Assembly: GCF_964204865.1 (NCBI RefSeq)
Contig: NC_135258.1
Location: 10,221,001-10,285,000 of the forward strand
Origin: Styela clava
Lineage: Eukaryota; Chordata; Ascidiacea; Stolidobranchia; Styelidae
Direction of reading: 5' to 3'
Length of the DNA stretch: 64,000 nucleotides
Below, in pieces: positions 1 to 64,000 of this stretch. A model generated the notes under the pieces. The model made no database searches. It was not told the origin of the DNA and saw only the letters and a list, made by a program, of their open reading frames with translations. Position 1 is the stretch's first letter, and each line of letters opens with the position of its first letter. A program made the position numbers and the translations under genes.

Positions 1-102
1 GGATGGAACATTTCAATAGTGCATAGGTCAAGTGATTGTTTAAGAAAGTAACGAGTCGTGTTGAGTCAGTGCATATAATAAAAATGTTAGCGCTCCCGTA
101 GT

Positions 103-289
103 ATGAGAACCAAGAAGGCGGACACCGGAACATAATATGTGTACCAGGTTAGAGTTGGGCGATAATGTTGTTCCAATGTTCCCTATTTTAATCCTATTAC
201 GAGTTCGGGGACCGTAGTGATTGTATCTGAAATTATGGCCTATATGCTGGTACACATACTGCGTTCCGGTGTCCGCCATCTTGGTTCAT
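103..289. repeat. Small inverted-repeat (MITE-like) element
   Basis: Bases from about 103 to 148 are repeated in inverted orientation at about 247 to 289. Both arms contain the core GGCGGACACCGGAAC and continue through a shared TGTGTACCAG. The loop is about 100 bases. The outermost bases (TATGAGAACC against TATGAACC) are themselves nearly symmetrical, so no target duplication can be separated from the repeat ends. A similar stretch, CTGGTACACATACTACGGGAGTACC, is found near 37784, so this is probably a dispersed non-autonomous element. It lies downstream of the 1,114-residue gene on the opposite strand. I see nothing else in bases 1-478. Confidence 0.6.
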
Positions 290-478
290 ATACCACGGAA
301 GTACCAAAATGTTTTACTTAATATATATATATTGTTATTGAACTTATGGCAATCACGAAAGTAGATTCGGAAAGCAAATCACAATGGTATTTATGTTATA
401 TTTCGACACCATACGTTCATATATCAATTTTCATAATAGTATATACAGTATATATGATTTATCTGGCGATATTCTATT

Positions 479-3400
479 CTACGTAAGTGAAAATGAAGGT
501 ATCGCTGAAGTTGGATCTTCCATTTCCATCTTATTGTCCAGGGCAATATAACCCTCCCAAAAGTTTGGTACTGTATAACCATTATCCATTTTAAAAATCA
601 CTGTGTGGTTTAACATTACCATAGATCTGATTTTCAGCATTCTGGTCGTATTTTGAGAGTTAATAACTTTCCAGAATGATTTTGCAGCACTTGTGTATCG
701 GGACTTGTAAAAAGCATCAATGCCAGTGCTGAAGGTGGATGAAACATTGCTGAGTACGTTCCCAGAATGACTTTGAATTGCTGTTGAAACGAATGTACGC
801 AGGCAATTGTTTACCCATACGCAAATGTTGCCGTAGAGTATGTCAATCAAATAGCGAACGTTGTAATTCTTAACATCACCATTCCGGAGATCCGCATGTA
901 ACAATTTCCAAAAGTAGTTGACGCTTTTAGAGAAATCAAATGTTTCCATTTCAGAACTTAAGGCCGGCATAGAAATGAAAGAATTAGATTCCACTTTCAT
1001 TGTTTCCCAAAGGTTTTGTTTATTTGTCTGTATCATAAGTTTTGAGAGGGATTTTCGAATGACGTAAGATTCCGTAAGGTCACGCAGCAAACCTAGAATA
1101 TGTGCATGGGTAAAATGGTGACGAAAAATATTTACAATTTTCCACAATCTGCTTGAGTACTTCAGTATCTCGCCTGCAATCATTTTATCAAGATAACGAC
1201 GCAAAAGTGAAGAGAAAGTCGTCATAATGACAAATTTTAAACGACCATCATTTTGCACTTCATTCGGAGATTCAGAAAAAACCTGAATAAATAAATCAAC
1301 ATCGAATTCTTCCATGCGACGAATGTCGATTTTTAACAGCAAATAAATTGCACTATTGTAACGAAAGTTGTTCAATTTATCATCTTGTGGATTTCTACAT
1401 ATTTCAAGTGCTCTGTTAATAAGATCTGACCTAGTGGATGCATCAGTTTCTTTATCAGCTACTTTTAAAAGACAAATCATCTTCATTAGGTCCATTCCAT
1501 CTTTTGCTGTTATTTTCCCCACAATTCCCATTTGCGATTCCTGAATTACATCTGTGGCTTTTAATGTGTAATATCCGTCTTCAAATAAGTCTTGGCCAAC
1601 TTGTGTGCACAATATAGTTTCAGAAAATTCTATCAACATGGGTTTCCCAATTTTCTTACACCCTCGTTCGATTGAGTCGTTTAAAACATCACGTAAACCT
1701 TGCGCTCCACATTCCAGCATATCCATATTTAACTGAGCTATTGCCACCCCAAGTCGAAATGCTAAATTCGAATATATATCATCGTATTTTAATAATTCCT
1801 CCTTACACAATTCAAGCATTTCTTCCGGCGCCATGACTTGCTCCATGGATACAGCCTCATCGGTACGAATCATCAGCATACTTCCACCAAAATCGAAGTA
1901 CCAGCTTGCAATTTCTTTGTCAGCCATGCTTCTTTCGAACCAAATTTTATGAATTTTCATCAATTCGCTTCGTCTGTCTTGGTCTTCATATATATTAGAC
2001 AGCAAACCACAAGCATTTGTAATTTTAAGATTATCTTCAGAATGTTCGATGATTTTTAACAGTCTCTTTTCAGTTGTTTCTAACCATTCTTCTGAAGGCG
2101 ATATCCCGAGTCTGCTGTTCTCCATGAGAACAGAATGAATGCGCCATATTTCTAGTTTTTCGGTTTTAAAATTGGACATATCAGTCAGTTCTTTTTCTAG
2201 AGATGTGAGCGCATCGTCATATTCACTCAAAAACATCAAGGCTGGAGTGATTCCACTTGATATACCAGGTCCCGGTTCGATTGTACGTTTTGATTTAATG
2301 CCCAAGTGTTTCATAATGTAAGCCCGCATAACTTCAGCAAACTTGTGCGTATGTTGTAGACAGTTTACTGCACATTTCTTGCTTATAAATTTGTATAAGT
2401 CGTTTGGCGTAACTTTGTATCTACGACAACCTCCTTCTGCGTAAACCTTGAGTCTAAGTTCGCAGGCAGTAGCAAGTGCATATTGAGTCTCATGGAAATC
2501 TCCCTCAAACATAAAATCTAATTTTGACAAGATATCAAAGCTAGAATTGGAAGAAATTTTATAAATGCGCGCAGCGTATGCAATCAGTGCTGTAAGTGGT
2601 CGATAAAAAGACGTTTTCACGTCAAATTTCACGGATTCGTGGAGAACCCAAGTTGTTCCGGTTACGCCCACGTTAACGTTCTTTTCTATTTCATCGAATA
2701 CCTCTTTATATCTTTTTCTATCCATTTCTTCTCCGATAACATTGCCGACAAGATATCTGAAATTGTTGTAAACCTTTTTATCTCCATATACAAAGCATGT
2801 TCTGGTTAAAATATCTTTCAGATAGTAGCCATTCTTGATATGCTCTTCTGTCGTCAAATAGGAAGCCATCTTACTTGCTGGTTGAATGAGTTCAACTTTA
2901 TGTTGTCTCTTTTTTGTTGGTTCTTGTCGCCCAAGTGGCGTATTACAAGAATGAGGAACCATTCCATCAAAACATACTCCGCTTGTTGTGAACATATCAT
3001 AATACCAATTTTTCGATTTATCTTCCGAATATAAGTCATTGATAGATTTGACACCGACACTACGAATGATTGTTTCACCCAAGCCTGTCATTACGACTTG
3101 AAAAATCACTGCGAACCATCGGAAATATTCTTGCACTTTTTCATATTCTGTAGATTGCTGTACTCCTTCCTCCAGCACAATGACATGTTCAAAATCAGAA
3201 TAAAGTGTTATTTCTTCGCGGGTTAAAGATCCTAGCCCAACGATTGCAAAAGCACACGGTGGATCCCCAAGAATATCTATGCAATTTCTGGCTATGTACT
3301 GCATTAAATGTTTAAAATGACTCGTAGTATTTTTCATAAGTTTGTGAATGGATTGAATTCTCTCCTTCTGTTTACGGTGAATTTCAGATTCAGTCAAATC

Positions 3401-3823
3401 TTCCTCAATCAATTCTAAAGTTTCAATGGAATTTCTCTCTAAGCCACGAAATAGTTTGAATCCTCTGTAGATATTTTTAGAAAGATTATCAACACTGATA
3501 TCTTGATTTGCGGCGTTGGATGCTGCTAATAATCTGGCATCCAATAATTTCAAAACCGGTTGTAGATTTTCAATACCTTCTGTGTCTGAAATTATTTCAA
3601 ACCTTACTCTTGCCCCATGTAGCAATGTAGCACTTTTAATAAAATCCATCTTTTGTGTCATACCTGTTGATGTTTCCGTTTTATCCATATATAATTTACC
3701 CATTTTATATAAAATGTCCGAACATTCCTTTAGTTTGGTAATTCTCTCATCTCCATAAGGTGTGCAAACTGCTTGTAAGCTGTCCGCCAAATCTTTCTCC
3801 TCTTGAGTTATCGCGTCAGTCAT
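479..3823 (-). CDS. DUF294/GlnD-type nucleotidyltransferase-domain protein, 1,114 aa, single exon
   Basis: One uninterrupted frame of 1,114 codons runs from ATG (3821-3823) to TAG (479-481). Residues 191-212 read AFAIVGLGSLTREE followed by ITLYSDFE. This matches the G-[LMS]-G-S-x2-R-x-E-x5-SD-x-[DE] signature of the DUF294 / PII-uridylyltransferase N-terminal nucleotidyltransferases (pol-beta superfamily): G196, G198, S199, R202, E203/E204, S209, D210, E212. The acidic pair D210/E212 would be the metal ligands. The remaining ~850 residues are leucine-rich and helical in appearance, possibly TPR-like (for example around residues 540-680); no second domain is recognised. There is no signal peptide or membrane segment, so it is probably soluble. 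In bacteria the domain transfers nucleotides to regulatory proteins; the substrate here is unknown. The lack of introns contrasts with the SDR and BOULE-like genes. The frame is certainly coding; the function is inferred from the motif only. Confidence 0.85.
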   Translation of the reverse strand: MTDAITQEEKDLADSLQAVCTPYGDERITKLKECSDILYKMGKLYMDKTETSTGMTQKMDFIKSATLLHGARVRFEIISDTEGIENLQPVLKLLDARLLAASNAANQDISVDNLSKNIYRGFKLFRGLERNSIETLELIEEDLTESEIHRKQKERIQSIHKLMKNTTSHFKHLMQYIARNCIDILGDPPCAFAIVGLGSLTREEITLYSDFEHVIVLEEGVQQSTEYEKVQEYFRWFAVIFQVVMTGLGETIIRSVGVKSINDLYSEDKSKNWYYDMFTTSGVCFDGMVPHSCNTPLGRQEPTKKRQHKVELIQPASKMASYLTTEEHIKNGYYLKDILTRTCFVYGDKKVYNNFRYLVGNVIGEEMDRKRYKEVFDEIEKNVNVGVTGTTWVLHESVKFDVKTSFYRPLTALIAYAARIYKISSNSSFDILSKLDFMFEGDFHETQYALATACELRLKVYAEGGCRRYKVTPNDLYKFISKKCAVNCLQHTHKFAEVMRAYIMKHLGIKSKRTIEPGPGISSGITPALMFLSEYDDALTSLEKELTDMSNFKTEKLEIWRIHSVLMENSRLGISPSEEWLETTEKRLLKIIEHSEDNLKITNACGLLSNIYEDQDRRSELMKIHKIWFERSMADKEIASWYFDFGGSMLMIRTDEAVSMEQVMAPEEMLELCKEELLKYDDIYSNLAFRLGVAIAQLNMDMLECGAQGLRDVLNDSIERGCKKIGKPMLIEFSETILCTQVGQDLFEDGYYTLKATDVIQESQMGIVGKITAKDGMDLMKMICLLKVADKETDASTRSDLINRALEICRNPQDDKLNNFRYNSAIYLLLKIDIRRMEEFDVDLFIQVFSESPNEVQNDGRLKFVIMTTFSSLLRRYLDKMIAGEILKYSSRLWKIVNIFRHHFTHAHILGLLRDLTESYVIRKSLSKLMIQTNKQNLWETMKVESNSFISMPALSSEMETFDFSKSVNYFWKLLHADLRNGDVKNYNVRYLIDILYGNICVWVNNCLRTFVSTAIQSHSGNVLSNVSSTFSTGIDAFYKSRYTSAAKSFWKVINSQNTTRMLKIRSMVMLNHTVIFKMDNGYTVPNFWEGYIALDNKMEMEDPTSAIPSFSLT

Positions 3824-6799
3824 ATCTAATCTGTTTTAACGCTGTATATATGTAGAGATATTCATATACAATGTAATTAATAGTAAGAACTTAAATTTAG
3901 ACTAAAAGCAATTATGAAAGCTAATCACACAGTCCTGTCATCTACATAACAAAATACAAGAAGTGATACGTAGGCCTATATTGGAATCCCATTCAACAAG
4001 TAAATTTCGTTTATTCACTACATAACAATTCAGTCTGGGTAAGGGTAAGAAATCGAACACTTCACACCAACGCTTTATTATGTGTGCCTATTCGGGCGTA
4101 TCACGAAAACTGCAATCCATTTTACAACATTTTGTGTAAATTTCATCAAACTAACTTAACAAATAACAACTGGTTGAAAAAGGGAAATACCATATTGTAA
4201 ATTACCATTTAACAAATATGAAAAAGAATTGTTGTTTACCCTACATCCAACGCTTGAACTCATAAACCTCATAACAACATAGGCCTCAAAAGGCGATATA
4301 AAACTTAGTGGTCCAAAACTAGAACGCTTGAGAGTCTCGATAAATATAAGAACAGTAAAAAAGACATAGAATTTGAGCATTACACAACACCGCGTAGGCT
4401 TTACGTATGTCCGTTTATTCAGGTCTTCGGGTCATATTCTTTTATTTATTAGCAAACAGAAAACTACTGACAGATGACATTTTTATTATTTATTGACTAA
4501 ACTAGCCTACGCTAGGGTCTTTTGTGTTTGATCTACAATTGAAGTGTAGCGTCGTTAGATATATATAATCTGTAAAAAACTTTACACATCATTTGGTACC
4601 TTAAGTATTCTTACGGCTGTGGAGTTATAGATAAGTTCCAAAATCAGATTACAGATGCACAATGAAATTCTATCTCCGACTTCCGAACGTGCAAAAAACG
4701 ACTCCGATTTAAAGTCGGCACATCATGTTGAGCGTTGAAAACAAGCTTGGTACCACTCGCCGCCTATTTACCTGTGTGACTTCGTAGGTTTAATACTTGT
4801 AGCCGCATATTTGTTGATATAACTCTGGTCAGTTAGGGTTTCCACAGTCAAGTCTATGTATCTGGAATGGCTACCTGGTCAACTATTTTTCATGGTTAGG
4901 CAGTCGTCCCCTTCCATGAGATAAATATAAAAATCCGTTCCACACTGTTGCAGAAATTTTCGATTAAGTTGAATTTTAAATTGCTGTAACATATTCTGGA
5001 TACCACCTTCCTGCTTGGCTCCAAAATAAGACCATCTCCTGACAAAGTGTGCAGTCGAGCAGGCGCCACAAATCTTGCTTTAGGAACTCTGGCAATAGAA
5101 GTGACCAATATTTTTAGACTTTTTTTAAATTTCTCACTAACGAATAGTGCATTGCTAGCGCCATGGGCTTCTCGAACTTAGAAACATTTGGGAGTGTCGG
5201 TAGCTACCATGGACCTTTCAAAACAGCTCATGTCGCTGATTCAAAGTTTTCAAAACCCTGATATTGTATCAATATCTGCGTTCCACGTATCTGTGACTGA
5301 AATTAAATATATATATAGTAATTTGTCGCTCAGTGCATATACTGTACACAATCTCAGAAGTCTTTACCACATTGACTCGTTTATTCAAACTTTTTAGTTA
5401 GTTCCACTAGGTACTGTAAATTTATAATACGTGTAAAAGAGGCGATACTGTATCGACCATAGCGCATCTCGCACGTGGAATAAACTTTATTTTGAAAGAT
5501 CAATATAAGCGACATTTGTCTATTGCACACCGTTCCGGTGACATCATTAAATTTCGAATGGTATATATTCTGGTTTAAATAGCAACGGGAACTGGTGAGG
5601 ATTTGACTGAAAGAATATAATAGTTACTGCTACGAGTCGAAATAATAATATAATACCATTATTATTCACACTGAATATTTTTGTTGACAAACTTTATACA
5701 TTTCACGTTAATTCAGAGATCGGTCGTCTGCGATGTCCTATTTCAGGAAACATGTCTTTCTATCATAACGGTATCAAGGTTAGTGTATCGAAAACGCAGT
5801 AATTGTCATCGCTGAAGTTGTCAAAATTGCGGGTGTTTACTTGTTTGGTTGTCTTACTTAGATAGGTGCTCACTGTTTTTCCATAAGAAAGATTGATAGT
5901 CCAGAGGACAGGCCTAGGACAGACTTGAGCTGTATTTAGAAATATCCTTAGTGTAACAATTAATGTCAAATTTACAAGAAATAGATGCATTTCTAATATT
6001 ATATAGTAAAAAAAGGATATTTTCTTTTTATAGCTTCTTTCATTGTTGGCTACATAATGGTTTTAATTATTTAAAAATTATCGAAGTAGTTAAATATGCA
6101 TGCAACTGCTTTCGTTGTTATAGTTGAACTATATATAAGAAGTACCGAAATATATTTGTATTTGTGCAGAAATACTCTTTAGTCACTTAGGAAACGAAAA
6201 TGTGATGTGAAATTACCGCCTAAACTTCTTGGATAATGCCAAACAAAAATATGATGTGAAATTTTTATGTTTTTTTCTTCTTTCAAATTAGCCTGTATGA
6301 CGCAGAAGGAAACTTTTGCCGGACGCGTTTAGTCAAAATTGAAAACTCATTCAATTTTCAACAAAGCACGTACAGAGGTATGTCTCATTCAAAATAGGGC
6401 AGCGGTTCCCGAAGGTTGCGTCGCGGCGCATTAGTGTGTATATAAATCAATAAATTTATTTTCCTCTTCGTTGTCGTTTACTTCCTGTTACGTAGTGTCT
6501 GCCTTTATTCTTACATAATAATAGAGGGAAAAACTACCTGGTGCCATTTCGCGAGCTGCAGTTCATATAACTACTGAAACGAGTTTAGCGAATATGGGTG
6601 ATTTTGTTAGCATTTTGAATGAAAATCGAGCAGAGATGAGGAAGAAGAGTTGACCTTTTGCCTTTATTCCTTATGCCTACGTGTTTACAAACTTTCTAAT
6701 GCATACAGTACACATTAGCGATAACAAAATTGAGCTTTATTTGAAAAGCTGCATTTTTTTCGTGCAAGTGCGCCGTGAGTTTTTGTCCGTTATAATTTG
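3824..6799. other. Intergenic region upstream of the nucleotidyltransferase gene and the SDR array
   Basis: No convincing coding exon is seen in about 3 kb. Short open frames (for example 4896-5108 and 5763-5990) lack family similarity or splice context. The sequence is AT-rich with short TA runs. A stretch starting near 6399 (CAGCGGTTCCCGAAGG) resembles a hAT terminus, but no matching right end or target duplication could be found. Confidence 0.4.
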
Positions 6800-6950
6800 G
6801 CGTCGCATTATATTTTGCTCTTCATAATATATGGACACGAAGTTCATTACAAAATGTTTTACCATCATTTCTCTGAAAATCATACGGTTTTCGTGTCCCA
6901 TGGTAAATACAAATGTGTGCTATCCCATCCCGTTCCCATGGACAAGCCTG
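6800..6950 (+). mobile_element. 3' remnant of a CAGGCTTGTCCATG hAT MITE upstream of SDR copy 1
   Basis: From roughly 6800 to 6950 the sequence matches the right third of the intact element at 57983-58396. It shares the block ATCATACGGTTTTCGTGTCCCA and ends in the same terminal CCATGGACAAGCCTG. The left part of the element is missing. The end of the remnant is directly followed by TATATCTATATATATAAAAC, the presumed SDR promoter. Shortened versions starting at 13090 and 21194 stand before SDR copies 2 and 3. The left breakpoint of the tandem duplication (after the ATG at 6854-6856) lies inside this remnant. Confidence 0.7.
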
Positions 6951-6962
6951 TATATCTATATA

Positions 6963-6969
6963 TATAAAA
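6963..6969 (+). promoter_or_regulatory. Putative TATA box of SDR copy 1
   Basis: TATAAAA occurs 113 bases before the ATG at 7082 and 13 bases after the end of the MITE remnant. The same block is present before copy 2 (about 13195-13203, where CAAGCCTG has been lost) and copy 3 (about 21303-21309). The position suits a short 5' UTR, but no transcript start is known. Confidence 0.45.
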
Positions 6970-7081
6970 CAATCACTCATTGATCGTTTCAAAGCTTCTT
7001 CGCACGACTACGCTGCCGGTATCTTGTTCCGCAACAGTGCTTTAACTAGCCTTTTATTACGCGTTTGGCCTTGGTGCTGTG

Positions 7082-10000
7082 ATGGAGAAGTTCAGTGAAA
7101 AAGTGGTGATCATAACAGGTGAATGGCAATAGCTTTCTGCGTTATAGTAATCTAAAATTATTATTTCTCGACAAACTCGAGCGTTTTTTTCGAGTATAAT
7201 TATTTGACGTAAATGGAGTTTTATGATAGGCAGTGCGAGTGGACTTGTGGAAATGTTCTGAAACGTTAGGCACATGCTTTGAAAAAAAATGTAAAAAGGG
7301 CATAAAACAGTATAATATTTGACTTACTGATTTACAGTATTATTTAACACGACACCATGATGCTCAGCTGCTCGCTCGCATGGGTTCGCCAAATTTGAAC
7401 TTTTTTTCAAGGCAAAAGATAATTTACGATGATTAATTATAGGCATACAGCATTACTACAAAAAACTGAAATTTAATCGTTGTTCAACACATGGGCCAAT
7501 ATTTTTATAAATTGATCCAGTTGCGAAATCACTTTCCCCAAATCATACCAGCTCATACATTAGAGAGTTGGTTAATTTCGAAAACTTATATGAGCCTGCC
7601 GCTACAGGTCTTTTTTGTTCGTTTTTATTTCTACAACAGGTGCATCAAGTGGAATAGGAGAGGCCACTGCCGTTGCCTTTTCAAAACAAGTGGCAAAATT
7701 AACAATTTGTGGAAGAAACAAAGAAAGACTAGAAGAAACTGCTAAAAAATGTAGAGATAATGGCGCAGAGGTTTGTCAACTATGTAAACTATTAAATTCA
7801 AAGTAACTAAAACAATGAACGTTATAAAAGAGTCGCTAATGAATTAGAGTGGAAACTAATCGACTTAAGCGCAGTTCAACTTTTCTGCTCATAGTATAAA
7901 AATATCACAAAAGAACTATACCTTTGTTTAAAATGAATATGACGAATTTTAGGTTTTACAAATAGTTGGAGATCTATCAAAGTTTGAAGAATTGAAACCC
8001 GTGATCGATATAACAGTTAGCAAGTTTTCCAGAATTGATATCTTGATAAACAACGCGGGTCGCCTGGAACATTGTCCAATTTCTGAAGTAAGTTGTGTTT
8101 GTATCTTATAGCAATAGTTGCAATATGTTGTGTGCGAAAAGATTGATTTGGAAATAGGTCTTTACTGTAGATTCGAGTAACTTTCAACCACCGAATTTTA
8201 AAAGAATGTGCTCAATGCGCGACACACACAATGTTATTTTACAAGTCAATTTCATGCATGATTCTATGATATTTCGAGAATAAAACCAAAACGAGAAAGA
8301 ACTCTGATCACAGGATTTCGTGCCCACCCCCAAGAATCGAACATTCCCAATTTCGATATTGATTTTTGAATACAATTGTATAAATTTATGGTTTCAAACG
8401 AATTCTAATTTATCTGTTACATGAAATATTTCAATCACATTGTGCAATAATATATTGACGGATTTTCGACAACACAAGATCCAGTGTTCTTTTTAAAATG
8501 GGTTAGATTAGAGATATTCCCAAATGCATGTCAAATTGTACAAAAGGAATTTAGACGGTGACTACAAATTAACTTTAACATTTCTAATTTATTTATTTAT
8601 CATATTTTAGCTCCAGCTTGATTTATTTGAAGATTTGTTTGCGATTCTTGTTCGTGCACCTGTTTTTCTTTGTAAATATGCATTGCCTCACCTTAAAGAG
8701 ACAAAAGGTAAAATAACAATTTTATTCAACCAAAAACTTTCGAAGATTTTTTTCAGTATTTGCTTGTATTTTTTAGGTTGCGTGGTCAATGTGTCAAGTA
8801 CAGCAAGTCTCAAAACATTTCCTTTGACATTCAATGTGTCGTATGAAATGTTTAAAGCAGCGTTAGACAATTTCACAAGAGGGTTTTCAGCAGGTGTGTG
8901 GAATGAATAAAGCTAACGTTCATTTGGGGACATGAAAAAATTATCGCTAGGGACAAAAGTCATAAATAAAACAATTAAAATCAATCTAATGACACAGGTA
9001 ATATACCTTAGAATATAACAACTTGTTGTTCGTTGAATGGTGGACCATACCAATCACCGACGCATGAAAAGGTATTTAGCAAGTGTGGAACTGCGATAAA
9101 TTATATTAAATCTGGTTGGTCATTGAGAAATTGTTTGTGGCTTTTTAGCTAAATAATGCCCTGTAAAAAAAAGTTATGGCGGTTCACAGTTCTAAGAAAT
9201 TCTGGTTCAACTCGGTTTAATATTATTAATTCATAAAACAACAGTAAAATCTTACTAAGATGATAACAAGATTGCCCTACCATATATACTACTCATCTTT
9301 AACTAATTTCATTTAGGTGTTACTGTTAGATAATTTTTTATAGTTATGTATTTTATCCAATTGTTCGCTTATTATCAACATTTTGTTTTTCAGAATGTGC
9401 TTCATATGGCGTTCGTGTTAACAGCATCAAGTAAGATATTTTTATACCTATATATTTGAAATTATTTTTGATCTTCCGATCATTTTGTTTCAAAAACGAA
9501 AAAAAACGAGTCAGTCGTAATTAATGAGGTATTTGAATAATTGAGAAGTAGAGTTTTTCGGAGATTGTATTACAACAAAAGTATGACGTCAGTAAAAACC
9601 ATAAATCACGTTAAAAGTAATATCAGAATATTAAAAACATCTTAAAAAAAACAGGCACATTCCGAAATGGCACGTAGCCTGATGTGCCAACTCTAATCCG
9701 AAGTTTAAAAATATGAAAATTGAAAGTATAAAGCGAATTGCGTTTCTAACATTATTTACCCAGCCCAACATTATTTACCCAATTATTTTAGTCCTACATA
9801 CGGAGTTATATTCATCAATATTGATAGAAGGAAATCTTGACCCACTCCATTCAATTTATCTCCTTCAATTCAAACTGCTCTCATTTTTTGACCAAACAGT
9901 CCAGGTGTTGTGAAAACGAGACTTGTTGAAAATTCAAAATACACAAAAGAGCAATTTGAGAAGGTTAGTTACGTTGCTGTGATATCCACATGAGTTTATC

Positions 10001-10582
10001 CATAAAGTGATTACAGGGAGTTGGCCTTGTTGCAACACTGAAAGTCTGCATGAGATTATTTTTGGTGCCTTTTCTGAATGATAATATCAAATTTTTGTTC
10101 CATTTAACAGTCACTTGCATTATACTATACCTATGTAAGTACTTAACTTGTATAAAGGAGAAAGCAGCTATACATCATGCCATAAATCATTTCTAAACAC
10201 AATTGACGAAATATTGAAATAAATGAATTGAAAGTAGGTTGAAATCTAAATATTTCATGCATATATGCATTGAATGCTTGTATTTTATATTGCATATTTT
10301 CAATAAATTTCCGACGAGGATCGTGTAATATATTCGAATAATCGACATGCTTATTGACGGCGGAACTGTATGAAACACTATACACGTGAAAGAATAACAA
10401 AGAATGATATTATAAACATTATATATTTTATCATCTTTCAGATTATGGAAAATTTCAGTAAAATTCACAAGCTTGGATTTATGGAACCAGAAACTATAGC
10501 TGATGGAATAGTATTTTTATGTTCTTCGTCTCACATTACTGGTATAATGCTGCCGGTAGACTCCGGATCTTTGAACGCTTGA
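7082..10582 (+). CDS. Short-chain dehydrogenase/reductase, tandem copy 1 (8 exons, 252 aa)
   Basis: Coding exons: 7082-7118, 7640-7770, 7953-8087, 8611-8707, 8777-8893, 9394-9430, 9900-9963 and 10442-10582, giving 759 nt in one frame. All introns begin GT and end AG. The protein is a classical SDR of the usual ~250 residues, an NAD(P)(H)-dependent oxidoreductase. It has the Rossmann nucleotide loop TGASSGIG at 12-19, NNAG at 89-92, NVSS at 138-141, the active-site pair Y156-x3-K160, and NPG at 185-187. The stop follows a typical family end (ITGIMLPVDSGSLNA). There is no signal peptide or membrane segment, so it is probably cytosolic. It differs from copies 2 and 3 by E6 for G6 and V30 for G30. 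The substrate cannot be deduced. AATAAA occurs at 10628-10633, 46 bases after the stop codon. Confidence 0.9.
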
Positions 10583-11382
10583 AAATAACTAATTTTCAAG
10601 TAGCAAATATATACATACCATGTATTAAATAAAATATTAATTCCCAGTTTGTCTGCTTTTTACCAAGTTAGAACGACATTCTGTGTTTTATATCAGCAGG
10701 AACTTTTTCTACTGATTGAGTCACGCAATATAATTTTGCAGCACTTGTATCAGGGTCGAGTCTTAAAATCCTAGGATGGCGCTGTGTAGTCTTGATCATT
10801 ACAATGCAGCACTTGTATCAGAGTGAGGCGATTTCTGGTACTTGATCTTATTAACTCCCATGTGTGAAGTATAGATTCACATAAGAATGAAGAACCAAAA
10901 GCGTTAACAACAGCTCAAATATACGGTGCCTTAAAAACGTCGCGTCCCAAACTTGCCAGCGCAACCATATTTTTGCCATTAGATGCAGGGCAGAATAACT
11001 ATAGTCTTTTTCTTTTTACTTCGAAAAATAGTTAACTTATTTTTAGATTGAATATAGGCCCGCCTTATGATAATTTTGTATTACTCAAATACCTTTTTTG
11101 CAATAGTTTGGACGGGTCAATAAAACAAAAACATTACCCGCGGATTGACGTATCGTACGGGTCGGTTGCTTTAATATGAATAACGACGTAAAGCGGCACA
11201 TTTTTTCAAACTTCACAATGGTCAGACACATTTTGGCGGAAATAAATACCATGGTTGCCCTGAAACATTCGGCAACATCAAGGTTGCGCGTTCAGAAAGG
11301 TCGGCGAGAATAATACCGTCAAACTTTACAATATTGCATTTGACATAACATGTAAATTATCAAGAAAATACATAGCCTAATA
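10583..11382. other. 3' flank of SDR copy 1
   Basis: This carries the polyadenylation signal at 10628-10633 and about 750 bases of non-coding sequence up to the hAT element. A short phrase, GCAGCACTTGTATCAG, occurs twice (about 10738 and 10806). The same flank follows copies 2 (16871-17664) and 3 (24921-25722). No gene is seen. Confidence 0.5.
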
Positions 11383-12774
11383 CAGGGGTGGCCAACACGT
11401 CGATCGCCACGTCTCGAGTAGTCGATCGCGCTTGATGTTGAGTAAATTTAATAACATACCCCAAAAAATTGCCTTGAACCAGTTTCATACAGCAACTGTT
11501 GTGTGTTTTAAAACAGGAAGAATATAGTACTGTAAATGCGCAAAATACGATATTCACATGCATTAATTGGGTATGGACAAGCCCGATAGAGCATATTATT
11601 ATGTGACCAATGCAAGTTTCACTACTGCCAAGTTTTGGAAATGAAGGTACTGAATACCATCTGTCTTGACTGACCAACGATCCTACAACAATTTCTGCAA
11701 TGTGCTGTGTTATTGTCCCACTCCAGGAGTAGTATGATAAATTTTATTCGCAACGTAGCAGTGGCATCAGAATGCCCAATTTTTCCCCTAATTCCAAGCG
11801 ACCAATCGGACTTGAAGAAAATAGTAAATTAGTAAATGTAATATTTATGGTTTGAGAATATTATTTATTCGTTTGTTGAGATAATACATGGATACTTTTC
11901 AAGGTTTTTTGAGGAATTGAAAATACCTACGACTAACAATTAGACAGGCCCTAGATCTGAATTGTATGCTTCGAATAAATCTAAAATAAATAATGAAACA
12001 TTTACTCCATTACATAATCAAATTAACAAATTGAATGGAGCATTAATATGCAAATTTTTGTCGCAATTCCATTGAGAATGCAACCGCAGAGCCGAGCTTA
12101 TTGGCAGTAGGGATGGCGGAATCGAGTCCGGATTCGATTACAGAATCCATTATTCGCGGAATCGACTAGAATCGATTCCGATGCACTGGAATCGATTCTC
12201 GAGTTTAAAACTTTGACTGCAAACTATGTGTAACGTTTTGTGGCAATTCCTTCACATATATGTATAAACTGCTTCACTGCTATGTTGAGTTGCTACGACG
12301 CCGCAAACTTCATTTTATAATATATATATATATATTCCGCTGAAAGGCTTTAACGTTTATTTATTTTGAAAATCTCTGTCGGTTCTGAAGGAATTTTTTG
12401 TGCGACTTTGTCTCCTGTGACAGAGATACCCATACTACTTAGTTTTGGCCTTCTTGTCCGTCCAGAATTTGAACATCGTGCTCTTGTTTGATTTCATATG
12501 GTATTAGGTGGGTAGGTTTATTCGGTAAGATATGTCGAGGAATCGAGATTCGGAATCGAGAATCGAAAATTTAGGAATCGGATAAGAATCGAATACTTGT
12601 AAGTACTTATACTTGGCATCCTTGCAGCGGTGGTATTTTTGTATGCGTGTGTGCAGTTATCTGCGCATTCAGTATTCATCCATTTTTGTTAATGACTTTA
12701 TTATCAATCAGTCGATCGCGAGCTAATTTGGAGATTTTAGTCGATGGCGGTCGAAAGCCGGTTGGCCACCCCTG
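11383..12774. mobile_element. hAT-type element A in SDR unit 1 (1,392 bp)
   Basis: The termini are the 14 bp inverted repeat CAGGGGTGGCCAAC / GTTGGCCACCCCTG. The element is flanked by an exact 8 bp target duplication, GCCTAATA, at 11375-11382 and 12775-12782. An 8 bp duplication with CAGG-type ends is the hallmark of hAT transposons. No transposase frame is visible, so it is non-autonomous. It is present at the same place in all three units, hence inserted before the triplication. It contains a second hAT element at 12108-12623. Confidence 0.9.
12108..12623. mobile_element. hAT-type element B nested in element A (unit 1)
   Basis: It starts TAGGGATGGCGGAATCGAG and ends near CTTGGCATCCTT, giving an imperfect inverted repeat rich in GGAATCGA motifs. 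In unit 3 the same element is followed by ATTGGCAG, which is also present directly before the element here (12100-12107). That makes an 8 bp target duplication. The right duplication in this unit is eroded. Confidence 0.75.
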
Positions 12775-12782
12775 GCCTAATA

Positions 12783-13089
12783 GGTTGGAATCTTTGCAGT
12801 ATTATGATATAAGCAGATACCAAAAACGCCTGACATAAGTAGTGCATAAGTTTAAACAATAGCGCTGTGGGTTATTTGTGCCAATGTTTATAAATACATT
12901 TGAAAGTGGCATGATATTATGTTACACTATTTTATACCTTCAACTTGCGGTACTTCTCAGTACACTCCATCGATGTGGTACTCCCTTTGAAATTTTTGGT
13001 ACACCTTGGGATTGGGGTGTATTGTATACCCGATTGACGAGCACTGCTCTATATCCAATCAAACCTTTAGAAAAATAAAAATTACTATG
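12783..13089. other. End of SDR unit 1
   Basis: Non-coding sequence between hAT element A and the unit 1/unit 2 junction, ending AAAAATTACTATG. The corresponding stretch is found in unit 2 (20910-21193) and unit 3 (27293-27601). Confidence 0.5.
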
Positions 13090-13315
13090 TTTTACCATCA
13101 TTTCCCCGAAAATCATACGGTTTTCGTGTGCCATGGTAAATACAAATGTGTGCTGTCCCATCCCATCCCGTTCCCATGGATCTATGTATATCTATATATA
13201 AAACAATCACTCATTGTTCGTTTCAAAGCTTCTTCGCACGACTGCGCTGCCGGTATCTTGTTCTGCAACAGTGCTTTGACTAGCCTTTTATTACGCATTT
13301 GGCCTTGGTGCTGTG

Positions 13316-16300
13316 ATGGAGAAGTTCAGCGGAAAAGTGGTGATCATTACAGGTGAATTGAGATAGCTTTATGCGTTATAGTAATCTAAAATTATTATTT
13401 CTCGACAAACTCAAGCAGTTTTTTTGAGTATAATTATTTGACGTAAATGGAGTTTTATAGACAATAGACAGTGCGAGTGGACTTGTGAAATGTTCTAAAA
13501 CGTTAGGCTCAAGCTTCGAAGAAAATGTGAAAAGGGCATAAAACAGTATAATATTTGACTTACTGATTTACCGTATTATTTAACGCGACACCATGATGCT
13601 CAGCTGCTCGCATGAGTTCGCCAAATTTGAACTTTTTTTCAAGGCAAAAGATAATTTACGATGATTAATTATAGGCATACAGCAGTACTACTAACAACTG
13701 AAATTTAATCGTTGTTTAACACATGGGCCAATATTTTTATAAATTGATCCAGTTGCGAGATCACTCTAATCAAATCATACCAGCTCATACGTTAGAGAGT
13801 TGGTTAATTTCGAAAACCTATATGAGCCTGCCGCTACAGGTCTTTCTTGTTCGTTTTTACTTCTACAACAGGTGCATCAAGTGGAATAGGAGAGGCCACT
13901 GCCGTTGCCTTTTCAAAACAAGGGGCAAAATTAACAATTTGTGGAAGAAACAAAGAAAGGCTAGAAGAAACTGCTAAAAAATGTAGAGATAATGGCGCAG
14001 AGGTTTGTCAACTATGTAAACTATTAAATTTAAAGTACTAAAACAACGCATGAGTCGACCAGCATACCTATTCAGCATCCATGAATAAAGTAAATAACAA
14101 CTGAACGTTATAAAAGAGTCGCTGATGAATTAGAGTGGAAACTAATCGACTTGAAGTCAGTTCAACTTCTCTGCTCATAGTATAAAAATACCACAAAAAA
14201 ACTATACCTTTGTTTAAAATAAATATGACGAATTTTAGGTTTTACAAATAGTTGGAGATCTATCAAAGTTTGAAGAATTGAAACCCGTGATCGATATAAC
14301 AGTTAGCAAGTTTTCCAGAATTGATATCTTGATAAACAACGCGGGTCGCCTGGAACATTGTCCAATTTCTGAAGTAAGTTGTGCTTGTATCTTATAAAAA
14401 AAACTCGCAATGATATACGAATATAACAAATAATAGTTGCAATATGTTGCGCAAAAGGATTTATTTGAAAATAGGTGGTAACTGTAGATCCGAATTACTT
14501 TCAACCACCGAATTTCATAAGAATGTGCTTAATGCGCAGCACAGACAATGTTACTTTACAATTCAATTTCCTGCATGATTCTATGATATTACGAGAATAA
14601 AACCAAAACGAAAAAGAACTCTGATCACATGATTTCGTGCCCACCCCCAAGAATCGAAAATTCCCAATTTCGATATTGATTTTTGAATACAATTGTATAT
14701 ATTTATGGTTTCAAGCGAATTCTAATTTATCTGCTACATGGAATATTTCAATCACATTGTGCAATAATATATTGACGGATTTTTAACAACACGAGATCCA
14801 GTGTTCTTCTTAAAATGGGTGAGATTAGAGATATTCCCAAATGCATGTCAAATGGTACAAAAGGAATTTAGAGTCTTCAACATTTCTAATTTATTTATTT
14901 ATCATATTTTAGCTCCAGCTTGATTTATTTGAAGATTTGTTTGCGATTCTTGTTCGTGCACCTGTTTTTCTTTGTAAATATGCATTGCCTCACCTTAAAG
15001 AGACAAAAGGTAAAATAACAATTTTATTCAACCAAAAACTTTGGAAGATTTTTTTCAGTATTTGCTTGTATTTTTTAGGTTGCGTGGTCAATGTGTCAAG
15101 TACAGCAAGTCTCAAAACATTTCCTTTGACATTCAATGTGTCGTACGAAATGTTTAAGGCAGCGTTAGACAATTTCACAAGAGGATTTTCAGCAGGTGTG
15201 TGGAATGAATAAAGCTACCGTTCATTTGTGAACATGAAAAAATCATCTCTATGTACAAAATTCATGATAAAGTAAATAAAATCAATCTAATAGCACAGGT
15301 ATAATACCCTAGGCTTAAAAAAGTATATAACAACTTGTTGTTCGTTGAATGGTGGACCATACTAATCACCGACGCATGACAATGACTTTATCAAGTTTGG
15401 AACTGCGATAAATTATATTAAAACTGGTTAGTCATTGAGAAATTGCTTGTGGCTATTTAACTAAATAATGCCCTGTAAAAAAACAAGTTATGGCGGTTCA
15501 CAATTCTAAGAAATTCTGGTTTAACTCGATTTAATATTATTAATTCGAAAAACAAAAAAACAGTGAAATCTTACTAAGACGATAACAAGATTGTCCCTAC
15601 CATACTACTCAGAGTCCATAAATAATTCCACTTAGGCATTAAATAATTTTTTCATATTCATGCATTTTATCCACTTGTCTACTAATTATCGATATTTTGT
15701 TTTTCAGAATGTGCTTCATATGGCGTTCGTGTTAACAGCATCAAGTAGGATATTTTTAAACGTATATATTTGAAAATATTTTTGATTTACCGTAATTTGT
15801 TTCAAAAACGAAAAAAAAACGAGTCAGTCGTGCATGATGAGATTGTGAATAGTTGAATTTTTCGGAGATTGTATTACAACAATAGTATGACGTCAGTAAA
15901 CGGCATAAATCACGGTAAAAGTAATATCAGAATATTTAAAATATCTTAAAAACAGGCACATTTCCGAAATGGCGCGTAGCCCAATGAGTCAACTCTAATC
16001 CAAAGTTTAAAAATATGAATATTGAAAGTAAAAAGCGAATTGCGTTTCTAACATTATTTACCCAGCAATTGTTTTAGTCCTACATACTGAGTTATATTCA
16101 TCAATATTGATAGAAGGAAATCTTGACCCACCCCATTCAATTTATCTCCTTCAATTCAAACTGCTCTCATTTTTTGACCAAACAGTCCAGGTGTTGTGAA
16201 AACGAGACTTGTTGAAAATTTAAAATACACAAAAGAGCAACAAGAGAAGGTGAGTCACGTTGCTGTGATATCCACATAAGTTTATCTATAAAGTGATTAC

Positions 16301-16870
16301 AGGGAGTTTGCCTTGTTGCAACACTGAAAGTCTGCATGAGACTATTTATGGTGCCTTTTCTGAATGATAATATCAAATTTATGTTCCATTTAACAGTCAC
16401 TTGCATTATACTATACCTATGTAAGTACTTAACTTGTATAAAGGAGAAAGCAGCTATACATCATGCCATTAATCGTTTCTAAACACATTTGAAGAATTAT
16501 TGAAATAAATGAATTGAAAGTAGGTTGAAATATAAATATTCACCAAATATATATGCATTGCATGCTTGTATTTTATATTGCATATTTTTAATAAATTTCC
16601 GATGAGGGCCGTGTAATATATTCGAATAATCGACATGCTTTTTGACGGCGGACCTGTATGAAACACTATACAAGTGAAAGAATAACAAAGAATGATATTA
16701 TAAACATTATATATTTTATCATCTTTCAGATTATGGAATATTTCAGTAAAATTCACAAGCTTGGATTTATGGAACCAGAAACTATAGCTGATGGAATAGT
16801 ATTTTTATGTTCTTCGTCTCACATTACTGGTATAATGCTGCCGGTAGACTCCGGATCTTTGAACGCTTGA
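13316..16870 (+). CDS. Short-chain dehydrogenase/reductase, tandem copy 2 (8 exons, 252 aa)
   Basis: Coding exons: 13316-13352, 13872-14002, 14239-14373, 14913-15009, 15079-15195, 15708-15744, 16186-16249 and 16730-16870. Exon lengths and intron phases are identical to copy 1 and the frame is fully open. The nucleotide loop TGASSGIG, NNAG, NVSS, Y156/K160 and NPG are all kept, so the enzyme should be active. Replacements relative to copy 1 include G6, G30, L for S in exon 7 (ENLKYTKEQQEK) and Y for N early in exon 8 (IMEYF). The exons differ less than the introns do. The gene begins 227 bases after the unit junction, so its promoter region is the duplicated one. It is probably a cytosolic NAD(P)(H) oxidoreductase; the substrate is unknown. 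Confidence 0.9.
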
Positions 16871-17664
16871 AACTAACTCATTTTCAAGTAGCAAATAAAT
16901 ACATACCATGTATTAAATAAAATATTAATTCCCAGTTTGTCTGCTTTTTACCAAGTTAGAACGACATTCTGTGTTTTATATCAGCAGGAACTTATTCTAC
17001 TGATTGAGTCACGCATTATAATGTTGCAGCACTTGTATCAGGGTCGAGTCTTAAAATCCTAGGATGGCGCTATGTAGTCTTGATCAATACAATGCAGCAC
17101 TTGTATCAGAGTGAGGCGATTTCTGGTACTTGATATTATTAACTTCAATGTGTGAGGCATAGATTCACATAAGAATGAAGAACCAAAAGGCGTTAACAAC
17201 AGCTCAAATATACGGTGTCTCAAAAACGTCGCGTCCCAAACTTGCCAGCGCAACCATATTTTTGCCAGTAGATGCAGGGCAGAATAACTATAGTCTTTTT
17301 CTTTTTACTTCGAAAAATAGTTAACTTATTGCTAGATTGAATATAGGCCCGCCTTATGATAATTTTGTATCACTCAAATATCTTTTTTGCAATAGTTCGG
17401 ACGGGTCAATAAAACAAAAACATTACCCGCTGATTGATGTATCGTACGGGTCGGATGCTTTAATAGTCAGATAACGACGTAAAGAGGCACACCTATTCAA
17501 ACTTCACAATGGTCAGACACATTTTGGCGGAAATAAATACCACGGTTGTCCTGAAACATCCGGCAACATCAGGGTTGCGCGTTCAGAAAGGTCGACGAAA
17601 ATAATACCGTCAAACTTTACAATATTGCATTTGACATAACATCGAGAAAATACATGGCCTAATA

Positions 17665-18877
17665 CAGGGGTTGCCAACACGTCGATCGCCACGTCTCGAG
17701 TAGTCGATCTCGTCTGATGTTGAGTAAATTTAATTACATATCCCAAAAAATTGCCTCGAACCAGTTTCATACAGCTCCTTTTGTGTGTTTTAAAACAGGA
17801 AGAATATAGTACTGTAAATGCGCAAAATACGATATACACATGCATTAATTGGGTATGGACAAGCACAATAGAGCATATTATTATGTGACTAATGCAAGTT
17901 TCACTACTGCCAAGTTTTGGAAATGAACGTCGGATCGGACTTGAAGAAAATAGTAAATTAGATACTGAAGTTTGAAATGTAATATTTATGGTTTGAGTAT
18001 ATTATTTATTCGCTGTTTAGATAATACATGGATACTTTTCAAGGTTTTTTGAGGAATTGAAAACACTTACGACTAACAATTAGACAGGCCCTAGATCTGA
18101 ATTGTATGCTTTGAATAAATCTAAAATAAATAATGAAACATTTACTCCATTACATAATCAAATGAACAAATTGAATGAAGCATTAATATGCAAATTTTTG
18201 TGGCAATTCCATTGAGAATGCAACCGCAGAGCCGAGATTATTGGCAGTAGGAATGGCGGAATCGAGTCCGGATTCGAATACAGAATCTATTGTTCGCCCG
18301 ATGCACTGGAATCGATTCTCGAGTTTAAAACTTTGATTGCAAAGAATGTGTAACGTTTTGTGGCAATTCCTTTACATATATGTATAAACTGCTTCACTGA
18401 TACGTTGAGTTGCTACGACGCCGCAAACTTCATGTTACGTATATATATATTTCACTGGAAGGCTTTATTGTTTATTTATTTTGAAAATCTCTGTGGGTTC
18501 TGAAGGATTTTTTTGTGCGATTTTGTCTCCTGTGACAGATTGGATACCCATACTACTTTGTTTTGGCCTTCTTGTCAGTCCAGAATTTGAACATCGTGCT
18601 CTTGTTTGATTTCATATGGTATTAGGTGGGTAGGTTTATTCTGTAAGTTATGTCGGGGAATCGAGATTCGGAATCGAAAATTTAGGAATCGGATAAGAAT
18701 CGAAGACTTGTAAGTACTCATACTTGGAATCCCTAATTTTGTATGCGTGTGTGCAGTTATGTGCGCATTCAGTAGTATTCAGTCATTTTTATTCATGACT
18801 TTATCATCAATCAGTCGATCGCGAGCTATTTTGAAGATTTTAGTCGATGGTGGTCGAAAGCCGGTTGGCCACCCCTG
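17665..18877. mobile_element. hAT element A, copy in SDR unit 2 (1,213 bp)
   Basis: Termini CAGGGGTTGCCAAC and GTTGGCCACCCCTG lie between GCCTAATA duplications, at the same site as in unit 1. It is about 180 bp shorter because of an internal deletion near 17925, where sequence matching unit 1 around 11647-11800 is missing. It includes the unit 2 copy of nested element B at about 18248-18735. Confidence 0.88.
18248..18735. mobile_element. hAT-type element B nested in element A (unit 2)
   Basis: It begins TAGGAATGGCGGAATCGAG after ATTGGCAG and ends CTTGGAATCCCTA, which mirrors the start (TAGGGATTCCAAG when reversed). It is internally shortened relative to unit 1 (the part matching 12154-12178 is absent). 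The right target duplication is eroded. Confidence 0.7.
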
Positions 18878-18911
18878 GCCTAATAGGTTGGAATTTTTGC
18901 AGTATTATGAT

Positions 18912-20901
18912 CAAGGTTCCCTCTAAGGTGCGCAACTGCGCAATTGCGCAGTACCTCCAGACATTTTGCGCAGTAAAATCCCATTCTCGCGCACTTGCAA
19001 CAATATGTTTTCAACGCGTGGGTCATGGGTCGTCATATTTTTAACGCCCATATTAACGCTTAGAATGCCCATATTTGTTTCACGCGTATTTTAGACGCCA
19101 CTGTTCATTGTGATGTCACAAGCGTGTCTATTAGAAGCACTGGATTCGTGTTGTCGCACAGGTATAATTGGTTCGTTTTCTGTATCGAAGTGAACATAAA
19201 AAATATATGGACTGTTTAGATTTAAATAGGTATATGAGGTTGCAAAGCTGGTGTCCACTTTTGTTACAGAAGGTTTGTTGGTTGTTGCTTGTAGCCGCAT
19301 AGTTTGGCTAAACTGGTTGGAATTTGAATGGAAGTGTTATATATTAATTACCGTATGTTTACCAGAAATTACGAAAAAGGCGTTTCAGGCGTTTTCATAT
19401 TTAGCAGGTTAGTGGTTTATTATTTAACCAAATTCAATATACTGTCGTTTTGATCTTACGTACAAGTAAAATGTATATTCAAGAAAGCAAGGCTAAAAAT
19501 AAGAATATTGATTTTAATAGAATGGTTAAATACAACAGTGGACTGGGAGACACTAATTTGAAATCGTGATACCGTTATGCATAGGTTAAAAAACAAACTG
19601 CCAAACTTTCCGAAATTTATCACTATTCCGCGTCAAGGAATGTGATAATCTGCAGAGTTTGTCAGGATGTGGCATCTGGTAGCGATTTAGAAAAGGCAAA
19701 TCATTGGTAGGAATGGGAAGTTGACTATCTAAAACAGGTTCATCCAACCCGTGGCCCGCCGAAGATTTCCGAGTGGCCCGCGCGGTATTATTCGAAGCCC
19801 GATGTCTTTCACAAATCTGAGCCACTATTGAAACCTCTAATAAAATAGTATTCCTCGTCGTACAAACGCGCGAGAAGCACCACCCAGCTATCGAAAGCTT
19901 TTTATGTCTCTTTGTGCTGGGCGTTATTGCAGGAGAGAGATACTTGAAATCATTTTTATCGTCTGCCATGTATTTCAACCTGTTTTTCTGCCTGTTTTCT
20001 GTGAAGCTAGACGAAGCAGTTTTCATGACCTCAATAACTGACAGCACTTTCATGTACGAGAAAATTTTTTCACGAATGAACCATGTCAAATCCCCCGTGA
20101 GATTACTAATTTTTGACAGTCATTCGAAAAATTCTCTTCGCATTGCTATTGTCCATCGCACCGAATATTGACAAACTTGTTGGATAAAAGCAGTGCCATT
20201 AAAATATCTACGTGTGGTAAAAACTTTTGACTTTACTGTATCTTCGTATTTTCATTGTTCTTATAATTTTAGTGTGAGGGTTTTGTTTGTTTTTTCATTA
20301 ACCTGTAGTCGGCGTAGTGAAAACTATAATATACCCACCATGTCAAGTGACCCACGTAGTCATTCGTAAACTACATGTGGCCCCTCGGCCATAAAGGTTG
20401 GACAACCCTAATCTAAAATGTCATTTGGATTTTGGATCATAAAAAGCACATTGACGCACTAGGTGCATTAACTCAGAAGCGAAATTTTGAATCAATGAGG
20501 ACTGGGGAGTAGTTTGAACCTTTTCACCACATTGCCAATTGCTGAAGAGAGTGAAGTTTTGAAAACTCAAGTGAAATAAAGATAGATAGTCATAGATAGT
20601 GTTATACCACGTGTATACCACGCGTATGTGAAAATATACTGAATTGCCACATTCATAGCCAAGCAAAAATTACGGCTATAATTTCATATCCTCATTGTTG
20701 ATAAAAGCAATGATTTTTCAACAACAAAATGCTGATATTGTACACGAAGTATTGTTTATTTACGCAGTACGATATTATATGATAAAATTATACCATTTCA
20801 CAAAGTTTGCAAATATTTTAGGATTCTGCTCAGCCTTAAAATAGTCTTGCTCAATAAAAACAACATTTGCACAATGTGAAATTTTCTTAGAGGGAACACT
20901 G
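18912..20901. mobile_element. hAT-type element C inserted in SDR unit 2 only (1,990 bp)
   Basis: Ends are CAAGGTTCCCTCTAAGG and CTTAGAGGGAACACTG, an inverted repeat with one altered position near the tip. It is flanked by an exact 8 bp duplication ATTATGAT at 18904-18911 and 20902-20909. Units 1 and 3 show the empty site GTATTATGATATAAGC at the matching place (about 12801 and 27311), so it inserted after the triplication. No intact transposase is seen; the longest frames inside have no recognisable motifs. It is interrupted by another hAT element at 19735-20410. Confidence 0.92.
19735..20410. mobile_element. hAT-type element D nested inside element C (676 bp)
   Basis: Termini are CAGGTTCATCCAACC and GGTTGGACAACCCTA, and the flanks are an exact 8 bp duplication ATCTAAAA at 19727-19734 and 20411-20418. 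Subterminal sequence is rich in GGCCCG (TGGCCCGCCG, GTGGCCCCTCGGCC). It is non-autonomous and must be younger than element C. Confidence 0.88.
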
Positions 20902-21421
20902 ATTATGATATAAGCAGATACCAAAGCCGCCTGACATAAGTAGTGCATAAGTTTAAACAATAGCGCTGTGAGTTATTTGTGCCAATGTTCATAAATACAT
21001 TTGAAAGTGGCATGATATTATGTTACACTATTTTATACCTTCATTCATTCGGTACATCTCAGGACACTCCATCGGTGTGGTATACTCCCCTTGAAATTTT
21101 TGGTACACCTTGGGATTGGGGTGTATTATATACCCGATTGACGAGCACTGCTCTATATTCAATCAAACCTTTAGTAAAATAAAAATTACTATGTTTTACA
21201 ATCATTTCCCCGAAAATCATACGGTTTTCGTGTCCCATGGTAAATACAAATGTGCGCTGTCCCATTCCATCCCGTTCCCATGGACAAGCCTGTATATCTA
21301 TATATAAAACAGTCACTCATTGATCGTTTCAAAGTTTCTTCGCACGACTACGCTGCCGGTATCTTGTTCCGCAACAGTGCTTTGACTAGCCTTTTATTGC
21401 GCGTTTGGCCTTGGTGCTGTG

Positions 21422-24400
21422 ATGGAGAAGTTCAGCGGAAAAGTGGTGATCATTACAGGTGAATTGAGATAGCTTTATGCGTTATAGTAATCTAAAATTA
21501 TTATTTCTCGACAAACTCAAGCAGTTTTTTAGAGTATAATTATTTGACGTAAATGGTGTTTTATAATAGGCAGTGCGAGTGGACTTGTGAAATGTTCTAA
21601 AACGTTAGGCACATGCTTCGAAGAAAATGGGAAAAGAGCATAAAACAGTATAATATTTGTCTTACTGATTTACAGTATTATTTAACGCGACACCATGATG
21701 CTCAGTTGCTCGCATGAGTTCGCCAAATTTGAACTTTTTTTTTAAGGCAAAAGATAGATTACGATGAATAATTATAGGCATACAGCAGAACTACAAACAA
21801 CTGAAATTTAATCGTTGTTTAACACATGGGCCAATATTTTTATAAATTGATCCAGATGCAAGATCACTCTTCCTAAATCATACCAGCTCATACATTAGAC
21901 TAGAGAGTTGGTTAATTTCGAAAACCTATACAAGCCTGCCGCTACAGGTATTTTTTTATTCGTTTTTATTTCTACAACAGGTGCATCAAGTGGAATAGGA
22001 GAGGCCACTGCCGTTGCCTTTTCAAAACAAGGGGCAAAATTAACAATTTGTGGAAGAAACAAAGAAAGACTAGAAGAAACTGCTAAAAAATGTAGAGATA
22101 ATGGCGCAGAGGTTTGTCAACTATGTGAACTATAATTCAAAGTACTAAAACAATGAACGTTATAAAAAAGTCGCTGATGAATTAGAGTAGAAACTAATCG
22201 ACTTAAAGTCAGTTCAACTTCTCTGCTCATAGTATAAAAATACCACAAAAGAACTATACCTTTGTTTGAAATGAAAATGACGAATTTTAGGTTTTACAAT
22301 TAGTTGGAGATCTATCAAAGTTTGAAGAATTGAAACCCGTGATCGATATAACAGTTAGCAAGTTTTCCAGAATTGATATCTTGATAAACAACGCGGGTCG
22401 CCTGGAACATTGTCCAATTTCTGAAGTAAGTTGTGCTTGTATCTTATAAAAAAAATTCGCAATGATATACGAATATAACAAATAATAGTTGCAATATGTT
22501 GCGCAAAAAGATTGATTTGAAAATAGGTGGTAACTGTAGATTCGAATAACTTTCAACCACCGAATTTTATAAGAATGTGCTTAATGCGCAGCACAAACAA
22601 TGTTATTTTACAATTCAATTTCCTGCATGATTCTATGATATTACGAGAATAAATCCAAAACGAAAAAGAACTCTGATCACATGATTTCGTGCCCAGCCCA
22701 GATATTTATTTTTGAATACAATTGTATATATTTATGGTTTCAAGCGAATTCTAATTTATCTGTTACATGAAATATTTCAATCACATTATGCAATAATATA
22801 TTGATTTTTAACAACATAAGATCCAGTGTTCTTCCTAAAATGGGTTAGATTAGAGATATTCCCAAATTTATGTCAAATAGTACAAAAGAAATTCAGACGG
22901 TGACTACAAATTATCTTCAACATTTCTAATTTATTTATTTATCATATTTTAGCTCCAGCTTGATTTATTTGAAGATTTGTTTGCGATTCTTGTTCGTGCA
23001 CCTGTTTTTCTTTGTAAATATGCATTGCCTCACCTTAAAGAGACAAAAGGTAAAATAACAATTTCATTCAACCAAAAACGTTGGAAGATTTTTTTCAGTA
23101 TTTGCTTGTATTTTTTAGGTTGCGTGGTCAATGTGTCAAGTATAGCAAGTCTCAAAACATTTCCTTTGACATTCAATGTGTCGTACGAAATGATTAAGGC
23201 AGCGTTAGACAATTTCACAAGAGGATTTTCAGCAGGTGTGTGGAATGAATAACGCTACCGTTCATTTGTGAACATGAAAAATCATCGCTATGTACAAAAT
23301 TCATGATAAAGTAAATAAAATCAATCTAAAAGCACAGGTATTATACCTTAGGCTTGAAAAAGTATATAACAACTTGTTGTTCGTTGAATGGTGGACCATA
23401 CTAATCACCGACGCATGAAAAGGTCATTAGCAAGTGTGGAACTGCGATAAATTATATTAAAACTGGTTAGTCATTGAGAAATAGCTTGTGGCTATTTAAC
23501 TAAATATTGCCCTGTAAAAAAACAAGTTATGGCGGTTCACAATTCTGAGAAATTCTAGTTTAACTCGGTTTAATATTATTAATTCGAAAAACAAAAAAAA
23601 ACAGTGAAATCTTACTAAGACGATAACAAGATTGTCACTACTATACTACTCAGAGTCATTCATTAAATAATTCCATTTAGGCATTAAATAATTTTTTTAT
23701 ATTTCTGCATTTTATCCAATTGTTTGCTTATTATCAATATTTTGTTTTTCAGAATGTGCTTCATATGGCGTTCGTGTTAACAGCATCAAGTAGGATATTT
23801 TTAAACGTATATATTTGAAAATATTTTTGAATTACCGTAATTTGTTTCAAAAACGAAAAAAAAAACAAGTCAGTCGTGCATGTTGAGATTGTGAATAGTT
23901 GAATTTTTCGGAGATTGTATTACAACCATAGTATGACGTCAGTAAACGGCATAAATCACGGTAAAAGTAATATCAGAATATTTAAAATATCTTAAAAACA
24001 GCCACATTTCCGAAATGGCGCGTAGCCCAATGAGTCAACTCTAATCCAAAGTTTAAAAATATGAATATTGAAATTAAAAAATCGAATTGCGTTTCTAACA
24101 TTATTTACCCAGCAATTATTTTAGTCATACATACGGAGTTATATTCATCAATATTGATAGAAGGAAATCTTGACCCACCCCATTCAATTTATCTTTTTCA
24201 ATTCAAACTGCTCTCATTTTTTGACCAAACAGTCCAGGTGTTGTGAAAACGAGACTTGTTGAAAATTTAAAATACACAAAAGAGCAACAAGAGAAGGTGA
24301 GTCACGTTGCTGTGATATCCACATAAGTTTATCGATATAAAGTGATTGCATGGAGTTGGCCTCGTTGCAACACTGAAAGTCTGCATGAGACTATTTATGG

Positions 24401-24920
24401 TGCCTTTTCTGAATGGTAGTATCATATTTATGTTCCATTTAACAGTCACTTGCATTATACTATACCTATGTAAATACTTAACCTGTATAAAGGAGAAAGC
24501 AGCTATACATCATGCCATAAATCGTTTCTAAACACATTTGACGAATCATTGAAATAAATGAATTGAAACTAGGTTGAAATCTAAATATTCACCAAATATT
24601 GCATGCATTGCATGCTTGTATTTTATATTGCATATTTTCAATAAATTTCCGATGAGGGTCGTGTAATATATTCGAATAATCGACATGCTTTTAACGGCGC
24701 ACCTGAGTGAAACACTAAACACATGAAAGAATAACAAAGAATGATATTATAAACATTATATATATTTATAATCTTTCAGATTATGGAAAATTTTAGTAAA
24801 ATTCACAAGCTCGGATTTATGGAACCAGAAACTATAGCTGATGGAATAGTATTTTTATGTTCTTCGTCTCACATTACTGGTATAATGCTGCCGGTAGACT
24901 CCGGATCTTTGAACGCTTGA
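21422..24920 (+). CDS. Short-chain dehydrogenase/reductase, tandem copy 3 (8 exons, 252 aa)
   Basis: Coding exons: 21422-21458, 21981-22111, 22291-22425, 22953-23049, 23119-23235, 23753-23789, 24233-24296 and 24780-24920. The frame is intact with the same splice sites and phases as copies 1 and 2. Classical SDR motifs are complete (TGASSGIG 12-19, NNAG 89-92, Y156, K160, NPG 185-187). Distinctive residues are L60 for I60 (VLQLVGD), I142 for T142 right after NVSS, and I159 for F159 within the YxxxK motif (YEMIK). The last two sit at the active site and could tune substrate choice. Like its neighbours it is probably a soluble NAD(P)(H)-dependent enzyme of unknown substrate. It is the last unit of the array; a fourth is not present. 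Confidence 0.9.
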
Positions 24921-26090
24921 AACTAACTAATTTTCAAGTAGCAAATAAATACATACCATGTATTAAATAAAATATTAATTCCCAGTTTGTCTGCTTTTTA
25001 CCAGGATAGAACGACATTCTGTGTTTTATATGAGCAGGAACTTTCTCTACTGATTGAGTCACGCATTATAATTTTGCAACACTTGTATCAGCGTCGAGTC
25101 TTAAAATCCTAGGATGGCGCTGTGTAGGCTTGATCATTATAATGCAGCACTTGTATTAGAGTGAGGCGATTTCTGGTACTTGATCTTATCAACTCCCATG
25201 TGTGAAGCATAGATTCACATAAGAATGAAGAACCAAAAGCGTTAACAACAGCTCAAATATACGGTGCCTTAAAAACGTCGCGTCCCAAACTTGCCAGCGC
25301 AACCATATTTTTGCCATTAGATGCAGGGCAGAATAACTATAGTCTTTTTCTTTTTACTTCGAAAAATAGTTAACTTATTGTTAGATTGAATATAGGCCCG
25401 CCTTATGATAATTTTGTATTACTCAAATACCTTTGTGGCAATAGTTTGGACGGGTGAATAAAACAAAAACATTACCCGCGGATTGACGTATCGTACGGGT
25501 CGGTTGCTTTAATAGTCAGATAACGACGTAAAGCGGCACATTTTTCCAAACTTCACAATGGTCAGACACATTTTGGCGGAAATAAATACCATGGTTGCCC
25601 TGAAACATTCGGCAACATCAAGGTTGCGCGTTCAGAAAGGTCGGCGAGAATAATACCGTCAAACTTTACAATATTGCATTTGACATAACATGTAAATTAT
25701 CAAGAAAATACATAGCCTAATACAGGGGTGGCCAACACGTCGATCGCCACGTCTCGAGTAGTCAGTCGATCGCGCTTGATGTTGAGTAAATTTAATAACA
25801 TACCCCAAAAAATTGCCTCGAACCAGTTACATACAGCGCCTGTTGTGTGTTTTAAAACACGAAGAATATAGTACTGTAAATGCACAAAATACGATATTCA
25901 CATGCATTAATTGGGTATGGACAAGCCCGATAGAGCATATTATTATGTGACCAATGCAAGTTTCACTACTGCCAAGTTTTAGGAATGAACGTACTGAATA
26001 CCATCTGTCTTGACTGACCAACGATCCTACAACAATTTCTGCAATGTGCTGTGTTATTGTTCCACTCCAGGAGTAGTGTGATAAATTTTA

Positions 26091-26540
26091 TTCGCAACGT
26101 AGCAGTGGCATCAGAATGCCCAAGTTTTTCCCTAATTCCAAGCGACCAATCGGAATTGAAGAAAATAGTAAATTAGTAAATGTAATATTTATGGTTTGAG
26201 AATATTATTTATTCGTTTGTTTAGATAATACATGGATACTTTTTAAGGTTTTTTGATGAATTGAAAACACTTACGACTAACAATTAGACAGGCCCTAGAT
26301 CTGAATTGTATGCTTTTCGCAACGTAGCAGTGGCATCAGAATGCCCAAGTTTTTCCCTAATTCCAAGCGACCAATCGGAATTGAAGAAAATAGTAAATTA
26401 GTAAATGTAATATTTATGGTTTGAGAATATTATTTATTTATTTGTTTAGATAATACATGGATACTATTTAAGGTTTTTTGATGAATTGAAAACACTTACG
26501 ACTAACAATTAGACAGGCCCTAGATCTGAATTGTATGCTT
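26091..26540. repeat. 225 bp tandem duplication inside hAT element A of unit 3
   Basis: The block starting TTCGCAACGTAGCAGTGGC at 26091 is repeated from 26316 with a period of 225 bases and few differences. Units 1 and 2 have at most one copy, so the duplication arose after the triplication. Confidence 0.85.
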
Positions 26541-26676
26541 CGAATAAATCTAAAATAAATAATGAAGCATTTACTCCATTACATAATCAAATTAACAAAT
26601 TGAATGGAGCATTAATATGCAAATTTTTGTCGCAATTCCATTGAGAATGCAACCGCAGAGCCGAGCTTATTGGCAT

Positions 26677-27129
26677 TAGGGATGGCGGAATCGAGCCCGG
26701 ATTCGATTACAGAATCCATTATTCGCGGAATCGACTAGAACTGCACTGGAATTCCTTCACATATATGTATAAACTGCTTCACTGATAGGATGAGTTGCTA
26801 CTACGCCGCAAACTTCATTTTATATATATATATATATTCCGCTGGAAGGCTTTAACGTTTATTTATTTTGAAAATCTCTGTCGGTTCTGAAGGATTTTTT
26901 TGTGCGATTTTGTCTCCTGTGACAGAGATACCAATACTACTTAGTTTTGGCCTTCTTGTCCGTCCAAAATTTGAACATGGTGCTCTTGTTTGATTTCATA
27001 TGGTATTAGGTGGGTAGGTTTATTCGGTAAGATATGTCGAGGAATCGAGATTAGGAATCGCGAATCGAAAATTTAGAAATCGGATAAGAATCGAATACTT
27101 GTAAGTTGAGTACTTACTTGGCATTCTTA
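26677..27129. mobile_element. hAT-type element B nested in element A (unit 3)
   Basis: It runs from TAGGGATGGCGGAATCG to CTTGGCATTCTTA. The 8 bp duplication is best kept here: ATTGGCAT on the left (26669-26676) and ATTGGCAG on the right (27130-27137), one mismatch. This copy clarifies the eroded edges in units 1 and 2. Confidence 0.75.
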
Positions 27130-27601
27130 ATTGGCAGCGGTGGAATTTTTGAATGCGTGTGTGCAGTTATCTGCGCATTCAGTATTCATTCATTTTTGTT
27201 CATGACTTTATTATCAATCAATCGATCGCGAGTTATTTTGAAGATTTTAGTCGATGGTGGTCGAAAGACGGTTGGCCACCCCTGGCCTAATATGTTGGAA
27301 TTTTTGCAGTATTATGATATAAGCAGATACCAAAAACGCCTGACATAAGTAGTGCATAAGTTTAAACAATAGCGCTGTTAGTTATTTGTGCCAATGTTTA
27401 TAAATACATTTGAAGTGGCATGATATTATGTTACACTATTTTATACCTTCAACATTCGGTACATCTCAGTACACTCCATCGATGTGGTACTACTGCCTTT
27501 GAAATTTTTGGTACACCTTGGGGTTGGGGTGTATTGTATACCCGATTGACGAGCACTGCTCTATATTCAATCAAGCCTTTAGAAAAATAAAAATTACTAT
27601 G

Positions 27602-28503
27602 AATGTTCAGTCCACTTACGTTCCACAGCTAGGGTTGACGTATCATGAATTAGGTCTCAGCACAGACAAAGCTCCTCGAGGCACGGCGATGTGTGACCAC
27701 TGCCTTTGTTTATTTGAATCTGTGAATATTCCGTTTCGTGAATAAGAACTAGGGATGCCAGTTATTCGAAAGCTTTCAATTATTCATCGTGGTGCAATAG
27801 AGCGTTGAAAGGGAATGGCAACAAGTGCGGCGATTTTCCAGTATATGGACAATAGGCGAAGCATTGTGTGTAAAGAAGGATATAACTGGTTGTAGTAGTA
27901 GAATGTTTTGTAGCTTACTTGCTATTGGGTCAAGGGTAGAACAAACGCAGTAATAACTAAATGTATATTTGTCAAGTAAAAACCTGGTCAAGTCGGCCTT
28001 ATTTGATTCGAGAGTTTCTTTTTTTTTTAGCAAAGTGAAAGTTTTGTATAGAGAAACACTTTTCTTCGCGTAATTGTCTTAAAGCACGCATATTAAACAT
28101 CTGCTCAATGTACCGAGTATTCCCAGCAGGGTTGCTTTTTGATGGGCTTTGTCTCTTTGATTTGAGCGCTAGTTCAGTAGTTACTTCGCCTTGAGCAAAA
28201 TTGTATAAAAAGTTGTTCGTTGCCATGCTTGTTCTGGCTTTAGTTATGGAAGACATGAGATTGAGAGAGTAACAATTGTTTTTGAAATCTTTCTGATACA
28301 ACATTATGGAATTCACGAGCCACCAGTCTATAAAGCTGGGCTGGTTACCTCGGGATTAGATTTACCCTTAATTGAGGAAAGGTGACATATGCTTCGGTGA
28401 ATATCATATCTGCGTAAAGCTAAGTCAGGGAAAGCCGAGAGTATGTCACGACAGCGATTGTTAACGGAATGCAGTCTAGCATGCATGCAAATCCTAATAA
28501 GTT
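27602..28503. other. Unique sequence between SDR array and first glycosyltransferase gene
   Basis: Similarity to the SDR units stops at 27601. No coding exon, repeat end or RNA gene could be recognised. The last ~150 bases probably hold the promoter and 5' UTR of the gene starting at 28504 or 28579, but no clear TATA element is seen. Confidence 0.4.
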
Positions 28504-30315
28504 ATGGCACGCAAGTTAGACACACGATGTGTTTTCGCACCTAACTTTTTTTGTTTATTTTATTCATGTCTACGAAGGATGAGTCGTTCAATAGTTTTAA
28601 GATTTATATCTTGGTATCAAAATTGTTTGATAATACCTTTGGTTCTGACGGCTATAATATTTGGCGCGTTTCTTCATCAATGGCTTGAAGAGGATATTGA
28701 TAGTCCTCTTGAGCTCACAGATGATATCCATTGGAATTATTCAGACAATTTATTTGTGGTCAAGAATGAAATAAAACTTGAACCAATGTCTGCACATGTC
28801 TTGAAGATATACGAGCACTTGTCAAACTTACAAAAATCAAGTGAGTGCCTTGCGTGTCAACCTGCAGGCGACAGAAGAACACTCTGTGATAAATATCCTG
28901 GAAGATATGGCTGTCCTTCCTACGTTATGATTTGGATTATAATTTCTAATAGACAGGGATATACAACGTTTACCTCGTCTGTTCTTCGAAAATATAACAA
29001 CATAGCGGAAAGTGATATTCATTTGTTGACCGACAGATCAGACGAGATTGACTTCAAAACTTTACAAGGATTGTATGGCAGCGGCGCCAAATACTTTAAT
29101 CCAATCGGCGTAAAGCCAGGTGGAACGATGATACAATATTTGCTTAATAAGTTCCTCATGTCTGAGTACAAATTGTTACTATTGCTGGAGGATGATATGA
29201 TTCTCTTGAAAGATTGGTTAAGTTTCATTGAAGAACATATCACGCACACAGACGGAATACTTTCACTTTATCATCCATCCGTGAACCATAGTTTTGCTTA
29301 TGATTGCGAAAATCAAAAAGGCGAATTATGTGTTGGAGAATCAACACAAAATTCTGGCTTTGTTTTGACAAAATCAATCGCTGAATCTTGGCTTTCAAAA
29401 ATTAATGACTCAAAGTCCCATTATGGATGGAATGAATTACTTGAACAGGATTCAATTGAGCTTTTTTACCCAGTAAAATCTCTCACTATGCACATTGGAC
29501 AACAGCATCAAGATAAAGAAAATTGTGGAACAAATGAAGTAGCGCACAGATTTAATCGTTGCGAATATCCATCATGGATAAAAGAACAAATTGAGTTTTA
29601 TTTTGACAGATGCACAAGTCCGGATGAAATTTATCCAGATGATCCAGACTCTATAGAATTTAAAACAAGAATGAAAAAAAGATTCTGGGTTCGTCCTGCG
29701 ATTTCTTATTCATTTTATGGATACAAAACAAGATATATTGCAATTGCTTTAGGAAACGCTGCTCGTGTATCGAGGATTTATCCTGGCTGGAAGATTTGGC
29801 TATACCATGATGATTCAGTACCAGATCCCTATTTACAGACTTTTTGTGAATATGATGCCAGATTTATTGATATGACCGGAACAAAGTTAATAAATCAAAT
29901 GTCTTGGCGCTTTTTGGTAGCTTCGGAGCCAGTTAAAAGGTGGGCGATTCGGGATATCGATTCTCACTTGTTACGAAGAGGAAAAGCAGCTGTAGATGAA
30001 TGGATTGTTTCAGGTAAAAAGTTCCATATTATTAAAGATCATCCCAATCATTCTAAGCATGCAATAAACGGCGGAAGTTGGGGAGGAAATTCCGAAGCTA
30101 TGCCTCATATGAGAGAAGAACTTGAAAAATATGTCATCACCAATGCTTACATGGAAGACATGAATTTTCTAAAAGATATCGTTTGGCCTGTTGCTGAAAA
30201 ATCAGCCTGGATAAACGATGCATACTCTATTCACATGTTTGGTGAAGACCATCCTTTCCCTACCAAATTAGAAGTTGACTGGTCTTTTGTATGTAATGTA
30301 ATTTTATATCCGTGA
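28504..30315 (+). CDS. Two-domain glycosyltransferase-like type II membrane protein, paralogue 1, intronless (603 aa)
   Basis: A single open frame of 603 codons; ATG at 28579 (residue 26) is the likelier start because it aligns with the second paralogue. A hydrophobic segment at about 41-56 followed by acidic residues looks like a type II Golgi/ER anchor. The first lumenal domain (about 115-370) has paired cysteines (CLAC, CDKYPGRYGC), ISNRQGY, a GT-A-like acidic motif LLEDDMILLKDW (EDD 229-231) and LYHPSV, an order reminiscent of PGAP4/TMEM246-type transferases. The second domain (about 397-600) carries RPAISYSFYGYKTRY, KRWAIRDIDSHLLRRGKAAVDEW (RDIDS 483-487), a DHPNH segment and INGGSWGG. 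I associate that motif set with bacterial and giant-virus glycosyltransferase-like proteins. Both domains keep putative metal-binding acidic motifs. It lacks introns, unlike the SDR genes around it. AATAAA is at 30352-30357, 37 bases past the stop. Acceptor and donor sugars are unknown. Confidence 0.85.
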   Translation: MARKLDTRCVFAPNFFCLFYSCLRRMSRSIVLRFISWYQNCLIIPLVLTAIIFGAFLHQWLEEDIDSPLELTDDIHWNYSDNLFVVKNEIKLEPMSAHVLKIYEHLSNLQKSSECLACQPAGDRRTLCDKYPGRYGCPSYVMIWIIISNRQGYTTFTSSVLRKYNNIAESDIHLLTDRSDEIDFKTLQGLYGSGAKYFNPIGVKPGGTMIQYLLNKFLMSEYKLLLLLEDDMILLKDWLSFIEEHITHTDGILSLYHPSVNHSFAYDCENQKGELCVGESTQNSGFVLTKSIAESWLSKINDSKSHYGWNELLEQDSIELFYPVKSLTMHIGQQHQDKENCGTNEVAHRFNRCEYPSWIKEQIEFYFDRCTSPDEIYPDDPDSIEFKTRMKKRFWVRPAISYSFYGYKTRYIAIALGNAARVSRIYPGWKIWLYHDDSVPDPYLQTFCEYDARFIDMTGTKLINQMSWRFLVASEPVKRWAIRDIDSHLLRRGKAAVDEWIVSGKKFHIIKDHPNHSKHAINGGSWGGNSEAMPHMREELEKYVITNAYMEDMNFLKDIVWPVAEKSAWINDAYSIHMFGEDHPFPTKLEVDWSFVCNVILYP

Positions 30316-32065
30316 ATATGCACTATAATTTGACAATAGTAAAAAAAATATAATAAAGTAAACATTAAGTACGTTTACAATGCAACTTAAATAACTCCTC
30401 TCTATCCAAGAAGATAATACTACGTGTACAGCCTTGGATAGGACTTTTCAAGTCTTGGGTCACCAATTGAACCTGATATTTGAAAACTTCGAGGTCCAAA
30501 AATACTCTAATGTATTCCTAACATTTAACTTGGTTAAATGAACTTCCTATTTTATTAATTTGAATTTTATAAAAATTGTTCCCTTCCCTAATATTCGTGT
30601 AAATATCTTTCACTGTCAGTTGACGCCAGCTGTTTTTATTATTATCTAGTCTAGTTTCTGTGATTTTATCTTTTAATCGCTGATTTTTATATCCATTTTT
30701 ACTGTGTGTGTTTATAACAAGCGGTGGGCATAACAGTTGAGGGCTCAAATTTGTTTAGTTCAAACTGCACGAAGAACGAGGGGCGACTTTTTACAACTAA
30801 ATTTAAATATGGTTCTCTGAAAAAGTACGCTAAGACGATTCTATAAAGAAATAGATTTGTGGTAGTGTCCACCAAAACTTTAGCACATCGACTTATTTAG
30901 AAAATATAACCAGCCCTTAGGATGTTACGAAATAATATTCGGAAATTCGCACTAACACCAGCGTAAAAAAAAACTAGCACGGCACCCACCTCACGTGTGT
31001 CAACGGCACAAATTTGTGATCCCGGAAATTATTATAGGCATGCAAATTCTGTGCGAGACGAATGCAATACAGCAACTGCACCTCTACTGAATATTTTGCT
31101 GCATCTGTCATTTATAACTTCCAATATATACCGATAGAAATTTGTAGGAAAAGACACGACAAATGGAGCACTGTTCTCGATACGACGGTTTAATTGGTAA
31201 ATCATATGGCAGAACTCTATATCCTAGATCACCACTTAGGCCTTAGAAACTATCAACCACGATGTGTCCACCCAAATCCTGTTTAAAATTTCAACCTCAT
31301 CATTAACGAATAGAAAGTGACATTACATATCGTCACGCTAATAACCGAATCGCGTAAGTCATTTTTAGCAGTTTTGAGAAAAACTTTCTAATGATATTGT
31401 TATGCCATTGAGAGTCAATAATTTGCCATGGTTCAATTTTTTGATCATAGCCGGATTTAAGTTAATTTGTATGACGTAGTTGAGTGACGTCAAAATGGCG
31501 CACTGTGACTTAGGCAGAAATGTGTCTATGACTTGGGGACATACGCAATTTTGCAACTTCACTATATGCACCAGTCCTGAAAACTAAAAATTCCGAAAAC
31601 GAATGTAATTCTCAGTATCCACAATGTCTAATCCCCAAAATAGCTAATCAGTTTCAATTACATTATTTTTTATGTTTAAAAATATATATTTCGTCAATAA
31701 AACACGTTCTGCACACCCACCGAAATAAGACTGAGATTAAATACAAAGAATAAAACAGCGATGCACCCAATATAAAAGTTAACCAAGGTGAATTGGACTC
31801 GGACAATGAATATCACAAGTGCACTCCTTCCTATACCGAAGTATAAATTCAAATTAATACGCGCTAAGCTAGAATCCGAGATGCAAAAACTCGAAAATAC
31901 TTCGCCGAGGTTATTTTGTCTTTGTTACGTCACAATAGTGCTGCGTTACCTATGATAATTCATTATGACGAAAAGTTCGAAACGAGCGAGTTCGAAAACT
32001 GTGATAAATTATAGTCTGGTGACGCCCCAAAGGTGAGGGTGCAGATCCGATGCGCATTCATCATA
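30316..32065. other. Intergenic region
   Basis: After the polyadenylation signal at 30352-30357, no exon, RNA gene or bounded repeat is recognised. Short open frames lack any family signature. Confidence 0.4.
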
Positions 32066-32403
32066 CCGTGTTTCCCCGGAAATAAGACTGGGTCTTATTT
32101 CAATTTTCCTCCGAAAAATAACACTAGGGCTTATTTTCGGGGGAGGTCTTATATTTTCATTTATCAAAAACAACATTACAAAGTAGGGAATTATGATATT
32201 TCCAAATATACAAAATATGAAAACCGATATCCATTTACTTACAAATACATTAACACGTTTTTACTTCAAATAACTGCAAAACATAGATTATTCATCGTTT
32301 AAATCGTGTAGGAGAGATGCTTGCTATCGACTAGGTTAAAAAAAGTTCGCGGTAAGGACTAGGCCTTATTTTAAGGGGAGGGCTTATTTTCGGGGAAATA
32401 CGG
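32066..32403. mobile_element. Tc1/mariner-like MITE with CCGTGTTTCCCCG ends (338 bp)
   Basis: The ends CCGTGTTTCCCCGGAAATAAG and CTTATTTTCGGGGAAATACGG are inverted repeats flanked by the dinucleotide TA on both sides (32064-32065 and 32404-32405). A TA target is typical of Tc1/mariner elements. The repeat continues inward with TCTTATTT motifs. The element contains no transposase. A truncated relative sits at 49146-49313 inside the fold-back element. Confidence 0.8.
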
Positions 32404-32515
32404 TATGTAAAATTCACCATTCTCATAGGATATTGACTTCAAGGCTTGAAGATTTTTCAAATTTACCGAAGGCAAAGGTAAGTCTGGTTGATGATATAGT
32501 GGAGAAAGCCGTAAA

Positions 32516-33318
32516 CAGTGGTTCTTAACTTTTGTGAGCCTGTCGAACCCCTACGCTCTTCTGCAAGCTTTCGTCGAACCTCATCGTAGAAAGCGGTTTC
32601 ATAAAGAGAAAGCTAATTTTATGCCAGGCTATAGAAAATGATTATTATGGTGTGACTTTATATCTCAATGCATGTGTAAAATGTAATTTTGTAGAAACGG
32701 AAGATAATATTATGCATCAAAAACCTTTGGTAGCTCAAATAGGCGTTTTAATGCATTGTATTGTAGAAATAGAGATATCATATATCGTCTCATCTCCATA
32801 TTGAAGTTGTCCAGAACAGATGTTCATGATTTTAAGCAACCATAGTACTTGAAATTCAAAAACGCCTTGATTTTATATTCATTCAGGTACATTTACTTTT
32901 CTACTTATCCGTAAAACTGAGTTACATAATTAGATATAATAATATGTCGTTCACGCAAATATTTAGCTTTAAACCTATAGTTTGTCATAAATCTATATCT
33001 ATAGGTATTTTGTGCTCAAAAGCAGAAAGCGCCATCATTGAGAAGTACACCAAGCGCATAACATATGTGGCCATGTACTTGAATCCACTGTAGAACAGTC
33101 TTTGACAGATCCCCTAAAAGGCATATTTACCATCTACGCACAGCAGCTACACACGTCTAAGCTATTTTATGAGTTGTTCAAACGTGTAAACTCGTATATC
33201 AGTGATAAACTACATATTGGTTTCATGATATAAAACTGTTTCGAATGACCTTCGTCGAACCCCTAGTGCAGCTCCACCGAACTCAGGGGTTCGATCGAAC
33301 CCGGGTTAAGAAACACTG
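32516..33318. mobile_element. hAT-type element with CAGTGGTTCTTAAC ends (~803 bp)
   Basis: Left end CAGTGGTTCTTAACTT, right end GGGTTAAGAAACACTG; the subterminal GTCGAACCCC is mirrored by GGTTCGATCG on the right. GCCGTAAA precedes the element and (G)CCGTAACA follows it, a 7 of 8 match, so the duplication is slightly eroded. No transposase frame is seen. Confidence 0.75.
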
Positions 33319-33712
33319 CCGTAACAGATCAGTTTTTATATGAATCACCCTACGAACTGTAATTCGAAGGCCTCGACCTCATCGTGGTCAACGAAACCGA
33401 GTGCTGCTTTCGTATATACTTGATTCCAACAAAATTTGCCACCTGCTCAACATATTGTCAAGCTTGATATGGACGATTCAAAATAGCTACTAAACGTTCT
33501 TAGAAACAAGTTTGATATTTTATCTAGATTCAATCCGGAGCTAAGCTCAACACAGACAGACACCCTATACATGCAGTCTGAACACGGCTGTATGCTACAA
33601 CTTTCATTTTATGGTTTCGGTTTGTTGCAACTTTGAGACAATTTTTCGTATTGAAATTTTAAATTTTTCATTATATAGATTATAGAGGATTGTTCAAGTT
33701 TGCATGAACAAA

Positions 33713-36700
33713 TTACGAAACCAATGCACCGGATTCAATTGGCAGTGATATTCCAGTAATATGTGGGGAAGAACACAAGAATAATATTCCATCTGCTATT
33801 GTCTTCGGCTCCATAAATCCGAACGGTTGAAGTTTTTCGAAGTCTGCTTTGCTCTATATAGAGTAAACGTATTTGTGGAAAATAAATAAAGAGTAAAGTG
33901 GGCAATGCTACTATACGCCTATGAAAATATTTTATAGAAGTTTTTTGTATGTGAATAAATTCAATAGTAATGGCATAAGTAAAGCAAGTGGATACAAAAA
34001 GATTTCTAAACTTACTTTTTCCAAGATATCTTCTGGTACAGTCCGTATCTCTGTATTTGCTTCATTGTTTGTTACAACAGTTCCTGGGCTTCAAGAGGTA
34101 AAAAAATTATTATATAGTATAATATTAAAAAGAAAATCTAGAGCTGCAAGAATAGGCACTATGTTCAAGTCTGAAAGGCCAAAATTGAAATTTTCGTTAT
34201 AGTTAAAAAAACGTAAAAATAAAAGTAAAATTTTGCATTTATTTATCAAAATTAAAACATGAATTTTTGCACCAAGCGAGATGAAGCCAAATGTTTCAGA
34301 ATTTAGGATTTTGAAACTAAAGTTTTAAAGTGTTAACACAGAAAACATTTTGGGTGAAGTAACTTTGGTCTCTTACTCTAACCCTTACTTGACACTGTTA
34401 ACTCGAATACCAAAGGGGCTACATTCCGCCGCAAATCCTCTAGTAAAATGATCCAATGCGCATTTCAACATTCCATAATGTACTTTTCGTGTAGCGTTAA
34501 AATGACGCAACCCAAGAAGACTCGAAACATTGACAACGCAACCTGAAATATATTTTTATTTCTTTTAATTATTTTTTTATAGTTACTATACTAGATCTTC
34601 GGCTTATAAGTTTTGCTTTGAGACTTTTGAGTATCAAAGATTCTACCTCGTTGAAGTCGATTTTTTCATATCACTGGAGCAACTTACTATTTTCAAAAGA
34701 ACCGAAATCGTTTCGGTTCGCCATTGCTTTCACAATTTATTACACTATGATTAGCTGGTGTGCATAGGATTTGCCCCCAACAAGTGTAACTGCGATGACA
34801 ACACAGTCAAATCAAATGCTTTAACCGCCTCAGTACGAAAAGTGACAACTTTCAAATATACCACAGGACACGTGTAACTCGAGTGAATGATTTGATTCGA
34901 CATGAATTTCGATGGCGAGTCATGAGTTTTATAGTCAACTGGGCGATTTTAATTTGCAGTCAGTTGCCTAAATCCAACCCGAGCACTTCAGAAGAAGATA
35001 TACAGGAAAATGAGAAAGCTAGAAAAAAGTAACCACTCATTACTTCTCAAGTACATTTCTCACCTTTCGTTTTCTTTAAATGTGGCAACGCGAATTTACA
35101 AAGGAAGACTGGTGCTCGTAGATTCGTTCGATACAACAACTCAAAATCTTCAAGTTCCATCTAAATATATATCATGTTTGTTGTCGTAAAATTTATGTGA
35201 TTCATACGCTTATTAAACAAAATAGAATACTCTACTTACATCGGCAATGTAACCAAACAATCCACGGCCGGCATTGTTCACCAAGATATCGATGGAAGAA
35301 AATTTTTCGACGGTTTTACTAATTACGGTTCCCAGATTTTCAAATTCGGATAAATCTACAACGATTTCGAACACCTGTAAATTTACGAACTCATAATGTA
35401 CTGAGGTATATGCAGTCACTTCCAAGACGAATCGGATAAATAAATGGATATAGGAATTCTTAATTGTCCGCGATTGGATCGGAATTATTTCAGTTAGGTA
35501 TTTTAATGAAAAAAATATATCAAAGTGTGACAGTTACAATATCCCAGGGTCTTCATTAATTGAATGCTCATACTATGCAGTCTTCACAAATAAGCAGATT
35601 TTGCTCCCGCTATATTGAACAGGAGAGAAATGCTCAAACTTCCGAGTTTCGCGTAGCAAGAATTTACAGAATCAAACCGGACAGTCATAGTTCCCATGGA
35701 TAAAATAATACAGCGAAATTTTGGACGAAATATCAGATTCATACGAAATTTAGAAATGAATAAAAGTAATAGCCTTCCGGCAGAATCAATCTTCAACCAC
35801 TGAAAATTTTGAAGCAATTGGTCCAGTATTCGAAGAGAAAAACGATTTTTTTAATGATAACGATGATGAATAACAAGAACAACAACATAATATTGAAACG
35901 ATCGTTATGTCCACTAACGTGTCCAAAAACGAATTTTTTTGAATTACGTTCAGTGGTTATTTAATGTTCAATATTACCCCACTGAACTAAATAAAATAGT
36001 ATAAAAATAATACTTTAAATATATTTATAAAGTGAAAATATTTTCAAAATCAACAGACTTAAAAGGCTAGAAACCGTTTAGGATAGAATTCAATTATTCC
36101 CTTTTGAACAATTATCCCTAAATCACGGACTGTTTGGGATGTATAGATGCAATGAATAATGCGAGTTTGATCCGAACTAGTCCAATTATTCACGGCTGAG
36201 CTATAGAGTCTATCTTTATATGTCACTATAATAATCACCAACCTCTACCCCGGCATCTCGACATGCCTTTGCTGTATTTGCCAATCCTGCTTTTTCTTTG
36301 TCACAAATAGATAGGTTCGCCCCTTCTTTTGCAAATTCAATTGCGGTAGCTGCACCAATGCCGCTTGCTGCTCCTGTTGAGATAAACTAATTTATTTCAT
36401 GACAAATAGAGTAAATGCGCGGTTGCTTTTCGCAAGAGAACTTCTCAGAGCCTGTGAATTCTTAGTAAAGATAGTTAGTAACACTCAATTCCACGTAAAA
36501 AATGAATTCGTGCTAGCAGGTTCCAATGCTTCTTGCCGTCCATGATGGTTCATATATACGATTGCTCATTCCACCACCAAGTCCATTTCATCTGAATTCA
36601 ATACTCCTATCGTTGTTAATAGGAATCAAAGTTCGACATATTATTTAACTATCTTATCTGCTTTTCCCTCTGTAGTTCCCTACTCAGGTAATTCATCCCA

Positions 36701-36767
36701 AACCTGATGTTTTACACAATGCTTTCTTACCTGTAACGATCACAACCTTCCCAGTAAATCTACTCAT
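33713..36767 (-). CDS. Short-chain dehydrogenase/reductase, diverged paralogue 4 (7 exons, 255 aa)
   Basis: Coding exons in transcript order: 36767-36731, 36373-36243, 35374-35240, 35160-35064, 34542-34389, 34088-34016 and 33853-33713 (768 nt). The protein starts MSRFTGKVVIVTG. Motifs are TGAASGIG at 12-19, NNAG 89-92, NVSS 138-141, Y156/K160 (YGMLK), NPG and the C-terminal ITGISLPIESG. It is a classical SDR with all catalytic elements. Exon 5 is 154 nt, exactly the sum of exons 5 and 6 (117 + 37) of the other four SDR genes, so one intron has been removed precisely. Exon 7 is three codons longer than in the others. The gene is on the opposite strand to the triplicated copies and is clearly diverged from them. 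The stop TAA is at 33713-33715. Confidence 0.87.
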
Positions 36768-37344
36768 AGTTTTTTGACGTGTTATACAGCCCAGTGGTTT
36801 CTGACTATAGACTTGTCATTAGGCATGTTTGCCGTGTCGCTGAATTGTTTGCTCTCAACAATGCTCAATGGCTGCACGCTTAAACAATGCTGACGTATGA
36901 TAAATTGAATCCCTTGGGGTTATAAGTATAACTCACGTATATACACGAATTAGAGTAATGGACCGTTTTGTAAAATTGTTGTAGTTGTATATCATGAGGG
37001 TAGCACTGAGTGAGTGTACAAGTGTCGCTCATTGAATAAATAGGAAAAATTACAAAGGGAAAACTAGTAAACAATGCATAATGCATGCCATAGCTATATA
37101 ACAGCCTGAAACTTAGATACTGACCCAGTGGCCAAAATTTATTTAAGTCTAATTTTATCGACAAGAAAATATGGCACTACTAAATATGATAAATGAATGT
37201 TCTTAAGCTTGATCCTGGCTAGTATTTCCAAAAAAATATAATTTTTCCAATCATTTTTATTTTGCATCTTCTATATTACAACATACACACACTGCTTTTA
37301 ACATTTATAGGACAATGCAATAACAGTATTTCCTCATATGCACA
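36768..37344. other. Spacer between SDR paralogues 4 and 5
   Basis: 577 bases holding the 3' end of the upstream gene (AATAAA on the minus strand at 37256-37261, 84 bases after its stop) and the promoter region of paralogue 4. No clear TATA box or repeat is recognised. Confidence 0.4.
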
Positions 37345-40300
37345 TCAAAGTTTGCTCAAAACTCCTGCATCTATTGGTAGACATATCCCAGTTATATGGC
37401 GCGACGAACATAAATATAATATTCCATCAGCTATCACAATTGGCTGCATATAACCAGGCATGGCCCGTTCTTTCATAAATTTTCTTATCTGTTAATAAAC
37501 ATTATATGCTTTACTTTAAAAACGACAGTGTTATCAGGAAATTGAAAACATGATCTATTGTGGATATTCATGCGAAATGATTAATATACCATGCACTTTT
37601 TGGCGTTCCAGAAATATGTGTACCAATATGGAGGTAACTAATTTTGTTCACCTAGTTTACATCAAGGAAGGGACTGAAGCCTATGAGAAGGGGGTATATT
37701 CACTTGGCTAACAAAAACAATCCACAAACTTGTAATAAAACTAAAATGAGTAAAATCGGAATAAAACTATGGCCTAACCATAACCTGGTACACATACTAC
37801 GGGAGTACCCACTTTTTTTATCAAGTTTCATATTTGATAAATTCTGAGTGGTCCCAACTTTAAACATACTACTCAGGCTTGTGAAATCTTAAGGAATTTA
37901 ACGAATGGTAAAATGGACATAGTTATTGGTATATATGTTTATACCTTTACGCCTTCATCTTTAGTTATTGGCTGTTCTGGCCGAATTCTCGTCATCACTG
38001 GACCTGGACTAATATAAACCAATAGAAATTTAATTTTTTATGATTCAGGTATCAATCAATATACAAACTTTCAATATAAATATGAGTTACCAATCTATTT
38101 TTTGCTGTTGCAACACAAATGATGGGAATTACATAAAAAATATAAAACATGGTTTCATACAAATCATCAAACCGATAAAAAGCATTACATATTTTAAAAA
38201 ATCATCTTGGGAGTTGTTTCGTCATTGGCAATGGTATCTATGATTCGCAGTTGCAAAAAGCCTACCATTTACAATAACCGCCATTTAAATTAAAATACTA
38301 ATATTCTGATACAAGTATCCACTCGTCAATATAAATTTTCATTTGTTTTAAAAATCTTGTTTATTTTCACAACAAATTATAGGCAAAGAACAAAAACATG
38401 TAACTTACTTGATACTATTTACGCGTATACCACACTCGAGACATTCTGCAGACATAAAAAATAAACCAAGATTCATAAATTCAATACGACAACTGGGTTT
38501 AGAATAAATAGGAAAAATACACAATGACAGCATTGTTCATGCAATAAATTGTAAACGACGAACCTGCAGCAAATCCCCTTGTAAAATAATCCAATGCACT
38601 TTTTAGCATACCATACGGAACAGATTTCAAGATGGGCATTGTGCGTAAACCGAGTATGCTTGACACGTTAACCACACATCCTAAAATCAGCATTTAAATA
38701 TAAATAACGTACAAACGAGAAATAAGATTATATACCATCATAAATACCTTTACTCTGCTTCAAATACGGGAAAGCATATTTGCAAAGAAAAACGGCAGCA
38801 AGAAGATTTGTTCTAAACAACTTTTCATAATGTTTAACCTCCAGCTGTAAAAAGATTCTGGTTTACTAGATACTAATCCGTTTTGCTTTTTTATCCCGTT
38901 CATATCCCTTCTACAACTTTTCTTCTCTATTTCAATGTAAATATGCGGTTATCTTATTCACAATTTTAAATTAATAAAGTATTATCTTTTAAGTTGTGTC
39001 ATTGAGTTAGCACTTACGTCCACAATAGACGAATAGGATCCAATACCGGCGTTGTTGATTAGGATGTCAATACCTTTGAAGTGTCCAACAGTTGTATTCA
39101 CGATGTGTTGCAAATGGTCAAAATCGGACACATCTCCGATTATTTCTACGACCTGTATGTCACATATAAACTCAGTTCAAATATATATCACAAAAGTAGT
39201 AATACAGCGATTTTAACGCCAAGTCGCCAACATACAACGCCATTTGTAAGGCTATTTTGACGACTCAGATATAGATGGTTTTAGATAGCTATATATATAT
39301 ATATATATATACCGACCTCTGACCCATTATCTTTACATATTTTAGCCGTTTCGTTCAACCTTGCCTTGTTTCTTCCACAGATCGCTAATTTGGCACCTTC
39401 TTTTGAAAATGCTACCGCGGTGGCTGCACCTATTCCACTGGAAGCTCCTAAAACATTTTAAGTTTAGTTTATCAAAACTCTATCTTGCTTCAAGCATTAA
39501 CTGTTCTTCATGCTGAATGTTTGAATATGCTTCGGCAGTATTATATATTTATCAAATGACACGATACAAATGGTATACAGCGGGAGTCGCAACCTACGGC
39601 TCGCGACGCTTCACTGAAATCATAGGCTCATTAAACGAGTAATTGTGACTTATATAATTCTTAGGTTATAATACAATTTTGTTTACACGTTTTTCGCAAT
39701 AAATTCTATTACATAAAGAATATAATCGTCAAAACAGCTGATTTGTTTCTGTATTTAATTATAATTAGACAAATGGCAACGAAACGCAGAAAAGTTGATG
39801 CTAAGTGAAAAGGGTTTAATAGCGCGGAAAATATTCAAATGGAACTTTTTGAGATGCAATGGGGAAATAAATCTATATTTTATTCACGAGATGTATCACT
39901 GCTTGACTTTTATTATAAAAAGTATCTTCTCCATAGAAAACTCTATCCAAATTTGACAAACCATGCGAAAAAAATTCATATGGATGCTTTGAAGTACATA
40001 TGCATGGTGCGGTCTTCGCGCGCTGCTTAAAATTAAACTTCTGATCTTTGTGAAAAAAAATGAGATTCATTGGCCATCAGTTCAGTTTTCAACTTTCTAA
40101 AAAATATGTGCGACCCACCAATGACTTGCAACCCCTAATTTTGGCCCGCCGGCGACAAAAAGTTGCCGACCTCTTGTATACAGTTTTTTTTTCAAAACTT
40201 TCCCCTTCTATAAGGAATATTACGCTTTCTCTGACGTTTTTCGATTTAACGTTTTTAAAACTTGTAAATGTGGTGTTACAAGCATTCAAAAGGCGAAGCA

Positions 40301-40391
40301 GAAATCTCAAATTATATCAGTTAACCTACAGATCCTCCTGCACCATGAACATACCTGTAATAATTACAACTTTTCCTCCAAATTTTGCCAT
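37345..40391 (-). CDS. Short-chain dehydrogenase/reductase, diverged paralogue 5 (8 exons, 253 aa)
   Basis: Coding exons in transcript order: 40391-40355, 39447-39317, 39152-39018, 38844-38748, 38680-38564, 38445-38409, 38008-37945 and 37488-37345 (762 nt). The first seven exon lengths equal those of the triplicated genes; the last is one codon longer. The protein starts MAKFGGKVVIITGASSGIG. It has NNAG 89-92, NVSS 138-141, Y156/K160 (YGMLK) and NPG, and ends near ITGICLPIDAG. It is an intact classical SDR and the closest neighbour of paralogue 4, arranged head to tail with it. Intron 1 contains a hAT element (39581-40175). Intron 2 begins with a (TA)n run only a few bases from the splice donor. 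The substrate is unknown. Confidence 0.88.
39289..39312. repeat. (TA)n microsatellite next to a splice donor
   Basis: About 11 TA units stand between 39289 and 39312. On the minus strand the donor of SDR paralogue 5 intron 2 reads GAG|GTCGG and runs straight into this repeat. Confidence 0.8.
39581..40175. mobile_element. hAT-type element E, first copy, in SDR paralogue 5 intron 1 (595 bp)
   Basis: It is flanked by exact 8 bp duplications GTATACAG at 39573-39580 and 40176-40183. Ends CGGGAGTCGCAACC and AGTTGCCGACCTCTT are degraded relatives of CAGGGGTCGGCAACC. It shares the internal block GGCTCATTAAACGAGTAATTGTG with the element at 59888-60368. From 39774 the plus strand reads ATG then codons for ATKRRKVDAK followed by a stop, resembling the first residues of hAT transposases. 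The rest of any transposase is gone. Confidence 0.78.
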
Positions 40392-43005
40392 AGCTTCTTT
40401 CACATCAAATTATAGCATTATTTACTTACCGTCGTAGTCGCACACGTACTTAGTACCAGCTTATTCAGCTACACGACTGACTGACTCGTGATAAGAAAAT
40501 CGCGTATAGTTTAATGGGCGTAAGTGTTAAAGTACTGATGGGAATGAATCGCGGAAAAATATTGCAGGGGACGACGTAATTTCGAACGACACAACTCCTT
40601 ATCGAATAGAACAACAAAACAGATCGTGTCAAATACTATGAAATAGATATGTTATTTGTGAATTTTATAGCAGTAAATCCGACGTCTTTTACAAACGTAG
40701 TCAATTATTTACAAAATTACTATAGGTTCAACTGATGGTAGTTTGTGCACACTGAATAAATCACAAACGCCTATGTCATTTGCGTCCATAATGAACAGAT
40801 CAAAGTAGCGGAATAGGCTGCGGGATATTTAAACACTCAAATTAAAATGCAAATCTGCAAAATATTTGCGAGAAATCAATAATGTTTTTACTTTGGAAAC
40901 CTTATTGATGAAACGTCTCTAAGCCTGAGAAGTGAAAAAGTTGCTGCTGAATTATTTGCTACCATACACTACTGTTTTTCAATGTTATTCTGCTGTGAAA
41001 TTTGAATATTCCAATGAAAGAACATCAAAAATAATCAAAATTACTATATAAAGCGAACATTTGATAGCAATCGTGAATAGTAACATGGGAAAGGTAATAG
41101 AGCAACATTATATATTCCTTCACACTCTTAATGAAATTCTTGTCAATGTATCAACCCTTCCTCACGAGTTATCACTGTCCCGGGCAAATGAGTATTAACG
41201 AACGCGTTTGGAACGTGTGCTTTCCGCCGACAAATCAAATCGGCGCTGACCAAAGGCGTTGTGGGATTACGAGGGAATCAACAGAGCGTAGAAGGTTGTA
41301 TTGTTGGGCGGCACGCACTTCCAAATGATGTACGCTTCTGTATTAGTCCAACTGAAGAGACTTACGCTATGAGTATTTCTTAGAGAGTTTGATATCTAAA
41401 AGAAAGAAATGCTAGAATAAAACAATGTATGGAGTGAAAACTATTGCGGTTGTTTGATTTAAAGTCATGCGACACAACAGTAAATTATTTATATCTTTGG
41501 TGTGTTTTGCATCTATTTAGCAACGTTAATTGTTAAAAATGTCGTTTTTGGATAGAAGACTAGCACTAACAAATTCTGAACGATCAATTCGACTAAGACA
41601 AACGTTTTTTCGCCGTCTTCAGTATACGGTCAATCCTAACAGTAACAATCAATTCTGGAGGAATAATTTATGATTAGTATGTCATAAGGGGCATTGTCAA
41701 GGTCAACATTTAACAATTAGCCTTGTATAGATGAACGTACGAAATTGTGGTTTGTCCGTTTCAATTTCCATTCGTTGGTTATAGTCTTTTGCATTTGGAT
41801 CGTATTAAAAGTCTTGAGAAACATGAAATCTTTGTGTTCACATATCGAACACTTCAAATATCACATATAGTATATATATATATACTGTAGTTAGTTGTAT
41901 CTGCTGTGCTGTAAATGTCTGTTACATAAATATTACATTTATTGATTTATAAGATATATTCTGAAAGTAGTGACTTATTTATTGCCGGTGAAGTCCGCTG
42001 ATATTTATAATATTCGAACTGTCAGTATAGATAGAGGATTAGTAGGTAGGCGCGATCCGAGTATACATCGATAGTTTAACAATAGAGCAATGATCAAATA
42101 TTTAGACACGACGACAAGGTCGATTGACGATCGCAATTTGAATAAGATATAAAAGTAATCCCTTTTTAGCGACTTATGCCATCTCCAAGTTTAGAATATT
42201 TAAAATCGATTAGCCTTCAGCCGAGAAAATCAAGTTTTAAAAACCCTGAGAACAACAACTATTCGGCAAAACGTTTCATAAATCCTCTTCGTGGTCAACA
42301 ATAGGTCGAAGGTATTTGTGTATAGTACACCAACGACTTCGCACACTTGAATGAACTCGCTACGGGCGAATTTTGGAATGCGGTTACAATCCACTCCTTA
42401 TAGCAGAATCACTAATAATGGACCACGATTACGCATCTTTTGTGATATATAGGGATATTAATTTGCTTATTCAGTTGATTAATTACTCGGTCGTAAATGC
42501 AACTGATTAACAGAAACAAAGTTTAAATTGAAGTGGCATACGTGGTAAATAAAGGCGATTCTTGCGTAATTCGTGGTGCGAAGCAGAGGCGGTTTTAGGT
42601 TTCACTTAGTGAATCAACCATTTCACATTATGCGAATTAATACAAACAACTCTGAACGACAACAATGAGACGCTGTGGAAAAAAATCGGTCAATTCAATG
42701 GCCTCGACGATCATAATACCGCGCGAGCCGTTGGAAACAAATTCGTCATCGCACAGATGAATTATTGTTAAATAATCGCCTGCGAGCAAAGTGCCATATT
42801 GGTCTTCTTATCTGGGTGATTCAAGCAACGACCTCGGTTTTCTCCATAGTCCAAGCCTGTGTATTTGTATGAATAAGGGAAATTTCATTTTAAGTATATT
42901 TGAACCCATACTAACCCTAACCCATGGGTTTTAACACCCGCATATAGATTGAACCCGCGGATATACACATGGGTTCAAATGTAGGGTCACCTTGTTTCTC
43001 AGTAT
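40392..43005. other. Intergenic region upstream of SDR paralogue 5 and glycosyltransferase paralogue 2
   Basis: No coding exon is recognised in 2.6 kb. A short TA run is at about 41870-41884. A short symmetrical patch at 42899-42981 begins with TTTGAACCCA and ends with TGGGTTCAAA, possibly a tiny MITE. It includes the phrase CCCTAACCC once, which is not a telomere array. Confidence 0.4.
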
Positions 43006-43323
43006 CATTTTTGTTTGTTTATATTTTAAACTTTTTAGCGTCCGGAAACTTTCCAAGTTCCTAATAAGGGCAGTCATTTGATAATTATTTGATATCAGAT
43101 ATGAGCTGTCCCGAGAATAAGAGTGTGTTTTTATATGTTCTGCGTTAATCTCGCCTGATATATGGATTTTTGTTTGTTTATATTTTAAACTTTTTAGCGT
43201 CCGGAAACTTTCCAAGTTCCTAATAAGGGCAGTCATTTGATAATTATTTGATATCAGATATGAGCTGTCCCGAGAATAAGAGTGTGTTTTTATATGTTCT
43301 GCGTTAATCTCGCCTGATATATG
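43006..43323. repeat. 159 bp direct tandem duplication
   Basis: The block beginning TTTTTGTTTGTTTATATTTT is present twice in a row (about 43006-43164 and 43165-43323) with no differences that I can see. The period is exactly 159 bases, for example TTTAGCGTCCGG recurring. It lies about 320 bases upstream of glycosyltransferase paralogue 2. 159 is divisible by three, which explains why an open frame on the minus strand runs through both copies. Confidence 0.9.
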
Positions 43324-43640
43324 GATAAATGGTTTAAATGCTATAAATGGTTTTCTAAATCTTTTCCGCTATCACGCTAGTTTACTTCAATAGTTTTTAT
43401 CCAAGTAAAATCCCACTGAATTGTTATATTCCTATTTTTCGTTACTGATGTTATTGTTATTATTTCGCGTAACGATGATTGGGGGCAAAGGAACTTGGGA
43501 TCTTCTGTAAAAAGCCCCCTCAATAAAAATGAAAAAATAAAAAAAACATAACGCCCTAGTTCGGCGATCGCCACGTTAGTTGTTACCAACAGTCAACACG
43601 GTACACTTATGTAATTCCATGTATTTTCTTTTACGAAAGC

Positions 43641-45401
43641 ATGAATAGAAAAGCACATTTATGCTTATGTATGATTCAAAAATATTCAATCTTCCTCATG
43701 TTATTGACGGCCGCAATTTTCGGCGCATTTTGCCGCCAGTGGATTGAAGAAGAATATCATAAGGACATTTACACATTTATTATACTCACGAAAGTACGGA
43801 TGGGGGAGACTGCAGAAAAAATGAACCACATTTGGAGTGACTCTTATAAAGTGACCGAAGATAGAAAATTTGAATCCATTTCCTCGCATGTTTTTGATAT
43901 ATCTAACCACCTTACAGAGTTGAGAAAATCAAGAGAATGTATTGCGTGTCAGACGATAGACAACACACTATGTGATAAATACCCAGGAAGATATGGCTGC
44001 CCTTCTTACATCATGACTGGTATATTACTTTCCAATCGAGTGGGATATACTAAATTTACGTCGTCTGTTATTCGAAAATATAACAACTTAGCAGATATCG
44101 ATATCCATTTGTTCGGCGACAGTTCTGACAAATTTGACCTAAAAACATTACGTGCATGGTACGGCGGTGGAGTAAAGTACCATGGTACAAACGCCGCTAG
44201 GTCAAGAAGTGAGAAGATTCAGTTCTTGCTTGAAATTTTCACCAAATCGAAGTATAAATTACTGATGTTACTGCATGATGATATAGTTCTGTTAAAAGAT
44301 TGGATGGGTTTCATTGAGAAATATATAACACATACAGACGGTTTACTTTCACTTTATCATCCATCTGTGAACCATAGTTTTGCTTATGATTGTAAAAAGC
44401 TCCGAGGCGATTTGTGTGTTGGGGATTTAATAGAAGATTCTGGATTCGTTCTGACAAAATCAATTGCCAAGTTATGGCTTTCTAAAATAAGCAGTTCAAC
44501 TTCCGCACATGCATTAAAAGAACTTCTTCGTACAAATTCAATTCGAATATTATATCCAGTCAAGTCTCTTATGATGTACATCGGTCAGAAAGACCAAGAT
44601 AAAGAAAATTGCGGGATGAATGAAGTAGCTCATAGATTCAATCGTTGCGAATATCCATCATGGATAAAAGAACAAATTGAGTTTTATTTTGACAGATGCA
44701 CGAGTCGGGATGAGATTTATCCAGATGATCCAGACTCTGAGGAATTTGAAACAAAAATGAGAAAGCGATCTTGGGTTCGACCAGCAATTTCCTATTCCTT
44801 TTATGGATACAAAACAAGATATGTGGCAATTGCTTTGGGTAATGCTGCTCGAGTGTCGAGTACATATCCTGGGTGGAAAATGTGGGTTTATCACGATAAA
44901 TCAGTTCCCATTCCTTATCTAGAAACATTCTGCCAACACGATGTTAAACTTGTACAAATGTCAAAATCTACCTTTGTGAATGAAATGACTTGGCGTTTTC
45001 TTATAGCTTCCGAACCAGTCAAAAGATGGATAATTCGAGATATTGACTCACATTTACTTCACAGAGGAAAGGCGGCTGTAGATGAATGGATTGCCTCTGG
45101 CAAAAAATTTCATATTGTCAAAGAAGATGTAGAGCACACAAAACATCCAATAAACGGAGGAAGCTTTGGTGGAACTCATGATGCAATTCCTACAATGAGA
45201 GACGAACTACAAAAATTTGACTTATCAAATGCTTACATGGAAGATATGCGATTTCTAAGATTAATTGTGTGGCCTATTGCTAAAAAGTCTTACTGGATAA
45301 ACGAAGAATTTCCGACCCACGCATATGGAGAAGGTCATCCTTTTCCCACGAAACGGGTAGCACCCTGGGCTTTCGTATGTAACGTAATATTGTGGCCATA
45401 G
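43641..45401 (+). CDS. Two-domain glycosyltransferase-like type II membrane protein, paralogue 2, intronless (586 aa)
   Basis: A single open frame from ATG 43641 to TAG 45399-45401. It is collinear with the 28504 gene after its residue 26, with a constant offset of 17 residues from the first acidic motif to the end. A hydrophobic anchor at about 15-30 (IFLMLLTAAIFGAF) predicts a type II membrane protein with a lumenal C terminus. The CIAC and CDKYPGRYGC cysteines are kept. The first-domain acidic motif is HDD (212-214) instead of EDD, with LLKDW following. The second domain has KRWIIRDIDSHLLHRGKAAVDEW (RDIDS 466-470) and INGGSFGG. Where paralogue 1 has DHPNH this one has EDVEH, so the second site may differ in activity. 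The stretch NEVAHRFNRCEYPSWIKEQ is identical in both genes. Its substrate is unknown. Confidence 0.85.
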   Translation: MNRKAHLCLCMIQKYSIFLMLLTAAIFGAFCRQWIEEEYHKDIYTFIILTKVRMGETAEKMNHIWSDSYKVTEDRKFESISSHVFDISNHLTELRKSRECIACQTIDNTLCDKYPGRYGCPSYIMTGILLSNRVGYTKFTSSVIRKYNNLADIDIHLFGDSSDKFDLKTLRAWYGGGVKYHGTNAARSRSEKIQFLLEIFTKSKYKLLMLLHDDIVLLKDWMGFIEKYITHTDGLLSLYHPSVNHSFAYDCKKLRGDLCVGDLIEDSGFVLTKSIAKLWLSKISSSTSAHALKELLRTNSIRILYPVKSLMMYIGQKDQDKENCGMNEVAHRFNRCEYPSWIKEQIEFYFDRCTSRDEIYPDDPDSEEFETKMRKRSWVRPAISYSFYGYKTRYVAIALGNAARVSSTYPGWKMWVYHDKSVPIPYLETFCQHDVKLVQMSKSTFVNEMTWRFLIASEPVKRWIIRDIDSHLLHRGKAAVDEWIASGKKFHIVKEDVEHTKHPINGGSFGGTHDAIPTMRDELQKFDLSNAYMEDMRFLRLIVWPIAKKSYWINEEFPTHAYGEGHPFPTKRVAPWAFVCNVILWP

Positions 45402-47334
45402 AGTTGACTTTCGCCAAATCAACCACCAGTTTTGGCTCGTATATTCCGTCCAGCTGTTTTCAAACCGACATTTCTCAAGAGTATAAATACGTTTGAAATC
45501 ATGGTTGCCAAATCACAACCATTTGTAGTGAAATATTTTCATGCTCCATAGCAAGGCTTTCGGTAAACTATTAAAATAAGGGTTAAATACGAATATATTC
45601 ACCTGTAACAGTCTGAAGTATTATTTTTGCATAAAAGTGGTAAATTTCTCAGGAATGAAATGTTTTTATACTTCGGTCAAATGTTTTTGTATTATTCACT
45701 TTTTTACCTAAAGTTTCCATAATATTGCATTGTATATTTTTTTATACCATGAAATAAGGAACTGTGAGTCGTTTTCATTGTTTTGTCACTTTATTTTATC
45801 TTTTTGGGAAAGGTGACACAGGGAAAACTTGAATGGAATGGTGCTAAACTTGAGTATTCACCACTCCGTCTGATATCGATGTGCCTAATCTGTAAATTTA
45901 CTGAGGCAAAACAATACTTCAAGCTACCAGTTTGACTTTTGCGTTTATCGTACTTAGTCATTATAATACTTCAATTAGATGAAACTAATCACCGTTTTCT
46001 AAGAAGTAAATATTTTCGAACCAATCTACCCATCAAGAGTCACAACACACAAGCCAGTGTTAGTTGGAAAACAGAGAAATTCTATCATTAGGGGTAAGAG
46101 ATTCAAAGTCGCAAAATAGGATTTTCTAGAATCGGGGAAATCACTGTTGTTTTTGTATGTCCTTCAAAGAGGCTAAGCCGCTAAATGTTAAAATAGTCGT
46201 TTAAAGTTTTTGGCTCTTTTTCGGGGAATATTTAAATGACTTTTTTATTTACAACGGAAAAAATATTTTTGTATTGAAATGATGTATTTGCGATATCAAT
46301 AGCATATATATGTTGAAAATGATGACGTGTTGATGACGTCATCACGGAGTTTTGTGATGGTCTTCGCCGGACCAGTGAAAAAGACAGAACGGAGAGCAAA
46401 TCAACCCTTGAATACTGAAGTATGTGGTATTGTGTCACGTATGGGATAAAGAGTCCAATAAATTATATTGTGATCTAATAAAAACGCCATCATTGTTTCA
46501 GGTATTAAAACTGGGCAAATTTGAGATTCTGAGTACACGTATGCCCAGTATGTTCCCCAGCTTTTAATTTTTTGGGGGGTATTTCGAAATTTAGGGGGTG
46601 GTAAATAATTTGCTATTAGCGATTAAACTATTTGTATTCTCAAAAATTGGTATGTATTTCAAAAACGATGTACATGAGGGGTCCCCCAAGTTAATTGACG
46701 GCGAGCCAAAATACACAGCAGAATAAAAATGTAGGGCCAGAAAAGGGGACCGAGAAAAAGTGCGCGACGACACGGCTGGGGTTTAGGGCGCGCTTAAGCG
46801 CCCTGAGAAAATTTTGAGAAATAAGCACCAAAGTAGGCTCTAAGCTTGATTTTAGATACACCTAGCATTGCAGTTTGTTATGTAATGAAATTAATAATTA
46901 TAATATTAGCTGATAGAATTCCCGAGGAATAAATATCAAGCACGGCTTTCATCAAGTAATTTACAACTTATAGTGACTAATGAAGTTACTTGCTCCTCTA
47001 GCTGCTAGCATATGGCATCGTATGAATGGCTACTTTGTTACACATTCCACATTTTTTTGAACATGTTTGTTTGACTTTTGTACGAATCAAGCAATAAATT
47101 AAATTTTGAAATACGCGCGTCAACTGATCATAATGGCGCATAATGTTGTATTCCTTCAGAACTGAAATATTTTGTTGGCAAGGAAGACAAATCGCTGAAG
47201 TTTTATTTTTTCCAATAAAGAAATAAAAACCTTGCCATTCATTTAAAAAATGTCTGTTTTCAGTGCCTAGTTTTCGTTTTGTGACATCTTTAAGCTTTCT
47301 TAATATATGGCTAAAACGGTTTCTAAAATACTGC
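45402..47334. other. Intergenic region downstream of glycosyltransferase paralogue 2
   Basis: No gene is recognised. A perfect 14 bp palindrome TGATGACGTCATCA containing a CRE core is at 46331-46344. A G-rich phrase at about 46569-46602 (GGGGGGTATTTCGAAATTTAG) resembles one near 50788-50817, suggesting a shared degraded repeat. Confidence 0.4.
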
Positions 47335-47343
47335 GGTGTGTAA

Positions 47344-50300
47344 GGGACGGACTAAAAGTAGGCACTTGCAAATTAGGCACTTTTTTAGGCACTTATTTAG
47401 GCACTTTGGAAAAAAAGTAAAAAGGGCGTAATACCTTTTATAAACATAATTAATTAGTTAAAAATGGTCAAATTAAATGTTGAAAACGCAAACTGCAACG
47501 GGCAAACTCAATAACAATATTTAAAACGTAGTATTAAAGGCAGTCGCACGCGCTTGGTCACCACTTATGCTAGGCACATATTTGGGCACTTCGAAAAATA
47601 AATAAAATGGCAGTTATCACTAATAAAAGACAAAGACATAAACATATTACCCACACTGATTAGCCTGGGTAAATATCCAATAGATGCACTTGAGTCTAGT
47701 ACTGGAATTTAGAAATAATAAATTGTTACCGGTAGGCACTTATTTAGGCACTTCGGAAAAGAGGTGAAATGGACGTAGTAACTCCTAAAAAGGTAATGAA
47801 TTAGTTCAAAATATTTAAATTAAATGTTGAACGCGAAAATTGCAACAGTTAAATCCAATAACGATTTTAAAAACGTAGTATTAAAGGGAGACGCACGCGC
47901 TCTGTCACCACGTATGCTAGGCACATATTTGGGCACTTCGAAAAAAGAAGAAAATGGCAATTATCACTAATAAAAGACAGAGACATAAACATATTACCCA
48001 CACTGATTAGCCTGGGTAAATATCCAATAGATGCACTTGAGTTTAGTACTAGAATTTAGAAATAATAAATTGTTACCGGTAGGCACTTATGTAGGCACTT
48101 CGGAAAAAAGGTGAAATGGACGTAGTAACTCCTAAAAAGGTAATGAATTAGTTCAAAATATTTAAATTAAATGTTGAACGCGAAAATTGCAAGAGTTAAA
48201 TCCAATAACGATTTTAAAAACGTAGTATTAAAGGGAGACGCACGCGCTCTGTCACCACGTATGCTAGGCACATATTTGGGCACTTCGAAAAAAGAAGAAA
48301 ATGGCAATTATCACTAATAAAAGACAGAGAAATAAAAATATTACCCACACTGATTAGCCTGGGTAAATATCCAATAGATGCACTTGAGTCTAGTACTGGA
48401 ATTTAGAAATAATAAATTGTTACCGGTAGGCACTTTTTTAGGCACTTATTTAGGCACATCGAAAAAAAGGTGAAATGGGCGTAATAACTTTTAAAATGAT
48501 AATGAATTAGTTGAAAATTGTCAAATTAAATATTGAACACGCAAATTGCAATATGTGAACCGAATAACAATATTTAAAACGTAGTATTAAAGGAGTCACA
48601 CGCGCTCGGTCACCACATATGCTAGGCACATATTTAGGCACTTCGAAAAAAGAAGAAAATCGGAATTATTACCAATAGAAGACAGAGAAATAAAAATATT
48701 ACTCACACTGATTAGCCTGGGCAAATATCCAATAGATGCACTTGAGTCTAGTACTGGAATTTAGAAATGATAAATTGTTACCGGTAGGCACTTTTTTAGG
48801 CACTTCGAAAACATTGTGAAATGGACGTAGTAACTCCTAGAAAGATAATGAATTAGTTCAAAATATTTAAATTAAATGTTGAACGCGAAAATTGCAACAG
48901 TTAAACCCAATAATAATTTTTAAAACTTAGTACTAAAGGGAGACGCACGCGCTCGGTCACCACATATGCTAGGCACATATTTAGGCACATCGAAAAAAAA
49001 AATGGGAATAATCACCAATAAAAAAAAGAAAATAAAAATATTAGTCAAAATGATTAGCCTGGGACTGGGTGAATATCCAATAGATGCACTTGAGTCTAGT
49101 AGTGGTATTTGAGAATAATAAATTGTTACCGGTAGACACCTTTTACCGTGTTTCCCCGAAATTAAGACAGTGTCTTATTTCAAATTTCTTCCTAAAATTA
49201 CCACTAGGGCTTTTTTTCGGGGGATGTCTTATATTTTAATTTATCAAAAACAAAATTACAAAGTAAAGAATTAAGATATGTTCAAATATGCAAAATATAA
49301 AAACCGATATCATTGGGTTTACTTGTTGCAATTTGCATATTAATTTTTTAATTTAAATATTTTAAACTAATTCATTATCTATTTAAAAGTTATTACGCCC
49401 ATTTTACGCATTTTTAGAAGTGTCTAGATAAGTGACTAAAAAGTGCCTACCGGTAACAATTTATTATTCTCAAATATCACTACTAGACTCAAGTGCATTC
49501 ATCGGATATTCAAATAGGCTAATTATTTTGACTAATATTTTTATTTTCTGTATTTTTATTCATGATAATTACCATTTTCTTTATATTTCGAAGTGTCTAA
49601 ATATGTGCCTAGCATATGTGGTGACAGAGCGCGTGCGTCTCCCTTTAATACTATGTTTTAAAAATCGTTATTGGGTTTACCTGTTGCAATTTCCGCGTTC
49701 AACATTCAATTTAAATATTTTGAACTAATTCATTATCTTTATAGGAGTTGCTACGTTCATTTCACCTTTTTTTCGAAGTCCCCACCGGTAACAATTTATT
49801 ATTCCTAAATTCCAGTACGAGACTCAAGTGCATCTATTGGATAGTTGTCCAGGCTAATCAGTGTGGATAATATGTTTATTTCTCTGTCTTTTATTAGTGA
49901 TAATTGCCATTTTGTTTATTTTTCGAGGTGCCTAAATATGTGCCTAGCATACGTGGTGAGAGAGCGCGTGCGTCTCCCTTTAGTACTACGTTTTAAAAAT
50001 CATTACAGTATTGGGATTTAACTGTTGCAATTTTTGCGTTCAACATTTAATTTAAATATTTTGAACTAATTCATTATCTTTCTAGGAGTTACTACGTCCA
50101 TTTCACCTTTTTTTCGATGTGCCTAAATAAGTGCCTACTGGTAACAATTTATTATTTCTAAATTCCAGTACTAACCTCAAGTGCATCTCTTAGATATTTA
50201 CTCAGGCTAATCAGTGTGGGTAATATGTTTAATTCTCTGTCTTTTATTAGTGAATATGCCATTTTATTTATTTTTCGAAGTGCCTAGCATATGTGGTGAC

Positions 50301-50474
50301 CAAGCGCGTACGACTGCCTTTAATACTGCGTTTTAAATATTGCTATTGAGTTTGCCCGTTGCAATTTGCGTTTTCAACATTTAATTTGACCATTTTTAAC
50401 TAATTAATTATGTTTTTAAAAGGTATTACGCCCTTTTTACTTTTTTTCCAAAGTGCCTACTTTTAGTCCGTCCC
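47344..50474. mobile_element. 3.1 kb fold-back / MULE-like element with tandemly repeated inverted arms
   Basis: The element begins GGGACGGACTAAAAGTAGGC and ends with the exact inverse GCCTACTTTTAGTCCGTCCC. It is flanked by an exact 9 bp duplication GGTGTGTAA at 47335-47343 and 50475-50483. A 9 bp duplication with long inverted repeats fits Mutator-like (MULE) or fold-back elements. The left arm (47344-49140) holds about five monomers of ~345-358 bp, marked by ACTGATTAGCCTGGG at about 47654, 48001, 48348, 48706 and 49050. The right arm (49316-50474) has about three in the opposite orientation. Each monomer carries GGCACTTATTTAGGCACTTCG-like words. No transposase frame is visible. The centre is occupied by a truncated Tc1-like MITE. 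Confidence 0.85.
49146..49313. mobile_element. Truncated Tc1/mariner-like MITE in the centre of the fold-back element
   Basis: It starts TACCGTGTTTCCCCGAAATTAAG and matches the left half of the element at 32066-32403 through ATTACAAAGTA and AAAACCGATATC. The right half and right terminus are missing. The inverted right arm of the host element resumes directly after it. Confidence 0.75.
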
Positions 50475-50483
50475 GGTGTGTAA

Positions 50484-53400
50484 TCCTAATACCCATACGT
50501 ATACATAAGACACCGGTCTATTTCAATTGTTACGAAATAAACGTACTTAAACTGTGATAATGATGTAACGATAGACGGAATCTAAAACTCAAAAGTACCA
50601 CATGAAGTGTTAAACTATTTTACTCAAGTTCGTCGGGCCATTTTAAATCGTTACGCGGGCCGTAATTGGCCCGCGGTTTGGAACCCCTCATCTACACTGA
50701 TAAATATTCCGGAGTCGTTATATTTGAATACAAATATAATTGAGTCAGGAATTACAGTGTGAACTGTGGAATCGGACCTCAAAATTAGGGGGGGTGTTTG
50801 AAATTTTAGGCGGGGTGTTCACCCCCTATAGGGGGGGGGGGGGGGGGGGGGTAGGGAAATCACTGCGTATGCCACATATAGACAATCTATTGCCCTACCA
50901 AGTACTAACCCACAGACAATTCGTCTATAAGAAGGTGCTGAAGTTGAGGTAGCACTATCATACTACCTGAAACTACATGAAATTGTCTTATTCTTCTCCT
51001 AATCGTACCGATATCGGTAATCAACAAATCTCCAATTGGTGCATCACTTATAGACTAATTACTAATGCATACGTATCACAAGAGCTTTCATTCCGTCGAG
51101 ACTAAATGAAGTACAATGTACATAGCGGCAAACACTTTAATATTAAAAAAAATTTAGTGGGCCGGATGCCAGTTTTAGTTAATCATGTTTATTCTCATTT
51201 AATCCATACAGAAACAGTTCGATAAATATCAAACGAATGCATCACTAGCCAGAATACTGCATTGAAGTGCATATTAGTGTGCTACGTGATATGCTTGAAT
51301 ACGAGATAGTCATCTGACAAATCTGATTTATAAACTGCTTTCAATGCTTTCGACGGAAACTAACATAAACTCAAGATTTAATTGATTGGATGAGGCTAAT
51401 GCCCGGTGCAAGAATGGTAAAGAGTACCGTAACTTTTCGACATACGCACTTGTCACACCAAAAAACGATATTGCTCACCCCAGGCTCACCCAAGCGACAA
51501 AGTAATGATTCTTCGCCCGATCTAGGTTGAATTTTTTTTATTCAATAGCAAAATATCGTTATATCGCCCATTCAATAACTGAAGCTGATAAAAACGACTT
51601 GGTAGTAGTAGGACAGGTACGTGATATCACTGAATATGGCAACACTGAACACCAACTTCATAAACATAAAACGAACGCCATTATTATTAACAATATGGCC
51701 TATTACGTCACAATCATATTAGAAAACTGTAAGTGAACGCCAATGAAACGAGCGCTGAAGAATAACTTAAATTTAGGCGGGATCTACTAGTGTCGACCCT
51801 CTCATCCTGCACTGGTTTTACTCTTGATTACTTTCTCGCTTTTTAAATTTTGCGTCGGCGTCATTGTCTGTCAGGAATTAGCTCGCGATGTTTTGTATGA
51901 AAATTATATGATGTACGATAAAGTGCATAGCAAGGAAATCGCAATTTTGTGTAAAGTTTAGTCAGCTAGTTTTCAGGTTTTAGCTAACGTTAATTTTAGG
52001 AAAAGCTAGATTGGATTGTCGTGAAATTTGGAAATATTTGCCTGCTTTCGTACAATTTACCATGAAAAACCGAGCCGGACTAACTGTATGACCATATTCC
52101 TGGGAAACTATAATATATGCTAGTATGCAAACCACCTATGAATATGATTGTTTGCAGAGCATTTCATTTAAATCAGTAGTTTTAGTATATATTATGAGGA
52201 GTTGTTGGTGAGTACCTGTTGACTACCGTAGTCTACATTACCTAGAACTTGGCAGGCTAGGTCAGGTCGCCTCAGGCCACTGCAACCTACTAGCCTACAT
52301 AGGCCTACTAACCTGTGCGGTGGCAGTTGGTCATCGTAATTTTAGGTACAAATTAATAATTTTGATCATTATAAATTATAACGTTAATCAAGTAGGCCTA
52401 TAAGTCTGCGTGTTTATTTTATATATTTCTTCAAAACTCTTAAGTTAAAATTACTTCAATGGTGATTTTGTAATTAATTGAAAGATGTTAAAATGCGAAG
52501 ACGAAAGCGGTTTCTTAAAGTTAAAAATCTTGTTTTGTGGTTGTTTTTAATTGTATCCAGGCTAGGTCCCGCGCGACTCGTTTTGGATTGGGACCCGCAA
52601 TAATTAAGTTGGGGTCTGACTTATTTATAAAGCATTGCGGCAGGAAAAGAGTAGTATCATCCTTGCGGATAAGCTCTTGTGCTGCTATGTCTCTCGGGTT
52701 AGGGCAGCTCTCGACCACAAAATTGTTGCTATGTTAGGTTAATTTCGAAAAATTCGCCAGAATTTCGTAAGATAGTGATAACTTATTGTTTATTCCGCAT
52801 GTAAAGTATTGTATCGTACTCAAATGTTGAGTAAAATAATAAAAAGACTGTCATCAGGTCACGTGAACGAAATCTGTAACGTTATTTCGGAATTAGTTTC
52901 CACCTCATCCATCTATTGAGAGCTTTATTGAATTTCGTCATATTAAAACTAGCTTATACCAGATAGCTAACGCTCACGCAATTTCCCATAAATATGTGTA
53001 AATCGTGTTTTCTATTTAATTTAAAGTAAATGAAAGCATTTCGATGTGGATTTGAAGGCATGTGTACAATTCAATTTATATTCAAATATGAAACCATGTT
53101 TACGTTGACCTGTCTTGAACCAATGCAAACCCGGTACTACTTACTAGTTTATACTAGCACTGGGGCCCAGATTTTTTTCAATACGTCCCAGAATCGATAA
53201 TTTAAGTTTGAATAACAACAGAGAATAGCGTTTATGGCCAGAAAATTATGCTTCCCTGTTCAACGTTGCGTTGCCATGCAATTCATACGTGCGACGTGAT
53301 TGACGCGGCAGCTGTTTATTGTTGGTGTTAGGTAGCTTGCGCCTACCGTTGATACATGTCTTCGATTGCAGCCATGACTTAGGCCGGTGTTCGCTAAAAA

Positions 53401-53849
53401 AATTGTACTTCACGAATCTGAGTGGAAGATTAGAAAATTTACTTTATTTCTGAAGGTTTACAGCTTGTAGGACAAGTGCAGTTTTGTATGGAGAAGTTTT
53501 TTTGAAATGTGTTCAAGCCCGATATAGCTATATGATTGAGCAGGGATAAACGGTGACGTCCCGTCTGCATACAAATGCTTTGGAGCCAAGGGAATATCGC
53601 TTTGTCGTTTGAGTATAATTTTATTTCTATAATGATATCGACAAATTGTGTCTGGCTGTTACGCGATTTTTTAAATAATTTTAGAATGGGAATAAGTTTA
53701 TCAATAGGCTTGTGTTTAGTTGGTACAAGTTTTTGATATCACCACCTAAACAAGTTTACTTGTTCGAGTTTCAACAAGTTCTATTTGTCTATACTTCAGA
53801 TTCACTATTATTTATAATTTAGCCATACAAAGATCTCTTTGGCACCATA
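50484..53849. other. Intergenic region upstream of the BOULE-like gene
   Basis: Contains a GGCCCGCGGTTTGGAACCCCTCA hAT-like end at about 50666-50690 without a matching partner. A run of 21 G lies at 50831-50851. Non-coding sequence rich in AGGCCTA/TAGGCC words lies around 52250-52400. Upstream non-coding exons of the BOULE-like gene may lie here but cannot be placed. No coding exon is seen. Confidence 0.4.
50831..50851. repeat. Homopolymer run of 21 G
   Basis: 21 consecutive G follow CACCCCCTATA and precede TAGGGAAATCACTG. It stands in a patch of G-rich phrases that may be the rim of a degraded element (reverse strand CAGTGATTTCCCTACC). Confidence 0.9.
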
Positions 53850-56800
53850 ATGGTAGAAAAATGTCCACAATACAGTGCTTTGCCGTCTCCCGGGCTTCAA
53901 TATAATACCTGTTACAAGCACGTCCCGCTCTCTTTGAGCACAACCCCACCCGCGGCACACCCTTCATCTTTAGGTGGTACTCCCACCGGGATTGGTCTGA
54001 TGACTGCTCCCAATGCTCCAAGGTTCGGCACAGTAATACCAAGTCGCATCTTTGTTGGAGGAATTGACTTTAAGGTGGGAAAAAGTTATAATACTAGTTA
54101 AACTGCCTTTTACGTATGGGCTGACTGATATTTCGTTCGGAATTAGTTTTGATGAAACGAGAGCGGAACATAATAAGTACTCATTGCCCACGGTCATTGT
54201 ATGTTCGTGTCATCGTAATATTAGAGCTGTATACTGACTATTAATTAAACAAATTTGGAATGTTGTGTTTCAAACGTTGTTCCATTTATTGATGCATTCA
54301 GCGTTGTACTGAATATTTCAAGGGTTTCCAGTTCTGTATGTCTACTCGTGTTCCTCTAGATCAGGGTGGTCCAGACGCAGGTCACATGTGGCCCGCCGCT
54401 CCATTATCTGTGACCCGCATCACATTCGGAGAGAATCAAATAATCGCATTTCGTAATAAAATTAATCAGAAAAATATTTTTACATATTGTTACATCTCTA
54501 ATGGCACTGAATTGACTAGTGTTATGGCTAGCTGTGAGGCAACTAGCGAAGTTGAATGATGTGGTTAGTCTAAATTAGTATCTGACTTTCTGTTTTTTTG
54601 GTCGGGAATATATGCTAACAATATAGGCATCATAGAAAACTAAGAATCAAATGCGGATTCTATTAGCAAATGCAGGCTATGTCTTATAACTATATGTTTG
54701 CACAATGAAAAGTGTTTGTTTTGTATTGCACTGTTTACTTATTTTTGGCTGTATTGTAGCCCGTGAACAATGCAAAAATAATTTTGTGGCCCGCGGAGCC
54801 GACAATGTTGGACCACCCTGCTCTAGATATATTATTCTATTAAATTGTTGCGGTTACATTTGGTATAGAGAGATTTGTACTCGTATTGTATATATATATT
54901 TTTTTTTGTTTTTGTTCTTTCTCAGACAAGCGAAGATGATCTTCAAACGTTTTTTAGTACATTTGGAGCAGTTCGTGACACCAAGATCATACGAGATAGG
55001 GCCGAGGTTTCCAAAGGGTAAATGTCAATTTGATATTGAGCTTGTTTCATGATTATTCGAACAATGTCTTTAATTTAATGCGTTACAATTTGTTTATTTG
55101 AGAATGAGTATGAATTCAAACTTTCGTTTGAGATATCAGGTGATTCTGTATGATCTGGGAGCATTTGAATACATTTTATGCAGTTGTTTTATTGACGCCG
55201 ACTTTTTCTCACGAAACTCGGAGATGTTGATCTTTTGGCTTATATCTGAAGATATCGTACTTTAATAGGGTGTTTCATAATACATATTTTTACTCAAAGT
55301 TACAAATCTAAATTTGATTTTTGAAACTGCCAGAATATGTCATAACTTCTATTTCTAAATTTCAAATTAATTACTCTTCAGTGCAATTCATCACAGCACA
55401 TAAAATGTAATTTGTCAGTTGTCATAGCAATGCTTGAAATTTGATAGTGTGTCAAGTTCTTCATTTAGCGTTTGACGTTTTGGTTCTGATAGTCGAGACT
55501 ATTTTTACAGGTATGGATTTGTAACATTCAGCTCGACTGAAGAAGTCAACAAAGTCATGGACCAGGTGAGAGAATTCATCTGCTGGCTTTTTCTGTGTAT
55601 AGACTCTGCATAGTTATTTTGTGACTTGATTTTCTCTTGGCCTATACGTCCGTCGCTTATTTTCCTTTGGATAACGTTTGCATTCTAAGTTATTGATCAA
55701 AGCTTGATGTACTGAAAAAACACAATCTTGTTTGTAATAGTAAGCATCACTTTCAAATGCAAATTTTGCACAATCCTATTTTCACAGGAGGACTGTCTCT
55801 ACTTAAACGGGAAAAAGTTGAATATTGGACCTGCCATAAGAAAACAACAAATTTATCTACCGAAAGGTTTTGTATACATTCATACATTAATATTACTTTA
55901 AAATGACGTTATTTTGACATCTTTTATGATTCATAGACATCCACGTTCCTGGCCCAGTGTGCAGTTGGGTGGTTCATCCTGGCGGATATGCGTCCTATAC
56001 GAACGCGAATGGAATCACATACTTTTTACCAACACCGCAACTATTGTCTACACAGGTACGCCAATTCTGTGCAGTAATATATTTGCTTTGGATTTTTCCA
56101 TTTCAGCTTATAACCATTTAAGCAAGTCTGAGCTTAAGGCGAACCCCTCAACCAACCAAATCGAAATATGGGAGAAAAATATATCTTCTTCTTGCATCTT
56201 TGAAAATTTATCCAACCTATGTTCGCTCGTATGTGTTTTTTGCGATGTGCTTTGAATATGCAAAATTCTATCACATCTACACTTTATTGACACACTAAAT
56301 TCGTTGAACAGGTTATGCCAAGTCAGCAACCATATGTGATGGCTTACAACGGTGCTGCGGCACCTTCCATCAACGGATTGGGGCAACCAATGACGCAGTA
56401 TGCCGGTTTTAGTCAAGGTACAACAGGAACCCTTCAGCCGATCCACAGCAATATGACTTTGCCATGGAGTCCAACTCAGGTCCATTTTTTTCGTGTTATC
56501 ATTATTTTACCGACATTTCATACACTAGAGATATTTGTACACATTTATGGAAGAAAAGTATTATTTAAGGGGAACATTTCACTTGGTTCGCAGTGGATCT
56601 TGTGTTGTTGCTCTCAAAATCAGACTGGCTGTCAAATGACAGCCCAATATGCCATTTACGTAGCAGTACTTTCGAATGTTGGTTGTTTGTGAGTTTATCG
56701 GTGCAAAGTAGTTTGACATAGCATTACTGCAGTACGTGATGTAGAAACAACTGCCTCTTTATTACGTTTTTTTAATGTGTTTGTTAATAGAATGTCCGAT

Positions 56801-58706
56801 AACTGATACGATTTCTTTTTATTCAAGACTGGCTCCTGTGGACAAATTCTAACTTCCGTCCCGACGTTGGAACATAACCAGCCGATAAGTATGATTCAAT
56901 TGGCATCAACGAATTCAGCACCTGGAAACGTAGCTCCTTCCACCAGAACGCCAGCCAATGCTAACCAAGTAAGATATTTCGTATTTATTTAATAGGTAAA
57001 ATATGGAAAATTCAAATACTTCTAAATATTAAATAATCGTAGTGAAAATTTTCGATATTATTTGAATCTGTTCATTGTAAAAACTTTTATAATTTTCGGA
57101 TTTCAGGTGCTACCTGTACCTAGGAACCGTGTCATGTTCTTTGTGTTTTATTCATCATTGATTGTTTGCGTGCTATGTAAAAATCTTCCACTCTTCTATT
57201 TAAAACAGACAACCCCCGTTGTTGCTGCAGCCGTGCCACAGACGCACATTCAAATTCCAACAAGTTACGTCTGCTCTCCTGTGCCTACCGGTCAACAATC
57301 AGCTGTGCCGATGAGATTCGCCCCTCATCCAGGAACTCAGGTGCTGCATGGGGTTACTGAGCAAGGACAACCCGTGATGCATTCCGTTAACTATGGACAA
57401 CAGGTATTTAGAATTCTATTTTGGGACGTAAAAATTAGAATTGCGACAAATAAAATAATAAATCTGTCGATTTTTATTTTTCTTGACTAAAATTCGCTAG
57501 AGAGCCCTTACTTGAATTTTCGTCCGATTTTTTGTGCCTTTATTTAACATGATACTCGGTTCAATTCGGTTGCGTTACATATAATGTAACACGTTCAATT
57601 GAATGTTAAATGTTCAATACATCCATTATTTACCTATAATTCCGGCGAAAATAGTACAATACTAAACCTGAGCATTTAGATTTTAGTAATATGTCATATA
57701 TACAAGCTAATAAAAAGCATTATGGAATCCTCAGCCAAATTTGTTCAGAACAAGGAATAAATGCGCAATAGTGGTACTGGTAGCGCCACCAAAAATACGG
57801 CGATTTCGTTCTGTTACGATCGGTAGCAATACTAGATTCAAACCCGTGTTCTCTAAGATGTGACTTACAGCCAGCCCAGTCCTCTCATTTTGTACAATAT
57901 ATATTCTGCGTATTTTCGGGGGAATTAGTATTACTCTGGCGTCTACCTGGCTAACTCCGCCCGTGACATTGAGTGTTATGTTCAGGCTTGTCCATGAGAC
58001 ATATTTTCATGTCCCATTCCCATTCCATAGCAATTATGGCTGTCCCATCCCATCCCATGGGATTCCCATAGGAATACAAGGTTTAGCGTCTACTAAATAG
58101 GACTACATGAATGAAGGGACGTGCAAAACAACAAAATTTACGGACTTTGTTAAGTTTATATTTATAACTATTATACTTGTGTGATGTGTCCATCAGCCCC
58201 CTCGCCGCGAAGTATTGTTAATGCTGAATATATTATGCTCTTTATAACTAACAAGAGAGATACGCTCAAATATATGGACGCGAAGTCCATAACGAAATGT
58301 TTTACCATCCCCAAAAATCATACGGTTTTCGTGTCCCACGTGTCCCATGGGAAATACGAGTGTGTGCCATCCCATGGTACGTCCATGGACAGCCTGGTTA
58401 TGTTACGTGTTATATCACAAACCTTCATAATAATTTATGTATTTTCAGATGTTCAATACACCAACCCTTGGATCCAAGCCAAATTCCCATGTTGCGGCTG
58501 GAGTTGGTGATATGGCGACTATTACTATGGCCGACGGTAATGTGGTACCGGCTTATAGTGTACAGCAAGCTGTATATCCTACCATGGGCCTAGTCGGACC
58601 AGGTGAACTAGGAGCCCCTGTGCATTACACTCAGTTGTCGGCGCACCAGGCGAGTGACGTTCTGACTCCTCCACCTACTCCGGAGACACAGTCTCAGAAC
58701 AAGTGA
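53850..58706 (+). CDS. boll: BOULE/DAZ-family RNA-binding protein (at least 9 coding exons, 443 aa)
   Basis: Coding exons: 53850-54074, 54926-55017, 55511-55565, 55788-55866, 55937-56055, 56312-56479, 56828-56968, 57209-57403 and 58449-58706 (1,332 nt, one frame, GT/AG introns). The RRM starts in exon 1 with RNP2 IFVGGI and continues with TSEDDLQTFFSTFGAV and DRAEVSKG. RNP1 KGYGFVTF spans the exon 2/3 junction, and the domain closes with KKLNIGPAIRKQQ, diagnostic of the BOULE/DAZ family. Exon 5 (HVPGPVCSWVVHPGGYASYTN) resembles the DAZ motif region. The C-terminal ~280 residues are rich in Q, P, T and S. Family members bind 3' UTRs of germ-line mRNAs and promote translation during gametogenesis, in the cytoplasm. 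AATAAA words at about 59311-59538 are candidate polyadenylation signals. A possible extra exon at 57108 is unresolved. Introns 1 and 8 contain hAT elements. Confidence 0.9.
54362..54820. mobile_element. hAT-type element in intron 1 of the BOULE-like gene (459 bp)
   Basis: The inverted ends CAGGGTGGTCCAGAC and GTTGGACCACCCTG lie between exact 8 bp duplications CTCTAGAT at 54354-54361 and 54821-54828. Subterminal TGGCCCGC words resemble element D. The right end is about 105 bases before the exon 2 start. It has no coding capacity. Confidence 0.88.
57983..58396. mobile_element. Intact CAGGCTTGTCCATG hAT MITE in the last BOULE intron (414 bp)
   Basis: Ends CAGGCTTGTCCATG and CCATGGACAGCCTG are inverted repeats. 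Exact 8 bp duplications GTTATGTT stand at 57975-57982 and 58397-58404. Both arms carry repeated CCCATCCCATGG words. This is the full-length form of the remnants found upstream of the three triplicated SDR genes. Its right end is 52 bases before the last coding exon. Confidence 0.88.
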
Positions 58707-59887
58707 ATAGGTGTTGGTGAAGTTTCAACAACAACAAATTTTGCTCAGAAAGTTCTGCTTTTAGACTTCCAAAGACAGAAAACTGCCAAAGTGATCATCT
58801 TGAATGTATTTTATGAAATGCTTACACGCGATGATGCTTTCAAAACTATTTGTACATAAAACGCTAGGCTGCGCCTTGTACATAAACATGCCAAGTTCTT
58901 AGGCCAAAAAACTTTATTCTCGACTATTGTGATTTAGAAAATGTATTTTATTCTATACTGTGAAGGATAAACTATAAAGGGAATACGACTTCTTGGCGAT
59001 GCTATAGTCAGTTCGCATGAAATGTTCGCTTTAGTGACTCCAAAGTCCTCTTATCGAGAATTTTGCACTAATATGAGAGGTATATCCAACTTTCCGGAGA
59101 TAGTGAAAAAACAGCGAATTATTAAAGAAGTTTATGAAAAATCAATTTTGTCAATAACACCAGTCTTGTGAATGGGTAACAAAATATTATCAGGTTGCCA
59201 TATGCAAGCGTCCTTAAAGATAGCCATTAGGATTTCTTATTAATGCTATCGTGTCTCAGTGGTGTTTTCATATTTTGCTATAATTTGCTTGCTTATTTTA
59301 AGATTCTATCAAAAATAAAATTGAAGAAATATTAAATTCTTAACACACTGAACAATTGAATATAATCATTATTATTTAATGTTTGATCGAGAGCGTATTT
59401 TTGTTAGTTTAGTTTGTTAGTCCATCGATCGATTGTATAATTTTGTCTGATAAATAAATAATGGTTCCGAATTGATTCATTGTAAACGTAATTTTACTAA
59501 TTGTAAAAAAATGTTCTGTAAAAAAATTATTGAATAAAATATCGTGAAAATTGTGTGTTTGGTCAGTATGTACATTGTAGATCAGTTTTTCTCCATCGAA
59601 TACAATACTAAAACGACCCTACAAAAGCTAGCGAGATATTAGGAGGATGATCTTTGAAGATTCATTCTGTTATATCGTTCCTGTGATCAGCTCAGGGGTT
59701 TCTTCGACTCCACCGCATTTCAATTATTGGGCATATTCAGGCCTGACAGCATTTTTTCATCAAAAAGGATTGTGCTCCCACAGACGAATATTCCTACGAA
59801 AAGGTTGAACATTATTAGGATAGGGTTTTCATATTTATCTCGGGGGAGGGGGCTATGGGTAGCGAGCCGAGATTACATAGTCTACCG
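58707..59887. other. 3' UTR and downstream flank of the BOULE-like gene
   Basis: The likely 3' UTR extends up to one of several AATAAA words, the last at 59533-59538. TTTGTA and TTGTACATAAA-like words are common, but no specific control element is proven. No other gene is seen. Confidence 0.45.
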
Positions 59888-60368
59888 CATGGGTCAGCAA
59901 CCTTTTGTCGCTCGCGGGCCAAAAATAAGGGTTGCAAGTCATGGGCGGGCCGCACATATTTTTAGAAAGTTGTAAACCGAACGTATGATACTTTTTATAA
60001 TAAAAATCGAGCAGTGATACATCTCTCGAACAGAATATAGATTTATTTCCTCATTGCATTGTATTTCAAAAATTCCATTTGAATATTTTCGGCGCCATTG
60101 AACCCTTTGCACTTAGCCTTAACTTTTCTGCGTTTTGTTGCCATTTGTCTAATTATAATTGAATTATAGGCTCATTAAACGAGTAATTGTGTATTTTATA
60201 CTTGTTAGATTATAATTCAGTCTACACGTGTCTCACAATACTGTTACGTAAAGAATTTAATCGTCAAAACAGCTGTTTTGTTACTATAATTTAGTGAAGC
60301 GTCGCGGGCCGGATTATATCACTCTGCGGGCCGGATCTGGCCCGCGGGCCTTAGGTTGCCGACCCCTG
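59888..60368. mobile_element. hAT-type element E, second copy (481 bp)
   Basis: Inverted ends CATGGGTCAGCAACC and GGTTGCCGACCCCTG; flanks GTCTACCG (59880-59887) and GTCTACCA (60369-60376), 7 of 8 matching. It shares GGCTCATTAAACGAGTAATTGTG with the element in SDR paralogue 5. Between about 60050 and 60141 the minus strand begins ATG and encodes ATKRRKVKAKCKGFNGAE and about a dozen more residues before a stop. This is a relic of a hAT transposase N terminus. Confidence 0.82.
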
Positions 60369-60644
60369 GTCTACCATATGGCGTTACACAACTTTCCGTC
60401 CAGTTACCAGGCCATGTCGCGTATGGGTTATATGTTTCGGATGCGTCTATTCCCCCTTACATTTTTAACGTATGTTTTTTTGGGGGGGGATCGGTTTAGT
60501 GGCATTGGCGTTAAGACATAAACTCGCACATCCTTTTTAATCATATTTTGCTCTTATTTGCGAGCGATTCACTATAAACCCGACGTTTTTCCCTCCCTTC
60601 AAACGAATCAACTGAGATAGATTGCGTGGTTGTATAGCTTAGAT

Positions 60645-62030
60645 CATAGGTTCTCAAAGTGCTCCGTACGGAGCCCCAGGGCTCCGCGAGAGAAACCCAG
60701 GGGCTCCGCGAGCTATTCGATTACTTTTCAAAATACTGACCAATTTTGTAATTGTTCAAAGAAGCAATAACAGCTTTGATAAAATCTAACACTAATATAG
60801 CCTCGAAATATGGCAAAGAGACGGAGTTAAAAAATGACATTATCTGTAAGCAGCCAGGATTCTTAAGAGGGAGGTGGTTCAATTTCCGCGCAACATTCGC
60901 GATTAAAAAACGGATGAGGAGATTTCTGTTGCGTAAAATATTCAATCCATGACCGATGCGAGCATTTAAAGTGTCTCGTCGTTATAATGTACTTGTGCTC
61001 ATCTTTACTCAACTTTGATTCGAGATTACTATTAGGATTACTAAAATGAAAGAATACTATTCTAATAACATAAAATATGTGATAAACTGCCAACTGTAAA
61101 TAAATTGGAGTCGTATATTTGCGATCTTGGGATTTGTCAAACTTGATTTGTTCTTCCGCACTTAAGATTATTATTAAGCAAGATATCGCCGTTCAAAAAT
61201 ACGAACAATTGAAATTTATTTTATTGCATTCGGCTCCGTCGGTAGTTTCAGAATGAAAAAAGGTACATCGCACGCACAATTGACGATTTCGCAGTTACTA
61301 CGATGAAAATTTAACATAACAGCAAATTTTGTGATTTACTATGTCTATAAAAGCGTTTTCAATCTGAGGTGAGTCTGCTGAAACCAAACATGTGATCTTC
61401 CATTTTAAGTTTTAATATTTTGGAATGCCGCTTTTTAATCAAGAAATTTGAGTTGCGGATCTACCTCTTCATTAATTATTATTTTCAGCAGTTCGTTGCC
61501 GATGACTATAAAATGGTAACATATTTTTCACATTGAACTCATAATTCCCCACGAGAACAAAAAAGCAATTAACGTCGTCCGTCATTGTGTAACAATACAT
61601 TTATATATATGCCGAGGGAAATTTTTTTTTAGGGAGAATAAACACCGGCGTAAAGATTGTAGGTTCAAATACACGCCGCCATGCTGAGGAAAAAATCGGC
61701 GATTGTAACAAAATGCAATCGCGCACATTATTAGCGGCCTTTTAAGTCTTCCAAAAATGTCAAAAGATTCGAACCCGAATTTATTAGTATGTTTGTCAAG
61801 TGTCAAATTTACTGCTTTAGTATATATAATTTATGTTTGAAATTTAGATATATTTATGACTTGTATTAACTCTATTAAAAAAGGTTCAGCATTGGAATTG
61901 AGTAAAGTACTTTTAACTTGCTCAAGAATATTAATCTGAAAGTAACAATTTTAACATTTAATTTGGGGCTCCGTGAATAATAGTCCACAATTCCAAGGGC
62001 TCCGCGACACCAAAAGTTTGAGAACCCCTG
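60645..62030. mobile_element. hAT-type element with GGGGCTCCGCGA ends (1,386 bp)
   Basis: Starts CATAGGTTCTCAAAGTGC and ends CAAAAGTTTGAGAACCCCTG between exact 8 bp duplications GCTTAGAT (60637-60644 and 62031-62038). Subterminal GGCTCCGCGAG occurs twice on the left and once on the right. No intact transposase is visible; the short frames inside (for example 60863-61093, minus) have no clear motif. Confidence 0.88.
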
Positions 62031-62038
62031 GCTTAGAT

Positions 62039-62497
62039 AACTATTCGAGAACGAAGTAAATCTGTGGAGAACTTTTATAAGATATATACTGCTACCTTTC
62101 GATATCAGTGGCTTCTTGTACCTTGGCTCGCCCGGAGTAAAAGGCGTCGTATTAAAAAAAGCCCCCTTCCCCTCTCCATTTCGGGCTAGCTATACGTTCT
62201 TGATCAGAGGTGCGATGGCAATCGTGTTCCTCACGCTGATCACTGTTCTCGCACTCATATTTAGGTTATGTCATGTTCTTCATACGAAACACCTTTCTTT
62301 AGGAAATCAAATTCGTGTATAATAGTGACAAATGCAACATGAACTCGGCAGTTGGCACATTGTGTCACGTAACGCTGGCCTATTAAGGCATCCTCCACCA
62401 TGTCAAGTTCAGGCGACTGCAACAAATACATGGAAAACTATTCCCATACACGACATGAACGTCCCCCCTCCCCGCGCTAAATAAGAAACCTCTATTT
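62039..62497. other. Spacer between two hAT elements
   Basis: 459 bases with no gene. A short open frame at 62116-62322 contains a hydrophobic run but has no family signature or splice context. Confidence 0.4.
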
Positions 62498-62690
62498 TAG
62501 TGGTTCCCAATTGGGGGCCCTCGGTCACCTGAGGGGGCCACCAAGCAGTTGGAGGGGGGCCACAATGCTAGACACAAAACTAATTTTACTTTACAAGAAA
62601 ACTTACCATTCTTCCTAGTTTATTGCTTGATAAGGTAATTACCTCTGGAATGATACACATGGGGCCATGAAAGAAGGTTGGGAACCACTG
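62498..62690. mobile_element. Short hAT-type MITE with AGTGGTTCCCAA ends (193 bp)
   Basis: Left end TAGTGGTTCCCAATTGGGGG and right end GAAGGTTGGGAACCACTG form an inverted repeat, followed inward by GGGGGCCAC words. The flanks (CTCTATTT and TCCTATTA) match poorly, so the target duplication is eroded or misread. Confidence 0.65.
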
Positions 62691-63239
62691 TCCTATTATA
62701 TCTTGGTAAAAACTATATAAATTAGCGTCCATCTCTCCCATAAATATCAATTACAGAAGTTTATAACAAGTGCCTTCAGTAAAAGGTGTCATCATAAAAC
62801 TGCCAGCTATGGAAACTCTTTTACATGGTAATTTGCACCATACATAACGTAGTACATCTAATCATGCTATGTCAAATAAACATAGGTCTTCTCGTTTTCA
62901 GCTGTGTATTGATTTAAAGAGTAAATTTCCCAACCAGATACTTGAGTCACTGTGGCACCAATAGGTTCTCGTACTTATCCTCATCGGCCACAATGATGGC
63001 AATAATGAAGCAAAGAATTCCAAACAATGAAAGTTTATGATCTGTTGTACAACGCTTATGCAAGAGTAAAATATATGTCTAAGACACTGCACATAATAAC
63101 AGGCTTGCAACATAAGCATCAGCAACAACAACAAAGCAATATGACCCGTGACAGCGATATGCCATTATGCATATGATCATTCATGAAAAAAAGAAGTTAA
63201 ACAAAATCTTCATTCTTGTTTATTAACAGTACAAAATCT
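62691..63239. other. 3' flank of MUTYH
   Basis: AATAAA on the minus strand at 63219-63224 is the likely polyadenylation signal. A 22 bp direct repeat (ACAAAATCTTCATTCTTG...) occurs at 63201 and 63231, the second copy overlapping the stop codon region. No gene is recognised in the remainder. Confidence 0.5.
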
Positions 63240-64000
63240 TCATTCTTGTTTAATAGTAACATCTTTCTCTGTTTTAATATTGCGCAATTTGGGTTTGAAA
63301 AAAGAATCCAATTTCACTTGATTTTTGTTGTTCTTCTTTGCAATCGCAGGCTTCTGACATTTTTTGCTATTGTTCGGTTCACAAATTTTGAGAATTTTAT
63401 GCATAGCAGAGGACATAGCACAACTTGCCAAATCAAATTTTAAAACCCATTTCCAATTCTCCGCGACTTGCTTTGAAATGTCTGAGTGAGTCTTGTTCTC
63501 ATCTGGAGATACAATAATATGTTCCACAATATACCTCAGATGTATATGTGAAAATACATGCGTTAGTTCACCAACATGTGATCTAGACTTGATCACAAGT
63601 CCTGACAAATATTTTTCTAACATACCATCTGTGTTTTCAGATATATAATTTATTGTGTGTTTTGTTGGGTGTGTCCCTTTCTCAGAAAAGTGTTTCTTGA
63701 AACTTTTATGTGCTACTTGTTCAGCATTTAAAGTTAGGGTAGGGAATTCCCACAGTTTGGCTAAAAGTCCAGTGTCCGGCCTTTGAGTAACCAACATTTT
63801 GGATTCATTATCAACATGTTTTAATTCAACCACGCTTAATAAGGCAATGTCTTGTCTTGGCGGCTTTTTATCTGCTTTTCTAGGGTAATTCATGACCCCA
63901 AGCGCTGGAAGCCATGGCTTATCAACTGGAAATTTTAAAAAAGATATCGTACAAGATTCTATATCCTCAACATTTTTACTTTTCAACTCTTCAATCTCAA
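63240..64000 (-). CDS. MUTYH: Adenine DNA glycosylase MUTYH, C-terminal part (partial, runs off the right edge)
   Basis: The open minus-strand frame enters at the window edge without a stop and ends at TGA (63240-63242). There is no in-frame ATG near the edge, so the catalytic HhH-GPD and iron-sulfur region lies to the right. The visible part holds the linker GVMNYPRKADKKPPR and then the degenerate Nudix (MutT-like) 8-oxoG recognition domain: MLVTQRPDTGLLAKLWEFPTL, later THVFSHIHLRY and W-rich ENWKWV. The protein ends with a canonical PCNA-interacting PIP box QVKLDSFF about 25 residues from the C terminus, followed by KPK. MUTYH removes adenine misincorporated opposite 8-oxoguanine in nuclear and mitochondrial base-excision repair; PCNA binding ties it to replication. 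In this family the Nudix fold lacks hydrolase residues, as here. The visible coding part appears to be a single exon. Confidence 0.92.
   Translation of the reverse strand, partial: EIEELKSKNVEDIESCTISFLKFPVDKPWLPALGVMNYPRKADKKPPRQDIALLSVVELKHVDNESKMLVTQRPDTGLLAKLWEFPTLTLNAEQVAHKSFKKHFSEKGTHPTKHTINYISENTDGMLEKYLSGLVIKSRSHVGELTHVFSHIHLRYIVEHIIVSPDENKTHSDISKQVAENWKWVLKFDLASCAMSSAMHKILKICEPNNSKKCQKPAIAKKNNKNQVKLDSFFKPKLRNIKTEKDVTIKQE

Follow-up and report, generated by a model that had tools for sequence, protein, structure and literature searches.

The window analysed here is a stretch of 64,000 nucleotides from the genome of Styela clava (C10:10221001-10285000), and it contains a structure of 3131 bp (positions 47344-50474) whose two arms are arrays of repeated units in opposite orientation. 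Is this structure a mobile element, or is it an array of repeats that merely lies between inverted ends? From the sequences we establish its ends and target-site duplications (TSDs), the ordered types of its monomers, the motif arrays of its arms and the presence of a larger coding copy of its family. We believe, with a probability of roughly 0.8, that it is a non-autonomous fold-back Mutator-like element (MULE) on which a transposase acts in trans, that its arms are duplicated subterminal binding sites, and that such arms can be altered in place.

The element and its family

The element is bounded by exact copies of the 9-bp sequence GGTGTGTAA, and its first 24 bases, GGGACGGACTAAAAGTAGGCACTT, are exactly common to both ends, which diverge beyond them. 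TRF resolved the left arm (47386-49139) into 5.0 copies of a 347-bp period with 88% matches. The right arm, in the opposite orientation, holds approximately 3.4 monomers in four pieces (Table 1); from left to right, the typed monomers of the two arms are B A A C D and E A B. Complementarity between the arms is 78-97% among the 25 inverted pairs listed of 36. When the whole element was folded as DNA, the MFE was -1105 kcal/mol and 1019 pairs spanned more than 600 nt, compared with -297 to -336 kcal/mol and 82-202 such pairs for five other 3131-base stretches of the window. These results confirm the first-pass annotation of this DNA, which had described exact inverted termini with an exact 9-bp duplication, about five and three opposed monomers of about 350 bp, and the potential to form a kilobase-scale hairpin. 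Judged by these features, the structure is a complete non-autonomous DNA transposon. It has the build of a fold-back element, with a short loop between long inverted arms whose tandem units vary in number among copies.

Table 1. Parts of the fold-back element, in positions of the window
Feature	Position	Strand	Basis
Left target-site duplication GGTGTGTAA	47335..47343	.	direct reading
Left end: 24-bp terminal inverted repeat and GGCACT run spaced 15/12/12 bp, the last ones entering the first monomer	47344..47385	+	
Left-arm monomer 1, type B	47386..47732	+	
Left-arm monomer 2, type A	47733..48079	+	
Left-arm monomer 3, type A, 2.0% from monomer 2	48080..48426	+	
Left-arm monomer 4, type C	48439..48784	+	
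Left-arm monomer 5, type D	48785..49132	+	
Hairpin loop, 180 bp	49133..49312	.	
Right-arm partial monomer (monomer positions 1-127)	49312..49438	-	
Right-arm monomer, type E	49450..49782	-	
Right-arm monomer, type A	49785..50137	-	
Right-arm monomer, type B, outermost	50140..50459	-	
Right 24-bp terminal inverted repeat	50451..50474	-	
Right target-site duplication GGTGTGTAA	50475..50483	.	

The genome (376.6 Mb in 379 contigs) is that of an animal by its content as well: it gave 73 matches to the wnt family, compared with none in 14 control genomes, of which those named are prokaryotes; a comparison by mitochondrial COX1 gave no match. It contains many relatives of this element. At least 159 places match its first 300 bases (40 of 139 candidates scored), and a 22-mer of the terminal inverted repeat (TIR), with up to three mismatches, occurs at 68 + 53 places compared with 1 + 3 for the reversed pattern; 100 of these 121 places were listed. 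The element of the window has the terminal bases GGG...CCC, and so do the 63 end matches that are exact among those listed of the 121. They are thus G/C-rich, and G/C-rich first terminal bases are given as a Mutator-like feature in the available text of an arthropod survey (PMC13359780).

Besides L001-L008, we extracted 45 loci; the sample is not random, since loci were taken for their resemblance to the window element or because they appeared among the listed ends. Both ends were located in 32 distinct copies, the window's included (33 end pairs, of which the second in L039 is internal). An exact 9-bp TSD is present in 28 of the 32, directly at the located ends in 24 cases and, in L021, L032, L036 and L030, once 1-5 extra terminal bases are allowed. 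The 9-bp TSD of L016 contains one mismatch; the remaining three of the 32 copies, L048, L051 and L052, lack a TSD. No duplication of another length was found in the 32 copies, which include no exact 10-bp TSD, and by eye the duplicated sequences have no consensus. Because 28 of 32 copies have the exact duplication, the structure is not due to chance. Mutator-like elements make TSDs of 8-11 bp, for the most part 9 bp. Together with a MULE-type transposase found within the same ends (see below), this count bears out the Mutator-like transposition that had been claimed for the element.

Could the whole instead be a satellite array that is bounded by inverted ends and was never transposed as a unit? 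The monomers are indeed tandem and satellite-like in length. However, of the 187 genomic matches to a 29-base monomer probe (up to three mismatches; control, 0), 179 fall in 42 loci examined, and of the other eight at least four lie near listed ends (three from C4:25012855 onwards and one at C9:10992413). No free satellite was found in this genome-wide search, and a free satellite can be rejected as the source of the monomers. As exact 9-bp TSDs lie at different sites in 28 of 32 copies and nearly all probe matches lie in the loci examined, we favour Mutator-like fold-back transposition and give the satellite reading hardly any credence.

Five identical end-like matches lie on one strand of C10 (553432, 640452, 728392, 929485 and 1036566), at intervals of roughly 90-200 kb, and the 100 listed places include no partner end for them. 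They are perhaps an old insertion within an amplified segment.

Monomer order, the loop and changes in the arms

Five types take in 168 of the 172 full-length monomers found in 29 loci, and four monomers fall into minor groups. Monomers differ by 3.5-5.2% within a type and by 10-21% between types. Reading inward, one arm usually has the order B-A-C-D and the opposite arm B-A-(C-A)-E. Variants occur; L017, a coding copy described below, has B A B B / C A B A B. The left arm starts with type B in all 26 loci that have a full-length left-arm monomer, and the right arm ends with type B in 22 of 27 loci that have a full-length right-arm monomer (A or C in the other five). Monomer 4 of the window element has one or two counterparts per copy, at the same position in other copies and at 92-99% identity, whereas its identity to other full-length monomers is 85-90% among the matches listed. 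Since the types largely keep their order across copies, the arms are, as judged by this order, not homogenised satellites: units are not homogenised along the array, and whole arms are inherited through transposition.

We compared the loop with the extracted loci and the rest of the window, and found the complete 180 bp at 95-99% identity in 13 of 42 other loci examined, so the loop is inherited rather than made in place. Six further loci (L024, L028, L034, L039, L040 and L043) contain parts of it at 96% or more, and in L041 a match of 86% lies beyond the transposon end. The window also contains, at about 32064-32405, an unrelated inverted-repeat (MITE-like) element of about 340 bp with its start near ACCGTGTTTCCCCGG. 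Positions 49144-49311 of the loop are 88% identical to half of this element, and portions of the repeat are present in L037 (328 bp) and L043 (256 bp); L017 has no match to it. The simplest reading is that the loop is a remnant, in which a MITE would have been nested in a gene-bearing ancestor and an internal deletion would then have left half of it.

Two loci suggest how arms change after insertion. In L020, a five-monomer block of 1748 bp is duplicated at 98.7% identity. Three of its monomer pairs are identical, one is 0.3% apart and the last is 6% apart; the first four pairs are closer than monomers of different loci. We infer that this array expanded in place through unequal exchange. L039 contains an 896-bp inverted copy of its own left arm, 97.3% identical. 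This copy continues through the left end into the left flank, of which it matches 55 of 55 bases, including the duplication in inverted form, GGTTTTAGG. Thus, 55 bp of genomic flank lie inverted within the element (L039 positions 3319-3373), as a scar of fold-back synthesis. We infer that, once the element had inserted at this site, DNA synthesis turned back on itself across the arms. Among the 27 copies tested with 21-base flank probes, this was the one copy with flank sequence inside the element.

The first-pass annotation had also taken the unequal arms of the window element as a sign of expansion after insertion. This view did not hold up: its adjacent A monomers are 2.0% apart, no less than the nearest A units of different loci (1.2-2.0%), and a run of A units is present in L035 too. 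Post-insertion expansion of the window's arms is therefore unsupported, and the extra A unit may be inherited.

Long arms are not needed for movement, because short copies also have exact 9-bp TSDs. Three of these contain about one monomer (L018, 512 bp; L047, 443 bp; L049, 436 bp), and L050, at 310 bp, contains half a monomer.

Coding copies of the family

A search for a MULE transposase with the same ends had been suggested, and L017, on C16, carries one. This copy is 9089 bp long, has the ends and arms of the family and the TSD CACAACCAG, and contains two frames on its minus strand, P0001 (647 aa) and P0002 (375 aa). P0001 does not match a MULE model in Pfam and is absent from the 82 places of a genome-wide PF10551 search. 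It was identified through a relative, the L044 protein, with which it shares 36% identity across 297 aa (E 2e-58). The sequences YDTTF, TDRE and NNxSES are conserved between them, and the D, D and E positions are common to both. As the L044 protein matches the Pfam MULE model PF10551 at 4e-8, above the cut-off, we assign P0001 to the MULE group. By eye, the conserved motifs of P0001 are followed by CSCLGEKECWH, which is SWIM-like and has no Pfam match; the SWIM zinc finger has the pattern CxCx(n)CxH. L044 itself (C6:23737800-23744000) belongs to a related MULE family whose two frames are in opposite orientation; the frame on the minus strand has, by eye, a SWIM-like motif.

P0002 matches Peptidase_C48 (PF02902) at 6.5e-14. 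It also matches SENP2 (3e-11), and in that alignment H, D, Q and C coincide; we take these four to be the catalytic residues of a Ulp1 (C48) protease. Its C-terminus has a Cys/His pattern that by eye resembles the PHD finger, a C4HC3 zinc finger; it has a weak PDB match to Polycomb-like Pcl (E 0.025) and no Pfam match. In L043, which is 95.7% identical to L017 over 6737 bp, a single 532-aa frame spans the C-terminal part of the transposase into Ulp1. Because this frame crosses both, transposase and Ulp1-type protease are probably one protein. Neither copy has an uninterrupted transposase-protease frame: L017 shifts frame between the parts, and the transposase of L043 is interrupted by a stop. 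The left end of L043 was not found in the extracted stretch.

Of the 40 genomic matches to P0001, only L017 is full length without stops, and copies on C17 and C2 are decayed. Other families share 21-37% identity with P0001 over longer stretches. A search for relatives on viral contigs gave seven pattern matches, none of which was confirmed. The putative transposase of the L017 type is most likely the one that moves the window family. We considered L045 as an ancestral arm-less form and rejected it; it is more probably a deletion that joins monomer base ~121 to the coding region (joint by eye). Inside the transposon copy L010, at about 3366-9642, lies what by eye resembles a retroelement of the LTR type; its frames are integrase-like and env-like.

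Two other readings of these coding copies should be weighed. Rehavkus elements, a MULE-related group, are linked to Drosophila FB/NOF. They are described as having TSDs of 9 bp, a PHD finger and, beside an end, a minisatellite (PMC6446971, available text), and the window family likewise has 9-bp TSDs and tandem subterminal repeats, with a candidate PHD-like finger. It could therefore be of Rehavkus type rather than a MuDR-type MULE. On this comparison by description we think this unlikely, because the transposase is clearly related to a PF10551-positive protein and because hydra and lancelet have Mutator elements with a published Ulp1 (PMC2836005, available text). A second possibility is that the hairpin is mainly a putative source of dsRNA that drives or resists small-RNA silencing, with Ulp1 countering SUMO-dependent silencing. 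The capacity of the element for long-range pairing and the probable fusion of Ulp1 to the transposase are in keeping with this, as is the idea of hairpin siRNAs from MULE TIRs (PMC6446971, available text), yet we consider it improbable as the main role of the hairpin.

Motif arrays, a model and known fold-back elements

The arms contain a dense array of the motif GCAC(A/T)T. It occurs five times per monomer on the same strand, compared with a Markov mean of 0.145, and none of 10,000 resamplings reached five. In the left arm of the window element, 28 occurrences are spaced 12/173/12/100/50 with small variations, and four motifs lie at the extreme end of the element, 15/12/12 bp apart. Of 26 copies, 21 contain 10-20 motifs per kb; the other five, which have long interiors (L010, L017, L028, L037 and L040), contain 3.8-7.7 per kb. 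In the flanks of these copies there are 0-2.06 per kb, and the 5178 bp of gene-bearing interior in L017 contain three motifs. Each 347-bp unit, about two nucleosome lengths, thus carries five sites at near-fixed spacing. In addition, a site of about 40 bp with a motif pair is present in both halves of the monomer (local score 43, compared with a maximum of 34 in 1000 shuffles). The monomer is not a simple dimer of two ~173-bp halves, since only this site is common to them and the rest is unrelated.

We propose that the GCAC(A/T)T motifs are probably transposase-binding sites, a putative role suggested by their number, strand and position. Their conservation does not prove a function. The motif columns have a mean conservation of 0.947 compared with 0.909 for the rest of the monomer, a mild difference, and 751 of 10,000 random sets of five 6-mers were at least as well conserved. 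The top-conserved 20-bp window of the monomer (297-316) holds one motif copy, and columns 331-340, which are motif-free, are conserved like the best motif copy.

It is possible, rather than probable, that the arms have no binding function at all and are neutral by-products of recombination whose motifs were inherited from the duplicated subterminal segment. Copies of about one monomer with exact 9-bp TSDs are consistent with this, as are the fact that 7.5% of random sets equal the motif columns and the recombination products at L020 and L039. Three observations argue against this reading: the ~40-bp site with the motif pair is present in both monomer halves though the remainder is unrelated, the motif is found four times at the extreme end, and the type order is largely kept in copies at different sites. 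Doubtful, in our view, is a stronger version of the binding-site idea, in which the arms would be evolved, ordered and strand-polarised docking arrays: selection via synapsis would keep the order of monomer types, fold-back synthesis would preserve and rebuild the arrays in place, and the SUMO protease of the transposase would remodel chromatin or silencing there.

Our model for a fold-back MULE served in trans addresses how the element moves and how its arms arise and change. A protein of the L017 type would act in trans on the ends and excise the element, which would then insert with a 9-bp stagger. The arms may have formed by repeated duplications of the subterminal region, and the five same-strand GCAC(A/T)T motifs of each unit could serve as extra binding sites for the transposase. 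Internally deleted copies such as the window's, whose loop may be half of a nested MITE, would retain arms and ends and therefore be able to spread. Arm length would then be altered by unequal exchange between monomers and by in-place fold-back template switching.

The literature is compared here through the available portions of each cited paper. The first-pass annotation had called satellite-like terminal arrays unusual; this was overstated, because they are an established fold-back architecture in Tetris, Tm1 and FB. Tetris of Drosophila virilis is a fold-back element with ~220-bp tandem monomers, variable in number, in both TIRs; it has 8-10 bp TSDs and its authors place it in Mutator (PMC4079207). 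Like the window family, it has tandem units in variable number in both arms, a repeat with a stretch in common with the flanking terminal domain, and a shorter MITE-like relative, DAIBAM. In contrast, a transposase has not been found for Tetris, the units of which form long satellite arrays as well (PMC4079207). The window family is set apart, on description, by its coding copy, by the absence of a free satellite in our search and by units of ~347 bp in five main types and a largely fixed order.

Galileo, an element of the P superfamily, has TSDs of 7 bp, which differ from the 9 bp found here. It too has long TIRs with tandem repeats, whose expansion has been ascribed to recombination, but its transposase is of the P-element type with THAP (PMC3688188, PMC3573991). 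Secondary transposase-binding sites have been shown in some of its repeats (PMC3688188). Tm1 of Meloidogyne is a Mutator/Foldback element with composite TIRs of variable tandem units, mostly 9-bp TSDs without a target consensus, and coding as well as MITE-like forms. It differs in its ~14 bp units and its Phantom-type transposase with FLYWCH, and Ulp1 or PHD are unmentioned in the text available (PMC3169594). In plants, tandem-TIR MULEs resemble the window family in that terminal repeats are duplicated in tandem at both ends, amplified and mobile; they mostly have two TIR copies per end, not arrays (PMC3310237).

The protein domains also have precedents. In hydra and lancelet Mutator (Ulp1) and in Ginger1 (Ulp1, or Ulp1 and PHD), these domains lie at the C-terminus of the transposase, where Ulp1 probably lies in the window family too; one figure shows an alignment of Ulp1 and PHD domains that includes both Ginger1 and Mutator transposases. 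Unlike the window family, the Ginger1 transposase is of integrase type rather than MULE, and for neither group are fold-back arms mentioned in the portion of the paper available (PMC2836005). The arthropod survey reports TIRs that reach 1.2-1.5 kb, and its main text, as available, contains none of the words Ulp1, PHD, tandem and foldback (PMC13359780). Thus, tandem-repeat fold-back arms (Tetris, Tm1) and Ulp1 in animal Mutator transposases have both been published. We found no report that joins fold-back arms with Ulp1 in the literature covered, which lay outside subscription journals and Repbase.

What is unusual compared with the known class is the combination of ordered long monomers with motif arrays, and of coding copies beside hairpins. 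In the papers as available, no transposase is known for fold-back elements with long monomers (Tetris), and the units are short where a MULE transposase is present (Tm1); the window family joins both features. A single animal genome holds a series that runs from one-monomer copies through multi-monomer hairpins to a copy that encodes transposase, Ulp1 and a PHD-like part, and that also holds an array expanded in place (L020) and an insertion with its own flank copied back inverted (L039). This series makes both the origin of fold-back arms and the idea of binding-site arrays directly testable.

Some other features of the window and its contig were observed. Two long open frames in the window (28501-30315, 604 aa, and 43560-45401, 613 aa) are 61% identical to each other, with no Pfam match at E 0.1 for either; by this resemblance they are a local gene duplication. 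There are tandem duplications at 43007-43326 (159 bp twice, exact) and 26091-26540 (225 bp twice, 98%). A 1118-aa open frame on the minus strand at 479-3835 has a DUF294 nucleotidyltransferase match at 2.2e-7. Elsewhere on the same contig, C10:8809695-8992159 contains a dense cluster of more than 10 wnt gene pieces.
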